Positions 1-64,000 of a DNA stretch of 64,000 bases are shown in pieces. Position 1 is the first letter of the stretch. Every line of letters begins with the position of its first letter. The stretch is from contig NZ_CP127294.1 of the NCBI RefSeq assembly GCF_030285625.1, positions 630,001 through 694,000 on the forward strand. Reading direction: 5' to 3'. The stretch is from Amycolatopsis sp. 2-15. GTDB lineage: Bacteria > Actinomycetota > Actinomycetes > Mycobacteriales > Pseudonocardiaceae. The position numbers and the translations under genes are program-made. A model generated the notes under the pieces. The model saw only the letters and a list, made by a program, of their open reading frames with translations, had not been told where the DNA came from and did not search any database.

Positions 1-300
1 CAGGACCACATCATCCTGCACGAGCTCGGCCACCTGCTCGCCGACCACGAGCCGGGCGGCGACGCGGAGCCGGCCGACTTCCTGCGGGGCCCGGCCGTGG
101 AAAGCCTCGACGGGGACGCCGTGCGCCGCGCGTTGCGCCGCACCTCCTACGACGAGGCCCACGAGTGGGAGGCCGAGACCGTGGCCACGATCATCCTCGA
201 GTGGGCTTCGGTGCTGAACTACACGATCCCGCGCGCCGCGGCCGACCACGGCCTGCGGCGCATCCAAGGCACGTTAGGCGACCACCAGGGCTGGCTGTGA
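1..300 (+). CDS. ImmA/IrrE-like metalloprotease-type protein (5' truncated by window)
   Basis: The reading frame is open from the first base and ends at TGA 298-300, so only the last 99 residues are present. An HELGHLL motif (HExxH type) near the start is the zinc-binding and catalytic signature of ImmA/IrrE-type metallopeptidases. The tail is rich in charged helices. The next gene overlaps by four bases (GTGA), and a protein of the MAB_1171c membrane family follows; this pair is commonly found together in actinobacteria. The substrate is unknown. The family of the missing N-terminus cannot be checked. Confidence 0.7.
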   Translation, partial: QDHIILHELGHLLADHEPGGDAEPADFLRGPAVESLDGDAVRRALRRTSYDEAHEWEAETVATIILEWASVLNYTIPRAAADHGLRRIQGTLGDHQGWL

Positions 301-1400
301 CCGCTGCGTTTTTCGTCCTCTTCACCGCTGCGCTCGCTTGGCGCGTCTACCAGCTGGTGCGCTCGCCGCGGCTGCCGAACTGGGCCGTCACGGTCACCAT
401 CGCCGCGTTCGCCCTGGCGTTCCTCGCGCAGCAACGCGGGGTCACCACGTGGTTCGACGGCCTGACCGCGCCCGGTGGCGCGCGGCTGGCGAACAACGGG
501 CTGCTCTCGTGCGGGGTCTGCTCGCTGCTGATCTTCTTCCTCGGCTCCGCACTCGGCCCGCGTCAGGCCCGCCGCGTCGCGCTGGAGCTCGTGCCGCTGG
601 CCGCCGCGATCGCCGTGCTGACCGTGGCACTGGCGATCACGCCGGTGCCGCTGCGGGGCGCAGCGCTCGGGCCGGACACCGTGCACGAGCCGGGGATCGC
701 GTTGTTCTACTTCGCTGGTGGCGCGTACCTGGTCTACGCGATCACCGCGTGCGCGGTGTGGATCGTGCGCTACCAGCGCGTGGCCGACCCGCACCTGCGC
801 ACGGGCCTGCGCATCGGTGCGGCCAGCCTCGTCGCGGCGGCCGCCGGCAGCGTGTTCCGGGCGCTGTACCTGGTGGTGGCGTGGGTGTTCGACGTGACCG
901 TGCCGGCGTTGCTGTGGCTCGGGGTGCCGCTGGTGATCCTCGGCAGCGTGCTGTTCCTCGCGGGCATCACCTACCCCGGTGTGCGGGCTCGGTTGGCGGC
1001 CGTGGTCCGGCGGCGCCGGCACCGGGCCGACCACCACCGCCTCGCTCCACTGTGGACGATGCTCGTGGCCGCGTACCCGAGCATCGTGCTGCGCACACCG
1101 CCGGGCAACGGCCTGCGTGACCGGTTCGCCGTGCACCGCCGCTACTACCGGCGCGTGATCGAGATCCGCGACGGGCTGGTGCAGCTGAGCCCGTACCTGG
1201 AGGCGGACCTGGCCTCGCTCGCGGCCGACGATCCGTCCGCCGCGGCCGCGGCACTGCGGGCCGCGCTGGCCCGGCAGGCCTCGGGTGAGGTGAGCGACGG
1301 GCGGGCCAAGCTCGTGCTGCCCGGCGGCGGCGCGGACCTGGAATCGGACGTGCGGCCGCTGCTGTCGCTGTCGGCAACGCTTGCGGGAAAGGAAAACTGA
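297..1400 (+). CDS. MAB_1171c-family putative transporter (multi-pass membrane protein)
   Basis: A 367-residue protein starting at GTG 297, which overlaps the upstream stop by four bases. The open frame extends further 5', but that part lies inside the upstream protease gene and is not membrane-like. The first two thirds contain about seven hydrophobic segments (VTAAFFVLFTAALAW, LLSCGVCSLLIFFLG and others). A soluble C-terminal tail of about 120 residues is rich in Arg and Ala. This arrangement matches the actinobacterial MAB_1171c / DUF6545 family, whose function is unproven. Coupling to the HExxH protein suggests the two act together at the membrane. Transport is a family label, not something shown by the sequence. 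Confidence 0.75.
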   Translation: MTAAFFVLFTAALAWRVYQLVRSPRLPNWAVTVTIAAFALAFLAQQRGVTTWFDGLTAPGGARLANNGLLSCGVCSLLIFFLGSALGPRQARRVALELVPLAAAIAVLTVALAITPVPLRGAALGPDTVHEPGIALFYFAGGAYLVYAITACAVWIVRYQRVADPHLRTGLRIGAASLVAAAAGSVFRALYLVVAWVFDVTVPALLWLGVPLVILGSVLFLAGITYPGVRARLAAVVRRRRHRADHHRLAPLWTMLVAAYPSIVLRTPPGNGLRDRFAVHRRYYRRVIEIRDGLVQLSPYLEADLASLAADDPSAAAAALRAALARQASGEVSDGRAKLVLPGGGADLESDVRPLLSLSATLAGKEN

Positions 1401-1402
1401 AC

Positions 1403-2551
1403 GTGGACACCCTGATCACGGCGGCCCGGGTGCTGCCCCGGCCCTCGACCCCGATCGACGGCGGCGCCGTACTGGTGCGCGACGGCGAGATCGTCGCGGT
1501 CGGCCGGCCCGACGAGGTGGCCGCGGCGGCCGTGAACCCCGTGGTGCGCGATTTCCCGGACGCGACGGTGCTGGCGGGGCTGGTCAACTCCCACGTGCAC
1601 CTGTGCTTCGACGCCACGCGCGAGATGCTGCCGAACTTCCTCGCCAGCGACGACGCCGATATCTCAGCCGGCGCCGCGGAACGGCTCGGCCAACTGCTGC
1701 GCACCGGCGTCACGACCGTGCGCGACCTCGGCGGCCGCACCGTGGTGAAGCCGGCCGGCGGACCGCGGGTGCTCGCGGCCGGGCCGCCGCTGACCGTCCC
1801 GGATGGACACTGCCACTTCTTCGGCGGCGTGGTCACCTCCGACGCCGAGATCCGCGCGCGGATCGACGCCAACGCGGCCGCGGGCGCCGACGTGATCAAG
1901 GTGATGGCCGGCGGCGGCCAGATCACGCCCGGTGGCGCGGAGATGTGGGAGTCGCAGTTCGACACGCGGCAGCTGAGCGTGGTCGTCTCCCAGGCCGCGC
2001 GGCGCGGGCTGCCGGTCGCCGCGCACGCCCACGGGGCCGACGCGATCGCCGACTGTGCCGAGGCCGGTGTGTCGACGATCGAGCACTGCACGTTCATGAC
2101 CGGTCCGCAGCAGACTGACCTGCGCCCGGAGGTCGCGCGCCGCATGGCCAAGGGCGGCGTCTCGGCGTGTTCCACGAGCAGCCGCAACTGGCGGATGATG
2201 GTCGAGCGCATGGGCGAGGACCTCGCGCGCCGTGTCTACGGGCGGCTGCCGTGGCTGGAGGAACACGGCGTGCGCCTGCTCTCGGGCACCGACGCCGGCC
2301 TGCCCGGCTCGACGTTCGACGACCCCGTGGGCGCGCTGGAGCTCTACGAATGGCTCGGCTTCTCCCGGCGGCGGATCCTCGAGATCGCCACCGAGGACAG
2401 CGCGGCGGGCCTCGGCCTGGCCTCGGTCACGGGCCGGTTGGAGCCCGGGCTGGCGGCGGACCTGCTGGTGGTCGACGGTGATCCGCTGGCCGAGCTGTCG
2501 GCGCTGGGCAAGCCGCTGCTGGTGATGGCACAGGGCGTCGCCGCTTCCTGA
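1403..2551 (+). CDS. Metal-dependent amidohydrolase (imidazolonepropionase-like)
   Basis: A 382-residue protein starting at GTG 1403, two bases after the preceding stop. It shows the amidohydrolase TIM-barrel landmarks in order: SHVHLCFD (HxH metal ligands, about residue 63), DVIKVMAGGG (a Lys that may be carbamylated), AHAHG and IEHCTF (metal His), GTDAG (catalytic Asp), and a C-terminal LEPGLAADLLVVDGDPL segment typical of the composite beta-sandwich. It should hydrolyse a C-N bond in a cyclic or acyl amide substrate, possibly a dipeptide or imidazolone, in the cytoplasm. Specificity cannot be read from sequence. It probably belongs to the operon of the first two genes. Confidence 0.85.
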   Translation: MDTLITAARVLPRPSTPIDGGAVLVRDGEIVAVGRPDEVAAAAVNPVVRDFPDATVLAGLVNSHVHLCFDATREMLPNFLASDDADISAGAAERLGQLLRTGVTTVRDLGGRTVVKPAGGPRVLAAGPPLTVPDGHCHFFGGVVTSDAEIRARIDANAAAGADVIKVMAGGGQITPGGAEMWESQFDTRQLSVVVSQAARRGLPVAAHAHGADAIADCAEAGVSTIEHCTFMTGPQQTDLRPEVARRMAKGGVSACSTSSRNWRMMVERMGEDLARRVYGRLPWLEEHGVRLLSGTDAGLPGSTFDDPVGALELYEWLGFSRRRILEIATEDSAAGLGLASVTGRLEPGLAADLLVVDGDPLAELSALGKPLLVMAQGVAAS

Positions 2552-2626
2552 GGTACTGAACTACTCACTTACTGAAGTACTGAGTTCCTGACCAGGGTCG
2601 ATCTTGACTCTGATCACGCCCGCTTT

Positions 2627-2662
2627 CGATACGCCAGCGTATTGAGTACACTAACGTATCGA
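2627..2662. promoter_or_regulatory. Probable TetR operator pair upstream of the 2677 regulator
   Basis: ATACGC-CA-GCGTAT (2629-2642) is a perfect 6-base-arm inverted repeat, extendable to 9-base arms with one mismatch. A further CGTATCG half-site at 2655-2661 pairs with the CGATACG at 2627-2633. The block ends 15 bases before the TetR start codon, so autorepression of the downstream operon is likely. This is inferred from symmetry and position. Confidence 0.7.
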
Positions 2663-2676
2663 ACGAGGGAGACCGG

Positions 2677-3306
2677 ATGACCGAACCGAAGACGGAGCGT
2701 GTGCCCCGCCGCCGCGCCGAGACCCGGCGGCGCCTGCTCGACGCCGCGCTCCCGGTGTTCGCCGAAGAAGGCTTCGGCCGGTCCACTGTGGAACAGATCT
2801 GCGAGCGCGCCGGCTACACCCGCGGGGCGTTCTACTCGAACTTCGCCTCGCTCGACGAGCTGTTCCTCGCCATGTGGGAACGGCGCTCGGCAGCGATGAC
2901 CGAAGCGGTACGCGCGACGTTCGACGAGCTCACGGCGACGGACCTGCCCGATGTGCGGGCGATCGTGAAGCACGTGCTGCCCGCGATTCCCGTGGACGAC
3001 GCGTGGTTCCGCGTGAGCGCCGAGTTCACCGCCCACGCCCTGCGCAACCCGAGCCTGCTGCGCGTGATGACCGCGCGCGAGGACGCGATCGCCGAGGCGC
3101 TCATGCCGCTGATGGTCGACCTGCTCGCGCGCGCCGGCCGGTCGATCCCCGACCCCGTGGCGCTGGGACAGGCCCTCGTCGCCCTGCACGACGGCACGAG
3201 CGCGCAGTGCCTCGTCGACCCCGCCAACCCGCTCGTGCGCCAACGGCGCGAAGACCTGTTCGTTCGGGTCATCACGGCTTACACCAAGGAGAATCACGAT
3301 GACTGA
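2677..3306 (+). CDS. TetR/AcrR family transcriptional regulator
   Basis: A 209-residue protein from ATG 2677, with GAGGGAGACC as the ribosome-binding site. The N-terminal helix-turn-helix is plain: RRRLLDAALPVFAEEGFGRS, then VEQICERAGYTRGAFYSNFA (about residues 15-62). The C-terminal ligand-binding half is unassigned. It is the first gene of an operon with a flavin dehydrogenase (8-base overlap) and an alpha/beta hydrolase, and palindromic operator sequences lie directly upstream. It therefore probably represses its own operon and is released by the dehydrogenase substrate or a related compound. Confidence 0.9.
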   Translation: MTEPKTERVPRRRAETRRRLLDAALPVFAEEGFGRSTVEQICERAGYTRGAFYSNFASLDELFLAMWERRSAAMTEAVRATFDELTATDLPDVRAIVKHVLPAIPVDDAWFRVSAEFTAHALRNPSLLRVMTAREDAIAEALMPLMVDLLARAGRSIPDPVALGQALVALHDGTSAQCLVDPANPLVRQRREDLFVRVITAYTKENHDD

Positions 3307-4966
3307 CTTCGAAGCGGACGCGATCGTGGTCGGCGCCGGCCTGGCCGGGCTCGTCGCGACCCACGAGCTGGTGAAGGCCGGGCGCCGCGTGCTCGTGCTG
3401 GACCAGGAGAACCGCGCGAACCTCGGCGGGCAGGCGTTCTGGTCGCTGGGCGGGCTGCTGTTCGTGAACAGCCCCGAGCAGCGCCGGCTGGGAATCAAGG
3501 ACTCCTACGAGCTGGCGTTGCGCGACTGGCTCGATTCCGCCGGCTTCGACCGCGAAGACGAGGACCTGTGGGCGCGCAAGTGGGCCGAGGCGTACGTCCG
3601 CTTCGCCACGTACGAGAAGCGCGACTACCTCCACGAGCTGGGCTTGCGCGTCACGCCGCTGGTCGGCTGGGCCGAGCGCGGTGGTGGCAAGGCCGGCGGG
3701 CACGGCAACTCCGTGCCGCGGTTCCACCTGACGTGGGGCACCGGGCCCGAAGTGGTGCGGGTGTTCGCCGAGCCGGTGCTGGCGGCGGAGCAGCGCGGCC
3801 AGGTGCGTTTCGCGTTCCGGCATCAGGTCGACGAGCTGGTGGAGACCGACGGCGTGGTCACGGGTGTGCGCGGGACCGTGCTGGAGCCGAGCGACCTGCC
3901 GCGGGGCAAGAAGTCTTCGCGCGTCGCGGCCGGTGAGTTCGAGCTGTCGGCGTCGGCCGTGCTGGTGAGCTCCGGCGGCATCGGCCACAACCACGAGCTG
4001 GTGCGGCAGAACTGGCCCGTCGACCGGCTGGGCCCGGCGCCGCAGACGATGATCCCCGGCGTTCCGGCCCATGTGGACGGTCGCATGATCGGCATCAGCG
4101 AGGCCGCGGGCGCGCGCGTGGTGAACCGCGACCGGATGTGGCACTACGTGGAGGGCATCCACAACTGGGACCCGATCTGGCCCGACCACGCGATCCGGAT
4201 CATCCCCGGGCCGTCGTCGATGTGGTTCGACGCCAACGGGCAACGTCTGCCCGCGCCGAACTTCCCGGGGTTCGACACGCTGCAGACGCTGAAGGCCGTG
4301 CTGTCGACCGGGTACGACTACTCGTGGTTCGTGCTCACTCAGTCGATCCTCGAAAAGGAGTTCATGCTCTCGGGCTCCGAGCAGAACCCGGACATCACGG
4401 GGAAGGACCTGAAGCAGACGTTGCTCAGCCGCGCCGCGAAGGGCGCGCCGGGGCCGGTGGACGCGTTCAAGCGCCACGGCGTCGACTTCGTGGTGGCCGA
4501 CGACCTGGCGACGCTCGTCGACGGGATGAACAAGATCGCGCGCGGGCCGGCGCTGGACGTTTCGACGCTGGAACGCCAGATCGTGGCTCGGGACCTGGAG
4601 GTCGGCAACCGGTACTCAAAGGACCTGCAGCTGATGGCGGTGGCCAACGCGCGCAAGTTCGTCGGCGACCGCGTGGCGCGCGTGGCGAAGCCGCACCGCA
4701 TCCTCGACCCCGCGCACGGGCCGTTGATCGCCGTGCGGCTGAACATTCTCACCCGCAAGACCTTGGGCGGGGTGCAGACCGACCTGGATTCGCGCGTGCT
4801 GCGGGCCGACGGCGCGCCGCTGCCCGGCCTGTACGCGGCGGGCGAGGTCGCGGGCTTCGGCGGCGGTGGCGTGCACGGCTACAACGCGCTGGAGGGCACC
4901 TTCCTCGGCGGCTGCATCTTCTCCGGCCGCGCTGCCGGGCGAGCCATGGCCCGGGCGGTGGAGTGA
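3299..4966 (+). CDS. FAD-binding dehydrogenase (KstD/fumarate-reductase flavoprotein superfamily)
   Basis: A 555-residue protein whose ATG at 3299 overlaps the TetR stop. The N-terminus has the dinucleotide motif VGAGLAGLVATHELVKAGRR, with the acidic residue ending strand 2 (VLVLDQE). The C-terminus has the second FAD segment LPGLYAAGEVAGFGGGGVHG followed by a GTFLGGCIFSGR helix, as in 3-ketosteroid dehydrogenases and related flavoproteins. It most resembles the actinobacterial FAD-binding dehydrogenases of about 550 residues. The likely reaction is a flavin-dependent desaturation or reduction; the substrate is unknown. The downstream hydrolase is translationally coupled, so a two-step catabolic sequence is plausible. 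Confidence 0.85.
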   Translation: MTDFEADAIVVGAGLAGLVATHELVKAGRRVLVLDQENRANLGGQAFWSLGGLLFVNSPEQRRLGIKDSYELALRDWLDSAGFDREDEDLWARKWAEAYVRFATYEKRDYLHELGLRVTPLVGWAERGGGKAGGHGNSVPRFHLTWGTGPEVVRVFAEPVLAAEQRGQVRFAFRHQVDELVETDGVVTGVRGTVLEPSDLPRGKKSSRVAAGEFELSASAVLVSSGGIGHNHELVRQNWPVDRLGPAPQTMIPGVPAHVDGRMIGISEAAGARVVNRDRMWHYVEGIHNWDPIWPDHAIRIIPGPSSMWFDANGQRLPAPNFPGFDTLQTLKAVLSTGYDYSWFVLTQSILEKEFMLSGSEQNPDITGKDLKQTLLSRAAKGAPGPVDAFKRHGVDFVVADDLATLVDGMNKIARGPALDVSTLERQIVARDLEVGNRYSKDLQLMAVANARKFVGDRVARVAKPHRILDPAHGPLIAVRLNILTRKTLGGVQTDLDSRVLRADGAPLPGLYAAGEVAGFGGGGVHGYNALEGTFLGGCIFSGRAAGRAMARAVE

Positions 4967-5757
4967 CGCGCCGCCCGACCGGCACGGTGCTGGACGTCGA
5001 CGGGGTCGCCCTGCACGTGCGCGAGGACGGCCCCACCGACGCACCGGTGGTGTTGCTGGTGCACGGCTTCAGCGGCTCGCTGCACTCCTACGACCGCCTG
5101 GCGCCCCTGCTGGCCGACCGCTTCCGCGTGCTGCGCCCCGACCTGCGCGGCCACGGCTGCACGGGCGGCCACACCGGCCTCGACGCGGTTTCCCAGGCCA
5201 CGACCCTGGCCGGGGCGCTGAAGCTGGTGGGCGCCGACCACGTGACCGCCGTCGGCCACTCCTTCGGCGCCGACGTGGTCCTGGCGCTGGCTTCGCTTTC
5301 GGGGGCCGTGACCCGGACCGTCCTCATCGGACAGGCGCCGGACTACACCCACGCCACTTTCCCGCCGGGCAACGGCTTGCTCGCGCGGCCGTTCGTCAGC
5401 CGGCTGCTGCAGCGCACCGTTTCGCTGGCCCCTCTCGGCTTTGTGTTGCGCCCCACCCCGCTGCGCCAGGCCCACGCCGACTTCTCCGCCACCAGCCCGG
5501 CCATGGCCCACGCCGTCCTCACCGAACGGCGCCACGTCCTGGCCACCAACCCGCTCGACGCGCAGGTCGCCGCCCTCGGCCTGCCCACCCTCGCGATCCT
5601 CGGCCGCCGCGACAGCCTGTACGACCACGCCGCGAGCGCCACCCGCTACCGCGCGGCCGGCGCCGGCGTCCACTTCCTCGACGCTGGCCACACCCCGTTC
5701 GTCGAACGGCCCGCGGAAGTGGCCTCCTTGGTCGCCTCCTTCTCCCTCGATGCCTGA
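4963..5757 (+). CDS. Alpha/beta-fold hydrolase
   Basis: A 264-residue protein. The chosen start is GTG 4963, which forms a GTGA overlap with the dehydrogenase stop; the frame is open far upstream, but that part is antisense-like shadow of the dehydrogenase. The catalytic triad is visible: nucleophile in GHSFGAD (about residue 100), Asp in ILGRRDSLYD, and His in DAGHTPFVE near the C-terminus. The oxyanion-hole motif HGFSG sits near residue 34. It is the third gene of the TetR-controlled operon and probably hydrolyses an ester, lactone or C-C bond in the product of the FAD dehydrogenase. No signal peptide is seen. Confidence 0.88.
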   Translation: MTRRPTGTVLDVDGVALHVREDGPTDAPVVLLVHGFSGSLHSYDRLAPLLADRFRVLRPDLRGHGCTGGHTGLDAVSQATTLAGALKLVGADHVTAVGHSFGADVVLALASLSGAVTRTVLIGQAPDYTHATFPPGNGLLARPFVSRLLQRTVSLAPLGFVLRPTPLRQAHADFSATSPAMAHAVLTERRHVLATNPLDAQVAALGLPTLAILGRRDSLYDHAASATRYRAAGAGVHFLDAGHTPFVERPAEVASLVASFSLDA

Positions 5758-5824
5758 CCCGGCCCCGCCGGGCTTTCGCCTGTCGGGGCTGTTTCGGTTT
5801 GGGTGGACGACAGCGTGGCCGAAC

Positions 5825-5985
5825 GTGCTCCCGCGAAGAGGTTGGGCTCCAGGTCGTCGAGAAAGATCACTTCCTGGGTCTGACCGGCGCTCACCGTTGT
5901 GTCGGCCCCGCCGGGCCGGTGACCAAGCCGGATTCGTACGCGAGGATGACCAGCTGGGCGCGGTCGCGGGCACGCTGGGATGAAG
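5825..5985 (-). pseudogene. Relics of a LuxR-type response regulator tail and a HAD-like segment
   Basis: On the minus strand, bases about 5985-5900 read RARDRAQLVILAYESGLVTG before a stop. This looks like the last turn of a NarL/LuxR-type DNA-binding domain. A second frame at about 5890-5830 reads TQEVIFLDDLEPNLFAG, which resembles the motif around the C-terminal Asp-Asp of HAD hydrolases. Neither has an intact gene around it. Both matches rest on short segments and could be chance. Confidence 0.35.
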
Positions 5986-5991
5986 CGGACC

Positions 5992-6032
5992 GAAAACAGC
6001 CCCGCCTGCGTCGAGCCGGCGGGGCTGTTTTC
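5992..6032. terminator. Bidirectional intrinsic terminator
   Basis: A perfect 15-base inverted repeat (arms 5992-6006 and 6018-6032, GAAAACAGCCCCGCC on the left) has an 11-base loop. The A/T-rich ends of the stem supply a U tract in both directions. It lies between the convergent hydrolase operon and hisS and probably ends both. Confidence 0.85.
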
Positions 6033-6051
6033 GATGATCTACAGGAAAAAC

Positions 6052-7374
6052 TCAAGCCGGCGTAACCAGCCCACCCACGATCGAGGGCACCTCGGCCAGC
6101 GCGACCTGCTGCTGTTCCCTCGTAGCCAGACTCCGGACGGTCACGTTCCCCGCCTCCCAGTCCTCCTGGCCCACGATCACCACAGCCGCCGCGCCCGCCT
6201 TGTCGGCGCGGGTGAGTTCCTTGCCGAGCTTGCGGTGCTCGATCGGAGTCGACGTGCGGAGGCCGGCGCGGCGCAGGGAAGTCGCGACCTGCCGGGCGGC
6301 GTCGGCGAGCTCCTCCGTGACCGGGATGACCATCACGTCCACCTCGTTGCGCGGGGCGGGCGTGAGTCCGTGGGTGTCGAGGAAGTCGATGAGCGTGACG
6401 TCGCCCATGCCGAAGCCGATGCCCGGGATGCGTTCCTTGGTGAAGAGCGAGGCGAGGTCGGCGTAGCGGCCGCCGCCGAAGAGGGCGCGGCGGTTCTTCG
6501 GCGAGGTGTCGAAGACCTCGAACACGGTGGACGTGTAGTAGGCCAGCCCGCGCACGATCATCGGCTCGAACTTCACCAGGCTCGCGGCCGAGCTGGACAG
6601 CACGCGCACCAGGTTGGACTGCTCCTTGACCTCCGCGGGCAGCTCGTCGAGCAGCGCGGCGCCGGAGCCGAGGGCCTCGGTGAGCTTCTCGAACTGCTTG
6701 TCCGTGAGCCCGATCTCCTCGGCGGACGTGGCGTGCTCCTCCGCCGACGTCTTTTCCCAGCGGTCCACCAAGCCGAACACGGCCGGCAGGTGCTCCGGGG
6801 AGACGCCCACGACGTCGGTGAGCGCCGACGTCAGCAGGTTCCGGTCGTTCACGCGCACGGCGAACATGTCCGAAGACGCGCCCACCGACTCCATGAGGTC
6901 GTGGATGAGCTCGAACATCTCGATCTCGCAGTTCGCGCTCTCGGAACCGAAGATGTCCGCGTTGATCTGCCAGTGCTCCCGCACGCGGCCGCGCTGCGGG
7001 CGCTCGTAGCGGAAGCAGTTCGGGTGGCTGTACCAGCGCACGGGGAACGACAGCGACTTCGCGTTGCCGGCGATCATCCGCGCCACCGACGGCGTCATCT
7101 CCGGGCGCAGCGCGAGGCGCTCGCCGCCCTTCGTCGTCAGCGTGTAGAGCTGCTGGTCGGCGATCTCCTGGCCCGACTTCCGCTCGTAGATCTCGGCGGG
7201 CTCCAACACGGGACCGTCGTAGCGGAGGAAGCCGTAGCGCTCCAGGACGTCGTAGAGATGGCCGAACACCTGCGTGCGAACGGACATTTCGGCGGGGACG
7301 AAGTCTCGGGTCCCCTTGACAGGCGCGGTCGACAGGTATTCAGGCACGTCATCCAGCTTAACGACCGCACCCAA
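6052..7374 (-). CDS. hisS: Histidyl-tRNA synthetase, divergent type
   Basis: A class II aminoacyl-tRNA synthetase of up to 440 residues. Visible signatures are the N-terminal VKGTRDF, the ATP-site LRPE in ALRPEMTPSVARM, motif 2 CFRYERPQRGR followed by REHWQINADIFG, the His-binding stretch VRGLAYYTSTVFE, motif 3 GIGFGMGD, and a C-terminal anticodon-binding domain beginning DVMVIPVTEELAD. It joins histidine to tRNA-His. It differs from the commonest bacterial form in REHWQ after motif 2 and in RGLAYY instead of RGLDYY. The frame opens at TTG 7374, but GTG 7347 (VPEYLSTAPVKG) may be the true start; neither has a strong Shine-Dalgarno. Whether it is the only hisS cannot be seen here. Confidence 0.92.
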   Translation of the reverse strand: MGAVVKLDDVPEYLSTAPVKGTRDFVPAEMSVRTQVFGHLYDVLERYGFLRYDGPVLEPAEIYERKSGQEIADQQLYTLTTKGGERLALRPEMTPSVARMIAGNAKSLSFPVRWYSHPNCFRYERPQRGRVREHWQINADIFGSESANCEIEMFELIHDLMESVGASSDMFAVRVNDRNLLTSALTDVVGVSPEHLPAVFGLVDRWEKTSAEEHATSAEEIGLTDKQFEKLTEALGSGAALLDELPAEVKEQSNLVRVLSSSAASLVKFEPMIVRGLAYYTSTVFEVFDTSPKNRRALFGGGRYADLASLFTKERIPGIGFGMGDVTLIDFLDTHGLTPAPRNEVDVMVIPVTEELADAARQVATSLRRAGLRTSTPIEHRKLGKELTRADKAGAAAVVIVGQEDWEAGNVTVRSLATREQQQVALAEVPSIVGGLVTPA

Positions 7375-7377
7375 CCG

Positions 7378-7761
7378 TTAAAGGAACGCCACCCCATACG
7401 CGGTGAGCAGCATCGCCGCACCCAGCAGCACGGCCCCGGCCGTGGTGATCGCCATGCCTACGCGCGTGCGCAGCATCGCCAGGAAAAACCCGCCCGACTG
7501 CGCCAGCACGCCGAACAGCAGCAGGAAGCACGCGACCCACCGCCCGGTGTCCCCCAGCCCGCTGCGGTCGAGCACCTGCAACGCCACCAGCGCGAGCACG
7601 AGCAGCACCCCGGCGTGCGCGTGGCCGGCGCGGAAGAAGCTCTTCTGCTGGTCGTTGAGCACCTCGCGCTTGAGCAGCCCCATCAGGGCGTAACCCCCGT
7701 ACATGACGGTGGGCAGCGACACGAGGGCGATGACGGTGAACAGCTGGACCGGTCCGTGCAT
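7378..7761 (-). CDS. Small four-helix membrane protein, function unknown
   Basis: A 127-residue protein. The start is ATG 7761, preceded by GGGAGGAGAAAGCC, in preference to the longer frame beginning at 7797. It has four hydrophobic stretches: LFTVIALVSLPTVMYGGYAL, HAHAGVLLVLALVALQVL, VACFLLLFGVLAQSGGFFLA and the C-terminal AITTAGAVLLGAAMLL. A GHAHAGVL motif at the start of helix 2 could bind metal or haem, though this is speculative. It ends three bases before the hisS frame on the same strand and may share its transcript. I do not recognise a characterised homologue. Confidence 0.75.
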   Translation of the reverse strand: MHGPVQLFTVIALVSLPTVMYGGYALMGLLKREVLNDQQKSFFRAGHAHAGVLLVLALVALQVLDRSGLGDTGRWVACFLLLFGVLAQSGGFFLAMLRTRVGMAITTAGAVLLGAAMLLTAYGVAFL

Positions 7762-7817
7762 GGCTTTCTCCTCCCAGAGCGTTCCGGAAGTAACCATAAC
7801 ACCGTTTTAAAACACTG

Positions 7818-8227
7818 TCACGGTCGATGCCGCGCCCAGGGCCGAGCCCGCTCGAAGTCGGCCGCCGCCCGCGGCACGGCGGCGTCCGCCTGCTGCCGTC
7901 CGGTGATCTGCAGGCCGACCGGGCGGCCGTCGGACGTAAAGCCCGCGGGCACGCAGATGGCCGGTGTCGTGAGCATGTTGAACGGGAAGGTCAGCACCCA
8001 CTCCAGCGTCTGGCGCCGCAGCGGCGCGTCGAGCAGCCGGTCGGGCGCGAACTGCGTGAGCGGGAACGCGGCGTCGGTGAGCGTCGGGCAGACGACGCCG
8101 CCACCGCCGTCCGGCAGATCTCGGCGACCTCCGGGTCGACGTGGGCGTAGCCGAGATCGGGTGAGTAGGCGACGCGCCGGCCCTTGATGTCGTGGTCGAT
8201 CTCGGCGACGTCGGCGCACTGTCTCAT
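7818..8227 (-). pseudogene. Amidase (amidase-signature family) remnant with deletion and frameshift
   Basis: Two pieces of one amidase are joined out of frame. The first, 8227 to about 8120, reads GRRVAYSPDLGYAHVDPEVA, which is typical of the middle of amidase-signature enzymes. The second, in a different frame from about 8110 to 7818, reads CPTLTDAAFPLTQF and then TTPAICVPAGFTSDGRPVG, and carries the normal C-terminus ending FERARPWARHRP. The N-terminal catalytic Ser-Ser-Lys region and much of the middle are missing, so the gene is dead. It lies between the sensor kinase and the small membrane gene. Confidence 0.8.
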
Positions 8228-8241
8228 GGTGAGACGAGCGC

Positions 8242-9426
8242 TCAGGCCCGCGTGAACCTCAGCGTGAACGTCGCCCCGACACCCGGAACCCCGGCCGCCG
8301 CGATGGTTCCGCCGTGGCCCGTCACGACTTCGTGCACCAGCGCCAAACCGAGCCCGAACCGGCGGCCCTCACCCTGGCCACCGTGGGCGAACCGCTCGAA
8401 CAGCCGTTCCGCATCCCGTTGTGCGAAGCCGACTCCGGTGTCGGCGACGCGGATCTCGACGTGCCGGTCGTCCGGGTTCTCGAGCGTCACCTCGATCGAC
8501 CCGCCCGGCGGGGTGTGGCCGATCGCGTTGTCCAGCAACGCCGACAGCACCCGTCGCAACGCCGCCGGCACGCCCGGCACCACATCGACCAGGCCCGGTG
8601 AACGGCGCACCTCGATCCGCACGCGCCGATCCCCCGCGCGCACCGCTTCGGCCTCCACCGCCTGCTCGGCCAGCAAACCCAGCTCCACCGGCTCCAGCGA
8701 CGGCCGCTCGTTGCACGCCTGCGTCGACAGCAGCAGGTCCTCCACGACCTCACCCAGCTCGCGCGTGCCGGAGACCAGCAGATCGAAATCGTCCGACGGC
8801 ACCGGTGCCAGCCGCGCCCGGCGCGCCAGCAGCTGCGCCCGCGTGTGAAGCCGGGTGAGCGGCGCACGCAGCTCGTGCGACGCGTCGGCGACGAAGGTGC
8901 GCTGGCGCCGCAACGCCTCGCCCAGCGGCCGGATCGCGCGCGCGGCCAGGACGTAGCCGCTGAAGACGGAAACCAGCAGCACCACCAGTTCCGCGATCAC
9001 CAGGCCCATCAGCAGCTGCTGCCGGTCGGCGGTCTGGTAGCGCTGGTCGACGAAGACCTGCCACACCTGGCCGCCGTGGTCCACCGCGCGGATCGTGAAC
9101 GTCGAGCCGGCCAGTTCCCGTTCCGCGGTCACGGAACCGCCGGGCGGCACGGCGGGCGCGGGCGGCGGCACGAACGGCAACGCGGCGGGCACGTGGCCTG
9201 AAGGCGTCACCAGGAACACGCAGCCCGGCGGCGTCGCCGACAGGCCCTGGGCCAGCGTGTAGTCGATCTGCCGGTCGACCTCCTCACCCTGGCCGTGCAC
9301 GAGCACCCAGTACGCGATGGCGCCGGCGGCGAGCACGACCAGCGTGATCACCACGGCGATCTGGCTCGCGATCGTCCGCCGCGCGCGCCGCAGCGCCCGC
9401 GCGTCGGGATCGACGATCACCGTCAC
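8242..9426 (-). CDS. Two-component sensor histidine kinase
   Basis: A 394-residue protein starting at GTG 9426, four-base overlap with the response regulator stop. Transmembrane helices lie at about residues 21-43 and 139-161, enclosing an extracellular sensor loop of about 95 residues rich in Pro. The H box is FVADASHELRAPLTRL with the phosphorylated His at about 184. The N box is LLDNAIGHTPPGG, G1 is VADTGVGF and G2 is GFGLGLALVHEV. It should autophosphorylate and pass phosphate to its neighbour at 9423-10100. The gene pair lies downstream of the redox/antiporter operon on the same strand, but the signal is unknown. Confidence 0.93.
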   Translation of the reverse strand: MTVIVDPDARALRRARRTIASQIAVVITLVVLAAGAIAYWVLVHGQGEEVDRQIDYTLAQGLSATPPGCVFLVTPSGHVPAALPFVPPPAPAVPPGGSVTAERELAGSTFTIRAVDHGGQVWQVFVDQRYQTADRQQLLMGLVIAELVVLLVSVFSGYVLAARAIRPLGEALRRQRTFVADASHELRAPLTRLHTRAQLLARRARLAPVPSDDFDLLVSGTRELGEVVEDLLLSTQACNERPSLEPVELGLLAEQAVEAEAVRAGDRRVRIEVRRSPGLVDVVPGVPAALRRVLSALLDNAIGHTPPGGSIEVTLENPDDRHVEIRVADTGVGFAQRDAERLFERFAHGGQGEGRRFGLGLALVHEVVTGHGGTIAAAGVPGVGATFTLRFTRA

Positions 9427-10100
9427 ATGGCCCCGATCTGGTAACCCAGGCCGTGGACGGTCTTCACCACCTCGCGCCCCAGCTTGCGCCTCAGGTAGTA
9501 CACATAGGTGTCCACAATGGATTCCCCCGTCGAGTCGGCGAACACGTGGGTGCGCAGCGCCTCTCGCGGATGGATGGCCTTCGGCCGCTGCGCGAGCGTG
9601 CGCAGCAGGTCGAACTCGCGGCCCGACAGCGTCACGCGCTCACCGCGCGACAGCACGACCTCGTGGCGCAGCAGGTCGAGCGCCGCAGTGCCCAGCGGCA
9701 GGCATTCGGCGCCGTCGAGATCCCGCCGGCACAACGCGCGCAGCCGGGCCAGCAGCTCGTCGGTCTCGAACGGTTTCACCAGGTAGTCGTCGGCGCCCGC
9801 ATCGAGGCCGTGGACGCGGTCGGTCAGCTCGCCCAGCGCCGAAAGCACCAGCACGCGCGCGGTCACGGCCCGGCGCCGCAGCCCGGCGAGCACCTCCAAC
9901 CCGTCCATCACCGGCAGCCGCCGGTCGAGGATGATCACGTCGTGGTGGCCGGTGAGGCCGCGGTGCAGACCACGCTGGCCGTCGTGGGCGAGCTCGACCT
10001 CGTAGCCCTCGTCGGCGAGCAGCTCGGAGAGCATTCCGGCCAGTTCACGATCGTCCTCCACGAGGAGCACTCGGGCTGCGGTTCCTGCCTCTTCGTGCAC
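9423..10100 (-). CDS. OmpR/PhoB-family response regulator
   Basis: A 225-residue protein from GTG 10100. The receiver domain has the acidic pair in VLLVEDDREL (residues 16-17), the phospho-acceptor Asp59 in VIILDRRLP, the Thr/Ser switch in VLVLSALG and Lys in YLVKPFE. The C-terminal winged helix contains LSGREFDLLRTLAQRP and the recognition-helix region VDTYVYYLRRKLG. It is co-translated with the downstream sensor kinase. It starts 57 bases after the antiporter stop on the same strand, so it may be part of the same transcript and could control that operon. Confidence 0.93.
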   Translation of the reverse strand: MHEEAGTAARVLLVEDDRELAGMLSELLADEGYEVELAHDGQRGLHRGLTGHHDVIILDRRLPVMDGLEVLAGLRRRAVTARVLVLSALGELTDRVHGLDAGADDYLVKPFETDELLARLRALCRRDLDGAECLPLGTAALDLLRHEVVLSRGERVTLSGREFDLLRTLAQRPKAIHPREALRTHVFADSTGESIVDTYVYYLRRKLGREVVKTVHGLGYQIGAM

Positions 10101-10157
10101 GTGTTCATACTCGCAGTCAGAGCGCCGATTGAACCCTCAACTTTCGTAGGGATTTGA

Positions 10158-11441
10158 TCATTTGCCCGCCGGTTGGGCCGAAAGGAGGAACTCCGGCAGC
10201 TGATCGGCCGAGTACTTCCGCCGATCCCGGCGATCGAGCCAGCTCAGCACCGGCGCCGTCATGATCGTGGTCACCAGCGCCACGAGCACCAGCACCGTGA
10301 ACAGCGCCGGCGACACGATTCCGGCCTGCAGCCCTACGTTCAGCGCGATGAGCTGCATCAGCCCCCGCGCGTTCACGAGCACGCCGATCCGCAACGCGAC
10401 CGGCTGCGGTTCCCCGGCCAGCCGCGCCGCACCCCACGACGCCCCGAGCTTCCCGACGATCGCCACCACCACGCACAGCAGTGCGAACAGCAGCAGGTTC
10501 GGGTCGGCCAGCAGCGCGAACCGCGTGTTCAAGCCGGAGTAGGTGAAAAACAGTGGCAGGAACACGATGTTGCCCACCGGCAGCAGCTTCGAGACCACCG
10601 CGTCGGCCGCCTCGCCGCGAGGGAACGCGATGCCGGTGATGAAGGCGCCGAACACCGCGTACAGCCCGATAGTGTCGGTGAACCACGCGGCGGCGAACAG
10701 GATCATCGCGGTGACGAGCAGCCGCTGGTCCACCGACATCCGCGGGCTGGCGAACATCTTCGCGAACACTCGCCGCGCGACGATCCACACGAACAGCGCG
10801 AAGACCACGCCGCCGCCCAGTGCCAGCGCGATCGGCCCGACCGAGCCCGCGTGCATGCCGACGACCACCGCCAGCAGGATCCACGCGAGCACGTCGTCGA
10901 CCGCGCCGCACGCCAGCGCGAGCGAGCCGAAGCGCGTTTTCGTGAGGCCGCGTTCGGTGATGATGCGCGCGAGCATCGGGAACGCCGTGATCGCGATCGC
11001 GACCCCGACGAATGCCGCCGAAACCACCGGCGAGACGCCCGGCTTGGTGATGCCCACCCAGCTGGAGCCCAGCACGGCGACGCCGATCCCCAGCACGAGC
11101 GGGACCCCGGTGCCGGCGCTCGACACGGCGGCCACCAGTTTCGACGACTCCCGCACCGTTTTGGTGCGGAACTCGTAGCCCGCGCCGAACATGTAGAGCA
11201 CGAGCCCGATCTGCCCGCCCAGGTACACGAGCGTGCGCACGGTGTCGGGGAACAGGTAGGACTGGACACCGGGCAGCAGGAGCCCGAGCAGCGACGGCCC
11301 GAGCAGCACCCCCGACACCATCTCGCCGACCACAGGCGGCTGCCCGAGCTTCACGGCGAGCATGGTCACGAGCCGCACCACCACCAGGATCACCACCGCC
11401 GCGAGGAAAAACGCGGGCGCCGCCTCTGACGCGGTCATCAT
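10158..11441 (-). CDS. Cation:proton antiporter (CPA2/KefB-like membrane domain)
   Basis: A 427-residue integral membrane protein. The start is ATG 11441 or the adjacent ATG 11438, with GGAGGCGA just upstream; the frame runs open further 5' but only as P450 shadow. About twelve hydrophobic segments are visible. LGQPPVVGEMVSGVLLGPSL is the N-terminal signature of Na+(K+)/H+ exchangers, and GAVDDVLAWILLAVV carries the paired Asp residues expected in the ion-binding crossover helix. There is no C-terminal Rossmann (TrkA-N) domain. It is the last gene of a coupled four-gene operon with the P450, where it might provide pH homeostasis or export. Confidence 0.88.
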   Translation of the reverse strand: MMTASEAAPAFFLAAVVILVVVRLVTMLAVKLGQPPVVGEMVSGVLLGPSLLGLLLPGVQSYLFPDTVRTLVYLGGQIGLVLYMFGAGYEFRTKTVRESSKLVAAVSSAGTGVPLVLGIGVAVLGSSWVGITKPGVSPVVSAAFVGVAIAITAFPMLARIITERGLTKTRFGSLALACGAVDDVLAWILLAVVVGMHAGSVGPIALALGGGVVFALFVWIVARRVFAKMFASPRMSVDQRLLVTAMILFAAAWFTDTIGLYAVFGAFITGIAFPRGEAADAVVSKLLPVGNIVFLPLFFTYSGLNTRFALLADPNLLLFALLCVVVAIVGKLGASWGAARLAGEPQPVALRIGVLVNARGLMQLIALNVGLQAGIVSPALFTVLVLVALVTTIMTAPVLSWLDRRDRRKYSADQLPEFLLSAQPAGK

Positions 11442-12850
11442 TCGCCTCCGTGGTTCGCGAAGTAGTTCACGCACAAACGCTTCTGCCGCGCGTCCAGCAC
11501 CATGTAGGTGCCGAACACGAGCTGGGCGAGGCTGCGCCACACGTCTTCCCAGCGGTCGCGCACGGCGAGGTATGCCAGCGGGCCGCGGGTCGAGCGCGCC
11601 GAGCCGCGCGGGGTGAGGAACACCGGGCCGCGGTTGGGGATCGAGCGGGTGTGGGCCGCGCTCGACGCGACGGCGTAGCGGCGCAGGAACTCCCGCGTGA
11701 CCACCCGCATCGTGATCGGCGCGAGTCCGCGGGCCGGGCACGCGCGGTTCTGCGCGACGCCGAAAGGCAGGAAGTTGGCGTCCTTCTTCGACACCGCTTT
11801 GTCGGGCACTGCTTTGTCGGGCACTGCTTTGTCGGGCACTGCTGCGTGCGCCGGGCAACCGACGGGCGGCTCCCAGCGGGACGGGTCGAACTCGTCGGGC
11901 CGCTCGAACCCCGCGTGGTGGAAGTCGGGGTAGCTGAAGAGAAGCACGGTGCCCGCGTCGATTGTCGTGTCGTCGAGCTCGATGTCGCCGGTGGTGATGC
12001 GGTGGGCGATGCCGAAGAGCGGGTAGGTGCGCAGGCCCTCGTCGATCACGCGGTCGAGGTACTCGTCGTCGTCCGGGTTCGCGACCAGCCGCCGCTGCAC
12101 GTCCGGGTGTTGCGCGATGATCATCAGCAGGTGCGCCATCGCCTCCGACATCTGCACCACGGCCGTGTTGAAGAAGGTGCCCTGCAGGTAGAACACCTGC
12201 TCGTCGCGCGTAAGCCGCGTCGGCAGCGCGTGCGGGATGTCGCCCAGGCGCCGCCGCAGGTACTTCGTGAGCTTCGCGCGACGGCGCATGTTGCGGGGCC
12301 GCACGCACTTCAGGGCCGAGACGACGTCGTCGGCGTGGCCCACGATGAGATCGCGCGCCTCGGGCGGGCACGGCTCGCCGAACACGAGCTCGTAGTACAG
12401 CTCGGCCCAGATCGGCATCATCTCGTCACGCAGCCGGATCAGCCGCCCGTCGCCGACCTCCAGGCCGTCGAGCACGTGCTCCGTCACGCGGCGCGTGAGC
12501 TCTTCCGACTCCGCGCGCGTCTTCACGAGGATGTGGCGCGTGGTCTTGGCGACCTCGTCGTACCGCGGGCCCGCTTCCAGGTGCTCCTGGTGGACTTCCG
12601 GGCCGGGCGCGAGCCAGTACCAGAACAGGTCCGACAGTGCCGCGCCCTTGCTGCGCCCGTTGGCCGCCGGGTCGGCGTACACCCGGCGAAAGTCCTTGAC
12701 CCCGACGCGGGGCCCGGGGATCGGGAGGCCTTCGTCGCCGTTGACCAGCGCGAAGATCTTCACCCGCAACGCGACCACGCGGCCGGGCAGCCACTTCGGC
12801 AGCGAACCGACGAGCCCGGCGGCCAGCGCGGCCGTGATCAGCCGCCTCAT
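11438..12850 (-). CDS. Cytochrome P450 with atypical I-helix
   Basis: A 470-residue protein from ATG 12850 (ATGA overlap with the oxidase stop). The haem-binding loop is NFLPFGVAQNRACPARG with Cys371 as axial ligand, and the ExxR motif is E271-G-L-R274. In the I-helix region, FYLQGTFFNTAVVQMSEAM (about residues 220-238), the usual (A/G)Gx(E/D)TT oxygen-activation motif is not recognisable. The N-terminus has a modest hydrophobic stretch and the C-terminus extends about 60 residues past the usual end. A 15-base tandem repeat encodes three copies of a PDKAV-type pentapeptide just before the haem loop. No ferredoxin or reductase gene is adjacent. Confidence 0.85.
   Translation of the reverse strand: MRRLITAALAAGLVGSLPKWLPGRVVALRVKIFALVNGDEGLPIPGPRVGVKDFRRVYADPAANGRSKGAALSDLFWYWLAPGPEVHQEHLEAGPRYDEVAKTTRHILVKTRAESEELTRRVTEHVLDGLEVGDGRLIRLRDEMMPIWAELYYELVFGEPCPPEARDLIVGHADDVVSALKCVRPRNMRRRAKLTKYLRRRLGDIPHALPTRLTRDEQVFYLQGTFFNTAVVQMSEAMAHLLMIIAQHPDVQRRLVANPDDDEYLDRVIDEGLRTYPLFGIAHRITTGDIELDDTTIDAGTVLLFSYPDFHHAGFERPDEFDPSRWEPPVGCPAHAAVPDKAVPDKAVPDKAVSKKDANFLPFGVAQNRACPARGLAPITMRVVTREFLRRYAVASSAAHTRSIPNRGPVFLTPRGSARSTRGPLAYLAVRDRWEDVWRSLAQLVFGTYMVLDARQKRLCVNYFANHGGE
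11796..11840 (+). repeat. 15-base tandem repeat inside the P450 gene, three perfect copies
   Basis: The unit GCTTTGTCGGGCACT occurs three times head to tail (11796-11810, 11811-11825, 11826-11840), with partial copies on both flanks. It is in frame and adds a five-residue unit (AVPDK) per copy to a loop before the haem-binding region, so copy-number change would not shift the frame. Confidence 0.95.
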
Positions 12851-13890
12851 CGGACGAGGTCCGCGGTCAAGTCGCCGGGCGCGGCGGCCCCGCACAGCGC
12901 GAGCGTGTGGTCGGTTTCTTCCCGGAGGCGTTCCAGCACTTCCGTCACCCCTTCCTCACCCGCCGCGGCGAGGCCCCACACCACGGGCCGGCCGACGCCG
13001 ACCGCGGTGGCGCCCAGCGCGAGCGCCTTCACCACGTCGGTGCCCCGCCGCACGCCGCCGTCGAGCACGAGCGGGATGGCCCCCGCCACGGCCTCGGCCA
13101 GCGCGGGCAGAGCGTCCACAGTAGACACGGCAGTGTCGAGCTGACGGCCGCCGTGGTTCGACACCACGAGCCCGTCGACGCCCGCCCCAACCGCGAGGCG
13201 GGCGTCTTCCGGGTGCAGCACTCCCTTGAGCAGCACGGGAAGCGCCGTCGTGCGTTTCAGCCAGGCCACGTGCTCCCACGTGAACCCGGCCGACATCTCG
13301 ATGTCGCGCACGCGGCCCAAGCCGTCGCGCAGGTTCTCCACGACCAGCCCGGGCGGCAGGTCGTGGAAGCCGTTGCGGTGGTCGCGTTCGCGCCGGCCGA
13401 ACACCGGCGAGTCGACGGTGACCACGAACGCCCGCACGCCCGCGCGTTCGGCGCGGCGCACCACGGACTCCGTGAACTCCGGGTCCGGCTGCAGGTACAG
13501 CTGGAACCACAGCGCCGGGTCGGTCGCGGCCTGGCGCGCGGCGTCGGCGATGTCCTCCACGGCCGTGGTCGCGGCCATGCTCACCACCAGCACCGTGCCG
13601 GCTTTCGCGACCGCTTTCGCCGTGGCCAGCTCACCCTTGGGGTGCGCGAGCCGGTGGAACGCGGTCGGCGACACCAGCACCGGCATCGACAGCGGCGAGC
13701 CGACCAGCTCCGTCGCCAGGTCGCGCTTGGCCGCGCCCCGCAGCACGCGGGGCACGAGCACGCGCCGGGAGAACGCCTCTTCGTTGGCCCGCAGCGTCAG
13801 CTCGTCGCCGGCGGCACCCGCGTAGAAGTCGTAGTGCACCGGGTCGAGCCGCTCGCGCGCCACGGCCTCGAGCTCCGAGATCGTGCGCAC
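12847..13890 (-). CDS. FMN-dependent alpha-hydroxy-acid oxidase/dehydrogenase
   Basis: A 347-residue TIM-barrel flavoprotein from GTG 13890. Recognisable active-site segments are YDFYAGAAGDE (Tyr near residue 23), FQLYLQPD, TVDSPVFGRRERDHRNGF, Lys222 in LLKGVL, the catalytic His246/Arg249 in VSNHGGRQLD, and the phosphate-binding PLVLDGGVRRGTDVVKALALGA. Members oxidise glycolate, lactate, mandelate and similar 2-hydroxy acids to 2-oxo acids; those using oxygen release hydrogen peroxide. Sequence alone does not separate oxidase from dehydrogenase. It lies between the FAD oxidoreductase (three-base gap) and the P450 (four-base overlap), so the three should be made together. Confidence 0.9.
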   Translation of the reverse strand: MRTISELEAVARERLDPVHYDFYAGAAGDELTLRANEEAFSRRVLVPRVLRGAAKRDLATELVGSPLSMPVLVSPTAFHRLAHPKGELATAKAVAKAGTVLVVSMAATTAVEDIADAARQAATDPALWFQLYLQPDPEFTESVVRRAERAGVRAFVVTVDSPVFGRRERDHRNGFHDLPPGLVVENLRDGLGRVRDIEMSAGFTWEHVAWLKRTTALPVLLKGVLHPEDARLAVGAGVDGLVVSNHGGRQLDTAVSTVDALPALAEAVAGAIPLVLDGGVRRGTDVVKALALGATAVGVGRPVVWGLAAAGEEGVTEVLERLREETDHTLALCGAAAPGDLTADLVR

Positions 13891-13893
13891 GGG

Positions 13894-15450
13894 TCAGGCC
13901 AGCTGGTCGGTGAAGAACTTCGTGAGCGCCTCCACGTGCACGGGGCGGTCCCATTCGTTCTCGAGGTTCTCCGTCACGTGGTGGGTGGCCACGAGCTCGC
14001 CGCGCCGGTAGTGACGGACGATCGGGTGCAGGTAGTGGCCCTCGCCGCTGTCGTTGGCGACGTCCTGGCTCGCCCGCTTCACGGTGAAGTCGAACGGGTC
14101 GACCTTGTCGTGGTCCGGGCCGTAGTCGAGCGTGATGAGGAACGCGTCTTCGGCGTCGTTGAGCGGAGTGTCGGCGAACCGGGCCACCGGCATCTCTTCG
14201 AGGTAACGCGCCTGGCCGCCCTCGACGACGAGGATGTCGGCGAGGAAACCGAACTGCTGGAACAGCCCCGACGTGCGGTTGATGCGCTTGAGCACGGCGT
14301 CCACGAGCTCGCCGGTCTCGGCCTTGAGCACGGTCTGCGGCCACTCGTTGTCGTGGTAGCGCTCTTCGAGCACCTTCGACAGCGCGCGCACGCCGTAGCG
14401 GAAGCCGTGGATGAAGCCACTGGTGGCCTTCTTGAAGTCGCGGACCTGCGTGATCGTGCCGGCGAAGTAGAGGCCGGGCACGTTCACCGACTCCCACGAC
14501 GACGTCTGCGCCGGGAAGCGGTCGTTGATCGCGAGCTCGGGGCGGCAGTCCTCGTCGAACATCGAGGCGTCGAAGCGGAAGCCGGTGGCGGCGATAACCC
14601 GGTCGTAGCGGATCTCCTTCACCACCTCGTCGGCTCGGGCGAAGGCGAACTTCACGTGGTAGCCGTCTTCGTCCTTGCGGATCTCGCGCACGTCGCCGTC
14701 GAGGATCGCGTGCTGCAGCTTGAGCTGGTACATGTCGAGCACGCCGGCGTTGAACGCGCGCAGGTGCCCGACGAAGTGCGTGCGCCAGGCGAGCTTCACC
14801 GGCCGCGGGCCCGCGACGTGCAGCACGGCCGCATACGCGTTGATGCTGTCGGCGGTCTCGAAGGCCGAGTTGGCCTTGCCGAGGATGAGCACGCGCTTGT
14901 TGGTGAACTGCGCGGGGTCGGTGTCGAAGTCGGCGTACTGGTCGACGAGTTCCATGCCCGGAACGTCGGGGATGTACGGCTTCGTCACGCCGGTAGCCAT
15001 GATCAGGCGCTTCGTGGTGTAGGTGTTCCCGTCGCCGTCGGTGAGCGTGAAGAGAGCGCTTTCGCTGTCACGACTGATCCGCGTCACCCGGGTGTCGTAG
15101 CGGATGGCGATCTTGTGCTTCGCCGCGTAGTCGGCGTTGTAGCGCACGAACGTCTCGGCCGGCGGGAAGAGCTCGGCGCTGTAGTCGGTGAACAGCAAGG
15201 GGTCGGGGCCGTCGTCGAGGAGTGAATTCCAGTCGACGCGCAGGTTGAGCTCCGGGTCGGTCCAGCCCGTGTGCTTCTTGTTGATCGAGATCAGCGTGCG
15301 GTGGCGCGGGAACCTGGTGAAGAACGTGGCCGGCGTGGGGCCCGCTTCGAGCAACAGGTAGCGGTGCCCCGCCTGTTCGAGCTGCCGGCCGAGCTGCAGC
15401 CCCGCGGGCCCCGCGCCGACCACCAGATAGTCCAGAACGTCGTCCACCAC
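13894..15450 (-). CDS. FAD/NAD(P)-binding oxidoreductase (flavin monooxygenase-like, FOXRED2-like)
   Basis: A 518-residue protein with two adjacent GTG start codons at 15450. The FAD Rossmann motif is YLVVGAGPAGLQLGRQLEQ (residues 8-26). A second nucleotide-binding motif VLILGKANSAFETAD is near residue 188, and MATGVTKPY and AATGFRFD match the ATG-type motifs of flavin monooxygenases and pyridine-nucleotide oxidoreductases. KANSAFETA and the long C-terminal extension of over 150 residues recall FOXRED2-type proteins rather than small-molecule Baeyer-Villiger enzymes. It is the first gene of the operon running to 10158. The substrate is unknown. Confidence 0.82.
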   Translation of the reverse strand: MVDDVLDYLVVGAGPAGLQLGRQLEQAGHRYLLLEAGPTPATFFTRFPRHRTLISINKKHTGWTDPELNLRVDWNSLLDDGPDPLLFTDYSAELFPPAETFVRYNADYAAKHKIAIRYDTRVTRISRDSESALFTLTDGDGNTYTTKRLIMATGVTKPYIPDVPGMELVDQYADFDTDPAQFTNKRVLILGKANSAFETADSINAYAAVLHVAGPRPVKLAWRTHFVGHLRAFNAGVLDMYQLKLQHAILDGDVREIRKDEDGYHVKFAFARADEVVKEIRYDRVIAATGFRFDASMFDEDCRPELAINDRFPAQTSSWESVNVPGLYFAGTITQVRDFKKATSGFIHGFRYGVRALSKVLEERYHDNEWPQTVLKAETGELVDAVLKRINRTSGLFQQFGFLADILVVEGGQARYLEEMPVARFADTPLNDAEDAFLITLDYGPDHDKVDPFDFTVKRASQDVANDSGEGHYLHPIVRHYRRGELVATHHVTENLENEWDRPVHVEALTKFFTDQLA

Positions 15451-15549
15451 ACCGGCCTCCAGCCTCGATCTTCGCCTGACGGCCGACAGCCTGAACCCGA
15501 GATCTCAGAAAAGGCTCAGAGATCCCGATCAGCGGGTGAGTAGGTGAGA

Positions 15550-15600
15550 AACCGTGAAGGGCACCTTGAGGGAGTGTCCCTCAAGGTGCCCTTCACGGTT
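15550..15600. terminator. Very long perfect hairpin (24-base arms, 3-base loop)
   Basis: Arms 15550-15573 and 15577-15600 are perfectly complementary around a GTG loop. The core GTGAAGGGCACCTTGAGGGA resembles the GTGAAGGGC arm of the hairpin at 16647-16680. It lies downstream of the aldo/keto reductase at 15608, so termination on the minus strand is likely. No T-run follows, so it may instead be a dispersed repeat element with terminator activity. Confidence 0.75.
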
Positions 15601-15607
15601 AGGTGGC

Positions 15608-16609
15608 TCAGCGTGACAGGAGCTTCATCGCCGCCTCGGCGTACCGCGTGCCCGCGACCTCGGCGGCGGGCACGGCGGTCTCGATCGCCCGGATGTCCTC
15701 TTCGGACAGTTCGAGCGCGACGGCGCCGACGTTCTCTTCGAGGTACTTGCGCCGCTTCGTCCCCGGGATCGGCACCACGTCGTCACCTTGGGCCTGAACC
15801 CAGGCGAGCGCGAGCTGACCCGCGGTCACGCCCTTCCGCTCGGCCAGCGCCCGCAGCGCCTCGACCATCGCGACGTTCTTCTCGAGATTCCCCTCGGCGA
15901 AGCGCGGCTGCGTCTGGCGACGGAAGTCGTCCTCGCCGAAGTCCGCGGCCGAGGTGAACTTGCCGGTCAGGAACCCGCGGCCCAGCGGCGAGTACGGCAC
16001 CAGACCGATGCCGAGCTCACGGCACGCGGGCACCACCGCGTCCTCGATGTCGCGCGACCACAGCGACCACTCCGTCTGCACGGCCGAGATCGGGTGCACC
16101 GCGTGGGCGCGGCGGATCGTCTCGGCGCCCGCTTCGGACAGGCCCAGGTGGCGCACCTTGCCCTGCTGCACCAGCTCGGCCATGGCCCCGACCGTCTCCT
16201 CAATGGGCACGTCCGGGTCCACGCGGTGCTGGTAGTAGAGATCGATGTGGTCGATCCCCAAGCGCCGCAACGAGTTCTCCACGGCCTCGCGCACGTACGC
16301 CGCGTCGCCGCGCACCCCGCGCTTGCTCGGGTCTTCGCGGTCGCGCACGAAACCGAACTTCGTGGCGAGCACCACCTGGTCGCGCCGGTCGGCGATCGCG
16401 CGGCCGACGAGCTCTTCGTTGGCCCCCATGCCGTACATGTCGGCGGTGTCGAGCAGGGTCACGCCCAGCTCCAGCGCGCGGTGGATGGTGGCGATCGACT
16501 CGGTGTCGTCACCCTCGCCGTAGAACTCGCTCATCCCCATGCAGCCGAGGCCCTGGGCGCTCACTTCGAGCGCGCCGAGGCGGCGGGCGGGCAGCGTCGA
16601 TCCGGCCAT
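15608..16609 (-). CDS. Aldo/keto reductase
   Basis: A 333-residue protein from ATG 16609 with GGGAGAAAAC upstream. AKR signatures present are [13 protein letters not shown] [13 protein letters not shown] at the N-terminus, [20 protein letters not shown] (catalytic Asp and Tyr), the Lys of VLATKFG, and [19 protein letters not shown] with the catalytic His. The C-terminus has the NADPH phosphate-binding segment [19 protein letters not shown]. It belongs to the AKR13/YajO-like subgroup that reduces aldehydes and ketones with NADPH. Its 3' third includes 124 bases identical to the upstream paralogue, and it may be co-transcribed with it. Confidence 0.92.
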
Positions 16610-16646
16610 GTTTTCTCCCGGAGTTCAGTCGGTGAAAGTGCAGTCG

Positions 16647-16680
16647 GTGAAGGGCCCCAGGAGTCCCTGGAGCCCTTCAC
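16647..16680. terminator. Hairpin between the two aldo/keto reductase genes
   Basis: Fifteen-base arms 16647-16661 and 16666-16680 match at 14 of 15 positions (GTGAAGGGCCCCAGG on the left). It lies just after the 16690 stop and before the 15608-16609 gene. It belongs to the same GTGAAGGG hairpin type as 15550-15600 and could attenuate expression of the second gene. Confidence 0.7.
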
Positions 16681-16689
16681 GGAAGGGAT

Positions 16690-17670
16690 TTACTTGCCGG
16701 CCGCGCGTGCGAGCCGCTCGGGGTACCGAGCCCCGGCCACGGCGTCGGCCGGAGCCGCCTGCTCGATCGCGGCTATGTCCTCTTCGGACAGTTCCAGCTG
16801 CGCCGCCGCGACGTTCTCTTCGAGGTACTTGCGCCGCTTCGTCCCCGGGATCGGCACCACGTCGTCACCTTGGGCCTGAACCCAGGCGAGCGCGAGCTGA
16901 CCCGCGGTCACGCCCTTCCGCTCGGCCAGCGCGCGCAAAGCGTCCACAATGGCCATGTTCTGCTCGAAGTTCCCGTCGGCGAAGCGCGGCATCCCGCGGC
17001 GCATGTCGTCCTCGGGCAGGTCCTTGACCGACGTCACGGCGCCGGTCAGGAACCCGCGGCCCAGCGGCGAGAACGGCACCACGCCGATGCCCAGCTCACG
17101 GCAGGTCGCGAGGATCTCGGCCTCGATGCCGCGCGTCCACAGCGACCACTCGCTCTGCAGCGCCGTGACCGGGTGCACCGCGTGGGCGCGCCGGATCGTG
17201 TCGGCGTTCGCCTCGGAAATCCCGGCGTAGCGGATCTTTCCGGCAGCCACCAGCTCGGCCAGCGCGCCCCACGTCTCCTCGACGGGCGTGTCCGGGTCCA
17301 CGCGGTGCTGGTAGTAGAGGTCGATGTGGTCGACGCCCAGGCGCTGCAGCGACTCGTCGCAGCTCTGCTTCACGTACGCGGCGTCGCCGCGCGCGCTCAT
17401 GCTGCCGTCCTTCCACACGATGCCGAACTTGGTGGCGAGCACCACCTGGTCGCGCCGGTCCGCGATCGCACGGCCGACCAGCTTCTCGTTCTCGCCCGAC
17501 CCGTACACGTTGGCCGTGTCCAGCAGCGTCACGCCCAGCTCCAGCGCGCGGTGCACGGTGGCGATCGACTCGCTGTCGTCGTCGCGCACCCCGTACGCCT
17601 GGCTCATCCCCATGCAGCCCAGCCCCTGGGCGCTTACTTCCAGCTCACCGAGTTTCCTTGTAGCGATCAC
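16690..17670 (-). CDS. Aldo/keto reductase (paralogue, coupled to MerR)
   Basis: A 326-residue protein. The chosen start is GTG 17670, preceded by GGAGGAAATCTCCGC and overlapping the MerR stop by four bases; the frame runs open upstream inside MerR. It has the same AKR landmarks as its neighbour: [59 protein letters not shown] and the terminal [19 protein letters not shown]. It should reduce carbonyl compounds with NADPH. The protein is strongly similar to 15608-16609 along its length, so it is a tandem duplicate. Confidence 0.92.
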
Positions 17671-18068
17671 GCGGAGATTTCCTCCATGGCGGACACGTGG
17701 CCGAGGACCTTGCGTTCCACCTGGTCGTAGTTGCTGATCTTGTAGTCCAGAATGTCCAGGCACCCCTGAAGCTCGGCGATCCGGTCGGCGACCGACTGGC
17801 GTTGCTCCACGAGGATCGCCTTGCGGCGCCCGGCGCTCGCGACGCCGTGGCGCCGCAGTGACGCGTACTCGCGCATGCTCTTGATGGGCATGCCGGTGAG
17901 CCGCAGCTTGGTGAGGAACCCGAGCCAGTTCAGATCGTCGTCCGAATACGCGCGCCGCCCCGCCGCGTCGCGGGCCGGCGGGTCCAGGAGCTTGATCCGC
18001 TCGTAGTACCGAAGGGTGTCGATCGACAGGCCGCTACGTCGTGCGGCTTCCGCTATCGAGTAGCTCAT
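17667..18068 (-). CDS. MerR-family transcriptional regulator
   Basis: A 133-residue protein from ATG 18068. The N-terminal winged helix [29 protein letters not shown] is the classic MerR DNA-binding domain, followed by the wing [17 protein letters not shown] and a C-terminal dimerisation helix ([25 protein letters not shown]). It has no Cys-rich metal loop, so it is likely a redox, electrophile or aldehyde sensor of the kind that often controls aldo/keto reductases. It is translationally coupled to the reductase at 16690-17670. A 22-base palindrome upstream is its probable operator. Confidence 0.93.
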
Positions 18069-18082
18069 GCGCTCGACAGTAC

Positions 18083-18104
18083 GACCTGGAGTGCGCTCCA
18101 GGTC
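18083..18104. promoter_or_regulatory. MerR operator/promoter palindrome
   Basis: GACCTGGAG-TGCG-CTCCAGGTC is a perfect inverted repeat with 9-base arms, 15 bases upstream of the MerR start codon. MerR proteins typically bind such dyads within a long-spacer promoter, so autoregulation of the MerR/AKR operon is likely. Confidence 0.85.
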
Positions 18105-18254
18105 AAATCCCGACCGGGTGGGGTGATGCCTGGATTGTGCAGGTCAGCAGGCGACCAGCGCCACAATGCTCGCCCCGTGAAGCGGATCAGTCGAGGCGCT
18201 ACCGTCCCGGAACCGCTCGTCGCGTACCAGATCACCGGCCAAGGGTCGCGTACC

Positions 18255-18272
18255 GTAACACCGTTGCGTTAC
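18255..18272. promoter_or_regulatory. Possible TetR operator
   Basis: GTAAC-N8-GTTAC is an inverted repeat 9 bases before the TetR start at 18282. The arms are short, so this is only a candidate autoregulatory site. Confidence 0.4.
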
Positions 18273-18281
18273 CCTGAGCAC

Positions 18282-18905
18282 ATGCCCCGTCCCCGTACGC
18301 ACGACGAAGCCCTCCGGCTGAAGCTGCTGGACCGGGCCGGCGAGCTGATCTCCGCCGACGGCCCGAAGGCCCTGTCCCTGCGCAAGCTGGCCGCCGACGC
18401 CGGGACGTCGACCACGGCCGTGTACTCGCTGTTCGGCAGCAAGCCCGACCTGGTCAACGCACTGTACGTCGAGGGCTTCCGCCGCTTCGGCGAGCGGCTG
18501 AACGCTGTGGCGCGGACCGGCGACGCCGTCGCGGACCTGGTGCGCCTCGGCGTCGCCTATCGCGCCAGCGCGCAGGCGGATCCGCACCTGTACGCGATCA
18601 TGTTCACCCGGTCCGTGCCCGGCTTCGAGCCCAACGCCGAGGCCGACCGCCTCGCCCGCGCGACCCTCGAGCCGCTCGAGGACACCATCCGGCGCGGGAT
18701 CGCGTCGGGGCAGTTCGCGGACGTCGCGCCCGAGGTGATCATCGTGAGCTCGTGGGGCCTCGTCCACGGACTGGTGTCGCTGGAGCTGTCGGGGAACCTG
18801 CCGCCGGAGTTCAGCGTGAGCGGCGCGTATGAAGAAGCCTTGCGCGCCAACGCTTCCGGGTGGCTGGCGGCCCAACAGACCTCGGGGGATGACCTTTCGG
18901 GTTGA
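18282..18905 (+). CDS. TetR family transcriptional regulator
   Basis: A 207-residue protein from ATG 18282; longer upstream frames lack any TetR character. The DNA-binding domain runs LLDRAGELISADGPKALSLRKLAADAGTSTTAVYSLFGSK in two recognisable blocks (residues about 12-52). The C-terminal half (AYRASAQADPHLYAIMFTR and onward) resembles TetR ligand domains of the WHG type. The gene lies divergent from MerR and upstream of the methyltransferase pair, which begin within 70 bases on the same strand, so these may be its targets. Confidence 0.9.
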   Translation: MPRPRTHDEALRLKLLDRAGELISADGPKALSLRKLAADAGTSTTAVYSLFGSKPDLVNALYVEGFRRFGERLNAVARTGDAVADLVRLGVAYRASAQADPHLYAIMFTRSVPGFEPNAEADRLARATLEPLEDTIRRGIASGQFADVAPEVIIVSSWGLVHGLVSLELSGNLPPEFSVSGAYEEALRANASGWLAAQQTSGDDLSG

Positions 18906-18970
18906 TCTTCGCCAGCCACCTACCCGACCGATCGGGAATCCGGGTAGACAACACTCGAAGGGAGGCGGCG

Positions 18971-19715
18971 ACGCCCGAAACCGACCTGACCGCAGGTGTG
19001 AGCGCGACAGCCATTTTGATCGCGGCCGCGCGCGCCGTCGAGACCCATCGGCCCGACGGCCTGATCCGCGACCCGTGGGCCGAACGGTTCGTGCGCGCGT
19101 CCAGAGCGGGCGACGGGCTGCCCACCCGCGTCGAAGACATCGAACTCGGTGACGCCGACCCCTTCTGGTGCCGCGGCGGCAGCGTCGCGTGCTCAACCAC
19201 GAGAGCCCGCTGGAGCACCACTCCTCGCCGCCGCCCTGGCCGACGGCTGGGGCCGAGCGCTGCTCGACGCCGGATTTTCTCCGGACCTGCCGACCGCGTG
19301 GGTGATCGAAGGTGTTCTGTTCTCTCTGCCCGGCACTGTGGAGACGAAGCTGATGACGACGGTCGATGAACTGTCCGCGCCGGGCAGCGAGATCGCCTAC
19401 GAGACCTTCCCCAGGCCAGACGACGAAGCGCGCTCGCCCGAGATGTACGCGGCAACCGCGAGTACTGCGGGCGACGACGTGGGCGGCTTGCTCGACACCG
19501 GCGTCCGCCCCGATTCCGCGTCCGCGCTCCGGGCCGCCGGCTGGCAGGTCACGGGCAACCACGGCGTCGACTTCACCCCTGGATACGGCCGCGGTCCCGA
19601 CCCCGCGGTCGACGACCCGATCGCGGGCTTCCGATGGACCTTCGGCCGCAAGTCAGCTGAGCCCGATGCATCCGAAGAAGCTATGCCCGACAACACTTCC
19701 GGGCGGCTGAAGTGA
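18971..19715 (+). pseudogene. Decayed LCM-type SAM-dependent methyltransferase
   Basis: This is a broken copy of the intact gene that follows. The first part (GVSATAILIAAARAVETHRP, then DPWAERFVRAS) aligns with the N-terminus of the 19715 gene, and the later frame (AALADGWGRALLDAGF through GRGPDPAVDDPIAGFRW) aligns with its C-terminal half. About 75 codons between them are missing, including the SAM-binding GSGLDTRAW motif, and the frame shifts at the junction. A strong GGAGG lies five bases before an ACG codon at 18971, which may be a mutated ATG. It cannot make a working enzyme. Confidence 0.85.
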
Positions 19716-20578
19716 TGGATTCCGGAGTGAGCGCCACGGCCCTCATGATCGCCGCGGCGCGCGCCATCGAGACCAACCGGCCCGACGGCCTGGTGCACGA
19801 CGAGTGGGCCGAGCGGTTCGTCCGCGCCGCCGAACCCGATCTGCGGCTGCCGACCCGCATCGAGGACGTCGAACTCGGCGACGCCGACCCGGTGTGGGGC
19901 CGCGGCGGCGCCTACTCCGGCCTGCGCACCCGCGCGTTCGACGACTTCCTGCTGGCCGCTTCTTCGCGAGTCGACCAGATCGCGCTGCTCGGCTCCGGCC
20001 TCGACACCCGCGCGTGGCGCCTCGACCTGCCCGTCGACCTGCAGTTCTTCGAGCTCGACCGCGCCGACGTCCTCGGTTTCAAACGCCGCGTCCTCGCCGG
20101 CGCGGCACCTCGGCCCCGGCATGAGTTCCTGGTCGCCGACCTGGCCGAAGATTGGGCCAAGGTCCTGACCGACGCGGGTTTCGACCCCGCTCAGCCGACC
20201 GCGTGGCTCGTCGAAGGCGTCCTGCCGTATCTTTCCGGCGCCGCTGAGGCCCGGCTGATGGCGCACATCCACCGGCTCTCCGCGCCCGGCAGCGAACTCG
20301 GCTACGAGATCGTGCTCGGCCAGGAAGCCGAGTCCCTGCGCACACACGACCTCTACACCGCCACCGGAACGAGCACAGGCACCGACATCGGTGCCCTATT
20401 CGACGACGGCACCCGCCCCGACTCGGCCGCCAACCTGCGCGCCGCCGGCTGGACGGTGACCAGCGCCCCCGTCGCCGACTTCACCACCCGCTACGGCCGG
20501 GGCCCCGACCCCGCTGTCGTCGACCCGATCACCCAGATCCGCTGGGTGATCGGGTCGAAGCCGCTCAGAACAGCTTGA
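19715..20578 (+). CDS. SAM-dependent methyltransferase (leucine carboxyl methyltransferase-like, SAM0422 type)
   Basis: A 287-residue protein from ATG 19715 (an in-frame GTG precedes it at 19712). Family features are GVSATALMIAAARAIE, the DxWAERFVRAAEP segment, the SAM-binding motif ALLGSGLDTRAWRL (about residues 90-103), the acidic FELDRADVL, and TAWLVEGVLPYLSG. This family is expanded in mycobacteria and other actinobacteria and methylates mostly unknown small-molecule carboxyl or hydroxyl groups. It follows its decayed paralogue directly (TGATG overlap). Its 3' end overlaps the convergent gene at 20565 by 14 bases and contains a strong hairpin. Confidence 0.9.
   Translation: MDSGVSATALMIAAARAIETNRPDGLVHDEWAERFVRAAEPDLRLPTRIEDVELGDADPVWGRGGAYSGLRTRAFDDFLLAASSRVDQIALLGSGLDTRAWRLDLPVDLQFFELDRADVLGFKRRVLAGAAPRPRHEFLVADLAEDWAKVLTDAGFDPAQPTAWLVEGVLPYLSGAAEARLMAHIHRLSAPGSELGYEIVLGQEAESLRTHDLYTATGTSTGTDIGALFDDGTRPDSAANLRAAGWTVTSAPVADFTTRYGRGPDPAVVDPITQIRWVIGSKPLRTA
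20521..20557. terminator. Hairpin inside the 3' end of the methyltransferase gene
   Basis: Sixteen-base perfect arms (20521-20536 and 20542-20557, CGACCCGATCACCCAG on the left) enclose a five-base ATCCG loop. It lies within coding sequence for DPITQIRWVIGSK, just before two convergent stop codons. It probably serves as a shared terminator or mRNA 3'-end stabiliser. Confidence 0.7.
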
Positions 20579-21803
20579 GCGAAGCCTCGATCACCACGTT
20601 GCCCGCGGCGTCGTAGGCCTTCACATCCGTCCTCCCGTCCACAATGGACGAATTGTCGGCGTCGGTGTGCCAGATCGCGAACGTTCCGTGCGCCACCACC
20701 GCGTCCTTCGGCTGACCGCCGGGGTAGGTGACCGAAACCCTCGTCACGTTCTCCGGTACGCCCCCGGCGAACACCAGCCGCTCCGGCTCACCCGTTTCCT
20801 TCACCGGCGCCAGCACCGGGGCCAGCGCTCCACCACCCGCGCCCGGCTTCAGGTCTTGCACCGAGGAAGGGTTCACGGCGTAGTAGGTCGCCCCCGGCTT
20901 CCCCGGATCCGGGCGCGCCGAGCAGGTGAGCACGTGCTGGCCCAGCCGGGCGACGATCAGTTTGCGGTTGTTCCAGCTCAAGAAAGCCCCGGCGACATAG
21001 GCGCCTCGGTCGGGCACCTGTTGCGCAGACGACGCGAGACATTCGTCGAGGAACATGCCGGCCTCGGACCGGCGCTCCGCCGACGCCGGCCGGTCGACCT
21101 TGACGGTGAGCGCGGCCGGGGCCGAGACGAGTGCGGACGGGTCCACCTCTGCGCCCTCGGGCCCGAGGGCGAGCGGCACCGCCGGGCCCGCGCCGGTGAA
21201 CACCGCGAACTGGTGCGACAGCGACGAGAGCCACCACGCCGGCGGTCCGTCCGGCTGCAGCGTCACGCCGGGTGCGACGGCCTGCACGCCCCGCCACGCC
21301 GGGTCCGCCAACCCCGCCACCAGGCCGTCGGCCGTGCGCAGGTACACCTTGGCCTTCGTGCCGGGCACGGGTGCGGGGGGCGCGTCGGGGTCCGAGATGG
21401 TCACCGTCGTCAGGGTTGTCTCGCAGAACAGCGGCTGGTCGCCGATCATCGCCGCGGTCACCGTCGCATCGCCGTGAACCAGGGTGAACGGGATGTTCCA
21501 GCCGCGCGGATCGCCGATTTCGGGGTAGTAGGGCTTCATCGCGTTCCAGCAGCGATCGAGCATCTCCTGGCCCGAGTTGCGCGGCGCCGCGGGGGCGAGT
21601 GGTCCCGCCGAGTCGCCTCGCGGTACGCCGGTCGCGAACACCACACCGGTGGCCACCACCACGACGGCCGCGGCCACGAGCCACACGGAACGCCTTCGGT
21701 GAGCCGGCCGGGTGGCCTCGTCGAGCCCGGCCCGAACGCGCAGCCGGATGCGGTCGCGCACCTCGGGCGGCAGTTCGCGGCGCGGGGGGAGGTTGTCGAT
21801 CAT
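20565..21803 (-). CDS. Membrane-anchored protein co-transcribed with an ECF sigma factor
   Basis: A 412-residue protein from ATG 21803, four-base overlap with the sigma factor stop. An Arg-rich cytoplasmic N-terminus of about 40 residues (LPPRRELPPEVRDRIRLRVR) precedes one transmembrane segment (VWLVAAAVVVVATGVVFATG), then about 340 extracytoplasmic residues without a recognised domain. By position and topology it could be an anti-sigma factor. However, the N-terminus lacks the zinc-binding Hx3Cx2C motif of ZAS proteins, so this remains inference. The extracellular part holds a few Cys residues that could form disulfides. Confidence 0.7.
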   Translation of the reverse strand: MIDNLPPRRELPPEVRDRIRLRVRAGLDEATRPAHRRRSVWLVAAAVVVVATGVVFATGVPRGDSAGPLAPAAPRNSGQEMLDRCWNAMKPYYPEIGDPRGWNIPFTLVHGDATVTAAMIGDQPLFCETTLTTVTISDPDAPPAPVPGTKAKVYLRTADGLVAGLADPAWRGVQAVAPGVTLQPDGPPAWWLSSLSHQFAVFTGAGPAVPLALGPEGAEVDPSALVSAPAALTVKVDRPASAERRSEAGMFLDECLASSAQQVPDRGAYVAGAFLSWNNRKLIVARLGQHVLTCSARPDPGKPGATYYAVNPSSVQDLKPGAGGGALAPVLAPVKETGEPERLVFAGGVPENVTRVSVTYPGGQPKDAVVAHGTFAIWHTDADNSSIVDGRTDVKAYDAAGNVVIEASLKLF

Positions 21804-22360
21804 TTGTCCTCCAGAAGGGCACGCAGGTGGGCTCGTGCCCGGGACAGGTGCGAGCGGACGGTGACCTCCGCGACTTCGAGCACCGCAGCCGCGTCGACGG
21901 TCGGCAGGTCGCCCAGCAGGCACAGCTCCACGACCTGGCGCTGCGCCTTGGGCAACCGGGAGACGGCCTCGACGACTTCTTTCAGCCGCGCTTCGCCGTC
22001 GAGCTGATCGGCGACGGTCCCGGCGTGGTCCGACACCGTGGGCGGCTCGGGGATCCGTCTCAGCAGCCGCAGCCGCCGGTGCGCGCCGCGGTGTTCCGTG
22101 CGGGCGAGGTTGCCCGCGACGGTGTACAGCCACGGCAGCGCGCTGTCCCTGATCAGCTTCAGCTCGGCCCGCTTGCGCCAGGCGATGAGGAACGTGTTCG
22201 ACGTCAGGTCTTCGGCGAGCGCCCACGACCCGGTCAGCCGGTAGGCGTGGTTCCACACCGCCTGCGCGTGGCGTTCGAACAGCTCGCCGAACGCCCTCTC
22301 GTCCCCGCCTGCCGCGCGGCCGAACAGTTCGGCGTCCACGGGCACCTCTTGGATGGTCAC
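21800..22360 (-). CDS. ECF-type RNA polymerase sigma factor
   Basis: A 186-residue protein from GTG 22360. Region 2 is evident (FGELFERHAQAVWNHAYRLT, then AEDLTSNTFLIAWRK with the core-binding helix). Region 4 is RLPKAQRQVVELCLLGDLPT followed by the helix-turn-helix VDAAAVLEVAEVTVRSHLSR. The two are linked by a short spacer, as in group 4 sigma factors. It should direct RNA polymerase to a small stress or envelope regulon, probably under control of the coupled membrane protein. No autoregulated promoter was assigned. Confidence 0.93.
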   Translation of the reverse strand: MTIQEVPVDAELFGRAAGGDERAFGELFERHAQAVWNHAYRLTGSWALAEDLTSNTFLIAWRKRAELKLIRDSALPWLYTVAGNLARTEHRGAHRRLRLLRRIPEPPTVSDHAGTVADQLDGEARLKEVVEAVSRLPKAQRQVVELCLLGDLPTVDAAAVLEVAEVTVRSHLSRARAHLRALLEDK

Positions 22361-22423
22361 ACCGGGAAGTGGCCGGGTACCCGGGGTTTGTTGTGGATCT
22401 GGTTCTTCGGTTTCGGCTGCTGG

Positions 22424-22473
22424 TTCAGACCGCTTGTTCAGACCCGTTGTTCAGACCGCTTGTTCAGACCGCG
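22424..22473 (+). repeat. 13-base tandem repeat at the 3' end of upp
   Basis: Four head-to-tail copies of TTCAGACCGCTTG occur (22424, 22437, 22450, 22463; the second differs at two positions and the last is partial). The last copy contains the upp stop codon, so the repeat supplies extra in-frame or near-frame stop triplets beyond it. Confidence 0.9.
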
Positions 22474-23087
22474 CCGTACTGGCGGTCTCCCGCGTCGCCG
22501 AGCCCGGGGACGATGAAGCCGGAGTCGTTGAGCCGCTCGTCGATGCTCGCGGTGACCACGCGCACCGGCAGCCCGGTCTTCTCCAGGTGCGCCAGACCTT
22601 CGGGCGCGGCCAGCGCGCAAATGGCGGTCACGTCCGTGGCGCCCCGGTCGGTGAGCAGGCGGATGGTGTACTCCATCGAGCCCCCGGTGGCGAGCATCGG
22701 GTCGAGCACCATCACGGGCCGGTCGGCCAGCGATTCCGGCAGCGACTCCAGGTAGGGGGTCGGCTTGAGGGTTTCCTCGTCGCGCGCGAGCCCGACGAAC
22801 CCCATCTGCGCGTCGGGGATCATCTTGTGCGCCTCGTCGGCCATGCCCAGGCCGGCGCGCAGCACGGGGACCAGCAGCGGCGGGCTGGCCAGCCGGTAGG
22901 CCTCCGTGCGCGCGACGGGCGTGTGGATCCGCTCGGTGCGCACCGGCACGTCGCGGGTGGCTTCGTACACGAGCATCATGGTCAGCTCGTGCAGCGCGGC
23001 CCGGAACGCGGCGCTGTCCGTCCGCGCGTCACGCATCGTGGACAGACGGGCCTTGGCCAACGGGTGATCGACGACGTGCACATCCAT
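22464..23087 (-). CDS. upp: Uracil phosphoribosyltransferase
   Basis: A 207-residue protein starting at ATG 23087 ([10 protein letters not shown]); the frame opens earlier, but upstream residues overlap a small separate gene. Family signatures are [23 protein letters not shown], and the PRPP-binding loop [14 protein letters not shown], with the uracil-binding C-terminal [15 protein letters not shown]. It converts uracil and PRPP to UMP in pyrimidine salvage and fits with the nucleoside catabolism genes elsewhere in the window. It follows the 66-residue gene by five bases and may be co-transcribed with it. Confidence 0.96.
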
Positions 23088-23092
23088 GCCAC

Positions 23093-23293
23093 CTAACTTA
23101 GCTGCCGGGTGTCGTCCGCGTCTCGGCTCATCTCGTAGTAGTTCACCGCCTCGAAGAAATGCCCGACGACAGGCGCCAGCTTGTCGTACGGCCACTCCGG
23201 CACATCCGCGACGTTCGCATCATCCGGCGGCTCGATGCTGACAATGATCCTCCAGTTGGCGTAGGATCCACTGATCTTCCAAGACTGGCGCAT
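23093..23293 (-). CDS. Small 66-residue protein, function unknown
   Basis: The ORF starts at ATG 23293 with a very strong Shine-Dalgarno (GGAGGAGGAAACCC) and ends at TAG 23093. The protein is acidic and aromatic-rich ([20 protein letters not shown], then [18 protein letters not shown]) and has no membrane segment. It is transcribed divergently from the XRE/Scr1 regulator at 23412 and lies five bases upstream of upp. The good ribosome-binding site and its position in a regulator/DUF397 neighbourhood argue that it is real. I do not recognise its family. Confidence 0.65.
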
Positions 23294-23411
23294 GGGTTTC
23301 CTCCTCCGCGAGAACACGAGCCAAACGTTCTCCCGATGCCAGAACCGCACGCAACCTTCCTTCAGGTGAGCGATCTTTCGTGCCACCGTGGCAAGAGGAC
23401 AAAGTGTGCCC

Positions 23412-24281
23412 ATGACGAAGAACAAAGGGGTCTCCGTTCGGCAGCGGAGAGTTTCCGGGGAACTGCGCCGCCTGCGGTTACTGCGGAAGATGACCTGCAA
23501 ACAGGTAGCCGAAGGCGTGGACTTCTCGGAGAGCAAGATCACCCGCATGGAAACGGGCGACCGCGGCCTGTACCCCGACGACGTCGCCGCGATATTAGGT
23601 TTCCTGCAGGCTCCGTCGGATCTGCGGCAAGAGCTCATGGCGCTCGTGAGGGGCGGCGAGGAGCGCAACTGGCATGAAGTGACAGGGAAACTACCGTCCT
23701 CGTGGAAGGACCTGATCCGCTTCGAAGACGAAGCAACCTCGATCCGCAACTATGAATCGCTGGTGTTGCCAGGCCTCGCGCAGACCCCCGATTATGCACG
23801 TGCACTGCTGCGAGGAGGAGATGCCAAGCTCGCCGAAGCCGAACTTGAGAACCTTGTCGCAGCACGGGTAACTCGCCAGCTCATTCTCGGGCGGCACAAC
23901 GCGCCCCGAGTGCAGCTCATGGTCGATGAGATGATCTTGCAGCGGCCGATCGGTAGTGAAGAGATTATGCATGCGCAGCTCCGACACCTCATCCAGCTCG
24001 GGCAGCGGTCGAACGTGACTCTTCAAGTGGTGCCAATCAAGGCGGGTGCACATCCGGGCCTGCGCGGTCCATTTGTGTTACTTGAATTCGCTGCGGAGCC
24101 GACCTTGGCCCATGTCGAGAGCCGAGGCACCAGTAGCTTCCTGGAAAAAGACGATCAGGTTCACAGCCTCAAGGCAGCATGGAGTGACATTGGCCGGGTA
24201 GCCCTGTCACATGGCGACTCGGCCCGGCTGATTGCCGATATGATCGGCGAGCCGACACCAGCTGAGGAGTACGAACCATGA
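23412..24281 (+). CDS. XRE-family regulator with Scr1/DUF5753 domain
   Basis: A 289-residue protein. ATG 23412 is preferred over the frame start at 23388. The N-terminal helix-turn-helix is LRRLRLLRKMTCKQVAEGVD followed by SESKITRMETGDRG (residues about 17-55). The C-terminal DUF5753 domain includes LVLPGLAQTPDYARALL, RVTRQLIL, DEMILQRPIG, and LQVVPIKAGAHPG. This architecture is abundant in Streptomyces and Amycolatopsis, where it pairs with a DUF397 protein; the best-studied pair is BldB-like/WhiJ control of development. Here the DUF397 gene follows with an ATGA overlap. Confidence 0.92.
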   Translation: MTKNKGVSVRQRRVSGELRRLRLLRKMTCKQVAEGVDFSESKITRMETGDRGLYPDDVAAILGFLQAPSDLRQELMALVRGGEERNWHEVTGKLPSSWKDLIRFEDEATSIRNYESLVLPGLAQTPDYARALLRGGDAKLAEAELENLVAARVTRQLILGRHNAPRVQLMVDEMILQRPIGSEEIMHAQLRHLIQLGQRSNVTLQVVPIKAGAHPGLRGPFVLLEFAAEPTLAHVESRGTSSFLEKDDQVHSLKAAWSDIGRVALSHGDSARLIADMIGEPTPAEEYEP

Positions 24282-24517
24282 TCGCCCCAAGCTTCACACA
24301 GGCCGCGTGGCGCAAGAGCTCCTACACGACTGACCAGTCCAACTGCGTCGAGTTCGCAGCCTGGCGCAAGAGCTCCTACAGCACCAACGACTCCAACTGC
24401 GTCGAGGTCGCCACCTCACCGGTCGAGATCGGGATCCGCGACACGAAGGACCGCGCGGGCGGCCACCTCACCGTGTCGCCGACCGCGTGGACCGCCTTCC
24501 TCAGCTCTGCGCGCTAG
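24278..24517 (+). CDS. DUF397 protein with internally duplicated N-terminus
   Basis: A 79-residue protein from ATG 24278, coupled to the XRE gene. DUF397 proteins are usually about 60 residues and begin with one AxWRKSSYSxxxxNCVE motif. Here that motif occurs twice, AAWRKSSYTTDQSNCVE and AAWRKSSYSTNDSNCVE, spaced 54 bases (18 codons) apart. The C-terminus VEIGIRDTKDRAGGHLTVSPTAW has the usual form in two parts. It probably acts as antagonist or partner of the upstream regulator. The 3' end overlaps the convergent phosphatase gene by 17 bases. Confidence 0.92.
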   Translation: MIAPSFTQAAWRKSSYTTDQSNCVEFAAWRKSSYSTNDSNCVEVATSPVEIGIRDTKDRAGGHLTVSPTAWTAFLSSAR

Positions 24518-24947
24518 CGAACCAGCGAACCCACCGCCGCTGCCAGGCCGTTTCGACGGCCCGGTGGTGGTGGTTCTCGCGTACCCACGTGATGGCGTTG
24601 TCCGGGGACAAGCCGGCGATGGTGGCAAGGCAGGCGAGGACCGTGCCGGTGCGGCCGACTCCTCCGTAGCAGGCCACCTCCACCGATTCCCCCGCCAGCG
24701 CGCGGGCGTGCAGCGCGAGGATCTTGCGCCGCGCGTCGGCCCAGTTCAGCGGTAGCAGGAAGTCCGGCCAGCGGATCCAGTCGTGGTCCCAGGTGAGACT
24801 GTCGTCGTGTTTGCGGCGCAGTCGGTTCGACCCCAGGTAGAGGCCGTAAGTCGGAGCCGGGCCGTCCGGCGCGGGCCGGCCGAGGCCGCGTCCGCGTACG
24901 ACGGCGCCGTCGGGCAGTGCGAGGGTCCCCACCAGAGCAGATGCCAT
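24501..24947 (-). CDS. Protein-tyrosine phosphatase-like protein
   Basis: A 148-residue protein from ATG 24947. The catalytic P-loop is CYGGVGRTG, matching the CX5R(S/T) signature of protein-tyrosine and dual-specificity phosphatases (Cys at about residue 94). It replaces the usual HC with AC. Upstream segments LPLNWADARRKILALHARAL and TWDHDWIRWPDFLLP could form the substrate rim. It may dephosphorylate proteins or a small phospho-metabolite. It converges on the DUF397 gene and diverges from the DUF1707 gene at 25019. Confidence 0.8.
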   Translation of the reverse strand: MASALVGTLALPDGAVVRGRGLGRPAPDGPAPTYGLYLGSNRLRRKHDDSLTWDHDWIRWPDFLLPLNWADARRKILALHARALAGESVEVACYGGVGRTGTVLACLATIAGLSPDNAITWVRENHHHRAVETAWQRRWVRWFASAQS

Positions 24948-25018
24948 CGCCCCATCTTGGCCCTTATCCGTCGTTCGATGGACCCCGGACCACCCCCGAT
25001 CGGGCTAGGCTGCCCCGG

Positions 25019-25681
25019 GTGAGTGACGACGCAGCCCTTCCGAGCCCCGACCAGATGCGGGCCTCCGACGCCGACCGCGAGCAGGTCGCGCAGGTTCTGC
25101 ACCAAGCCTTGTCCGAGGGCCGCATCACGATGACCGAGCTCGAGGAGCGGCTCTCCACCGTCTACGCGGCGAAGACCATCGGCGAGCTGAAGCCCGTGAC
25201 CCGCGACCTGCCGATCGGCGCCACGCCGTCAACGCCCTCTTCGGCTCTGCAGCCGGCCACCAGCCGCGCCCTCGGCCTCCCCGACAGCCGCATCGGCGGC
25301 CACCCGGGCTCGAACGTCTCGATCGGCGTCCTCTCCGGCGCCATCCGCAAGGGCAGCTGGGTCCTCCCGCCGCAGCACACCAGCGTCGCCTTCTGGGGTG
25401 GCACGGAGATCGACCTCCGCAGCGCGCGCTTCGCCGACAAACAATCCACCATCACCGCCGTCGCCATCATGGGCGGCATCGAGATCACGGTCCCCGACGA
25501 CATCAACGTCGACGTCACCGGCCTCGGCCTCATGGGCGGCTTCATCCTCGAAGACAAGTCCGGCGCCCCACCCGCCCCTGCCACGGCCCCCACCCTGACC
25601 ATCAACGGCCTCGCCTTCTGGGGCGGCGTGGTCGTCTACCGCAAGAAGGCGAAGAAGGACAACTCGCAACTGGAAAGCTGA
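25019..25681 (+). CDS. DUF1707 / LiaF-like C-terminal domain protein
   Basis: A 220-residue protein, start taken as GTG 25019 (the ATG at 25055, MRASDADREQ, is an alternative). The DUF1707 (SHOCT-like) domain is MRASDADREQVAQVLHQALS plus EGRITMTELEERLSTVYAAKT. The C-terminal half (VAIMGGIEITVPDDINVDV, LMGGFILEDKSG, LAFWGGVVVYRKK) forms repeated beta strands like the LiaF/DUF2154 cell-wall-active-antibiotic-response domain. Such proteins are membrane-associated or regulatory in cell-envelope stress. No transmembrane segment is visible here. Confidence 0.88.
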   Translation: MSDDAALPSPDQMRASDADREQVAQVLHQALSEGRITMTELEERLSTVYAAKTIGELKPVTRDLPIGATPSTPSSALQPATSRALGLPDSRIGGHPGSNVSIGVLSGAIRKGSWVLPPQHTSVAFWGGTEIDLRSARFADKQSTITAVAIMGGIEITVPDDINVDVTGLGLMGGFILEDKSGAPPAPATAPTLTINGLAFWGGVVVYRKKAKKDNSQLES

Positions 25682-25789
25682 CCGCCTGCGCCGCGGGCCG
25701 CATGAGTTCCTGGAGACGCTGGGCCGCCCGGCGTCGTTCAGGCATCCGGAAATGGCTTCACCGGGCGATACCCGGCCAGCGGTGATGGC

Positions 25790-27112
25790 TCAGCCGCCGA
25801 GGCTGGACTGGACGGCGTCGCCGGCGAACTGATCCACGAGGCCGCTCACCTCGGCAAGCATGGCCGCCGCGGCGGGGTTGCTGTAGACGCTGGTCTGATC
25901 GCCCAGGCCGGGAACCGAAGGTACCGCCTTGTCGTAGGCCTCGGCGAGCGGCTGCACGGCCGTGACGAACGCGGTGCTCAGGAGAGTGGCCGGGGCCGAC
26001 GGCTGCGCGGGTTCGGGCCGAGGCAGCGGCGGCCGAGGGCCCCGGGTGGTTTCGGTCGCGCCGCGGCCCTGCCCGAGGTGCGCGTCGACGAACTCCAGGA
26101 TCCGCGCAGTCGACTCTGGGGACGTCTTCTCCAGCGTCAGATCGTGGCCGGTGTGTAGGACAACGTAGGCCTCCACTGGTGCGCCCGGGGCGTAGAACCG
26201 CTTCTCGAACTCGGCGAGCGTGGCCGACGACGAGCACGGACCGCCGGTGAGCCCGCAGAAGAGCGGGTCGTGGTCGCCGGCCACGTCGAGCACGGGGACG
26301 TCCAGCGTGCGCGTCGAGTCGTTGACCGGGTAGGTGGAGAACGTCGCGCCCTCGACGAGGTTGTCCGTGTCCCGCAAGTGCTCGTCGTCGTAGGCGACCA
26401 CGGCCGGGTCCGCGTTCGGCGCGTAGTACAGGCTGCCGCTGCGCCCCGCGGTGCCCGGATCGCTGGTGACGTACAGCGGATCGAGCGCCAGCCCGGCGAA
26501 GCGCGGGTCGCCAACCGCGGGTTCGTCGCGGCCGACGGCGCTCACGTAGCCGTTCGCGTAGTTGTAGGCGTGGCTGAACCCAGTAGTGACGAGCGCGCCG
26601 ACGTCATGGTATTTGCCGGCTTCGGTGGCCACGACCGCCGCCCCGACGCTGTGGCCCACCGTCGCCACCGACGAGAACGCCGTGCCCAGGGATCCCCCGC
26701 GCAGCGCGGAGACGACCTCGTGGACGGTCCGCACGTCGGCCTCGAAGGTGTCGAACAGGCTCAGCGGGTGCAGCGACGCACCCGAGCCGAGCCGGTCGAT
26801 CGCCAGTGTCGCGTACCCGTCCCGGTTCGCGGCCTGCGCGTAGGAGTACGTCTCGGGCTGGTAACCGAAGTCGAAGTATCCCCGGTTGTACGTCCAGCCG
26901 GATACCAGCAGCTGCACCGCCTTCGCACCGGGCGGAGTGCACAGCGTCCCCGCGATCGGCCCGGTCGCCCCGCCGACGGTCACCGGGACCACGACGTTCC
27001 GGCACTCGGTGATGCCGGGCGTGGCACCGGCCGGTGCCACGAAAACCGACGTGGCCAGGATCGTCGCGAGAAGCGGGATTCCGGCCCGGCCCATTCGTCG
27101 CGATTGCTGCAT
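25790..27112 (-). CDS. Secreted alpha/beta hydrolase (lipase/esterase-like)
   Basis: A 440-residue protein; ATG 27112 has AAGGAG eight bases upstream, so the longer frame is rejected. A signal peptide is clear: MQQSRRMGRAGIPLLATILA followed by TSVFVAPAGATPG. The nucleophile elbow is VGHSVGAAVV, and DVAGDHDPLF and HTGHDLTL supply the likely Asp and His. Two Cys in a LFCGLTGGPCSSS segment suggest a disulfide. A Pro-rich stretch (about residues 355-372) joins a C-terminal helical tail. It probably acts on an ester or lipid outside the cell. Confidence 0.85.
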   Translation of the reverse strand: MQQSRRMGRAGIPLLATILATSVFVAPAGATPGITECRNVVVPVTVGGATGPIAGTLCTPPGAKAVQLLVSGWTYNRGYFDFGYQPETYSYAQAANRDGYATLAIDRLGSGASLHPLSLFDTFEADVRTVHEVVSALRGGSLGTAFSSVATVGHSVGAAVVATEAGKYHDVGALVTTGFSHAYNYANGYVSAVGRDEPAVGDPRFAGLALDPLYVTSDPGTAGRSGSLYYAPNADPAVVAYDDEHLRDTDNLVEGATFSTYPVNDSTRTLDVPVLDVAGDHDPLFCGLTGGPCSSSATLAEFEKRFYAPGAPVEAYVVLHTGHDLTLEKTSPESTARILEFVDAHLGQGRGATETTRGPRPPLPRPEPAQPSAPATLLSTAFVTAVQPLAEAYDKAVPSVPGLGDQTSVYSNPAAAAMLAEVSGLVDQFAGDAVQSSLGG

Positions 27113-27508
27113 GCGGAAGCTCCTTGCGTGCTCGAGCGGGAAGCCAGCGAGGCCACACCGGTGGAGGCGCTGAGGCACCAGGTGTGCAAGCGGTGGCCGG
27201 CCGACACCGTGGAAGCTCGACATTAAACCGACGCAGTGGAGCGTAGCCGTACAAGATCATTTCGTCATCTTCTACGGCGGGATGTTCTGCTCGCACCTCG
27301 CCAGGGCTCGCGCCCGACGCCCGACGCCTGGCGGCGTTGGCGTTGGCGTTGGCCGTGGTCCGGTCCTCGTCAGCTCAGCCTGATCCGCAGTCCATCGACG
27401 CGCAAGGAAACGATCACGACCTGTGGACAACTCGCGGCCCGAACGCACCTGTCCACAGATTCCCGTGAGTGACCCGGCACAGGACGTGGCCGACCTACAC
27501 TCACAGGC
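27113..27508. other. Divergent intergenic region upstream of the secreted hydrolase and deoC
   Basis: No credible gene is seen in these 396 bases. They contain three copies of GGCGTT (27333-27350), GACGCCC-rich short repeats near 27311-27330, and a spaced inverted repeat at 27421-27458. Promoters for both flanking genes should lie here, but I cannot assign them. Confidence 0.6.
27421..27458. promoter_or_regulatory. Spaced inverted repeat CTGTGGACA/TGTCCACAG upstream of deoC
   Basis: Perfect 9-base arms at 27421-27429 and 27450-27458 are separated by 20 bases, 51 bases before the deoC start. The words match the actinobacterial DnaA-box consensus TTGTCCACA closely. They could be regulator half-sites for deoC or isolated DnaA boxes; sequence alone does not decide. 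Confidence 0.5.
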
Positions 27509-28483
27509 ATGACCACAACCACCAGCCCGAACGCGGCGCCGGACACCCCGGCGCCGCTGGCGGACGTGACTCGCGACGAGGCGAGCCTGCGGCGGTTCCT
27601 GCACGGGCTGCCCGGCGTCGACCAGGTCGGGGTCGAGCAGCGAGCGGCGGCCTTGGGCACACGCAGCATCAAGAAAGACGCCAAGCGCTGGGCGATCGAC
27701 ACCGCCATCTCGATGGTCGACCTGACCACGCTCGAGGGCGCCGACACGCGGGGCAAGGTCCGCGGGCTCGCGGCGAAAGCCCTGCGCCCCGACCCGGAGC
27801 GGCAGGACTGCCCGCGCGTGGCCGCCGTGTGCGTGTACCCCGACATGGTCGAGGCCGCGGTCGACGCGCTCAAGGGCAGTGCCGTACACGTGGCGAGCGT
27901 CGCGACCGGGTTTCCGTCCGGGCGCACCAGCCGCGAGGTGAAGCTGGCCGACACGCGCCTGGCCGTGGAGTACGGCGCGGACGAGGTCGACATGGTGATC
28001 GACCGCGGCGCGTTCCTCGAAGGCCGTTACATGGACGTCTTCGACGAGATCCGCGCGATCAAGGCGGCGTGCGGCGAAGCACACCTGAAGGTGATCCTGG
28101 AAACCGGCGAACTGGCGACGTACGACAACGTCCGCCGCGCGTCGTGGCTGGCGCTCCTGGCCGGTGGTGACTTCATCAAGACGTCCACCGGCAAGGTCTC
28201 CCCCGCTGCGACGCTACCGGTCACGCACGTGATGCTGCAGGCGGTGCACGACTGGCACGAGCAGACCGGCGAGCTGCGCGGAGTGAAGCCCGCGGGCGGC
28301 ATCCGCACGGCGAAAGACGCGATCAAGTACCTCGTCGCCGTGCACGAGGTGGCCGGTGAGCAGTGGCTGACCCCGAACCTGTTCCGTTTCGGCGCGTCCA
28401 GCCTGCTCAACGACCTGCTGCTGCAGCGGCGCACCCAGGTGGACGGCCACTACAGCGGCCCCGACTACGTGACGGTGGACTGA
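27509..28483 (+). CDS. deoC: Deoxyribose-phosphate aldolase
   Basis: A 324-residue class I aldolase from ATG 27509. The Schiff-base Lys224 is in GGDFIKTSTGKV, the second conserved Lys is in LKVILETG, and Asp in DEVDMVIDRGAF. The C-terminal VKPAGGIRTAKDAI binds phosphate. It is longer than the typical bacterial enzyme of about 220-260 residues, mainly at the N-terminus. It cleaves 2-deoxyribose 5-phosphate into acetaldehyde and glyceraldehyde 3-phosphate. The next two genes are aldehyde dehydrogenases, which fits disposal of acetaldehyde, and deoA, cdd and add elsewhere in the window supply the upstream steps. Confidence 0.95.
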   Translation: MTTTTSPNAAPDTPAPLADVTRDEASLRRFLHGLPGVDQVGVEQRAAALGTRSIKKDAKRWAIDTAISMVDLTTLEGADTRGKVRGLAAKALRPDPERQDCPRVAAVCVYPDMVEAAVDALKGSAVHVASVATGFPSGRTSREVKLADTRLAVEYGADEVDMVIDRGAFLEGRYMDVFDEIRAIKAACGEAHLKVILETGELATYDNVRRASWLALLAGGDFIKTSTGKVSPAATLPVTHVMLQAVHDWHEQTGELRGVKPAGGIRTAKDAIKYLVAVHEVAGEQWLTPNLFRFGASSLLNDLLLQRRTQVDGHYSGPDYVTVD

Positions 28484-28485
28484 CC

Positions 28486-29919
28486 ATGGGCATCTTCGAA
28501 TACGCCCCCGCGCCCGAGTCGCGCGACATCGCGAACCTCAAGGACCACTACCGGCCGTTCATCGGCGGCGAGTTCGTCGACGGTTCGGGCGAGCCGCTCA
28601 AGACCGTGAACCCGGCCACCGAGGAGATCCTCGCGGAGGTCGGCACGGCGTCGGTGTCCGATGTGGACACCGCCGTGCGCGCGGCGCGCAAAGCCTACGA
28701 CACCGTCTGGTCGAAGATGCCGGGCAGCGAGCGGGCGAAGTACCTCTTCCGCATCGCGCGCCTGATCCAGGAGCGCTCGCGCGAGCTGGCGGTGCTGGAG
28801 TCGCTCGACAACGGCAAGCCCATCAAGGAATCGCGCGATTCCGACGTCCCCACGGCCGCCGCGCACTTCTTCTACCACGCCGGCTGGGCCGACAAGCTCG
28901 ACTACGCGGGCTACGGCCCGAACCCCAAGCCGCTGGGTGTGGCGGGCCAGGTGATCCCGTGGAACTTCCCGCTGCTGATGCTGGCGTGGAAGATCGCGCC
29001 CGCGCTGGCCACCGGCAACACCGTCGTGCTCAAGCCGGCGGAGACCACGCCGCTCACGGCGCTGGTGTTCGCCGAGATCTGCCAGCAGGCCGAACTCCCG
29101 CCGGGTGTCGTGAACATCCTGCCGGGCGCCGGGGACATCGGTGCGGCCGTGGTGGAACACGGTGACGTCGACAAGATCGCGTTCACCGGCTCGACCGAGG
29201 TCGGCAAGCTGATCCAGCGCACGGTGGCGGGCACGCGCAAGAAGCTCACGCTGGAGCTCGGCGGCAAGGCGGCCAACGTCGTGTTCGACGACGCGCCGCT
29301 CGACCAGGCCGTGGAGGGGATCGTCAACGGGATCTTCTTCAACCAGGGCCACGTCTGCTGCGCGGGTTCGCGGCTGCTGGTGCAGGAGTCCGTGGCCGAG
29401 GAGGTCATGGAAAAGCTGCGCTACCGCGTCTCGACGCTGCGGATGGGCGATCCGCTCGACAAGAACACCGACATCGGTGCCATCAACTCCGCCGAGCAGC
29501 TGGCGAAGATCCGCGGGCTCGTGGAATCCGGCGACGCGGAGGGCGCGCAGCGCTGGACCAGCCCGTGCCCGGTGCCCGACCGCGGGTTCTTCTTCGCTCC
29601 CACGGTGTTCTCCGACGTGCACCAGTCGATGCGGATCGCGCGCGAAGAGATCTTCGGGCCGGTGCTGTCGGTGCTCACGTTCCGCACGCCGGACGAGGCC
29701 GTGGCGAAGGCCAACAACACGCCGTACGGGCTGTCGGCCGGCATCTGGACCGAGAAGGGTTCGCGCATCCTCTGGATGGCGAACAAGCTCCGGGCCGGCG
29801 TCGTCTGGGCCAACACGTTCAACCGCTTCGACCCCGCCGCGCCGTTCGGCGGCTACCAGGAGTCCGGGTTCGGCCGCGAGGGCGGGCGCACAGGACTGGA
29901 GGCTTACCTCAGTGTCTGA
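28486..29919 (+). CDS. Aldehyde dehydrogenase (catalytically complete)
   Basis: A 477-residue protein from ATG 28486, two bases after deoC. NAD(P)-aldehyde dehydrogenase motifs are present: VIPWNFPLLMLAWKIAPALA, FTGSTEVGK, the general-base Glu in LELGGKAANVVFDD, the catalytic Cys in NQGHVCCAGSRL, and EEIFGPVLSVLTF near the C-terminus. It should oxidise acetaldehyde (from DeoC) to acetate or another aliphatic aldehyde to its acid. It overlaps the start of the second dehydrogenase gene by eight bases, so the two are made together. Confidence 0.95.
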   Translation: MGIFEYAPAPESRDIANLKDHYRPFIGGEFVDGSGEPLKTVNPATEEILAEVGTASVSDVDTAVRAARKAYDTVWSKMPGSERAKYLFRIARLIQERSRELAVLESLDNGKPIKESRDSDVPTAAAHFFYHAGWADKLDYAGYGPNPKPLGVAGQVIPWNFPLLMLAWKIAPALATGNTVVLKPAETTPLTALVFAEICQQAELPPGVVNILPGAGDIGAAVVEHGDVDKIAFTGSTEVGKLIQRTVAGTRKKLTLELGGKAANVVFDDAPLDQAVEGIVNGIFFNQGHVCCAGSRLLVQESVAEEVMEKLRYRVSTLRMGDPLDKNTDIGAINSAEQLAKIRGLVESGDAEGAQRWTSPCPVPDRGFFFAPTVFSDVHQSMRIAREEIFGPVLSVLTFRTPDEAVAKANNTPYGLSAGIWTEKGSRILWMANKLRAGVVWANTFNRFDPAAPFGGYQESGFGREGGRTGLEAYLSV

Positions 29920-30796
29920 TTCAACGCAGTCTGACCGGCGTATATCAGTGGCCAAGACGTACAAGCTCTACATCGGCGGGGCCTTCCCACGCTCGGAGTC
30001 GGGCCGGGTCTACCCCGTCACCGATCCGCAGGGGAAGTTCCTGGCCAACGCGGCGCACGCGTCGCGCAAGGACGTGCGTGACGCCGTGGTGGCTGCGCGC
30101 AAAGCCTTCCCCGGCTGGTCGGGCGCCACGGCCTACAACCGCGGCCAGGTGCTCTACCGCGTCGCCGAGATGCTGGAGGGCCGGCGCGAGCAGTTCGTGA
30201 GCGAGGTCGCCGCGTCGGAAGGCCTCGCGCCGAGCCAGGCGGAGTCCCTTGTGGACGCCGCCATCGACCGCTGGGTCTGGTACGCCGGGTGGACGGACAA
30301 GATCGCGTCGGTGCTCGGCGCTGCGAATCCCGTTGCGGGGCCGTACTTCTCGTTCACCGTGCCCGAACCGACGGGCGTGGTCGGCGTGCTCGCGCCGCAG
30401 GAGTCGTCGCTGCTCGGCCTGGTGAGCGTGCTGGCACCGGTGCTGGCCGGTGGCTCCACGGCCGTCGTCGTCTCGAGCGCCGAGCGGCCGCTGCCGGCGA
30501 TCACGCTGTCGGAGGTCCTGGCGACGTCCGACCTGCCGGGCGGCGTCGCCAACGTGCTGACCGGTCGCGCGGCCGAACTCGGCCCGTGGCTGGCCTCGCA
30601 CGGTGACGTCAACGCCCTCGACCCGACGGGCGCCACACCGGAGGACCGCATCACGCTGGCGCGCGAGGCGGCGGGCACGGTCAAGCGCGTGCTCACGGTC
30701 CCCGACGCCGAACCCGACTGGACGCTGACTCCGGACCTCTCGCGGCTGCGCCGGTACCTGGAGGCGAAGACCGTCTGGCACCCGCTGGGCGTCTGA
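29912..30796 (+). CDS. Short aldehyde dehydrogenase-like protein lacking the catalytic half
   Basis: A 294-residue protein. GTG 29912 has GGAGG nine bases upstream; GTG 29948 is an alternative. It aligns with the N-terminal coenzyme-binding part of the ALDH fold (KTYKLYIGGAFPRSESGRV, PTGVVGVLAPQESSLLGLV) but ends before the regions holding the catalytic Cys and most of the catalytic domain. The canonical PWNFPL becomes APQESSL. It is intact, with normal codon use and a coupled start, so it is not simply decayed. A structural or regulatory subunit for the preceding enzyme is plausible but unproven. Confidence 0.85.
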   Translation: MSDSTQSDRRISVAKTYKLYIGGAFPRSESGRVYPVTDPQGKFLANAAHASRKDVRDAVVAARKAFPGWSGATAYNRGQVLYRVAEMLEGRREQFVSEVAASEGLAPSQAESLVDAAIDRWVWYAGWTDKIASVLGAANPVAGPYFSFTVPEPTGVVGVLAPQESSLLGLVSVLAPVLAGGSTAVVVSSAERPLPAITLSEVLATSDLPGGVANVLTGRAAELGPWLASHGDVNALDPTGATPEDRITLAREAAGTVKRVLTVPDAEPDWTLTPDLSRLRRYLEAKTVWHPLGV

Positions 30797-30816
30797 CCCG
30801 CACTAACCGACAGAAA

Positions 30817-30852
30817 GGGGCGGGCGGCACACCCTGGCGTGCCGCCCGCCCC
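30817..30852 (+). terminator. Intrinsic terminator after the deoC operon
   Basis: Fourteen-base perfect arms (GGGGCGGGCGGCAC, 30817-30830, with its complement 30839-30852) flank an 8-base loop. It lies between the convergent aldehyde dehydrogenase-like gene and the DUF4232 gene and can serve both. Confidence 0.85.
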
Positions 30853-30866
30853 TGGAGCAACAACCG

Positions 30867-31436
30867 TCACTCGGTCGGCGCGAGGCCTTGCGTCACCGCG
30901 CCGACGTCGATGGTGTGGCTGACCGAGTCGGCGTCGACCTCGCCGAGGGTCCAGTCCACGGTGATGTTCGGGTTGATGTAGTCACCGTGCTGGTTGGAGT
31001 CGGACGGCGCCACGACGTTGAGCCCGTTGGGCGTCTGCTGCTGGGCGTAGGGCTCGATGCCGGTCCAGTGCAGCGGCACGTAGGCCGAGGAGCCGTCGAC
31101 GAGCGCCACGGCGGGCGCGTCGGCCGGGGCCTCGTTGTTGATCAGCACGTTGTGCGCGCCGACGAGGTCTACCTGGAGATTGCCGGGCAGGTAACAGCGC
31201 TCGCCCGGGTTGGCGGTGAACTGCAGGGCGCCGTAGCGGTTGCCCGCACCCGCGCCGCCGTAGACCAGCTTCGAGGTGAACTGGTTCGACGTGCACGGCT
31301 GAACAGACGACGCAGACGAACCAGATGAAGCAGGCGCGGCGCTCGCGGTCCCGGCGGCCAGCGCCGTCGCCCCGGCGGCGATCCCGGCCACGGCGACGGC
31401 GGCGACAACGCGGCTGATGGTCTTGCGTGTGGTCAT
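30867..31436 (-). CDS. Secreted DUF4232 domain protein
   Basis: A 189-residue protein from ATG 31436 with GGGGAGAG upstream. The signal peptide ends in GTASAAPAS (about residue 34). The mature part is a beta-rich DUF4232 domain: PCTSNQFTSKLVYGGAGAGN, RYGALQFTANPGERCYLPGN and LVDGSSAYVPLHWTG. Two Cys in PCTSN and ERCYLPG likely form a disulfide. Such small exported proteins are numerous in actinomycetes and have no established function. It reads towards the terminator shared with the deoC operon. Confidence 0.85.
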   Translation of the reverse strand: MTTRKTISRVVAAVAVAGIAAGATALAAGTASAAPASSGSSASSVQPCTSNQFTSKLVYGGAGAGNRYGALQFTANPGERCYLPGNLQVDLVGAHNVLINNEAPADAPAVALVDGSSAYVPLHWTGIEPYAQQQTPNGLNVVAPSDSNQHGDYINPNITVDWTLGEVDADSVSHTIDVGAVTQGLAPTE

Positions 31437-31657
31437 TTCGGACTCTCCCCTTGTTCGAACCCCGGGCAGCCTCTCCGCCCGGCAGAACGACCGGTTTGGT
31501 GATTCATTCCCCTCGGTCGCTCTCACCAGGAAAGACGTCCACGTCACACGCGGGATGTCCGACTGTGGGATCAGCCGCAGGAACGCAACCCCAGCCACCC
31601 CGAAGCGTCACAAAGAGTGAACACGCGCGCGAGCGCGGTTCAGCTGATCAGCGCGGT

Positions 31658-32290
31658 TCAGTTGATGTCGCGCCGGCCCAGCGGCCGGCCCGGCAACGGC
31701 GTCCCCGGCCGGGCCTGCAGCCCGTCGATCATGATCGCGATGCTGCGCTCGGTGGACATCCGGGCGATTTCCGGCGAACGGGACTCCAGCTGACGCAGCA
31801 GCAGCGCGAACAGCATGGCCACGTCGCCCTCGGCGACGTCCGGGCGCAACGTCCCCTCGTCCTGCGCGCCCTGCACCATCGCTTCCAGCTCCACCAGCAG
31901 CTCTTCGCGCAACCTCGCGATCACCGGGTCTTCCTTCAGGATCTCGTGCGCCTTCTTCGACAACATCGCCAGCTGCACGGAAAGGTGCAGCTCAACGGAC
32001 TGGTGCAACAGCCGCACCAATGCGCACCAAGCCGTGGGCTCCTGCTCGGCCGCCTCACGCGCGTCTTCCAGCACCCGCGAGAAATTGTCGACGGCCACGG
32101 CCCGGATCAGCGCTTCGCGATCAGGGAAGCGCCGGTACAGCGTGCCGACACCGACGCCGGCCGCGCGGGCGATCTCCTCCATCGGCACCTCGGGCCCGAA
32201 CTCCGCGAAGATCGTGCGCGCCGCGGCGATGATCTGGTCGCGGTTGCGCCGCGCGTCCGCACGCAAGGGGACCTGGGGATCCGCGCTCAT
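31658..32290 (-). CDS. TetR/AcrR family regulator (probable repressor of the P450 operon)
   Basis: A 210-residue protein from ATG 32290; the longer open frame upstream is antisense to the regulatory region. The DNA-binding domain is DQIIAAARTIFAEFGPEVPM and ARAAGVGVGTLYRRFPDREA (residues about 17-62). The C-terminal half is a helical ligand domain with a SetR-like AcrR tail. It is divergent from the tandem P450 operon at 32491, with a nested palindrome in the 200-base gap, so it very likely controls both directions. Confidence 0.92.
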   Translation of the reverse strand: MSADPQVPLRADARRNRDQIIAAARTIFAEFGPEVPMEEIARAAGVGVGTLYRRFPDREALIRAVAVDNFSRVLEDAREAAEQEPTAWCALVRLLHQSVELHLSVQLAMLSKKAHEILKEDPVIARLREELLVELEAMVQGAQDEGTLRPDVAEGDVAMLFALLLRQLESRSPEIARMSTERSIAIMIDGLQARPGTPLPGRPLGRRDIN

Positions 32291-32422
32291 GGCCCACCTT
32301 CCGCTCGCCGGGAACTCGTTACGCGCGCAAATTCTCGCATGGACAGCGCTCCACGCATTGCGAACACAACCCGTCACCCCTTTGCTAGTGGACGAAGATC
32401 CTCCGCTTCGGTACCGTGGGTC

Positions 32423-32467
32423 TTGAACCGGAATGTAATCCTCCACATACATTGCGTAAAGGTTCAA
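32423..32467. promoter_or_regulatory. Nested inverted repeats in the TetR/P450 divergon
   Basis: An outer pair TTGAACC (32423-32429) / GGTTCAA (32461-32467) encloses an inner pair AATGTA (32432-32437) / TACATT (32448-32453). The block ends 23 bases before the first P450 start codon. It is a likely TetR operator; which of the two pairs is bound is unknown. Confidence 0.6.
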
Positions 32468-32490
32468 AACCACCAAAAGGGGATCCCACC

Positions 32491-33702
32491 ATGACAGAAG
32501 TTGCCGAACCCGAGCTCGCCAGCTTCCCGATGGCGCGCACGTGCCCGTTCGCGCCGCCGCCGGAGTACAAGCGTTTCGAGGACGAGCGGGCGAAGCTCGT
32601 CGAGCTCGACTCCGGGCAGCGCGCCTGGGTGCTGTCAAAGCACGAGGACGTGCGCGCGATGCTGAACGACCCCAGGTTCAGCTCCAACCGCTTCAACCCC
32701 GGCTTCCCGGTCCTGTTCCGCGACGGAGCGCCGCGGCGCGAGCGCAAGCTCAACCCGTCGCTGATCAACATGGACGCGCCGGAGCACGGCCCCGCGCGCC
32801 GCGAGGTCGTCGGCGAGTTCACCGTGAAGCGGATGAAGGCGCTTCAGCCGCGCATCCAGGAGATCGTCGACGAGCACATCGACGCGATCCTCGCCGGTGA
32901 CCAGCCCGCCGACCTGGTCTCGGCGCTGTCGCTGCCGGTCCCGTCGCTCGTGATCTGCGAGCAGCTCGGCGTCCCCTACGCCGACCACGACTTCTTCCAG
33001 CAGCACAGCTCGCGCATCCTCAACCGCGAGGTCTCCTCCGACGAGCGGCTCGAATCCGTGGTGGCGCTCGAGGAGTACCTCGACAAGCTGGTCGCGGAGA
33101 AGGAGGAGAACCCCTCCGACGACCTGCTCGGCCGCCAGATCGCGAAGAAGCGCGAAGAAGGCGAGTACGACCGCAACGACCTCACGTCGCTCGCCTTCCT
33201 GCTGCTCATCGCCGGCCATGAGACCACGGCGAACATGATCTCGCTCGGCACCGTCGCGCTGCTGGAGAACCCCGAGCAGCTCGAGGCGATCAAGGCCGAC
33301 CCGGGCAAGACGCTCGACGCGGTGGAGGAGCTGCTGCGCTACTTCACCATCGCCGAGTTCGCGACCACTCGCGTCGCGACGGAGGACGTGGAGCTCGCGG
33401 GCGTCACGATCAAGGCCGGCGAGGGTGTGCTGGGCCTGAGCTACGCCGCCAACTTCGACGGCGATGCCTTCCCCGAGCCGGAAAAGCTCGACATCACCCG
33501 CGGCGGGCGCAAGCACGTGGCGTTCGGCTTCGGCGCGCACCAGTGCCTCGGCCAGAACCTCGCGCGCATGGAGCTGCAGATCGTGTTCGACACGCTGTTC
33601 CGCCGCATCCCGACCCTGAAGCTGGCCGCCCCGGTCGACCAGCTGCCGTTCAAGCACGATTCCGCGATCTTCGGTCTCCACTGTCTGCCCGTCACCTGGT
33701 GA
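32491..33702 (+). CDS. Cytochrome P450 (CYP105-like), copy 1
   Basis: A 403-residue soluble P450 from ATG 32491. The I-helix AGHETTANMI has the acid-alcohol pair, EELLRYF is the ExxR motif, and AFGFGAHQCLGQNLAR is the haem-binding loop with its Cys near residue 351. The N-terminal ARTCPFAPPPEY and the tail CLPVTW are shared by all copies in the operon. It should hydroxylate a small hydrophobic substrate with electrons from the ferredoxin encoded at 36899. The haem loop differs from copies 2 and 3 in GAH for GPH. Confidence 0.93.
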   Translation: MTEVAEPELASFPMARTCPFAPPPEYKRFEDERAKLVELDSGQRAWVLSKHEDVRAMLNDPRFSSNRFNPGFPVLFRDGAPRRERKLNPSLINMDAPEHGPARREVVGEFTVKRMKALQPRIQEIVDEHIDAILAGDQPADLVSALSLPVPSLVICEQLGVPYADHDFFQQHSSRILNREVSSDERLESVVALEEYLDKLVAEKEENPSDDLLGRQIAKKREEGEYDRNDLTSLAFLLLIAGHETTANMISLGTVALLENPEQLEAIKADPGKTLDAVEELLRYFTIAEFATTRVATEDVELAGVTIKAGEGVLGLSYAANFDGDAFPEPEKLDITRGGRKHVAFGFGAHQCLGQNLARMELQIVFDTLFRRIPTLKLAAPVDQLPFKHDSAIFGLHCLPVTW

Positions 33703-33712
33703 GGGAGGAAGC

Positions 33713-34909
33713 ATGAGCACGATGGAGGAACTCCCGGTCGCCCGGAAGTGCCCGTTCGCGCCGCCGGAGGAGTACACGGCCACGCGCGAAGAGGCACCCG
33801 TGCACCGGGTGAAGATCCCGGACGGCAAGCAAGCCTGGACGGTTTCGCGGCACGAGGACGTGCGAGCCGTGCTCAACGACCCGCGGTTCTCCGCCGACCG
33901 CCTCCACCCCGACTTCCCGACGCTCGTCCCGGGCGGCAACGTCATCCGCCGCACCGAGGCCGAGCGCACGATGCTGGCCATGGACGCGCCGCAGCACGGC
34001 CCGGAACGCAAGGCGGTGCTCGGGGAGTTCACCGTCAAGCGCGTCGCCGAGCTGAAGCCGCGGATCCAGGAGATCGTCGACGGCCTGATCGACGACATCC
34101 TCGAAGCCGACGGACCCGTCGACCTGGTGGAAAAGCTCGCGCTGCCGGTCCCCTCGCTCGTGATCTGCGAAATGCTCGGTGTCCCCTACGAAGACCACGA
34201 CTTCTTCCAGGAGAACACCAAACAGCTGATCAACCGCGCAACCAACGCGGAAGACCGGCGCGCCGCGTTCGAGCGCGTGCAGGCGTACATGGGCGAGCTC
34301 ATCGCGAAGAAGGAAGCCGACCCTGGTGACGACCTCATCAGCCGGCAGATCGCGAAGCGGCGCGAAGACGGCACATACGACCGGGCGAAGCTCGTCAGCC
34401 TCGCGTTCCTGCTGCTCGCGGCCGGGCACGAGACCACGGCGAACATGATCTCGCTCGGCACCGTCGCGTTCCTGCGGAACCCGGAGCAGCTGGCGCTGAT
34501 CAAGGCCGACCCGGCCAAGACGCTCACCGCCGTCGAGGAGCTGCTGCGCTACTTCTCCATTGTGGACAACGCCACGCGCATGGCGAAGGAGGACGTCGAG
34601 ATCGGCGGCGTCACCATCCCCGCCGGCGACGGCGTGGTGGTGATGACGTACGCGGCGAACTGGGACCCCGAGGTGTTCGAGGACTCGTCGGCGTTCGACA
34701 TCGAACGCGGGGCGCGTCACCACGTGGCGTTCGGGTTCGGGCCGCACCAGTGCCTCGGCCAGAACCTCGCGCGGACGGAGCTGCAGATCGTGTTCGACAC
34801 GCTGTTCCGCCGCATCCCCACGCTGAAGCTCGCCAAGGACGTCGACGACCTGCCGTTCAAGGACGACGCGCTCATCTACGGCCTCTACGAACTGCCCGTG
34901 ACCCGGTGA
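33713..34909 (+). CDS. Cytochrome P450 (CYP105-like), copy 2
   Basis: A 398-residue P450 from ATG 33713, ten bases after copy 1, with GAGGGAGGAAGC as ribosome-binding site. It has AGHETTANMI (I-helix), EELLRYF (ExxR) and AFGFGPHQCLGQNLAR (haem loop). The protein is highly similar to its neighbours through the helical core but varies in the B-C loop (TLVPGGNVIRRTEAERTM), where substrate-recognition residues lie. It is a tandem duplicate that probably handles a related or sequential substrate. Confidence 0.93.
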   Translation: MSTMEELPVARKCPFAPPEEYTATREEAPVHRVKIPDGKQAWTVSRHEDVRAVLNDPRFSADRLHPDFPTLVPGGNVIRRTEAERTMLAMDAPQHGPERKAVLGEFTVKRVAELKPRIQEIVDGLIDDILEADGPVDLVEKLALPVPSLVICEMLGVPYEDHDFFQENTKQLINRATNAEDRRAAFERVQAYMGELIAKKEADPGDDLISRQIAKRREDGTYDRAKLVSLAFLLLAAGHETTANMISLGTVAFLRNPEQLALIKADPAKTLTAVEELLRYFSIVDNATRMAKEDVEIGGVTIPAGDGVVVMTYAANWDPEVFEDSSAFDIERGARHHVAFGFGPHQCLGQNLARTELQIVFDTLFRRIPTLKLAKDVDDLPFKDDALIYGLYELPVTR

Positions 34910-34919
34910 AGGAGGAGCG

Positions 34920-36125
34920 ATGACCACGGCCGAGGAACTCGAACTGCCGGTGGCGCGAAAGTGCCCGTTCGCACCGCCCGAGGAGTACACGCAGATCCGC
35001 GAGGAACAGCCGATCACGCGCGTGAAGATCCCCGACGGCAAGGAAGCGTGGGTGGTCTCGCGGCACCAGGACGTGCGGACGGTGCTCAACGACCGCCGTT
35101 TCTCCTCGGACCGTTTCAACCCGAACTTCCCGATCCTGGTCAAGGGCGGCAACGTCTTCCGCCAGACCAACGCCGAGCGCACGATGATCACCATGGACGC
35201 GCCGGAGCACGGGCCCGCGCGCAAGTCGGTGCTGAGCGAGTTCACGGTGAAACGCGTGAACGCGATGCGGCCGCGGATCCAGGAGATCGTGGACGGGTTG
35301 ATCGACGAGATCCTGGCCTCTGACAAGCCGGTGGACCTGGTCGAGAAACTGTCGCTGCCGGTCCCGTCGCTCGTGATCTGCGAGCTGCTGGGCGTGCCGT
35401 ACTCCGAGCACGACTTCTTCCAGGAGAACACGGCGAAGATCCTGAAGCGCACGGTCAGCTTCGAGGAGCGGCGCGCGGCGTTCGAGCGCGTGCGTGGTTA
35501 CCTCGACCAGCTGATCACCACGAAGGAAGCCGACCCGGGCGACGACCTGCTGGGCCGCCAGATCGTGAAGCTGCGCGAGGAAGGCAACTACGAGCACGGC
35601 GCGGTGCTGGGCTTGTCGTTCCTGCTGCTCGTCGCGGGCCACGAGACCACGGCGAACATGATCTCGCTCGGCACCGTCGGCCTGCTGCAGAACCCCTCGC
35701 AGCTGGAGACGATCAAGGCCGACCCGGGCAAGACGCTCGACGCGGTGGAGGAGCTGCTGCGCTACTTCACGATCGTCGACACGGCCACCGCGCGTGTCGC
35801 CGTGGAGGACGTTGAGCTCGACGGCGTCACCATCCGGTCGGGTGAAGGTGTGCTCGCGCTCGGGTACACCGCCAACTGGGATCCGGCGGTGTTCGACGAG
35901 CCTTCGAAGCTGGACATCACTCGCGGGGCGCGTCACCACGTCGCGTTCGGGTTCGGGCCGCACCAATGCCTGGGCCAGAACCTCGCGCGCGCCGAGCTGC
36001 AGATCGTGTTCGACACGCTGTTCCGTCGCATTCCTTCGCTGCGACTGGCCGTCGACGTGGACGACCTGCCGTTCAAAGAGGACGCGTCGATCTACGGGCT
36101 CTACCGGCTGCCGGTGACCTGGTAA
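34920..36125 (+). CDS. Cytochrome P450 (CYP105-like), copy 3
   Basis: A 401-residue P450 from ATG 34920, with AAGGAGGAGCG just upstream and ten bases from copy 2. Diagnostic segments are AGHETTANMI, EELLRYFTIVDTATARVA and AFGFGPHQCLGQNLAR. Of the intact copies it is closest to copy 2, sharing the B-C loop pattern KGGNVFRQTNAERTM. It is followed directly by a decayed fourth copy and a 3Fe-4S ferredoxin. The whole set looks TetR-controlled. Confidence 0.93.
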   Translation: MTTAEELELPVARKCPFAPPEEYTQIREEQPITRVKIPDGKEAWVVSRHQDVRTVLNDRRFSSDRFNPNFPILVKGGNVFRQTNAERTMITMDAPEHGPARKSVLSEFTVKRVNAMRPRIQEIVDGLIDEILASDKPVDLVEKLSLPVPSLVICELLGVPYSEHDFFQENTAKILKRTVSFEERRAAFERVRGYLDQLITTKEADPGDDLLGRQIVKLREEGNYEHGAVLGLSFLLLVAGHETTANMISLGTVGLLQNPSQLETIKADPGKTLDAVEELLRYFTIVDTATARVAVEDVELDGVTIRSGEGVLALGYTANWDPAVFDEPSKLDITRGARHHVAFGFGPHQCLGQNLARAELQIVFDTLFRRIPSLRLAVDVDDLPFKEDASIYGLYRLPVTW

Positions 36126-36136
36126 AGATCATCAGT

Positions 36137-36858
36137 ATGGGCACTCCTGAACTCCCGGTCGCGCGGACCTGCCCGCATCAGCAACCGGGGTTTCCTCGCC
36201 ATTCGCGCGCAACCGGCGAAGAACCCATCCGCACCATGCTCGGGATGGACGGCCAGGAGCATCGAGCGGCTCGCGGCGCCGTGCTCGGCGCGTTCACACT
36301 GCGGCGCGCGAACGCGCTCCGCCCGCGGATCCAGGAGATCGTCGACGGCGCGATCGACGATCTCCTCGCGGCCGGTGGCCCGGCGGACCTGGTGACGTCG
36401 CCGGCACTGCCGGTGCCGTCTCTGCTGTTGTGCGAACAACTCGGTGTGCCCTACGTCGATCACGCCTTCTTCCAGGAGAACTCCGCGAAGCTGTTCGACC
36501 GCGATGCTCCGCCGGAGGAAACCGCCACCACCTACGAGCGGCTGTTCCGCTACTTCGACGAACTGGTCACCGCCAAGGAAGCCGCGCCGGGCGACGACCT
36601 GCTCGGCCGCCAGATAACCGAGAGCCGCGCGGCCGGCACGTACGACCACGCTTACCTGGTCGGGCTCGCGTTCCTGTTGCTGGCGGCCGGGCACGAGTCG
36701 ACGGCGAACATGATCTCGATCGGCGTCCTCCCACTACCGGAACACCCCGAGTTGATGACAGCCGAGACCCCGACCGCGGTCGAGGAGCTTCGCCTTCGGG
36801 TTCGGGCCGCACCAGTGCCTGTGTGTACGGGCTGCACAGCCTTCCCATCAGCTGGTAA
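36137..36858 (+). pseudogene. Decayed fourth P450 copy with two or more deletions
   Basis: From ATG 36137 the product begins like its neighbours (MGTPELPVARTCPHQQPG) but lacks about 60 residues of the B-C region. It then continues normally through QEIVDGAIDDLLAAGG and AGHESTANMIS. After ExxR remnants (TAVEELR) there is a large deletion, and the haem loop appears in another frame as FAFGFGPHQCL. The terminal YGLHSLPISW and stop at 36858 lie in a third frame. The axial Cys region is out of frame, so no functional P450 can be made. The original frame stays open into the ferredoxin gene. Confidence 0.88.
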
Positions 36859-36898
36859 ACATCACAACGCTCCCACCACGAGCAAGGAAGAGGGAACC

Positions 36899-37093
36899 AT
36901 GAAGATCATCGCGGACACCGGCAAGTGCGTCGGCGCCGGCCAGTGCGTGCTCACCGAGCCCGCCCTGTTCGACCAGAGCGAGGACGACGGCACGGTGATC
37001 GTGCTCAACGAGACGCCCGAGGGCGAGCTCGTGGACAAGGCCCGCGAGGCCGTGAACGTCTGCCCGAGCCAGGCGCTTTCGTTGCAGGAGTGA
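36899..37093 (+). CDS. Ferredoxin, single 3Fe-4S type
   Basis: A 64-residue protein from ATG 36899, preceded by AAGGAAGAGGGAACC. The cluster ligands are CVGAGQC (Cx5C) near residue 9 and the third Cys in NVCPSQAL, with no fourth Cys in the first motif, as in the FdxA/Fd-1 ferredoxins that pair with CYP105 enzymes. It should carry electrons from a ferredoxin reductase encoded elsewhere to the three P450s. The stop is one base from the convergent methyltransferase stop. Confidence 0.93.
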   Translation: MKIIADTGKCVGAGQCVLTEPALFDQSEDDGTVIVLNETPEGELVDKAREAVNVCPSQALSLQE

Positions 37094-37094
37094 G

Positions 37095-37895
37095 CTACTT
37101 CGCCGCGGTGAAGAGCACCGTGGTGTAGTCGCAGGTGAACTGACCGCCGCGGGCGTCGATAGCGGCGCCCACGGCGGTCAGCACTTCGTCCTGCTGTGGC
37201 TGGGGGACGCGGGTGAGGCCGCCCTGGGTGGGGAGCAGGTCGAGGTACTCGTCGCGGGTGTAGTCGTGTTGCCAGGTGTAGAAGTGTCTTTGCGGGCTGT
37301 GGAGGCCCGTATTGCGTAGGGCCTCTTCGGTTTTGTCGATGATCGGTTTGTAGGCGTCGCTTCTCGGGGTTCTGTCGACCTTGATGGGGAAGTTCGGGGC
37401 CACCTTGCGGAACGCTTCGCCGAAGGCTTCGGCGATGTCGTCCGGCGGCAGGAAAAGGTGCCAGAACACGGCGAAGATGCCCTGTGGTTTGAGGACTTCG
37501 GCGGCTTTCTCGGCGCCTCGCTGAGGATCCACCCAGTGCCAGGCCTGACCGGCGGTGAGGACGTCGAAGGTGCGGTTCTTCGGATCCCACTCCTCGAAGG
37601 TGGCGACCTCTACGTCGATCCCGGTGGTCCGGGCGAATTCGGCCATCCGCTCGTCGGGCTCGACTCCGAGTACCTGGCAGCCGTTGTCCTTGAGTTGCCG
37701 CGCGACGATGCCCGTACCGGTGCCGACGTCGAGAACCTCTTTGCCACCCTTGATCACCTCGGCGATCAGCGCTTCGGGATACCCCGGCCGCGCACGGTCG
37801 TAGCGCCCGGCATCGATCCCGAACGACTCGGCCGTCTTCCTCAACTCGTGCGGCTCAGGTGCGGACTCTGCTTGGCGCTCCGGTAAAGTGGGCAT
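37095..37895 (-). CDS. Class I SAM-dependent methyltransferase
   Basis: A 266-residue protein from ATG 37895. Motif I is EVLDVGTGTGIVARQL (about residue 50), with acidic Glu in QVLGVEPDERM, post-motif DVLTAGQAWHWVDP and motif III LKPQGIFAVFWH. It is of the Methyltransf_11 / UbiE-like type; the acceptor is unknown. It is divergent from a TetR regulator at 37943, and one of two operator palindromes overlaps its own start codon, so it is tightly repressible. Confidence 0.9.
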   Translation of the reverse strand: MPTLPERQAESAPEPHELRKTAESFGIDAGRYDRARPGYPEALIAEVIKGGKEVLDVGTGTGIVARQLKDNGCQVLGVEPDERMAEFARTTGIDVEVATFEEWDPKNRTFDVLTAGQAWHWVDPQRGAEKAAEVLKPQGIFAVFWHLFLPPDDIAEAFGEAFRKVAPNFPIKVDRTPRSDAYKPIIDKTEEALRNTGLHSPQRHFYTWQHDYTRDEYLDLLPTQGGLTRVPQPQQDEVLTAVGAAIDARGGQFTCDYTTVLFTAAK

Positions 37896-37924
37896 GCGCC
37901 CACCATAGTGGGCACTCGCCCACT
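37887..37924. promoter_or_regulatory. Two tandem TetR operators in the methyltransferase/TetR divergon
   Basis: GTGGGC-ATGC-GCCCAC (37888-37903) and GTGGGC-ACTC-GCCCAC (37908-37923) are perfect 6-base-arm palindromes, each extended by an A on the left, with centres 20 bases apart. The first covers the methyltransferase start codon at 37893-37895. Two-turn spacing suggests cooperative binding of two dimers. Confidence 0.85.
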
Positions 37925-37942
37925 TAGCTACCGGAGTTCGCT

Positions 37943-38524
37943 TTGCCGACCGGCGTCCACCTCCGCGACGTACGCACCCAGCTCTTCGACGCCGCCGAAC
38001 GCGTCCTGCTCCGGGGCGGCCCGAGCGCCCTGACGAGCCGCGCCGTCACCGACGAAGCCGGCTGCGCGAAGGGCGTGCTGCACAAACACTTCACCGACTT
38101 CGACGGCTTCCTCACCGAACTCGTGCTGGACCGCATCACTGCCGTCGAGTCCCGCTCCGACGCCCTTGCCTCCGCCGCCGGCACCGGCTCGGTGGTGGAC
38201 AACGTGTGCTCCGCTCTGCACGACGTGTTCACCTCGGTCGCCGTGTCGATCGTCGCCCTCATCACCTTCCGCGACGAACTCCGCACCCGCCTCCGCACCG
38301 CCCGCCCCGGCATCGGCGTCCCCCTCGCCTCCGACGCCTCCCGCATGCTCGCCCGCTACCTCACCGCCGAACGCACCCTCGGCCGCCTCACCCCGGACGC
38401 CGACGTCGACACCCTCGCCCCCACGCTGGTGGGCGCCGGGCACCTCCACTTCGCCGACCGCTCCGCTGACGCGTCGTCCTTGCGCCCCATGGTCGCGGCT
38501 GTGCTGTCGGGCGTGTTGGCATGA
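37943..38524 (+). CDS. TetR family transcriptional regulator
   Basis: A 193-residue protein starting at TTG 37943, with CCGGAG seven bases upstream. The DNA-binding domain is QLFDAAERVLLRGGPSALTS and AVTDEAGCAKGVLHKHFTDF. The ligand domain has a helical bundle with few distinctive residues. It probably represses the divergent methyltransferase and itself through the paired GTGGGC palindromes. It converges with the ABC permease operon. Confidence 0.88.
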   Translation: MPTGVHLRDVRTQLFDAAERVLLRGGPSALTSRAVTDEAGCAKGVLHKHFTDFDGFLTELVLDRITAVESRSDALASAAGTGSVVDNVCSALHDVFTSVAVSIVALITFRDELRTRLRTARPGIGVPLASDASRMLARYLTAERTLGRLTPDADVDTLAPTLVGAGHLHFADRSADASSLRPMVAAVLSGVLA

Positions 38525-38528
38525 AAAA

Positions 38529-38562
38529 GGTGGCCACCCCCAACAAAACAAGGATGGCCACC
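38529..38562. terminator. Terminator between the TetR gene and the ABC operon
   Basis: GGTGGCCA (38529-38536) and TGGCCACC (38555-38562) form 8-base arms around an 18-base A-rich loop. Placement between convergent genes supports a shared terminator, though the stem is short. Confidence 0.55.
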
Positions 38563-38578
38563 CGAAACCAACGAGAAC

Positions 38579-39415
38579 CTACTTCACCGCCCCCATCGAC
38601 AACCCGCGCACCAGATGGTTCTGCGCGAACCATCCCACGATCATCACCGGCAACGAAGCCAGCAACGCAGCCGCAGACAACTGCGCCCAATACAACCCTT
38701 CGCTGGTGATGAACCCGACCAGGAACACCGGCACCGTCCCGGCACGGGCGGCCGTCAGGTTCACCGCGTAGAAGAACTCCGTCCACGAGAAGATCACGCA
38801 GATCAGCGCGGTCGCGGCGACGCCAGGGGCGACGACCGGCATGATGATCTTGCGCAGCAGCGTGGGGAGGTTGGCGCCGTCGATGTGGGCCGCCTCGATC
38901 ATCTCGCCGGGGACCTCGAGGAAGAACGAGCGCATCATCCAGATCGCGAGCGGCAGGTTCATCGACGTGTACAGGATGATCAGCGCCCACACCGTGTCGA
39001 GCAGGTTCGTGTTCTGGGAGATCACGTACAGCGGGATGATGGCCGCGACGATCGGCAGCATCTTGGTGGACAGGAAGAAGCTCAGAGCGTTTTTCGTCTT
39101 CTTCACCGGCGCCAGCGAAAGCGCGTACGCCGCCGGGATGCCGAGCAGCAGCACCAACAGCGTGGACACCACAGTGACGAACGCCGAGTTCGCCAGGTAC
39201 GGCAGGAAGCCGCCCTTGAGAACACCCGAGATCTGGTCGAATGTCGGGCTGAAGAAGAGCTTCGGCGGGTCCGTGTAGGCGTCGGATTCCTGCTTGAACG
39301 CCGTGAGGATCATCCACAGCAGTGGGAACACGAAGAGGATCGCGAGGATCCACGTGGCAACGGTGAGCGAGCCCGCCCCGAAGCGGCGCTTACGCCCGGA
39401 AACAGCCGTGGTCAT
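38579..39415 (-). CDS. Carbohydrate ABC transporter permease (MalG-like)
   Basis: A 278-residue membrane protein from ATG 39415, four-base overlap with the partner permease. There are about six hydrophobic segments. The EAA loop, which docks the ATPase, reads EMIEAAHIDGANLPTLLRKI. It belongs to the CUT1 family of sugar and polyol importers. The operon has no ATPase gene, so a shared MsiK-like ATPase encoded elsewhere is needed. Confidence 0.92.
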   Translation of the reverse strand: MTTAVSGRKRRFGAGSLTVATWILAILFVFPLLWMILTAFKQESDAYTDPPKLFFSPTFDQISGVLKGGFLPYLANSAFVTVVSTLLVLLLGIPAAYALSLAPVKKTKNALSFFLSTKMLPIVAAIIPLYVISQNTNLLDTVWALIILYTSMNLPLAIWMMRSFFLEVPGEMIEAAHIDGANLPTLLRKIIMPVVAPGVAATALICVIFSWTEFFYAVNLTAARAGTVPVFLVGFITSEGLYWAQLSAAALLASLPVMIVGWFAQNHLVRGLSMGAVK

Positions 39416-40350
39416 TTCGTCCCTCCGTCCACGGAGAACGCCCGGAACATCAGGCGCAGGGCGAACGTCGCCACGATCATCGTGATGATCACGACCACCA
39501 CGCCCATCGCCGACGACTGGCCGATGTCGAAGCCCTCGAACGCGCGCTGGTAGATGTAGAACGGCAGGTTGGTGCTCGCCGTGCCCGGACCGCCCTGCGT
39601 CATGAGGAAGATCGCGTCGAAGCTGTTCACGATGTAGATCGCGCCGAGCAGCGTCGCGAGCTGCAGGAACCGCGAGAGGTGCGGCAGCGTGATCGACACG
39701 AACGTGCGCCAGCGGCCGGCGCCGTCGACCGACGCGGCCTCCAGCACGTCCTTCGGCTGGCTCTGCAGGCCGGCGAGCGTCAGCAGCATCATGAACGGCG
39801 TCCACTGCCAGATGATCTGCGCCATCACCGCGGCGAGCGGAAACTGCGAAAGCCAGTCGACGTCGGTGCCGAACACGAAGTGCAGCAGGCCGTAGGTCGG
39901 GTCGAACATCGTGGTCTTCCACAGCAGCGCGCCGGCCGCCGGCAGGATGAGGAACGGCGTGATCAGCAGCGTCCGCACGAAACCGCGGCCGACGAACTTG
40001 CGGTCCAGCAGAATCGCCAGGCCGAGCCCGAGCAGAAGCGACAGGAACACGCACACCACCGTGAGCACCACGGTGTTGAGCAGCGCGCCGAGGAACGTGG
40101 AGTCGGTGAAGACGTCGGCGTAGTTCTGGAAGCCGACGAAGTGGAACGAACCCGGCCGCACCAGGTTCCACGACTGGAACGAGTAGTAGATGGTGAGCAG
40201 GAACGGAATCTGCGTCACCGCGACCACGAAGATCAACGCGGGCAGCAGCGGCAGCCGTCGCTTCCCGGCGGTGCCGGTGGCTTTCTTCTTCGTGGTCGCC
40301 GGGCGAGTGGTGGCCGGCGCCGTGCCGGCGGGGACCGAGATCGTACTCAT
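39412..40350 (-). CDS. Carbohydrate ABC transporter permease (MalF-like)
   Basis: A 312-residue membrane protein from ATG 40350, overlapping the lipoprotein stop. A Lys/Arg-rich N-terminus (TKKKATGTAGKRRLPLLPAL) precedes six membrane segments, and the EAA loop reads DVLEAASVDGAGRWRTFVSI. It forms a heterodimeric channel with the 38579 permease for import of a sugar or sugar alcohol. Confidence 0.92.
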   Translation of the reverse strand: MSTISVPAGTAPATTRPATTKKKATGTAGKRRLPLLPALIFVVAVTQIPFLLTIYYSFQSWNLVRPGSFHFVGFQNYADVFTDSTFLGALLNTVVLTVVCVFLSLLLGLGLAILLDRKFVGRGFVRTLLITPFLILPAAGALLWKTTMFDPTYGLLHFVFGTDVDWLSQFPLAAVMAQIIWQWTPFMMLLTLAGLQSQPKDVLEAASVDGAGRWRTFVSITLPHLSRFLQLATLLGAIYIVNSFDAIFLMTQGGPGTASTNLPFYIYQRAFEGFDIGQSSAMGVVVVIITMIVATFALRLMFRAFSVDGGTK

Positions 40351-41687
40351 CCCTGCACCTCCTGGTACGACTTACCGACTGTTGCGGCGTACTTCTGCGA
40401 CTGCGCCAACGCATCAGCCACCGACGTCTGGCCCGCGATCGCCGCGGACAACTGCTGGCTCACACGCGTGCCGAGGTCCTGGAACTCCGGGATCCCGACG
40501 AATTGGAGTCCCGGGTACGGCACCGGGCTCACCATGGCTTTCTGCTGGTTGGCGTCGGCGATCCCGTCGAGCGTCGGCTGGGCATAGGCCTTGGCCGCGT
40601 CGCGGTATTGCGGGATCTCATACGTCGACTGGCGCGTGCCCGGCGGCACGCGGTTCCAGCCGTAGGTCTCGCCGACCTTCTTCGCATACGCCTTGTCGGT
40701 CATCCACGCCATGAACTTCCAGGCGTCGCCGGAGTCCTTGGCGACCTTCGGGATCCCGAGCGCCCACGTGTACAGCCAGCCGCTGGCCTGCGTCTTCTCG
40801 ACCGGGGCCGGCGCGTAGCCGTTCTTGCCGACGACCTTGCTGCTGGTGGGGTCTTCGGTGGTGCCGGTCATCGACGTGGCGTCGTACCACATCGCGGCCT
40901 GGCCCTGGGCGTAGCGCGTGCCGCACTCGGAGAACCCGGCGCTGGAGGCGCCGACCTCACCGTGGTCGCGCACGAGGTTCACGTAGAAGTTGGCCGCCTG
41001 CGTGAACTCCGGGCTGGTGAGCTTGGCGTTCCAGTCCTTGTCGAACCACTGCGCGCCGAAGGTGTTGGCGACGGTGGTGAACGGCGCCAGGCTCTCGCCC
41101 CAGCCCGGCTTGCCGCGCAGGCAGATGCCCGCGACGCCGGCGTTCTTGTCGTCGAGCTTCGCCGCGTAGTCCGCGATCTGCTGCCACGTCGGGTGCGCCG
41201 GCATCGTGATCCCGGCGTTGGCGAACAGATCCTTGCGGTAGACCACAAAGGACGATTCCCCGTAGAACGGCACCGCGTACATCTGGTTCTCATACGACAG
41301 CGACTGCCGGATGCTGGGGATGAAGTCGTTTTCGTCGTAGCCCGGGGTGGCCTTCATGTGCGGTTCGAGGTTCTCGAGCCAGCCGTTGGCCGCCCACTGC
41401 GGGGCCTCGTAGTTGCTGATCATCACCACGTCGAACTCGCCGCCCTGGGTGGCGGTGGACGCGGTGATCTTCGCGCGCGCCTCGTTCTCCGGCAACGAGA
41501 CGAACTTGAGGTGCACGCCCGGGTTCGCCTTCTCGAACTCACTCGAGAGCGAGATGGCGTCCTTCATCTGGGGGTTCGAGTCGATCGCGATGACGAGCGT
41601 CCGCCCACCGTTGCCGAACGACCCGGCTCCGGCGCATCCCGTGACGAACAACGCTGTTGCGGCAAGGAGGCACAGGAGTTTACGCAC
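40347..41687 (-). CDS. ABC transporter substrate-binding lipoprotein (CUT1 sugar/polyol type)
   Basis: A 446-residue protein from GTG 41687. The lipoprotein signal MRKLLCLLAATALFVTGC ends in the lipobox VTGC with the lipidated Cys at residue 18. The mature part is a group-1 sugar-binding fold (EFEKANPGVHLKFVSLPENE; VVMISNYEAPQWAANGWLEN). It captures the substrate outside the membrane for the two permeases. Neighbouring polyol-type dehydrogenase and SorC regulator suggest a sugar alcohol substrate. The gene overlaps the dehydrogenase stop. Confidence 0.9.
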   Translation of the reverse strand: MRKLLCLLAATALFVTGCAGAGSFGNGGRTLVIAIDSNPQMKDAISLSSEFEKANPGVHLKFVSLPENEARAKITASTATQGGEFDVVMISNYEAPQWAANGWLENLEPHMKATPGYDENDFIPSIRQSLSYENQMYAVPFYGESSFVVYRKDLFANAGITMPAHPTWQQIADYAAKLDDKNAGVAGICLRGKPGWGESLAPFTTVANTFGAQWFDKDWNAKLTSPEFTQAANFYVNLVRDHGEVGASSAGFSECGTRYAQGQAAMWYDATSMTGTTEDPTSSKVVGKNGYAPAPVEKTQASGWLYTWALGIPKVAKDSGDAWKFMAWMTDKAYAKKVGETYGWNRVPPGTRQSTYEIPQYRDAAKAYAQPTLDGIADANQQKAMVSPVPYPGLQFVGIPEFQDLGTRVSQQLSAAIAGQTSVADALAQSQKYAATVGKSYQEVQG

Positions 41688-42684
41688 GGCCGCCTCCGGG
41701 GAGCACCTGGATCTTGAGGCCGGAGCCGCTGCGCATCTTGGCCAGCGCGTCGGGGTACTGCTCCAGCGGAAGGGTGTCGGTGATCAGCGCTTCGGTGTCG
41801 ATGAAGCCCTTGCTGACGAGGTCGAGGGCGTTGCCGTAGCTGTTGAGCACGGCCATGGAGCCGACGATGGTGATCTCGTCGTTGTAGATGCGGAAGGGCG
41901 ACAGCGCGACGCGGGCCTCGGCGGGCGCGACGCCGAACACGAGCAGGCGGCCGCCGCGGCGCAGCGCGTCGAAAGCCGACTCGATGGCAGGGGCGGCGCC
42001 GGTGCAGTCGACGGCGGCGTCGTAGAGCTCACCGTCCAAAGCGGACACGTCCTCGGCCACGGCGGTGGCGCCGAGGCCGGTGGCGCGCGGCAGGCGGCCG
42101 GCGTTGCGGTCGACGACGGTGACTTCGGCACCCGCGCGCTGGAGCAGCTGCTGCATGATCAGGCCCATCGTCCCGGCGCCGACCACGAGGAAGCGTTCGC
42201 CCGCCTCGACGCCGATGCGGCGCACACCGTGCACGGCGCAGGAGACGGGTTCGACGAGTGCGCCCTGTTCCCACGTCATCGAGTCGGGCATCTTGTGGCA
42301 GGTGTCGGCCGGGACGGCGACGTACTCGGCGAACGCGCCGTTGACGGTGTCGCCGGTGGCGTTCCAGTTGGCGCAGAGGTTGCCGTGGCCGGAGCGGCAC
42401 GGCGTGCAGTAGCCGCAGTACAGCGACGGGTCGACGGCCACGCGGTCGCCGATCTTCCACTCGCCCGGCACGTCGGCGCCGCGCTCGACGATCTCGCCGG
42501 CGAGCTCGTGGCCGGGAACGATGGGGTACGGCGTCGGCGGGAAGTGCCCGTCGGCGATGTGCAGGTCGGTCCCGCAGATCCCGCAGGCGCCGACCTTCAC
42601 GACGACCTGGCGCTCTCCGGGCTTCGGATCGGGAACGTCGCCGACCCGGATTTCCCCGGGCCGGTCCACGATCGCGGCACGCAT
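41680..42684 (-). CDS. Zinc-dependent medium-chain dehydrogenase (polyol dehydrogenase-like)
   Basis: A 334-residue protein from ATG 42684 with GGAAGGGGATGAGGC upstream. It has the catalytic zinc ligands CGICGTDLHIADG and PGHELAGE, the structural zinc Cys set in CGYCTPCRSGHGNLC, and the NAD-binding VVGAGTMGLIMQQLL with the following acidic Asp in VTVVDRNAGR. It resembles sorbitol, xylitol and related dehydrogenases. It is the first gene of the transporter operon and probably oxidises the imported polyol to a ketose. A SorC operator lies between it and the divergent regulator. Confidence 0.92.
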   Translation of the reverse strand: MRAAIVDRPGEIRVGDVPDPKPGERQVVVKVGACGICGTDLHIADGHFPPTPYPIVPGHELAGEIVERGADVPGEWKIGDRVAVDPSLYCGYCTPCRSGHGNLCANWNATGDTVNGAFAEYVAVPADTCHKMPDSMTWEQGALVEPVSCAVHGVRRIGVEAGERFLVVGAGTMGLIMQQLLQRAGAEVTVVDRNAGRLPRATGLGATAVAEDVSALDGELYDAAVDCTGAAPAIESAFDALRRGGRLLVFGVAPAEARVALSPFRIYNDEITIVGSMAVLNSYGNALDLVSKGFIDTEALITDTLPLEQYPDALAKMRSGSGLKIQVLPGGGRA

Positions 42685-42704
42685 GCCTCATCCCCTTCCT
42701 AGGC

Positions 42705-42716
42705 GCTCATCTGAGC
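42705..42716. promoter_or_regulatory. SorC-type operator, site 1
   Basis: GCTCATCTGAGC is a near-perfect palindrome 20 bases before the dehydrogenase start on the minus strand. It matches the palindrome at 42809-42822 except at the centre, so the same regulator probably binds both. Confidence 0.75.
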
Positions 42717-42808
42717 AGCATTAACGATTGACGCAGCTAATTGGTGGAAGCATTACAGGTGTTTTCTAGGGGTTTCGTCAACCTTTTGGGTGGGTTTCTG
42801 CGCTATAG

Positions 42809-42822
42809 TGCTCATATGAGCA
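42809..42822. promoter_or_regulatory. SorC-type operator, site 2, overlapping the regulator start
   Basis: TGCTCATATGAGCA is a perfect 14-base palindrome containing the ATG (42816) of the SorC gene. A TATAGT hexamer (42804-42809) lies directly upstream as a possible -10 box; if used, the mRNA would have a very short leader. Confidence 0.75.
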
Positions 42823-43799
42823 GGAAGAAGGCCGGGCCACTGCTGACCGAGAGCTTGGAGCTGGCCACCATGGCCCGCCGCTTCTACGTGCAGGGTCGTT
42901 CGAAGCTGGAGATCGCCGAGGAGTTCGGCGTCAGCCGGTTCAAGGTCGCGCGCCTGCTCGACACCGCCCGCGAGACGGGCCTGGTCAGGGTGGAGTTCGA
43001 CCTGCCCGCGCCGCTCGACGTGGAGCTGTCCGACGAGGTCAGGCGCGCCTACGGGCTGCGCCGCGCTCTGGTGCTCGAACGAGCGGCGGCGAAGGAGCCG
43101 CGCGAGGTCGTGCGCAAGAAGGTCGGGACCCTCGCCGCTCACCTCCTCGAGGAGATCGCCCGCCCGACAGACGTCATCGGGCTGTCGTGGGCCCGGTCGG
43201 TCAACGCGATGACCGAGGCCATCAGAACACTTCCGCGCTGCCCGATCGTGCAGTTGTGCGGCGTGCAGGCCGGCATGGACATGCGCGGGCGCTCCGTCGA
43301 AACCGTGAGCCGCGTGACCTCGGTCTCCGGCGGCGACGCTTATCCGATCTTCGGCCCCCTCGTCCTCCCCGACCGCCGGACCACGGAGATCCTGCGCCAC
43401 CAGCCCGGCATCGCGGAGACTTTCGGGCAGTTCGGCAAGCTGACCAAGGCCGTCGTGAGCATCGGCGCCTGGTTACCCGGCGAGTCCACCGTCTACGACG
43501 CCCTGGACGAAGCCGAGCGCGCCGCCATCGCCGCCCGCGGCGCAACGGCCGAAGTCGCAGCGCGCCTGTTCGACGCCTCGGGCAACGCTTTGTCGACCGG
43601 CTTGGCACACCACGTGCTGGCGATCAGCACGGAAGAGCTGCTCGCAGTACCGGAGGTGATCGCCATCGGCTACAGCGCGCCGAAGGCGGCCGCCGTGGAT
43701 GCCGTGCTGAGGTCCGGCATGGTGTCGACGCTCATCACAGACGCGGCGGCTGCGGTGCCGTTGCTGGAGCTGGCGGAGAAGCGGCCGCTGTCAGAGTGA
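42816..43799 (+). CDS. SorC/DeoR-type sugar-binding transcriptional regulator
   Basis: A 327-residue protein from ATG 42816. The N-terminal helix-turn-helix is ARRFYVQGRSKLEIAEEFGV, SRFKVARLLDTARETGLVRV. The C-terminal sugar-phosphate isomerase-like domain contains VIGLSWARSVNAM, VQLCGVQAG, FGQFGKLTKAVVSIGAW, and VIAIGYSAPKAAAVDAVLRSG, typical of SorC-family effector domains. It should sense a phosphorylated sugar or polyol and control the divergent transporter/dehydrogenase operon through the two GCTCAT palindromes. Its 3' end is partly duplicated at 43974-44040. Confidence 0.92.
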   Translation: MSRKKAGPLLTESLELATMARRFYVQGRSKLEIAEEFGVSRFKVARLLDTARETGLVRVEFDLPAPLDVELSDEVRRAYGLRRALVLERAAAKEPREVVRKKVGTLAAHLLEEIARPTDVIGLSWARSVNAMTEAIRTLPRCPIVQLCGVQAGMDMRGRSVETVSRVTSVSGGDAYPIFGPLVLPDRRTTEILRHQPGIAETFGQFGKLTKAVVSIGAWLPGESTVYDALDEAERAAIAARGATAEVAARLFDASGNALSTGLAHHVLAISTEELLAVPEVIAIGYSAPKAAAVDAVLRSGMVSTLITDAAAAVPLLELAEKRPLSE

Positions 43800-44040
43800 G
43801 CCGTCGACCGCGAGCTAAGTGGCGCCCGGCTCGACGAGGGCCTGCTGCCAGTGTGAGCGATCAACGGCGAGCACGCCGCTCGACCGCCCGGGCCGGCGCT
43901 GCTCAGCGAGCCCCGAGTCGCCTGCACCTGCGCGAAGTGGGACAGCATCGCATTGGGCCGGCGCTGATTCATGCGGCGCGGCTGCGGTGCCACTGCTGGA
44001 ACTGGCGGAACCGCTGTCAGAGCGAGCTGTCGACCGCGAG
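43744..44040. repeat. Duplicated 70-base segment spanning the SorC and LysE 3' ends
   Basis: Bases 43744-43814 (the SorC C-terminus and stop) recur at about 43974-44040 with a six-base deletion and several substitutions (core words GGCTGCGGTGCC, TGCTGGA, CTGTCAGAG, TCGACCGCGAG). A shorter, weaker copy lies near 43850-43875 (GTGAGCGATCAACGGCGAGC). The second copy runs into the LysE 3' end. About 200 bases between are a non-coding scar. Confidence 0.75.
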
Positions 44041-44631
44041 CACGCCGGCGAGGATGACGAAGCAGATGCCGGAGCCGGCGTCGACCTTCTGTTGGGTCCT
44101 GGCCTTCACGCCGGCGACGCCGATGGCCCGGCCGACCAGCACGTACGCGAGGCCGACGACGAGCTCCACTCCGAGGTAGGCGGCGCCCAGCTCGGCGAGC
44201 GCCGTCGGGCTGCCGGTCGTGGTGAACTGCGGCAGGAGGGCGGCGAAAAGCAGCAGCGCCTTGGGGTTGCTGATGGCGACGGCGAACTCGTTGACCACCA
44301 CGGCTCGCAGGTTCTTGCTCTTCGGCGGATCCTGCGTCTGGCTCATCTCGCGGCGGGCCTTGAGGATGCTGCTGATCCCAAGCCACAACAGGTAGGCGAC
44401 GCCGATCCACTTCAGGATCGTGAGCAGCTCGGCCGACGCGGCCAGCAGCGTTCCGAGACCGGCCGCGACGAGGCCGATCAGGACCACGAACGCGGCGAAC
44501 CGGCCGCCGATACCGGCCATGGCGTAACCGATGCCGTAGCGGGCGGCGTTGCGCAGGCCGAGCAGCTGGTTGGCGCCCGGGATGAGCGAAACCAACACGG
44601 CGGCGGGGACAAATCCGGCCCAATCGACCAT
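44017..44631 (-). CDS. LysE/RhtB family translocator
   Basis: A 204-residue membrane protein from ATG 44631 with GGAGGCGAGCC upstream. It has six hydrophobic segments and the N-terminal signature PGANQLLGLRNAARYGIGYA, close to the PGPxxxxxxxxxxxxGxxxG of the LysE superfamily. KWIGVAYLLWLGISSI and EFAVAISNPKALLLFAALLP are also typical. It exports an amino acid or a derivative. It converges on SorC, and its last codons lie in the duplicated segment. Confidence 0.9.
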   Translation of the reverse strand: MVDWAGFVPAAVLVSLIPGANQLLGLRNAARYGIGYAMAGIGGRFAAFVVLIGLVAAGLGTLLAASAELLTILKWIGVAYLLWLGISSILKARREMSQTQDPPKSKNLRAVVVNEFAVAISNPKALLLFAALLPQFTTTGSPTALAELGAAYLGVELVVGLAYVLVGRAIGVAGVKARTQQKVDAGSGICFVILAGVLAVDSSL

Positions 44632-44989
44632 GGCTCGCCTCCTCGGGACTTCCTCCGGCGACGGTAACCCGAGTTTGTCCGGCTGTGGCGGGGTTTGTGA
44701 CGAAGTCTTCAGGCATTGCCGCCTCCCAACGGTCGATGTCACCGCACGGGCGGCTTCCAGCCGAACGTTTGAGCCTGGTTTTACCGCGCGCGCCGAGGTC
44801 ATCGACTTTCGCCGCAGCTCACCAGCGCATCCCCCCTCGAGCCGGCGGGCTGTCGGACAGCACCTACCGACTGTTCCCACCCCTAGATGCACCTCAGCTC
44901 CCGCCGCAACGCGGGCCGCAGCTCATCGCACTTGCAGGCAGAGCCGCAACTCAGGCCACGTCGCTGGAGTCAGCTCACGCGTTCCGGCG
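44632..44989. other. Non-coding stretch upstream of LysE
   Basis: No supported gene is seen. It should hold the LysE promoter (minus strand). Open frames crossing it in several phases have no recognisable protein features. Confidence 0.5.
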
Positions 44990-45148
44990 GCGGTCGACGT
45001 GGTGTCGGAGCTCGTCCGCGACGTCGGCTGCACTCCCCTGCCCGCCGGTGGCCTCGAGCGCGCCGCCTTACTGGAGGCGACCGCCGCGTTCGCGATCGGC
45101 CTGTGGCGCGCCGGGTTCGACGCTCGGGCGGCCTTCGTCTCGGGGTGA
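44990..45148 (+). pseudogene. C-terminal remnant of an NADPH:F420 reductase-like protein
   Basis: A 52-codon stretch ending at a stop reads VVSELVRDVGCTPLPAGGLE, RAALLEATAAFAIGLWRAGF, DARAAF. This looks like the conserved C-terminus of actinobacterial NADPH-dependent F420 reductase-like oxidoreductases. No Rossmann N-terminus or start region precedes it. It is a gene relic, provided the family match is correct. Confidence 0.5.
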
Positions 45149-45203
45149 TCTCAGGGTCTTCACCGGATGTGCCCGCGCCGATGTCCGAGCGATTGTTACT
45201 GGC

Positions 45204-45830
45204 GTGACCCGGGTTTCGCCGCGGTGGCGGCAGGCGGTGGTGTGGCTGCACGCGGTGTCGTCGATCGCGTGGATGAGCCAGGCGTTCGGGCTCATGACGC
45301 TGACACTCGTGGCTCTGCAGGGCGACGGGAACACTCGCGCCGCCGCGATGAACATGGCGCGGCACCTGGACACGGCGCTGCTGGCGCCCATGGCCAACGC
45401 CGCCGCGTTCACCGGGCTGGTCCTGGCGGGCGCGACGGCGTGGGGCTACTTCCGGTACTGGTGGGTGCTGGTGAAGTTCGGGCTCACGCTCGTGCAGCTC
45501 TACGCCGGGATCTTCCTGCTGTCGCCCGCCCTGGAGAACGCCGCCGTCACGGCCAACCCGACGTGGCAGCAGGCCGCCGGCGCCGGCCTCATGGCGGGTG
45601 GATTGGCCGTGCAGGCGTGGATCTCCGTGGCGAAGCCATGGTCCCGCACACCCTGGTCCCCCACCGCGAAACCCGCGACGGCGCCCACGTGGGTGTTCGT
45701 GGCGGCGATCGTCGCGCCGGCTCTCGACACCACCGTGGGGCTGGTGCTGGGCTACCCGCTGCCCGCGCTGTCCCTGGTGATGCTCATCGTCCTGCTCAGC
45801 GGGCGGCGGCAGCGCCTGGCCGTGGCCTGA
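45204..45830 (+). CDS. DUF2269-like integral membrane protein
   Basis: A 208-residue protein taken from GTG 45204; the frame opens upstream but without membrane character. Hydrophobic segments include VVWLHAVSSIAWMSQAFGL, TALLAPMANAAAFTGLVLAG, WWVLVKFGLTLVQLYAGIFL and a C-terminal VGLVLGYPLPALSLVMLIVLL. A conserved WLHxxSSIxWM motif in helix 1 could bind haem or metal, as in DUF2269-type proteins. Function is unknown. The Shine-Dalgarno is weak. Confidence 0.75.
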   Translation: MTRVSPRWRQAVVWLHAVSSIAWMSQAFGLMTLTLVALQGDGNTRAAAMNMARHLDTALLAPMANAAAFTGLVLAGATAWGYFRYWWVLVKFGLTLVQLYAGIFLLSPALENAAVTANPTWQQAAGAGLMAGGLAVQAWISVAKPWSRTPWSPTAKPATAPTWVFVAAIVAPALDTTVGLVLGYPLPALSLVMLIVLLSGRRQRLAVA

Positions 45831-45845
45831 CGCTGCCGCCGGTCG

Positions 45846-45977
45846 TCACTCGATGTCCCCACCGCTCGCGGGCTTGGCCTCGATGTCGCCGCCACTCGCC
45901 GGCTTCGCTTCCACGTCCCCGCCGCTGGCCGGCTTCGCCTCGACGTCACCACCGCTGTTGTTCTTGTCCTCCACCAT
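45846..45977 (-). CDS. 43-residue repeat peptide
   Basis: The ORF begins at ATG 45977 behind a strong Shine-Dalgarno (AAGGAGGGGGGAACC). The leader MVEDKNNSGGDVE is followed by three near-identical ten-residue units AKPASGGD(V/I)E, and the stop comes straight after the last unit. The peptide is acidic, has no signal peptide or membrane segment and no Cys. The DNA repeats every 30 bases with silent changes between copies, so the protein repeat is selected rather than simply a recent expansion. No obvious peptide-modifying enzyme is adjacent. I do not recognise the family. Confidence 0.7.
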   Translation of the reverse strand: MVEDKNNSGGDVEAKPASGGDVEAKPASGGDIEAKPASGGDIE

Positions 45978-46070
45978 GGTTCCCCCCTCCTTCTCGGCCC
46001 GCCCCACGCTAGGGCGTGCCAGGGGACCCCACGGCCGCTCGGACAAACCTCACTCAAACGGACGCGGCCG

Positions 46071-48587
46071 TCAGAGCTGATTGACGTCCACGATCCGCAC
46101 CACAGCCGAACCCACCTCGTCCGACGCGCGCAAGTCCACCTCCGCGCTGATGCCCCAGTCGTGGTCGCCTGCGGGGTCGTCGAAGATCTGCCGCACCCGC
46201 CACAAGTCGGGTTCCTGTTCGATGAGCAGCAACGCGGGGCCGCGGGCGTCGGGGCCGATGCCGAGGGAGTCGTGCTCGTCGAAGTAGTCCTCGATGGCGT
46301 CTTCCCAGGCGTCGGCGTCCCAGCCGGCGGCGGTGTCGAGCTCGCCCAGGGCGTAGTAGTTGCGGCGGGCGGCGAGTTCGACGCGGCGGAAGAGCTCGTT
46401 GCGCACCAGGACGCGGAAGGCGCGTTCGTTGCGGGTGACCGCGGGTGGCTCGGAAGGCCGGCGCTCCAGAGGAGAACCGTCAGCAGACGGGTGCCGCAGG
46501 GCTTCCCACTCGTCCAGCAGGCTGGAGTCGACCTGGCGGACCAGCTCGCCCAGCCACTCGATGAGGTCCTGCAGCGCCTCGGTCTTCGCCTCGTCCGGGA
46601 CGGTGTGGCGCAGCGCGTCGTAGGTGTCCGCCAGGTAGCGCAGCACCAGGCCCTCTGAGCGCGCCAGCTGGTAGAAACCGATGTACTCGACGAAGTTCAT
46701 CGCGCGCTCGTACATATCGCGCACCACGGACTTCGGGGACAGCTCGTAGTCCGCGACCCACGGGTGACCCTGGCGGTAGCTGGCGTACGCCGCGGAAAGC
46801 AGCTCCTCCAGCGGCTTCGGGTACGTCACCGCCTCGAGCAGCTCCATCCGCTCGTCGTACTCGATGCCCTCGGCCTTCATCGCCTGCACGGCCTCACCGC
46901 GGGCCTTGAACTGCTGCTGCGACAGCACCGGCCGCGGGTCGTCCACAGTGGATTCCACAATGGTTACGACATCAAGCGCGTACGACGGCGATTCCACATC
47001 CAGCAGCTCCACCGCCGCCAACGCGAACGGCGACAACGGCTGGTTCAGCGCGAAGTCGAACTGCAAGTCCACCGTCAGCCGCACGATCCGGCCGTCGGCG
47101 TCCGGAGTGGACAGTCGCTCCACGACACCCGCGGCGAGCAGCGCCCGGTAGATCGCGATCGCCCGCAGGATGAGCTTGCGCTGCGTCGGGCGGTCGGAGT
47201 GGTTGTCCTCCAGCAGGTGGCGCATGTGGTCGAACGCGTTGCCCGGCCGGGAGATCACGTTCAGCAGCATCGAATGCGACACCCGGAAGCTGGACGTCAG
47301 TGGCTCGGGATCGGCCGCGATCAGGCGGTCGAAGGTGCTCTCCGTCCAGTTGACGAAGCCTTCCGGCGCCTTCTTCCGGACGATCTTCTTCCGCTTCTTG
47401 GGGTCGTCGCCAGCCTTCTCCAGAGCCTTGGCGTTCTCCACGACGTGGTCGGGCGCCTCGACGACCACATACCCGTCGGTGTCGTACCCGGCGCGGCCCG
47501 CGCGACCGGCGATCTGGTGGAACTCACGCGCCTTGAGGTGGCGCTGGCGCACGCCGTCGTACTTGGTCAGGGCGGAGAACACGACCGTACGGATGGGCAC
47601 GTTGATGCCGACGCCGAGCGTGTCCGTCCCGCAGATCACCTTCAGCAACCCGGACTGCGCGAGCGTCTCGACCAGGCGCCGGTACTTCGGCAGCATGCCG
47701 GCGTGGTGCACGCCGATGCCGTGGCGCACGAGCCGCGAGAGTGTCTTGCCGAAGCCCGCGGAGAACCGGAAGTCGCCGATCAGGTCGGCGATCGCGTCCT
47801 TTTCGGCCTTCGTCGTCACGTTGATGCTCATCAACGTCTGCGCTCGCTCGATGGCCGCGGCCTGGGAGAAGTGCACCACGTACACGGGTGCCTGGCCGCC
47901 GTGGAGCAGCTCGGACATGGTCTCGTGGATGGGCGTGAGCGCATACCGGAACGTCAGCGGCACCGGCCGCTGCGCCGACGTCACGACGGCCGTCGAGTTG
48001 CCCGTGCGCCGGGTGAGGTCCTTCTGGAAGAACGAGACGTCGCCCAAGGTGGCCGACATGAGCACGAACTGCGCGCCCGTCAGCTCGATGATCGGGACCT
48101 GCCAGGCCCACCCGCGGTCGGGCTCGGAGTAGAAGTGGAACTCGTCGGCGATCACCTGGCCCACGGGCGCGTCGGCACCGAAGCGCAACGCGATGTTCGC
48201 CAAGATTTCCGCGGTGCAGCAGATGATCGGCGCATCTGCGTTCACGCTGGAGTCGCCGGTCATCATGCCGACCTTGTCGGCGCCGAAGATCTCGATGAGC
48301 TGGAAGAACTTCTCCGAGACCAGCGCCTTGATCGGGGCGGTGTAGTAGCTGCGGCGGCCGTGGGCGAGCGCCGTGAAGTGGGCGCCGACGGCCACGAGGC
48401 TCTTCCCGGAGCCGGTGGGCGTCGAGAGGATCACGTTGGCGCCCGAGACGACCTCGATCAGCGCCTCCTCCTGGGCCGGGTACAGCTGGATGCCCCGCTC
48501 GGCCGTCCACGTGGAGAAGGCTTCGAACAGGGAGTCGGCGTCGGGATCCGCTGGCAGGAGGTCTGTGAGTGTCATCGCGCTGCCCAT
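46071..48587 (-). CDS. DEAD/DEAH-box helicase with DUF3516 C-terminus
   Basis: An 838-residue protein; ATG 48587 and ATG 48575 (MTLTDLL) are both possible. The helicase core shows motif I TPTGSGKS, Ia APIKALVSEKFF, II ADEFHF (DExH type), III SATLGDVSF, and motifs IV-VI including VICGTDTLGVGINVPIRTVV and QIAGRAGRAGYDTDGY. The last about 350 residues are the actinobacterial DUF3516 domain. It belongs to the Ski2-like superfamily 2 and probably unwinds structured RNA. It is a conserved actinobacterial housekeeping-type gene divergent from 48731. Confidence 0.92.
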   Translation of the reverse strand: MGSAMTLTDLLPADPDADSLFEAFSTWTAERGIQLYPAQEEALIEVVSGANVILSTPTGSGKSLVAVGAHFTALAHGRRSYYTAPIKALVSEKFFQLIEIFGADKVGMMTGDSSVNADAPIICCTAEILANIALRFGADAPVGQVIADEFHFYSEPDRGWAWQVPIIELTGAQFVLMSATLGDVSFFQKDLTRRTGNSTAVVTSAQRPVPLTFRYALTPIHETMSELLHGGQAPVYVVHFSQAAAIERAQTLMSINVTTKAEKDAIADLIGDFRFSAGFGKTLSRLVRHGIGVHHAGMLPKYRRLVETLAQSGLLKVICGTDTLGVGINVPIRTVVFSALTKYDGVRQRHLKAREFHQIAGRAGRAGYDTDGYVVVEAPDHVVENAKALEKAGDDPKKRKKIVRKKAPEGFVNWTESTFDRLIAADPEPLTSSFRVSHSMLLNVISRPGNAFDHMRHLLEDNHSDRPTQRKLILRAIAIYRALLAAGVVERLSTPDADGRIVRLTVDLQFDFALNQPLSPFALAAVELLDVESPSYALDVVTIVESTVDDPRPVLSQQQFKARGEAVQAMKAEGIEYDERMELLEAVTYPKPLEELLSAAYASYRQGHPWVADYELSPKSVVRDMYERAMNFVEYIGFYQLARSEGLVLRYLADTYDALRHTVPDEAKTEALQDLIEWLGELVRQVDSSLLDEWEALRHPSADGSPLERRPSEPPAVTRNERAFRVLVRNELFRRVELAARRNYYALGELDTAAGWDADAWEDAIEDYFDEHDSLGIGPDARGPALLLIEQEPDLWRVRQIFDDPAGDHDWGISAEVDLRASDEVGSAVVRIVDVNQL

Positions 48588-48730
48588 CGTGCCATCCCCG
48601 GGCCGCCAGTTCCCCAGGGGCGATCGCGGCTGCTTGCCCCAACCCGTAGGCTTCGCGGTACCGCGCACCGACCGGGGGATACTTCCGGGCGGGCGCGCGT
48701 ACACGGGCGGTACTCCGGAGGGTTCGCAGA

Positions 48731-49978
48731 ATGGCACAGGACATCATCCCGATCGAGCTCGGGCTGCCGCAGGGCGACGTCGTCACCCTGTGGGCTCCGC
48801 GGTGGCGGGAGGACGGCGAGGAGTGGGAAGCGTTCCTCGGCGACGAGGACGACCTGTACGCCTTCCCCGACGCTGCTCACCTGGCCGCTTTCGTGCGCAC
48901 GTCCGACCAGCACGACCTGCTCGACCACCCGGCGTGGGACGCGGTGCCGGCACTGAACGTGCCCGAGCTGATCCCGGACGACGACCACTCCTACGACCTC
49001 GTCGGCGTGCCGGAGCTGGTCGCCGAGGAGCCCGACTCGTGGACGATCGCGGAGCTCGCGGAGATCGTCGGCATCGTCCGGTCGCTCGCGGACGTCTGCG
49101 AGCTCGAGGAGGTGCACGAGGTCCTCGACGCGTACGAGGGCTTCTCGCTCCTGGAGCAGGGCCGGCTGCCGTTCACCGGCCGCGAGGGCGAGGCCCTGTG
49201 GAACGACCTGTCGAAGGCCGTGTCCGAGAAGTGGGACATCGTGCTCGACGCGATCGACAACCTCGTGACCGTGCCCGACGTCGACGCCGCCGTGCTGGAG
49301 CAGACCGCCGAGGAGCTGGCGGCGTTCCACGAGGAGTCGGCCGAGGCCGAGGCCGCGCAGCCGGAGGACCTCGAAGCCGTGGACGCGCCCGACTCCGACG
49401 AGGAGGAGGACGACGAGCCGGTCGGCTTCTGGGGTGAGGTCGGCATCGACCCGATCAAGATCGTCACCGCCGGCGCCGAGTACTACACGCTGCGCTGCTA
49501 CCTCGACGACAAGCCGATCTTCCTCGGCAGCGAGGGCGAGATCGACGTCTTCTCCTCCGAGAAGGCCCTGCTCGCCGCCCTCACGGACGGCAAGGACGTG
49601 GCCGACACCGACCTCGCCGACGTGTCCACTTGGGACGACGTGCTCGAGAAGGCCAAGGCCGGCGAGCTCGAGGTCGAGATCGACGCCGAGAACACCTACG
49701 TACTCACCGGCCTCGACGACGACATCGCCGCGGGCGTCGAGTCCATCGACCCCAACCAGCTGGAGCTGGCGGTCGAGCTCATCACCGACGCCGCCGACTG
49801 GGCCGAAGACGACTCGGTCGAGACGGCCCTGTCCCAGAACGAAAGCCTCGGCTGGCTGGTTTCCTTCGTGCTGCGCCCGGACCCGACGCGCCTCGAGCCG
49901 AGCGCGCCGTTCGACACCGAGCAGAGCGCGTGGCGCAAGCTGGTGGAATCGTTCGAGAACCGCCTGACGGTGGTCTGA
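48731..49978 (+). CDS. Conserved acidic actinobacterial protein
   Basis: A 415-residue, strongly acidic protein from ATG 48731. The N-terminal half begins AQDIIPIELGLPQGDVVTLW and is followed by a low-complexity acidic linker (EEESAEAEAAQ, DSDEEEDDEP, about residues 195-235). The C-terminal half starts VGFWGEVGIDPIKIVTAGAE. No catalytic motif is seen. Proteins of this kind are found beside DUF3516 helicases in related genomes and are sometimes labelled primosomal protein without evidence. Divergent pairing with the helicase suggests a shared role in nucleic-acid metabolism. Confidence 0.8.
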   Translation: MAQDIIPIELGLPQGDVVTLWAPRWREDGEEWEAFLGDEDDLYAFPDAAHLAAFVRTSDQHDLLDHPAWDAVPALNVPELIPDDDHSYDLVGVPELVAEEPDSWTIAELAEIVGIVRSLADVCELEEVHEVLDAYEGFSLLEQGRLPFTGREGEALWNDLSKAVSEKWDIVLDAIDNLVTVPDVDAAVLEQTAEELAAFHEESAEAEAAQPEDLEAVDAPDSDEEEDDEPVGFWGEVGIDPIKIVTAGAEYYTLRCYLDDKPIFLGSEGEIDVFSSEKALLAALTDGKDVADTDLADVSTWDDVLEKAKAGELEVEIDAENTYVLTGLDDDIAAGVESIDPNQLELAVELITDAADWAEDDSVETALSQNESLGWLVSFVLRPDPTRLEPSAPFDTEQSAWRKLVESFENRLTVV

Positions 49979-49992
49979 ACCTCTCATACACA

Positions 49993-50032
49993 CTGAAGGC
50001 CACCCCGGGAAGTCCCGACGGGTGGCCTTCAG
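49993..50032 (+). terminator. Two-tier hairpin terminator
   Basis: Outer arms CTGAAGGCCACCC (49993-50005) and GGGTGGCCTTCAG (50020-50032) enclose an inner CGGGA-AG-TCCCG stem. All 18 pairs match except for a small bulge (AC) on the right side. It lies 14 bases after the 48731 gene stop and resembles the GTGAAGGG hairpins at 15.5 and 16.6 kb. Confidence 0.85.
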
Positions 50033-50043
50033 CGCGTCCGGAC

Positions 50044-50127
50044 CGCCCCAATGTGGCATTGGGTGCGTCGAGCGCACCGAACGCCACATTGGGTGCAGCC
50101 AACGCACCCAACGCCACATTGGGGTGG
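50044..50127. repeat. 30-base imperfect repeats built on CCACATTGGG
   Basis: Units at 50051-50080, 50081-50110 and a partial unit from 50111 share CATTGGGTGC and CGCACC words. CCAATG-TGG-CATTGG at the left end forms a palindrome. The array fills the gap between the 48731 gene terminator and the MFS gene. Confidence 0.8.
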
Positions 50128-50173
50128 TGTGGCCACCGCCCGATCGGCCCGCGGCGATCAGGGCGAGTCCCGC

Positions 50174-51397
50174 TCAGTGGTGCGCTTCCGCTTCCGCGCG
50201 GACCGGCACCATCGCGATCGCCAGCGCCGGAAAAACGGCCACCAGGCAGAACGCCAGCGCGTACCGGCTGTCGCCGATGACCAGGCCGAGCAGCGGTGGG
50301 GTGAGGGCGCCGGCGATGTTCTGCGCGGTGTTCTGGGTGGCCATCGCGCGGCCCGACCAGGCGACGCCGGCGAGCTCGGCGGAGGCGGTGAAGCCGAGGC
50401 CGTTGTCGGCGACGGTGATGATCGCGGCGAGGACCAGGGCGATCAGCACGAGCCACAGCCACGTCACGTCGCCGAGGGCGACGAGCAGCATCACGACCAC
50501 GCCGGCCACCGCGAGCTGGCGCATCGGGCGCAGGCGGCTGCCGACGCGGTCGGACCAGTAGCCCGACCCCAGCCGGCCTGCCGCGCCGAGGACCTGGGCC
50601 ACCGCCAGGAACACGCCGGCGCCCGACGGGCTCCAGTGGTGCTGCGACACGAGGTAGACGGGCGCGAACGCCGACACCGTGAACTGCGGCACGACCAGCA
50701 GCGCGCTCGCGCCGTGCACGCGCCAGAGCCACGGCTTGCGGTACGGCGACGGCGGCTTCTCGGCACCGCGCGCGGGGCGCGGCGGCCGCGGCGGGTCGGC
50801 CACGAACACCGCGACCAGCAGCGCGACCAGGATCGCCAGCACGGCCGGCAGCAGCATCGCGGCCTGGAAACCCCAGCGTGCGGCCAGCGGCGGGAGGCCC
50901 AGCGCGGCCACGCCGACGCCCAGCGGCTGGGCCGTCTGCCGGATGCCCATCGCCATGCCGCGTTCGGACTTCGAGAACCAGCCCATCACGACCCGGCCGC
51001 TCGCCGCGTTGACCGAAGCCGTGCACGCTCCGGCAACAAGGGACAGGCCGAAGAGAACCCCGACCGGGTGATGCCACAGCGCGGCGTACACCAGGAGTAA
51101 CCCCGAACCGCCCAGTCCGAGGGCCATGATCAGGCGCTCTCCGTAACGGTCCGCAGCCGCGCCCCACACGATCAGGGTGAGCAGCAGGCCGATGCTCGGC
51201 GCGGCGACGACGGTGCCGGCCTCGGCGAGCGTCAGGTCGTCGGCGGCGCGCATCGCGGGGACCAGGAAGGGCAGCCCATAGAGGAAGGAACAGCTCGCGG
51301 TCTGCGCGGCGAGGCCGAGCGCGAGGATGAGCCACCGCCGAGAACTGGGCTTTTCGCGTATCGACTCCCCGGCCGCGACCTGCGACATCCTTCTCAC
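50174..51397 (-). CDS. MFS transporter
   Basis: A 407-residue protein. The frame starts GTG 51397, with an alternative ATG at 51388 (MSQVAAG). About twelve membrane segments are visible. The loop 2-3 motif is WGAAADRYGERLIMALG and the central loop is Arg/Pro-rich (PPRPPRPARGAEKPPSPYRK). It is of the drug-efflux / CynX-like type; the substrate is unknown. It has no adjacent regulator, but a TCTCA/TGAGA dyad lies just upstream. Confidence 0.9.
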   Translation of the reverse strand: MRRMSQVAAGESIREKPSSRRWLILALGLAAQTASCSFLYGLPFLVPAMRAADDLTLAEAGTVVAAPSIGLLLTLIVWGAAADRYGERLIMALGLGGSGLLLVYAALWHHPVGVLFGLSLVAGACTASVNAASGRVVMGWFSKSERGMAMGIRQTAQPLGVGVAALGLPPLAARWGFQAAMLLPAVLAILVALLVAVFVADPPRPPRPARGAEKPPSPYRKPWLWRVHGASALLVVPQFTVSAFAPVYLVSQHHWSPSGAGVFLAVAQVLGAAGRLGSGYWSDRVGSRLRPMRQLAVAGVVVMLLVALGDVTWLWLVLIALVLAAIITVADNGLGFTASAELAGVAWSGRAMATQNTAQNIAGALTPPLLGLVIGDSRYALAFCLVAVFPALAIAMVPVRAEAEAHH

Positions 51398-51399
51398 CG

Positions 51400-51414
51400 T
51401 CTCACATATTGAGA
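51400..51414. promoter_or_regulatory. Short dyad upstream of the MFS gene
   Basis: TCTCA-CATAT-TGAGA is a 5-base-arm inverted repeat just before the MFS start. An AT-rich stretch follows (51405-51440), so a promoter is likely here. The regulator is unknown. Confidence 0.35.
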
Positions 51415-51500
51415 ATCTGTTCCTACATTCTGAACTTTAGTTGGGCAGGCTAACGAACGCAACCACCCACGAGGTGGCCGCGTCCGGGAGCGCGGGGAGG

Positions 51501-52592
51501 TCAGGCCAGAGCGGCGTACCCGGGCTTGATCACGTCGTTGATCAGCGACAACCGGGCGTCGAAATCGAGGAACGCGGATTTCATGGCATTGATCGTGAAC
51601 CAGCGAAGATCATCAAGACCGAACCCGAACGTGGTCGCCAGAGCGGTGAATTCACTGGTCATCGTGCATCCGCTCATCAGCCGGTTGTCGGTGTTCACCG
51701 TGACCCGGAAGTGCAGCCGGGCCAGCTGCGCGATCGGGTGCTCGGCGAACGAGGCGACGGTGCCGGTCTGGACGTTCGACGTCGGGCAGATCTCCAGGGG
51801 TATGCGGCGGTCGCGAACGTAGCTCGCCAACCGTCCAAGGTGGACCGTTCCGTCCGAATCGGTCTTGATGTCCTCGACGATCCGGACACCGTGGCCGAGC
51901 CGTTCGGCGCCGCAATACTGGATGGCCTCCCAAATGGACGGCAAGCCGAATGCCTCGCCCGCGTGAATCGTGAAATGCGCGTTGTTCTGACGCAGATATT
52001 CGAATGCGTCGAGATTTCGGGTCGGCGGAAAGCCGTCTTCGGGTCCGGCGATGTCGAAGCCCGCCACTCCGGCGTCGCGGTGGCGCACGGCCAGCTCCGC
52101 GATCTCGAGGGCGCGGGCGTGCTGGCGCATCGCGCAGAGCAGCGTGCCGACCTTGATCGCACCGCCCGCGGCGGCCACGCGCTGTGTTCCCTCATCGATG
52201 CCGGTCTGGACCGCTTCGACCACCGCATCGAGTGACAGCCCGCGTTCGACGAACAGCTCGGGCGCGTAGCGCAGCTCGGCGTAGACCACGCCGTCGGCCG
52301 CGAGGTCTTCCACGGCCTCCGCCGCGACCCTGACCAGCGCTTCCTCGGTCTGCATAACGCCGCAGGTGTGGGCGAACGTCTCGAGATAGGACACGAGCGA
52401 GCCGGAGTCGGCGGCTTCGCGGAACCAGCGGCCGAGGGCCTCGACGTCGGTGGTCGGCAGGGCGTCGTAGCCCGTCGCTTCGGCGAGCTCGACGACGGTG
52501 GCCGGGCGAAGGCCGCCGTCCAGGTGGTCGTGCAGCAGGACCTTGGGGGCTCGGAGCAGGGTCGCTGCGCCGAGCGGGGTTACGTCTGACAT
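51501..52592 (-). CDS. add: Adenosine deaminase
   Basis: A 363-residue TIM-barrel enzyme from ATG 52592. Zinc ligands are in [12 protein letters not shown] (HxH), and the remaining catalytic residues are in [11 protein letters not shown] (His and Glu), ERLGHGVRI, and the Asp pair in [11 protein letters not shown]. It deaminates adenosine and deoxyadenosine to inosine and deoxyinosine. It lies downstream of the nucleoside uptake/salvage region on the same strand, though separated by the coiled-coil gene, and forms part of the same pathway. Confidence 0.95.
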
Positions 52593-52803
52593 GCACCAAC
52601 GGTAGTCTCGTTGTCATTCCCCTACATGGCGGTAACTCTGAGCGTCGAGGCAACCCTGAGCTTTGACGATCAAGGAAGGAATCGGCCATCCGGGTAACGC
52701 AGCCGTTATCCCGTCTTGGCGGGGCCCACACGCACAGCAATTTTTCACTAGATAAGCTTCGGGCCACGTCCCTTCCATTTCCCCGCCGACGAAGGACACA
52801 GCA

Positions 52804-53931
52804 GTGACCACTGACAACCACATTGCCGCTCCGTCCTTCGACCGGATGCGCAACATGCTGGTGCGCGCGGCCGAAGTGCGCGAGAGCGAACAGCAGCAGA
52901 TCTTCGACGCGCTGGACGACATCTACGCGCGCCTCGCCCCGGTCGACTCGCTGGGCGCCGTGCGCAAGCGCCTGTCCGAGATGCCCGACCGCACCGAGGT
53001 CGGCGTGATCGCGGAGCGCCTCGACGAGGCCATGACGCGCCTGGAGGCCCAGGACAACGCAATCGCCGCGATCACCCACGCGGTCGAGAGCATCGTCGAC
53101 AAGCTGGCCAAGCCGTTCGCGCAGCTCGACGGCCGGCTCGACGGCGTCGCCGCGCGCTTCGAGGGCGTCGCCGGCCGGATGGACGGGCTCGAGGACAAGC
53201 TGCAGAACATCCACCGCCGGCTCGACGAGCTGGGTGGCCACCTGGACAAGCAGGACGCGAAGCTCGACTCGATCCCGCAGACCACGCAGGGCCCGGTGCG
53301 CGAACGCATCGAGCTGGCGGAGGCCACGCTGCGCGAGCGCATCGAGATCGCGGACGCGAGCCTGCGCGAACGCATCGAGACGGCCGACCACGAGCTGCGC
53401 ACCCGCGTCGACGAGCTCGATCGCGCCACTCGCGAGCGCTTCGGCAGCACCACGGACGCGTTGCGCACCGCCATCACCGAGACCGGCGAGATGGTCGACG
53501 CCTCCGAGCGCCTCGAAGGTCTGGTCAACCGCCTCGACACGGTCACCCAGCGCCTCGACGACCTGGGCAACCGCCTGGACAAGGTCGAAGACGGCTTCGT
53601 CTCCCAGCTGGGCGACCTGGACGGCTCCATCAAGACCGGCCTCTCCAAGGTCGAGGGCACGCTCGCCAAGCAGCCCGACACCGACTCCGTCGACTCCCTG
53701 GTGCGCCGCTCGAACGACGAGTCCGTGCGGCGCATCGGCGGCCAGCTGGACGAGGCCATGGCCACCTTCGCCGAGCTCATGCTCGGCGGCGGACCGGCCG
53801 TGCAGCAGATCGCCCCGCCCGCCCCGGCGCCCCGGCAGCCCCGACGCAGCTCGCGCAACGGGCGGTCGCCGAAGGCCGTGGACCCGAAGGCGAAGAACGG
53901 GTCCGAGCCGGAAGACGCTGCTGGTGAGTGA
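52804..53931 (+). CDS. Coiled-coil protein with 11-residue repeats
   Basis: A 375-residue, almost entirely helical protein from GTG 52804. Between about residues 165 and 215 it shows an 11-residue (hendecad) repeat: RERIELAEATL, RERIEIADASL, RERIETADHEL, RTRVDELDRAT, RERF. Elsewhere seven-residue repeats dominate (LDGRLDGVAARFEGVAGRMD, LEGLVNRLDTVTQRLDDLGN). The tail is Pro/Arg/Lys-rich (PAPAPRQPRRSSRNGRSPKA). There is no signal peptide or membrane helix. Hendecads form amphipathic or right-handed coiled coils and are seen in surface-binding proteins; the partner is unknown. Confidence 0.85.
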   Translation: MTTDNHIAAPSFDRMRNMLVRAAEVRESEQQQIFDALDDIYARLAPVDSLGAVRKRLSEMPDRTEVGVIAERLDEAMTRLEAQDNAIAAITHAVESIVDKLAKPFAQLDGRLDGVAARFEGVAGRMDGLEDKLQNIHRRLDELGGHLDKQDAKLDSIPQTTQGPVRERIELAEATLRERIEIADASLRERIETADHELRTRVDELDRATRERFGSTTDALRTAITETGEMVDASERLEGLVNRLDTVTQRLDDLGNRLDKVEDGFVSQLGDLDGSIKTGLSKVEGTLAKQPDTDSVDSLVRRSNDESVRRIGGQLDEAMATFAELMLGGGPAVQQIAPPAPAPRQPRRSSRNGRSPKAVDPKAKNGSEPEDAAGE

Positions 53932-53946
53932 GGTCTGAGTCCTCTT

Positions 53947-53980
53947 GAAGAAAGCCCCCGCCTCGGCGGGGGCTTTCTTC
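53947..53980 (+). terminator. Strong intrinsic terminator after the coiled-coil gene
   Basis: A perfect 16-base inverted repeat (GAAGAAAGCCCCCGCC at 53947-53962, complement at 53965-53980) with A/T-rich ends. It serves the plus-strand gene and could also stop minus-strand transcription. Confidence 0.92.
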
Positions 53981-54251
53981 GTCTGGACCACCTGACGAAC
54001 GTGTCCCGCAGGCTTCCCGCGGGACACGCTTGTGTTCAGGGCTGGGACAAACCCCGCTCCGGAGGTCAGGATTGCTCCGATGTCGTGGTCGAAGCTGTCG
54101 AGGCGGTCAGCCGCGTAGTCGACGAGCCGGCCGTGGTCGAAGCGCGCGCCCGCACGGACAAGGGCGATGAGGTGAAGCGCCATCGGTGGCCAAGGCGAGC
54201 GGGGCCGAGTTGTCCACAACTCACGGATGGTGTGAACAACCCGGCCGCGAG
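53981..54251. other. Intergenic region between coiled-coil gene and deoA
   Basis: No supported gene is seen. It contains the hairpin at 54000-54028 and a near-perfect inverted repeat GTTGTCCACA (about 54208-54217) / TGTGAACAAC (about 54231-54240), just after the deoA stop, which may help end the operon. A short minus-strand frame here has no recognisable product. Confidence 0.5.
54000..54028. terminator. Second hairpin downstream of the coiled-coil gene
   Basis: CGTGTCCCGC (54000-54009) pairs perfectly with GCGGGACACG (54019-54028) around a 9-base loop. It may act with the terminator at 53947 or terminate the minus-strand deoA operon. Confidence 0.65.
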
Positions 54252-55568
54252 TCAGGAGCGAATGGTCTCCAGGACAATCGGCCCCACAGCCGGAGCCGTA
54301 TCCGACACGGTGAAGGCGGCCGCCAAAGCCGCCAACGCGCCGGGCACCGCGTCGGGTGTATCCGTGTGCAGTTCGAGCAAAGGCTCGCCCGCGGAAACCG
54401 CGTCGCCGGGTTTGGCCAGGCACAACACGCCGGCGGCGGCCTGCACCGGGTCTTCCTTGCGGGCCCGGCCCGCGCCCAGGCGCCAGGCCGCCACGCCAAC
54501 CGCGTAGGCGTCCAGAGAAGACAGGACCCCGGAAGCCGGCGCCGGGACCACGTGGACGTGCGCAGGCGTGGGCAGCGGAGCCGACGGATCGCCACCCTGA
54601 GCGGTGATCATGCGAGACCACGTTTCGTAAGCCTCACCTGAAGCCAGCACTGCCGCGGGGTCCACTGAGGACAAGCCAGCCAAAGAGAGCATCTCGCGGG
54701 CCAGAGCAACCGTCAGGGAAACCACGTCAGCAGGACCGCCGCCCTGCAGAACCGACACGGCCTCAGCGACTTCCACCGCATTGCCGACCGCACGGCCGAG
54801 CGGCACGTTCATGTCCGTGATCAACGCGGTAGTGGGAACACCGTGCGCTGAGCCGATCGAGACCAAGGTCGAAGCCAAAGTTCGAGCGTCGGCCACCGTC
54901 TTCATGAAGGCACCCGAACCCGCCTTCACGTCCAGGACCAGGCCCGAAGCGCCCTCGGCGATCTTCTTCGACATGATCGACGAGGCGATCAGCGGGATCG
55001 ACTCCACGGTCGAAGTGACATCCCGCAGGGCGTACAGCTTCTTGTCCGCCGGAGCCAAGCCCTCGGTGGCCGCGCACACGACCGCGCCCACCGAAGACAA
55101 CTGCGCCGTGATCTCGTCCAACGACAGAGCCGCGCGCCAGCCCGGGATGGACTCCAGTTTGTCCAGGGTCCCGCCCGTGTGGCCGAGGCCGCGGCCGGAC
55201 AGCTGAGGCACAGCGGCACCACAAGCAGCGACCAACGGCGCCAGCGGCAAGGTGATCTTGTCGCCGACGCCGCCCGTCGAATGCTTGTCGACTGTCGGGC
55301 GCCCGACGGACAGCGACAACCGTGAGCCCGACGCGATCATCGCGCCCGTCCAGCGGAAGATCTCCGAAGGGACCATCCCGCGCAGGAAGATGGCCATCGC
55401 CAGGGCGGCCATCTGCTCCTCGGCGACGACACCGTGGGTGTAGGCGTCGACGACCCAGTCGATCTGGGCGTCCGAAAGAACACCGCCGTCGCGTTTGGCC
55501 CGGATGATGTCGACCGCCACTGGATCCGATGCCGCCTCCGCGGGAGGGAGTGCGTCGGCGGAGGTCAC
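54252..55568 (-). CDS. deoA: Thymidine phosphorylase
   Basis: A 438-residue protein from GTG 55568 (GTGA overlap with cdd); the frame is open upstream only as cdd shadow. The signature KHSTGGVGDKITLPLAPLVA is the pyrimidine-nucleoside phosphorylase phosphate-binding loop. SGRGLGHTGGTLDKLESIPG completes the substrate site, and the C-terminus has the glycine-rich barrel-sandwich domain. It converts thymidine or deoxyuridine and phosphate to the base and 2-deoxyribose 1-phosphate, feeding DeoC. It is the last gene of the nucleoside operon. Confidence 0.95.
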   Translation of the reverse strand: MTSADALPPAEAASDPVAVDIIRAKRDGGVLSDAQIDWVVDAYTHGVVAEEQMAALAMAIFLRGMVPSEIFRWTGAMIASGSRLSLSVGRPTVDKHSTGGVGDKITLPLAPLVAACGAAVPQLSGRGLGHTGGTLDKLESIPGWRAALSLDEITAQLSSVGAVVCAATEGLAPADKKLYALRDVTSTVESIPLIASSIMSKKIAEGASGLVLDVKAGSGAFMKTVADARTLASTLVSIGSAHGVPTTALITDMNVPLGRAVGNAVEVAEAVSVLQGGGPADVVSLTVALAREMLSLAGLSSVDPAAVLASGEAYETWSRMITAQGGDPSAPLPTPAHVHVVPAPASGVLSSLDAYAVGVAAWRLGAGRARKEDPVQAAAGVLCLAKPGDAVSAGEPLLELHTDTPDAVPGALAALAAAFTVSDTAPAVGPIVLETIRS

Positions 55569-55954
55569 GGAAGGTCCTCGGGGCCGAAGGCGTCGGGCAG
55601 CACGTCGGACATCGGCAGGATCCCGCGTGGCGTGTCGACCAGGCACGACGAACCGCCCAGCTCGAACAGGATCTGCCGGCACCGCCCGCACGGCATGAGC
55701 AGCTCACCCGCGCCGCTGCGGCAGGCGACGGCCACCAACCGGCCGCCGCCGGACAACCGCAGCTGGCCCGCCATCGTGCACTCGGCGCACAAACCCAAGC
55801 CGTACGAAGCATTCTCGACGTTGCAGCCCGTCACCATCCGGCCGTCGTCCACGATGCCCGCGACGCCGACGTGAAGGCCGGAGTAAGGGGCGTAGGCCGA
55901 AGCCGCCGCGGAAACCGCCGCCGCGCGCAGGGCGTCCCAATCGAACGAAGACAT
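55565..55954 (-). CDS. cdd: Cytidine deaminase
   Basis: A 129-residue tetrameric-type enzyme from ATG 55954. The substrate motif GCNVENASYGLGLCAEC carries the first zinc Cys and catalytic Glu, and MPCGRCRQIL supplies the other two zinc Cys. It deaminates cytidine and deoxycytidine to uridine and deoxyuridine, which DeoA can then cleave. It overlaps the permease stop by one base and deoA by four bases. Confidence 0.96.
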   Translation of the reverse strand: MSSFDWDALRAAAVSAAASAYAPYSGLHVGVAGIVDDGRMVTGCNVENASYGLGLCAECTMAGQLRLSGGGRLVAVACRSGAGELLMPCGRCRQILFELGGSSCLVDTPRGILPMSDVLPDAFGPEDLP

Positions 55955-57234
55955 CAGTCCCCCTCCCCCCGTCGATACGGTGCCCCGTCGGCCTTCGGTG
56001 GACGGAGCCGTTGAGACGCCACCGCCAGCACGATCAGCGTCACGAAGTGCGCCGTGTACGGGATCAGGTCACTCGGCAGCGTGTCGTTGGTCCAGTAGAT
56101 CGCGTACAGCGCCCCGGCGGCGATCACGCCGAGCGCGGCCGAGAGCCAGCGCTTCCGGAACAGCTGCACGATCACGATGATCGCCACGAGGATCACCGCG
56201 CCGTACAGCAGCGCGAGCACCGCTGTGCCACCGCCGGCGAGCTGCAGGCCGTCGGCGTACCCGAACAGCGCCGCACCGCCGAGCAGGCCGCCCGGGCGCC
56301 AGTTGCCGAAGATCATGGCGGCCAGACCGATGTACCCGCGACCGTTGGTCTGGTTCTCCAGGTAGTCGGCGCCGCCCTTGAGCAGCACCAGCGAAGCGCC
56401 ACCCATGCCGGCGAAGCCGCCGGAGATCAGCACGCCGAGGTACTTGTAGCGGTACACGTTGACACCCAGCGACTCCGCGGCCACCGGGTTCTCACCGCAC
56501 GAACGCAGCCGCAGGCCGAATCGCGTGCGCCACAGGATCCAGTAGCTCACCGGCACCAGCAGGATCGCGATCATCGTCAGCGGCGCGATGCCGGTGACCA
56601 GACCACGCAGGATGCCGGCGACGTCGGAGATCCCCACCCGCTGCTCGTTCTCCAACGTGCCCAGCCAGTCGGACAGGCCCGACGCGGAGTAGGTGTCGAA
56701 CTTCGGCACCGGCGGCGACTGCCGCGGGTTGCCCGAGATCGGCTCGAAGATCAGGTTCGCCAGGTATTTCGCGACGCCCAACCCCAGCAAGTTGATCGCC
56801 ACACCGGAGACGATGTGGTTGACGTTGAAGGTCACCGTCGCGACCGCGTGCAGCAGGCCGCCGATGGCGCCGAACGCGATGGCCGAGATCAGGCCGACCC
56901 ACACGCCGCCGTAGTACGCGCCCCAGGCCGCGCCGAACGTGCCGAGGATCATCATGCCCTCGAGGCCGATGTTGACCACGCCCGCGCGCTCCGACCACAG
57001 GCCGCCGAGCGCGCACAGCAGGATCGGCAGCGCGAGCCGCAGCGCTGTCGACGCCGTGTTGCTCGATGTCAGCGCCGAAACACCGGTCGAGTACGACGCC
57101 GTGGACATGACCGCGATCGCCACGACGGCCCAGATCACACCGCGCAGCCAGCCGGGGATCCGCGGCCGGCGCTTCATCGGCTCGGTGATGCCGGAGGCGG
57201 GCTCCGACATGGGGAACTCCGTCACCTGGCTCAC
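55954..57234 (-). CDS. Nucleoside ABC transporter permease (second subunit)
   Basis: A 426-residue membrane protein from GTG 57234 (GTGA overlap with the partner permease). It has roughly ten hydrophobic segments. LWSERAGVVNIGLEGMMILG is the diagnostic segment of BMP-type (PnrA/NupP-like) permeases, and SCGENPVAAESLGVNVYRYK is the cytoplasmic coupling loop. It works with 57231-58328 and the ATPase to import nucleosides. Confidence 0.93.
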   Translation of the reverse strand: MSQVTEFPMSEPASGITEPMKRRPRIPGWLRGVIWAVVAIAVMSTASYSTGVSALTSSNTASTALRLALPILLCALGGLWSERAGVVNIGLEGMMILGTFGAAWGAYYGGVWVGLISAIAFGAIGGLLHAVATVTFNVNHIVSGVAINLLGLGVAKYLANLIFEPISGNPRQSPPVPKFDTYSASGLSDWLGTLENEQRVGISDVAGILRGLVTGIAPLTMIAILLVPVSYWILWRTRFGLRLRSCGENPVAAESLGVNVYRYKYLGVLISGGFAGMGGASLVLLKGGADYLENQTNGRGYIGLAAMIFGNWRPGGLLGGAALFGYADGLQLAGGGTAVLALLYGAVILVAIIVIVQLFRKRWLSAALGVIAAGALYAIYWTNDTLPSDLIPYTAHFVTLIVLAVASQRLRPPKADGAPYRRGEGD

Positions 57235-58328
57235 ACCGCACCGCCTTCCGCGACGGACGAACGCTTGCGCCCGTTGCCGGCGAGCGCCCGGCCCACCCTG
57301 CGTTGTTCGGCCGCGAGGTCGGCGCGGCGCACGATCTCGTACGCGACGACAACCGACAGCACGATGACACCCTGCATGATCGTCGCGATCTCCTTGGACA
57401 CGTTGATCTGCTCCAGCGACACCGCCGAGGTGTCGAGGAACGCCCACAGCAGCGCGCCGAACGCGATGCCGCCGGGGTGGTTGCGGCCCAGCAGCGCGAC
57501 GGCGATGCCGGTGAAGCCGTACATCTGCGTGGCCGTGATGCCGTAGCTGTAGTCGCGGCCGAGCAGCTCCGGCATGGCGACGAGACCCGCCACCGCGCCG
57601 GAGAGCAGCATTGCGATCAGCGTCATCCGCTTCGCGCTCACGCCACCGGCGGCCGCGGCTGTCGACGACTCACCGCTGGCCTTGAGCTCGAAGCCGAACC
57701 GCGTGCGGTTGAGCATGAACCAGTAGGCGACGCCGATCACGATGGCGATGAAGAAGAACCCGAACAGCACGCCCGAGCCGAGCGGGACGCCCGGGATCCG
57801 GCCCGACGGCGCGATCGTGCGCGTGCCGATGTTGTTGCCCGTCTGCACGCCGAACTGGTCGGCGTTGACGAGGAACGCGATGATGCCGGCGACGATCGAG
57901 TTCAGCATGATCGTCGAGATGACCTCGCTGACGCCGCGGGTCACCTTCAGCACGGCGGGGATCGTCGCGTAGAGCGCGCCCGAGGCGACCGCCACCAGCA
58001 GGATCACGATGGTGTGGAGGACCGGTGGCAGCTGCAGCGCGCCGCCGATGATGGCGGCGACCACGGCCGCGAACCGGTACTGGCCCTCGACACCGATGTT
58101 GAACAGGTTCATCTGGAAGCCGATGGCCACCGCGAGCCCGGACAGGTAGTACACCGTCGCGAGGTTCACCGTGTCCACGGCGGTGGAGCCCTTGAAGAGC
58201 TGCCCCACCATGGTCCCGAACGCCTCCAGCGGGTTGGCGCCGGAAATGACGAGCGCGATCGCCGAGAGCAGCACGGCGAACACGATCGCGAGCAGGGGCG
58301 GCAGCAGCCGCGTGCGCCACGAAGTCAT
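57231..58328 (-). CDS. Nucleoside ABC transporter permease (first subunit)
   Basis: A 365-residue membrane protein from ATG 58328 (one-base overlap with the ATPase stop, TAATG). It has about nine hydrophobic segments; FQMNLFNIGVEGQYRFAAV matches the conserved NIGxEGQ motif of this family, and ASGESSTAAAAGGVSAKRMT is the coupling loop. Arg/Lys-rich tail. It pairs with the following permease. Confidence 0.93.
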   Translation of the reverse strand: MTSWRTRLLPPLLAIVFAVLLSAIALVISGANPLEAFGTMVGQLFKGSTAVDTVNLATVYYLSGLAVAIGFQMNLFNIGVEGQYRFAAVVAAIIGGALQLPPVLHTIVILLVAVASGALYATIPAVLKVTRGVSEVISTIMLNSIVAGIIAFLVNADQFGVQTGNNIGTRTIAPSGRIPGVPLGSGVLFGFFFIAIVIGVAYWFMLNRTRFGFELKASGESSTAAAAGGVSAKRMTLIAMLLSGAVAGLVAMPELLGRDYSYGITATQMYGFTGIAVALLGRNHPGGIAFGALLWAFLDTSAVSLEQINVSKEIATIMQGVIVLSVVVAYEIVRRADLAAEQRRVGRALAGNGRKRSSVAEGGAV

Positions 58329-59893
58329 TACGCTTCTTCACCTTCTTCGGCACCGGTCATGGCGGAGCCGAGTTCCTGCGGGGTCACCGTGGCGGGGTTC
58401 GCCTCACTCACCAGGCGCCCGCGCAGCATCACGCGGATCGTGTCGGAGAGCCCGATCAGCTCGTCGAGGTCGGCGGAGATCAGCAGCACCGCCAGGCCGT
58501 CGGCGCGCGCCTGCCGGATCTGCTCCCAGATCATGGCCTGCGCACCGACGTCGACACCGCGCGTCGGGTGCGAAGCGATGAGCAGCACGGGGTTGCCCGA
58601 CAGCTCGCGCCCGACGATCAGCTTCTGCTGGTTGCCGCCCGAGAGCGCGGCGGCCGGCACGTCGATGCCCGGCGTGCGCACGTCGTACTCCCGCACGATG
58701 CGCTCGGTGTCGCGGCGCGCGCCGGCGATGTCGAGCAACTGTCCACTCGAGACGGGTTTGCGCGTCTGGTAGCCGAGGATCCGGTTGACCCACAACGGTT
58801 GCGTGAGCAGGAGGCTGTGGCGCGTGCGGTCTTCGGCGATGTAGCCGATGCCGGCCTCGCGCCGCGCGAGCGTGCCCAGTTTGACCAGGTCATGGGTCTT
58901 GCCGTCGGCCTCGAGGAGCTCGATGTGCCCGCCGCTGGCCTTGCGCATGCCCATGAGCGTCTCGACGAGCTCGGTCTGGCCGTTGCCCTCGACGCCCGCG
59001 ATGCCGAGCACCTCACCCGCGTGCACGGTGAACTCGATGTCGTCGAGCAGCTTCAGCGACGAGTTCTCGGCCGTGAGGCTCAGGCCGGTCAGGCGCAGCA
59101 CGTCGCGGTCGGTCACCGTCGACTCGCGCGTCTCCGGGCTCGGCAGCTCCGAGCCCACCATCATCTCCGCCAGCTGACGGCTGGTGATGGACTTCGGGTC
59201 GACCGTGCCGACGGTGGTGCCGCGCCGGATCACCGTGACGGTGTCGGCGATCGCGCGCACCTCGTCGAGCTTGTGGGAGATGAAGAGGAAGGTGTAGCCG
59301 TCGGCCTGCATCTCGCGGACCGTGGCGAACAGCGCGTCGACCTCCTGCGGCACGAGCACCGCGGTGGGCTCGTCCAGGATGATGATCTTCGCGCCGCGGT
59401 AGAGCACCTTCACGATCTCAACGCGCTGGCGGTCGGCCACGCCGAGCTCTTCCAGCAACGCGTCCGGCTTGGCGCGCAGGCCCGTCTGCTCGGAGAGCTT
59501 CTTGAGCCGGGCCCGCGCTTTGCCGCCGATGCCGTGCAGGGGCTCGGCGCCGAGGAACACGTTCTCGGAGACGGTGAAGTTGTCGGCGAGCATGAAGTGC
59601 TGGTGCACCATGCCGATCCCGGCCTCGATGGCGTCCTGCGGGTTGCGCAGCTTCATCTCGGTGCCGTTGATGGCGATGGTTCCCTCGTCGGGCTGCTGCA
59701 TCCCGTAGAGGATCTTCATCAGGGTCGACTTGCCCGCGCCGTTCTCGCCACAGAGGGCGTGCACCTCGCCCGCGGCCACGGTGAGGTTGACGTCGGAGTT
59801 GGCGACCACACCCGGGAAGCGTTTGGTGATCCCGGTCAGCTGGACGGCCGTCGTGCCCCGGTCGGGGACGGCATCGGCCTCGGCAGTGCTCAT
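58328..59893 (-). CDS. Nucleoside ABC transporter ATP-binding protein (two ATPase domains)
   Basis: A 521-residue protein from ATG 59893. The N-terminal domain has Walker A GENGAGKST, a signature-like VADRQRVEIVKVLYRGAKII and Walker B IILDEPTAVL. The C-terminal domain has a degenerate P-loop GVEGNGQTE and the signature LSGGNQQKLIVGREL. This tandem arrangement is typical of RbsA/MglA-like and BMP-type nucleoside importers. It drives uptake through the two permeases. A hairpin precedes it in the operon. Confidence 0.94.
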   Translation of the reverse strand: MSTAEADAVPDRGTTAVQLTGITKRFPGVVANSDVNLTVAAGEVHALCGENGAGKSTLMKILYGMQQPDEGTIAINGTEMKLRNPQDAIEAGIGMVHQHFMLADNFTVSENVFLGAEPLHGIGGKARARLKKLSEQTGLRAKPDALLEELGVADRQRVEIVKVLYRGAKIIILDEPTAVLVPQEVDALFATVREMQADGYTFLFISHKLDEVRAIADTVTVIRRGTTVGTVDPKSITSRQLAEMMVGSELPSPETRESTVTDRDVLRLTGLSLTAENSSLKLLDDIEFTVHAGEVLGIAGVEGNGQTELVETLMGMRKASGGHIELLEADGKTHDLVKLGTLARREAGIGYIAEDRTRHSLLLTQPLWVNRILGYQTRKPVSSGQLLDIAGARRDTERIVREYDVRTPGIDVPAAALSGGNQQKLIVGRELSGNPVLLIASHPTRGVDVGAQAMIWEQIRQARADGLAVLLISADLDELIGLSDTIRVMLRGRLVSEANPATVTPQELGSAMTGAEEGEEA

Positions 59894-59925
59894 TGCTGGG
59901 GCATCCAGTTCTGTCGAAACGCGTG

Positions 59926-59956
59926 AGGGCTCGGAAGGAAGATCCTTCCGAGCCCT
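59926..59956 (-). terminator. Hairpin between lipoprotein and ATPase genes of the nucleoside operon
   Basis: Perfect 14-base arms (AGGGCTCGGAAGGA, 59926-59939; complement 59943-59956) with a 3-base loop. It lies in the 78-base gap after the BMP gene and before the ATPase start. No T-run follows, so partial termination or protection of the upstream mRNA is likely, giving more binding protein than transporter. Confidence 0.8.
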
Positions 59957-59971
59957 GGCACGTGGCGGGTA

Positions 59972-61126
59972 CTACTTGGCCGGCTTGTCCGAAACCTGGA
60001 TGGCGCCCGAGATGATCTGGGCCTTGTAACCGTCCAGCACGTCCTTGATGTCGTCGACCTTGCCGCCGGAGGTGGCGTAGCCGACGCCGTCGACCTTCAG
60101 GTCGAAGCGCTGCGGCAGCACGCTCAGGTCACCCTTCGCGTCGGCCTGCAGGAAGTCGAACACCGCGACATCCACGCGCTTCATCATCGAGGTGAGGATG
60201 ATGTCCTTGTCGGCGGCCACCGTGGCCTGGTTGTACTGGTCGGAGTCGACACCGATGGCCAACGCCTTGCCCGACGTCTTGGCGGCGTCGAACACGCCCT
60301 TACCGGAGGCACCGGCGGCGTGGTAGATCACGTCCGCGCCGTTGTTGATCTCGGCGGCGGCCTTCACGTTGCCCTTGGCCGGGTCCTGGAAACCGGAGAA
60401 GTCGCCGGCCGGCGTGAGGTACTCGTCCTCGATCTTGACCTTGTTCGACGCGGCCTTCGCGCCCTGCAGGTAGCCGGCCTCGAACTTCTGGATCAGCGGC
60501 GTGTTCACGCCACCGACGAAGCCGATGTGGCAGTTCTTGCTCTTGTAGACGGCGGCGACGCCGGCCAGGAACGAGCCCTGCTCCTCGGCGAACACCAGCG
60601 GCGTCACGTTGGGGAGCTTGATGGTGTCGTCGTCGACGATCGCGAACCTGGTGTTCGGGTGCTTCGGCGCGACGGCGGCGACCGACGGCGCGTAGGCGAA
60701 GCCGACCGCGATGATCGGGTTCAGGCCCTGCGACGCCATCTGCTCGAGGCGCTGCTGCTTGGCCGACTCGCTCTCGCTCGGGCTGGCCGTGCTCTCGCTG
60801 ACGGTCGTGATGCCGAGCTCGGACTTCGCCTTGTCGACACCGGCCGCGGCCGCGTCGTTGAAGGAGGCGTCACCCCGGCCGCCGATGTCGAACGCCAGGC
60901 CGACCTTGAGCTTGCTGCCGTCCACCTTCTCGCCCGACGAGCTGCTGGTCGTCGTGGCGGCCGGGGCCGCGGGCGGCTTCGGCGCGGTGACGCAGCTCGT
61001 GTCGGAGCTGCCGCCCGAAGCGCTGTCGTTGTTGCTGCTCCCGCCCGTGTCCTTCGCGCACCCTGCCAAGGTGAGGACCCCGGCCATGGTCGCGGCGGCC
61101 AGCGCGGTTCCACGCATGCGACGCAA
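59972..61126 (-). CDS. BMP-family nucleoside-binding lipoprotein
   Basis: A 384-residue protein. TTG 61126 sits at good distance from GGGAGGGAG; ATG 61117 is an alternative but too far from that site. The lipoprotein signal is RMRGTALAAATMAGVLTLAGC with the lipobox LAGC, split here by its start choice, followed by a Ser/Thr/Gly-rich linker. The binding domain has LKVGLAFDIGGRGDASFNDA, GFVGGVNTPLIQKFEAGYLQ and DVIYHAAGASGKGVFDAAK, typical of the PnrA/BMP family that binds purine and pyrimidine nucleosides. First gene of the operon running to deoA. Confidence 0.94.
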   Translation of the reverse strand: MRRMRGTALAAATMAGVLTLAGCAKDTGGSSNNDSASGGSSDTSCVTAPKPPAAPAATTTSSSSGEKVDGSKLKVGLAFDIGGRGDASFNDAAAAGVDKAKSELGITTVSESTASPSESESAKQQRLEQMASQGLNPIIAVGFAYAPSVAAVAPKHPNTRFAIVDDDTIKLPNVTPLVFAEEQGSFLAGVAAVYKSKNCHIGFVGGVNTPLIQKFEAGYLQGAKAASNKVKIEDEYLTPAGDFSGFQDPAKGNVKAAAEINNGADVIYHAAGASGKGVFDAAKTSGKALAIGVDSDQYNQATVAADKDIILTSMMKRVDVAVFDFLQADAKGDLSVLPQRFDLKVDGVGYATSGGKVDDIKDVLDGYKAQIISGAIQVSDKPAK

Positions 61127-61809
61127 CGTGTGTCTCCCTCCCCGCTGATCCAGCGGACTAAGTGGAAGCGGACTCGGCCCTGTGTCTCCCGATGCCGAGT
61201 TCAACCGCCAGACCGTACCCAACCGCCAGACAAGCGCCATAGGAAAGGCACGCTACGTAACACAAACGTTTACTCAGCGGTCTGATTCGCGACCGATCGT
61301 GTACTTACGGTGATCAACTGGATCAGGATGGTGTTCACCTGCTGTCACGGCGAGCCCCCGCGACCCGTCGCCGTGGCGTTCGGGAACCCGTCCGGACGAT
61401 CTTCGTCGACCGCCCGGCGAAGACCCCGGCCGAACGGACGTTGCGGACATCACGAAAACCATTCGGGCCCGGCCTGTTTTTCACTCGCGGCCGGATCCGG
61501 TTCCGGTCTGCTGAATCGAATCGACCGGGCCGGGAGCCGCAGGTCGGATTCGCCCTGGACCGCCCGTGGCGCGTGGCCGGCGCCACACGTCCGAGTGGTG
61601 CGGGACGCTCCGGGTGTCTGGTCCATCACAGAGACGAACCCGGAGGTGAGCCGGGTCCAGATGGCGGGTCTAGCATCTTTTCATCCACGCTCGATGGCCT
61701 TAGATCTCGGCACCGCTGCCGGCGTTGTCCCCAGTGGACCGACGCTGAAGCGGGTGCGGACCTCACCGGTCAGCCGGGCACAACAGATGACGTTGGAGGC
61801 CGTTCACCG
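61127..61809. other. 683-base intergenic region between the nucleoside operon and sdhCDA
   Basis: No credible gene is seen; open frames across it lack protein features and codon-position bias. It must hold the divergent promoters of the nucleoside operon (near 61200-61290, an AT-richer stretch ACACAAACGTTTACTCAG) and of sdhC. No riboswitch fold was recognised. Confidence 0.55.
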
Positions 61810-62253
61810 ATGTCCACCACGGCGAGCCCTGCCACTGAGGCGGGAGCGAGCGATCGGGCGGGTGCCTCACGCCGGCAGGGGACCTTCTACCGGGGCGACC
61901 CCGGCATGTGGTCCTGGGTGCTGCACCGCATCACCGGCGTGCTGACATTCTTCTTCCTGTTCGTGCACGTCCTCGACACCGCGCTCGTCCGCGTGTCGCC
62001 GAACACCTACGACCAGGTGATCGACACGTACAAGACGCCGCTCGTGAACCTGCTCGAGGTCGGTTTGGTCGGCGCGGTCCTCTTCCACGCACTCAACGGC
62101 ATCCGAGTCATGCTGGTCGACTTCTGGTCCAAGGGCCCGAAGTTCCAGAAGACGATGCTGTGGGTGATCGGCGTCGTGTGGGTCGTCGTGATGATTCCCG
62201 GTGCGTTCTTCATGCTGAAGCGCACGGCCGAGATGCTCTTCGGGGGTAACTGA
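61810..62253 (+). CDS. sdhC: Succinate dehydrogenase cytochrome b556 subunit
   Basis: A 147-residue membrane protein from ATG 61810, with GGAGG ten bases upstream. It has a hydrophilic Ala/Ser-rich N-terminus and three membrane helices. WVLHRITGVLTFFFLFVHVL carries the quinone-site Arg and the candidate haem His, and FHALNGIRVML lies in helix 2. It anchors the dehydrogenase and passes electrons to menaquinone. Order C-D-A is normal for actinobacteria; sdhB is presumably just outside the window. Confidence 0.95.
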   Translation: MSTTASPATEAGASDRAGASRRQGTFYRGDPGMWSWVLHRITGVLTFFFLFVHVLDTALVRVSPNTYDQVIDTYKTPLVNLLEVGLVGAVLFHALNGIRVMLVDFWSKGPKFQKTMLWVIGVVWVVVMIPGAFFMLKRTAEMLFGGN

Positions 62254-62255
62254 CC

Positions 62256-62672
62256 ATGGCCGACTCGCTCGTCATCGAATCGCCGCGCACCCCGAAGCGC
62301 CCGGCGGCCCGCCGCAGCAACTTCGAGCTCTACAGCTGGCTGTTCATGCGCATCTCGGGCCTCGCGCTGATCATCCTGGTGCTGGGCCACCTGCTGATCA
62401 TGAACATCCTCGACGGCGGTGTGCACCGCATCAACTGGGGCTTCGTCGCCGGTCGCTGGGCTTCGCCGTTCTGGCAGTTCTGGGACCTCGCGATGCTGTG
62501 GCTCGCCGAGATCCACGGCGGCAACGGCCTGCGCACGATCATCGACGACTACGCCCGCAAGGACTCCACGCGGTTCTGGCTGAAGATCCTGCTGTACGTC
62601 TCGATGGTCCTGATCCTGGCCGTCGGCACGCTGGTGATCTTCACGTTCGACCCCGAGATGCCCGCCAGCTAG
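62256..62672 (+). CDS. sdhD: Succinate dehydrogenase hydrophobic membrane anchor subunit
   Basis: A 138-residue membrane protein from ATG 62256, two bases after sdhC. Three helices are visible: MRISGLALIILVLGHLLIMN (with the haem-ligand His candidate), FWQFWDLAMLWLAEIHGGNG and LLYVSMVLILAVGTLVIFTF. It forms the membrane domain with SdhC. Confidence 0.94.
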   Translation: MADSLVIESPRTPKRPAARRSNFELYSWLFMRISGLALIILVLGHLLIMNILDGGVHRINWGFVAGRWASPFWQFWDLAMLWLAEIHGGNGLRTIIDDYARKDSTRFWLKILLYVSMVLILAVGTLVIFTFDPEMPAS

Positions 62673-62722
62673 GCGCACCCACCACACACAGTGCTCGATT
62701 CCTGATAAGCGGAGCAATCCCT

Positions 62723-64000
62723 ATGCAGTTCCACAAGTACGACGTGGTGATCGTCGGCGCCGGTGGCGCCGGCATGCGCGCGGCCATCGAGGCCGGCCAG
62801 CGCGCCCGCACCGCGGTCCTCACGAAGCTGTACCCGACGCGGTCCCACACCGGCGCCGCCCAGGGCGGCATGTGCGCCGCGCTGGCGAACGTCGAAGAGG
62901 ACAACTGGGAGTGGCACACCTTCGACACCGTCAAGGGCGGTGACTACCTCGTCGACCAGGACGCCGCGGAGATCATGGCCAAGGAGGCCATTGACGCGGT
63001 CCTCGACCTCGAGAAGATGGGCCTGCCGTTCAACCGCACGCCCGAGGGCAAGATCGACCAGCGCCGTTTCGGCGGCCACACCCGTGACCACGGCAAGGCG
63101 GCCGTGCGCCGCGCCTGCTACGCCGCGGACCGCACCGGCCACATGATCCTGCAGACGCTGTACCAAAACTGCGTCAAGTACGGCACGGAGTTCTTCAACG
63201 AGTTCTACGTGCTCGACCTGGTGACCAGCGAGGACGAGAACGGCAACCCGATCGCGTCGGGCGTCGTGGCCTACGAGCTGGCCACCGGCGAGCTGCACGT
63301 GTTCCAGGCCAAGTCCATCGTGTTCGCCACCGGCGGCGCGGGCAAGATCTTCAAGACGACGTCGAACGCGCACACCCTCACCGGTGACGGCCTCGGCATC
63401 ATCTTCCGCAAGGGCCTGCCGCTGGAGGACATGGAGTTCTTCCAGTTCCACCCGACCGGCCTCGCGGGCCTGGGCATCCTGATCTCCGAAGCCGTCCGCG
63501 GCGAGGGTGGGATCCTGCGCAACTCCGAGGGCGAGCGATTCATGGAGCGCTACGCCCCCACCATCAAGGACCTCGCGCCGCGTGACATCGTCGCCCGCTC
63601 GATGGTCCAGGAGGTGCTGCAGGGCCGCGGCATGGGCCCGAACAAGGACTACGTCGTCCTCGACGTGACGCACCTGCCGGTGGAGGTCCTCGAGACCAAG
63701 CTGCCGGACATCACCGAGTTCTCGCGCACCTACCTCGGTGTCGACCCGGTGAAGGAACCGGTGCCGGTGTTCCCGACCTGCCACTACGTGATGGGCGGCA
63801 TCCCGACCAACATCCACGGCGAAGCGCTGCGCGACAACGAGAACGTGATCCCGGGCCTGTACGCGGCCGGCGAGGTCGCATGCGTCTCGGTGCACGGCTC
63901 GAACCGCCTGGGCACCAACTCGCTGCTGGACATCAACGTGTTCGGCCGCCGCGCCGGCATCGCGGCCGCGGAGTACGCGCTGGCGCACGAGCACGTCGAG
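62723..64000 (+). CDS. sdhA: Succinate dehydrogenase flavoprotein subunit (3' truncated by window)
   Basis: The first 426 codons, starting at ATG 62723 (GCGGAGCAATCC upstream), are present and open to the window edge; the full protein is about 580 residues. FAD-binding motifs are VVIVGAGGAGMRAAIEAG and SHTGAAQGG, whose His42 carries the covalent FAD. The substrate site includes FQFHPTGLAGLGILISEAVR, RGEGG and GLYAAGEVACVSVHGSNRLG. It oxidises succinate to fumarate in the TCA cycle. Confidence 0.97.
   Translation, partial: MQFHKYDVVIVGAGGAGMRAAIEAGQRARTAVLTKLYPTRSHTGAAQGGMCAALANVEEDNWEWHTFDTVKGGDYLVDQDAAEIMAKEAIDAVLDLEKMGLPFNRTPEGKIDQRRFGGHTRDHGKAAVRRACYAADRTGHMILQTLYQNCVKYGTEFFNEFYVLDLVTSEDENGNPIASGVVAYELATGELHVFQAKSIVFATGGAGKIFKTTSNAHTLTGDGLGIIFRKGLPLEDMEFFQFHPTGLAGLGILISEAVRGEGGILRNSEGERFMERYAPTIKDLAPRDIVARSMVQEVLQGRGMGPNKDYVVLDVTHLPVEVLETKLPDITEFSRTYLGVDPVKEPVPVFPTCHYVMGGIPTNIHGEALRDNENVIPGLYAAGEVACVSVHGSNRLGTNSLLDINVFGRRAGIAAAEYALAHEHVE

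Follow-up and report, generated by a model that had tools for sequence, protein, structure and literature searches.

The four genes in Table 1 that encode an FAD oxidoreductase, a member of the FMN-dependent alpha-hydroxy-acid oxidase family (HAO), a cytochrome P450 and an antiporter make up an oxidative operon conserved in soil actinobacteria; its fixed core consists of the HAO and the P450. The P450 constitutes a distinct, motif-breaking family that has lost both the acid-alcohol pair of the I helix and the glycine of the CxG motif in the haem loop. It is plausible, from the sequences, that the HAO feeds the P450 with peroxide; the odds are much the same that the P450 is a conventional one supplied with electrons. 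Literature searches on the gene set and on the P450 motifs, peroxygenases and the flavoprotein found no description of such a system, which is weak evidence of absence since subscription journals were thinly covered.

A conserved operon around the HAO and the P450

Within the window, the 64,000-nucleotide stretch of Amycolatopsis sp. 2-15 that was analysed, the genes follow the order FAD oxidoreductase, HAO, P450, antiporter. A gap of 3 bases (13893-13891) separates the FAD gene from the HAO gene, and 4-base ATGA overlaps join HAO to P450 (12850-12847) and P450 to antiporter (11441-11438); on all of this the coordinates agree with the sequence-only reading. A two-component pair lies downstream of the antiporter gene.

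Table 1 Features of the locus and of the P450
Feature	Coordinates	Strand	Remarks
FAD oxidoreductase, 518 aa	13894..15450	-	Gene 1 of the operon; PF13738/PF07992; PF13738 E 3e-45
HAO (FMN-dependent alpha-hydroxy-acid oxidase family), 347 aa	12847..13890	-	GTG start; PF01070 411.8 bits
Divergent cytochrome P450, 470 aa	11438..12850	-	PF00067 75 bits; predicted N-terminal helix 2-37
CPA2-type monovalent cation:proton antiporter, 427 aa	10158..11441	-	PF00999 168.3 bits
OmpR-type response regulator	9423..10070	-	PF00072, PF00486
Sensor histidine kinase of the two-component pair	8242..9426	-	PF02518, PF00512
P450 I-helix segment FYLQGTFFNTAVVQMSEAM, residues 220-238	12137..12193	-	V232 and Q233 align with the acid and the catalytic Thr, respectively
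P450 ExxR motif EGLR, residues 271-274	12029..12040	-	Present in the window P450
P450 meander motif FDPSRW, residues 321-326	11873..11890	-	Kept in the window P450
Three perfect 5-residue repeats VPDKA, residues 338-352	11795..11839	-	In the loop preceding the haem loop
P450 haem loop FLPFGVAQNRACPARGLAP, residues 360-378	11717..11773	-	Cys371 presumed iron ligand; extra residue, CPA

Conservation of the neighbourhood, a check fixed beforehand, was examined in 67 loci that had been selected via P450 homology, with neighbouring genes labelled by BLAST matches above 75 bits and gene starts taken from a simple purpose-made caller that may be off by some codons. The neighbourhood is conserved, which favours the sequence-only proposal, and its most constant part is the HAO-P450 pair: all 67 loci have the HAO next to the P450, with direct adjacency in 64, one intervening gene (a sulfotransferase) in 2 and a frameshift in 1. 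The FAD gene stands at most four genes upstream of the P450 on the same strand in 63 of 67, and the antiporter is directly downstream in 53 and not next in the remaining 14. Relatives of the response regulator and of the histidine kinase occur within eight genes of the P450 in 53 and 54 of the 67 loci, respectively, and the regulator probably belongs to this conserved locus too. Beyond the loci, one sample of 396 genomes was examined, with only the 4 or 5 top candidates of each genome scored. The P450 is present in 6 of these genomes, and the same 6 and no others contain an HAO with 60% identity or more; the next HAOs were at most 55% identical and came from genomes in which no P450 match reached E 1e-40.

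So constant a pair with overlapping genes would also suit a hydroxy-acid-driven P450, in which the P450 haem receives its electrons straight from the reduced FMN of the HAO. Flavocytochrome b2, a member of the same FMN family, supplies its own haem domain in this way. Such transfer would, however, still demand O2 activation of a P450 devoid of the acid-alcohol pair, and we give it very little credence.

A P450 family that breaks hallmark motifs

The window protein has the P450 superfamily fold; among the NCBIfam P450 models, the RiPP P450 ApyO comes closest (57.5 bits against a cut-off of 525). The family alignment comprised 155 rows (120 database proteins and 35 locus proteins, the window P450 included), which are not independent because some are likely to be the same protein. 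A further alignment (A3) left out the L184 row (wrong frame, 19% identity); 35 of the 66 locus P450s also stand among the 155 rows.

Aligned by hhalign to a profile of 41 other P450s (Prob 99.6), Gln233 coincides with the catalytic Thr and Val232 with the acid, in a segment that is helical in the structure model (helix 215-247). This inspection of the I helix, likewise planned in advance, upheld the statement that the peptide of residues 220-238 contains no recognisable acid-alcohol pair. T229, V232, Q233, E236 and H240 are invariant in all 155 rows, and position 228 is Asn in 147. The TAVVQxSE pattern is kept in 65 of the 66 locus P450s; its Ser should not be called invariant, because the exception, L147, carries Ala there while keeping the Gln. 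Among the 41 control P450s, the alcohol is present in 39, the acid in 21, both in 21 and neither in 2. The acid alone is thus missing in 20, which tells against its loss being rare and accounts for the simple pattern [AG]Gx[DE][TS] matching just 19 of the controls. Some P450s in which Ala or Asn replaces this Thr still use O2 and ferredoxin. Known P450 peroxygenases lack the acid-alcohol pair (PMC10988616); a review also describes such pairs as important for converting peroxide to the active oxidant (PMC9112060), so that their loss alone is no argument for peroxide use.

The haem loop had been described as normal, which does not hold. In FGVAQNRACPA, the spacing from Phe to Cys is one residue longer than in FxxGxxxC, and CxA replaces CxG, although this haem signature is usual rather than universal among P450s. 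A PROSITE-like P450 signature matches none of the 155 family rows and 40 of the 41 controls, which had themselves been chosen with a relaxed form of that signature; all 41 controls have CxG, despite the selection pattern permitting CxA. Within the family, N368, R369, C371, P372 and A373 are invariant (155/155), and Cys371 is the putative haem ligand.

ExxR, by contrast, is present in the window P450 as had been stated (E271-R274), and yet only 95 of the 155 family rows have it; the other 60 carry DxxR (58), HxxR (1) or ETMW (1). The meander motif supplies an Arg to the ERR triad. Because the simple pattern F.[PS].R is found in just 21 of the 41 controls, we used the length of the segment as the criterion for the meander. 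It is shortened to 12-14 residues, with loss of the motif, in 64 of 148 rows (the 155 minus 7 without a match to the loop pattern), and 8 of these 64 have an Arg elsewhere in the segment; 14 of the 84 long segments carry variants of the motif, the Arg being kept in the six shown. The loop containing the VPDKA repeats differs in length among close relatives.

A decaying or non-catalytic P450, whose remaining role would be to partner another protein structurally or to activate it, in the manner of the P450-derived glycosyltransferase activators, would account for the rows without the meander motif or strict ExxR, and a faint resemblance to TIGR04515 points the same way; at 19 bits against a cut-off of 343, that resemblance does not amount to membership. 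The invariant Cys371 speaks against decay, as does a dN/dS of 0.08-0.27 (12 pairs). To our knowledge, the activators described so far have lost the Cys, and we consider this explanation very unlikely.

A second alternative is that the P450 is not an oxygenase and works in the manner of CYP74 enzymes, acting on an organic hydroperoxide or rearranging or dehydrating its substrate, while the HAO would produce an acid of the pathway or dispose of one. The residue-228 Asn, the insertion in the haem loop and the loss of the CxG glycine would fit such an activity. This Asn may, however, lie two positions out of register with the Asn of the CYP74 groove. No CYP74 entry stood among the best 50 or 60 structure matches listed, though a list of that length does not demonstrate absence. 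The CYP74 clan (allene oxide synthases and others), as described in PMC8124189, shares with our family an I-helix F-N motif, the groove motif V-M-F-N-A-V with its catalytic Asn resembling FFNTAV here, and a modified haem loop; it differs in having a nine-residue insertion in the haem domain and the ERR triad, where our family has one extra residue by hhalign against the other P450s and has partly lost the meander. On balance, we think a CYP74-like role improbable. CYP157, to go by a title cited in PMC3990721, is another P450 family that breaks the ExxR rule; here, unlike in CYP157, ExxR is kept in the majority of rows noted above, and it is the CxG motif, the I helix and, in part, the meander that are altered.

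Oxidant and electron supply

The active site of the HAO looks intact. The protein carries the family signature and the catalytic residues of the PF01070 enzymes glycolate oxidase, long-chain hydroxy acid oxidase and lactate oxidase, and it matches glycolate oxidase 5zbm (E 3.9e-90). Equivalents of K230, H254, R257 and D157 are found in all 66 HAO rows, and that of Y129 in 64. Every catalytic residue checked is kept in the window HAO except for Tyr24 and Trp108, where, unlike glycolate oxidase and its relatives, it has Phe and Ala. With its PF01070 domain and catalytic Lys, His, Arg and Asp, the protein can be assigned to the FMN-dependent alpha-hydroxy-acid oxidases/dehydrogenases, a family that also includes strict dehydrogenases, which sequence cannot tell from oxidases; the position of Ala79 in glycolate oxidase, Ala in 66/66 rows, does not discriminate between the two either.

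If the enzyme is an oxidase, it would convert a 2-hydroxy acid, probably aromatic, and O2 into a 2-keto acid and H2O2. The P450, apparently not built for normal O2 activation, would use this H2O2 on an intermediate of the pathway they share, possibly a phenol, either oxidising or coupling it. A further redox step would fall to the FAD protein, ion or acid transport to the antiporter and control of expression to the two-component pair. Of all these steps, the one with peroxide is the least secure.

The sequence-only reading had also held that no ferredoxin or reductase is encoded next to the P450. Its first half stood: in the 67 loci, small ORFs up to 6 kb from the P450 (or up to the end of the stretch, where that came sooner) were screened with a ferredoxin pattern, which yielded nothing convincing. 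The single match, in locus L156, was a Cys-rich frame judged by eye to be spurious. The second half is not secure, because the best fold matches of the FAD protein include thioredoxin-reductase-like ferredoxin/flavodoxin-NADP reductases. This protein is of the type with two dinucleotide-binding domains (motifs GAGPAG and GKANSAFE), and its relatives in the PDB include SmFMO, Bdr/YpdA and Baeyer-Villiger monooxygenases (BVMOs).

These observations bear on an ordinary pathway operon, in which the P450 would be an O2-dependent monooxygenase or phenol coupler, with electrons from a housekeeping ferredoxin or from the FAD protein as reductase and with a proton path through the substrate, water or Gln233/Glu236, the HAO catalysing a separate step. 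Most actinobacterial P450s have no adjacent ferredoxin gene, so its lack here is ordinary. The upstream FAD gene of 63 loci, its reductase-type fold matches, ApyO as nearest model and the acid-free controls all agree with this explanation. Against it stand the replacement of both acid and alcohol throughout the family and the 4 loci without an FAD gene next to the P450, where the sole match at E 1e-30 in the genome is a 43-46% homologue elsewhere; the flavoprotein model is, moreover, weak (pLDDT 70.9). We hold the ordinary operon to be less likely than not, yet hardly behind the peroxide pair.

The oxidase/peroxide pair of HAO and P450, taken together with the conserved operon and the inferred peroxide step, is tentatively our best explanation, though it too is less likely than not. 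We counted in its favour the constancy of the pair, the Q233/V232 replacements, the catalytic residues of the HAO, the lack of a convincing ferredoxin and the low dN/dS. Counted against it were the dehydrogenase option, the loss of the acid in controls, the lack of kinship with CYP152 and the possible reductase role of the FAD protein. The pairing itself fits both explanations, since partners acting in separate steps of one pathway would be expected to show identical co-conservation in an operon. In its fullest form the proposal is a natural, gene-coupled oxidase-peroxygenase pair: the HAO may have co-evolved with a P450 family of its own, driven by the H2O2 of the HAO. This family would have given up elements that serve partner-driven catalysis and the activation of O2, namely the CxG glycine and the acid-alcohol pair and, in some members, the Glu of ExxR and the meander motif with its Arg; the constant Gln and Glu of the I helix would be used instead. 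That full account we regard as rather doubtful.

The P450CLA of an engineered cascade is a CYP152-type enzyme. The CYP152 I helix carries Arg-Pro, whereas the window P450 has Val-Gln (V-Q-M). Membership of CYP152 was rejected, as the NCBIfam CypC model gives 19.4 bits against a cut-off of 600 and the I-helix features typical of CYP152 are absent. In a Foldseek search with the P450, Staphylococcus OleT took rank 10, which is uninformative because many other P450s have like E-values. The H2O2-driven CYP152 peroxygenases (OleT, P450SPalpha and CypC) nevertheless share an I helix without the acid-alcohol pair (PMC10988616). The cascade itself, in which P450CLA and an alpha-hydroxyacid oxidase work in vitro with internal recycling of H2O2, combines the same kinds of enzyme, an H2O2-making oxidase and a peroxide-using P450; it is an artificial mix acting on fatty acids (PMC5768024), whereas the pair considered here is natural, gene-coupled and has a P450 unlike CYP152. 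If the peroxide reading is true, the artificial design of a biocatalysis group, a P450 fed by an oxidase, is already in use in bacteria, and P450s that are reductase-free and work at low peroxide would be available ready-made. Even if it is false, the family is a clean natural experiment on which 'hallmark' motifs are needed, a question that can be asked directly because its 155 rows keep the Cys and the fold without the acid-alcohol pair or the CxG glycine, and some without the meander motif.

The antiporter and longer versions of the locus

The antiporter is of the CPA2 type by its PF00999 match; TIGR00932 gives 134.2 bits, below the cut-off of 238.3. A longer version of the locus adds an aromatic amino acid lyase, an acyl-activating ligase and a second FAD protein, and offers an entry point for finding the product. 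Tyrosine as the obligatory starting point was rejected for the window locus, as relatives of the lyase occur in only 20 of the 67 loci and the window genome has no close homologue. Its three lyase homologues are 31-34% identical, and the best of them is a histidine lyase, as judged by eye from the urocanase gene beside it. The second FAD protein is absent from that genome, where the operon's own FAD gene is the only strong match, and the nearest counterpart of the acyl-activating ligase (47%) is located by itself, at 9.29 Mb. In 3 loci, relatives of an aromatic-acid-type MFS carrier take the place of the antiporter (family scans covered one member each of lyase and carrier); these carriers and the lyase relatives hint at aromatic compounds and were counted as further points for the peroxide pair.

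The HAO–P450 core and its surroundings

The gene layout described by the sequence-only reading holds: genes for an FAD oxidoreductase, an FMN-dependent alpha-hydroxy-acid oxidase (HAO), a P450 and an antiporter follow one another with the 3-base gap and two ATGA junctions that it reported.

Coordinates of the operon genes and the adjacent regulatory genes in the window
Feature	Position	Strand	Basis and remarks
FAD oxidoreductase	15450-13894	minus	family scan; 3-base gap before HAO
HAO	13890-12847	minus	family scan; ATGA 4-base overlap with P450
P450	12850-11438	minus	family scan; ATGA 4-base overlap with antiporter
CPA2-type antiporter	11441-10158	minus	family scan
OmpR-type regulator	9423-10070	minus	downstream of antiporter
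Sensor kinase	8242-9426	minus	same strand as operon

The genome is a single contig of 10.05 Mb. Upstream of the operon, two aldo/keto reductase genes stand in tandem, together with one for a MerR regulator (15608-17613 and 17667-18068); relatives of the reductases also precede the operon in several Amycolatopsis loci. Further on is a leucine carboxyl methyltransferase-family gene with an apparent second copy before it, split over two frames (18902-19715 and 19727-20578).

We surveyed conservation in loci gathered by P450 homology only. Counting the window's own genome each time, 21 of 60 close genomes gave a strong P450 match (E below 1e-100). With the limit at E 1e-40, the P450 was present in 35 of 397 genomes sampled across the order and in 6 of 396 across the phylum, the latter search scoring the top 4 or 5 candidates of each genome. 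It is carried by, among others, Amycolatopsis, Lentzea, Actinomadura, Acrocarpospora and a Catenulispora MAG. The 67 loci examined comprise the window, two sets of 20 and 32 loci, and 14 of 22 further strong matches; of the other eight, seven were taken as duplicates because their contigs matched in length those of loci already included, and one was a 3.9-kb contig that likewise carries FAD-HAO-P450.

The HAO gene lies immediately upstream of the P450 gene in 64 of the 67 loci, with a 4-base overlap in 31 of those 64. The pairing is also mutual: with the top 4 or 5 candidates of each genome scored, HAOs at least 60% identical to that of the window occur in exactly the six P450 genomes of the 396, each adjoining the P450 by coordinates, and the next HAOs, at most 55% identical, are in genomes without a P450 match. 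The observation is real, and the neighbourhood is conserved more strongly than was reported. What is constant is the HAO–P450 core rather than the full four-gene order, as the FAD gene is upstream in only 63/67 loci and the antiporter next in only 53/67. The four genomes without the FAD gene there each have one FAD homologue (43–46% identity) elsewhere. The gene directly downstream of the P450 is otherwise a DUF6282 relative (4/67), a relative of an aromatic-acid-type MFS carrier (3/67), the regulator (3/67) or an opposite-strand gene (4/67); for the DUF6282 and MFS groups the label was checked in family libraries with a single protein from each, the remaining labels being from BLAST. Searches of open-licence papers listed no description of the gene set or the P450 family.

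Several loci depart from this arrangement. A Sulfotransfer_4 gene separates HAO and P450 in two Acrocarpospora loci (L063, L065), where the FAD gene does not adjoin; in L154 a related sulfotransferase adjoins the P450 on the opposite strand. In L151, from a 74% complete genome, HAO is present with broken frames. The MFS carriers that replace the antiporter (L046, L070, L151) have an N-terminal extension; the only one scanned, that of L070, had an aromatic acid/H+ symport family as its best NCBIfam model.

Altered hallmarks of the P450 family

The haem loop, called normal in the sequence-only reading, is not: PFGVAQNRACPA carries one extra residue, and the CxG glycine is replaced by Ala in 155/155 alignment rows. 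EXXR and CXG are the motifs usually used to recognise P450s, according to PMC3990721. The CxG, ExxR and meander hallmarks are all altered, the last two in part of the family, which the earlier reading missed. The ExxR glutamate (E271) is Asp in 58/155 rows and His in 1/155, and the FDPxRW-type meander motif is absent from all 58 Asp (DxxR) rows. Between two flanking anchors the segment is only 12–14 residues long in 64 of the 148 rows matching the loop pattern, against 30 or more otherwise, so the meander motif, which has a role in the ERR triad, is lost there; 8 of the 64 keep an Arg elsewhere in the segment. In a Lentzea P450 (L070:7989-9203), ETMW replaces ExxR, and the shortened meander segment lacks the usual motif but keeps an Arg elsewhere. 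The shortened-segment genes are nevertheless under purifying selection, as dN/dS was 0.16–0.27 for six pairs from this group and 0.08–0.26 for six other pairs.

The window P450 retains ExxR and FDPSRW; its loop before the haem loop is lengthened and holds three VPDKA repeats, encoded by three perfect 15-base repeats (11795-11839), and close relatives vary in loop length and repeat content. In one Amycolatopsis group (L038, L039, L040, L041, L043, L044, L045, L054, L055, L057, L058, L059 and many database relatives, among them A. mediterranei S699, P0057), a 17-residue deletion removes FDPxRW; dN/dS is low.

Active sites and possible mechanisms

We numbered HAO residues by glycolate oxidase. 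Lys230, His254, Arg257, Asp157, Ser252, Asp285 and Arg309 are kept in 66/66 HAOs and Tyr129 in 64/66. The enzyme should be active, as either an oxidase or a dehydrogenase. Other positions vary: at 164 most HAOs (48), that of the window among them, have Arg, the rest His (14) or Asn (4); at 24 there is Tyr in 37 HAOs and Phe in the other 29, the window's included; and at 108, Trp in glycolate oxidase, 59 have Ala and 7 Leu. The substrate is probably a hydroxy acid larger than glycolate.

Some P450s in which another residue replaces the Thr of the acid-alcohol pair are known to use O2 nonetheless. Such cases, and the fact that genes of one operon need not share peroxide, make an ordinary P450 that receives electrons and shares a pathway with HAO almost as likely as our first choice. 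We tentatively place first a natural HAO-fed peroxide P450, as suggested by the constant HAO pairing, the P450 free of the acid-alcohol pair and the lack of a convincing ferredoxin gene near it. Published work bears on both: the pair is absent from known P450 peroxygenases (PMC10988616) and its interruption impedes the O2 cycle (PMC9112060), but the latter review also gives the pair a part in converting peroxide to the active oxidant, and this speaks against a simple peroxygenase reading of its loss. An alpha-HAO and a P450 in peroxygenase mode have been built into an artificial H2O2-recycling cascade, which PMC5768024 calls the first such recycling to its authors' knowledge; the pair here, by contrast, is natural and constant, as a natural version of that cascade would be expected to be. 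The HAO–P450 pair deserves testing at the bench. As third choice we name a hydroperoxide enzyme of CYP74-like type: FFNTAV of the window P450 resembles the groove motif V-M-F-N-A-V, which holds the catalytic Asn (PMC8124189).

The FAD protein is possibly a P450 reductase. By sequence, the top-scoring proteins of solved structure include SmFMO, Bdr/YpdA and Baeyer-Villiger enzymes, and its fold, in a weak model (pLDDT 70.9), resembles thioredoxin-reductase-like ferredoxin/flavodoxin-NADP reductases, Bdr and SmFMO. However, its gene does not adjoin the P450 in 4/67 loci.

Longer loci and hints of chemistry

Around the same core, BLAST labels add an aromatic amino acid lyase in 20/67 loci (PF00221 in the member scanned), an acyl-activating (AMP-binding) enzyme in 32/67 (30–51% identity to the reference) and a second FAD paralogue in 19/67; all three occur in 18/67 (L050, L145-L148, L152, L153, L156-L158, L161, L163-L165, L167-L169, L171). 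Aligned to Rhodobacter lyase structures, the L050 lyase has His, as in 2o6y, where 2o78 has Phe, a position that presumably selects tyrosine over phenylalanine. The solved structures nearest to the L061 ligase are 6sq8/6h1b, 'fatty acid CoA ligase', then other acyl-CoA synthetases including feruloyl-CoA synthetase. Although the window's own genome has no close relatives of the lyase or the second FAD protein, these features of the longer loci together point to aromatic or phenolic chemistry.
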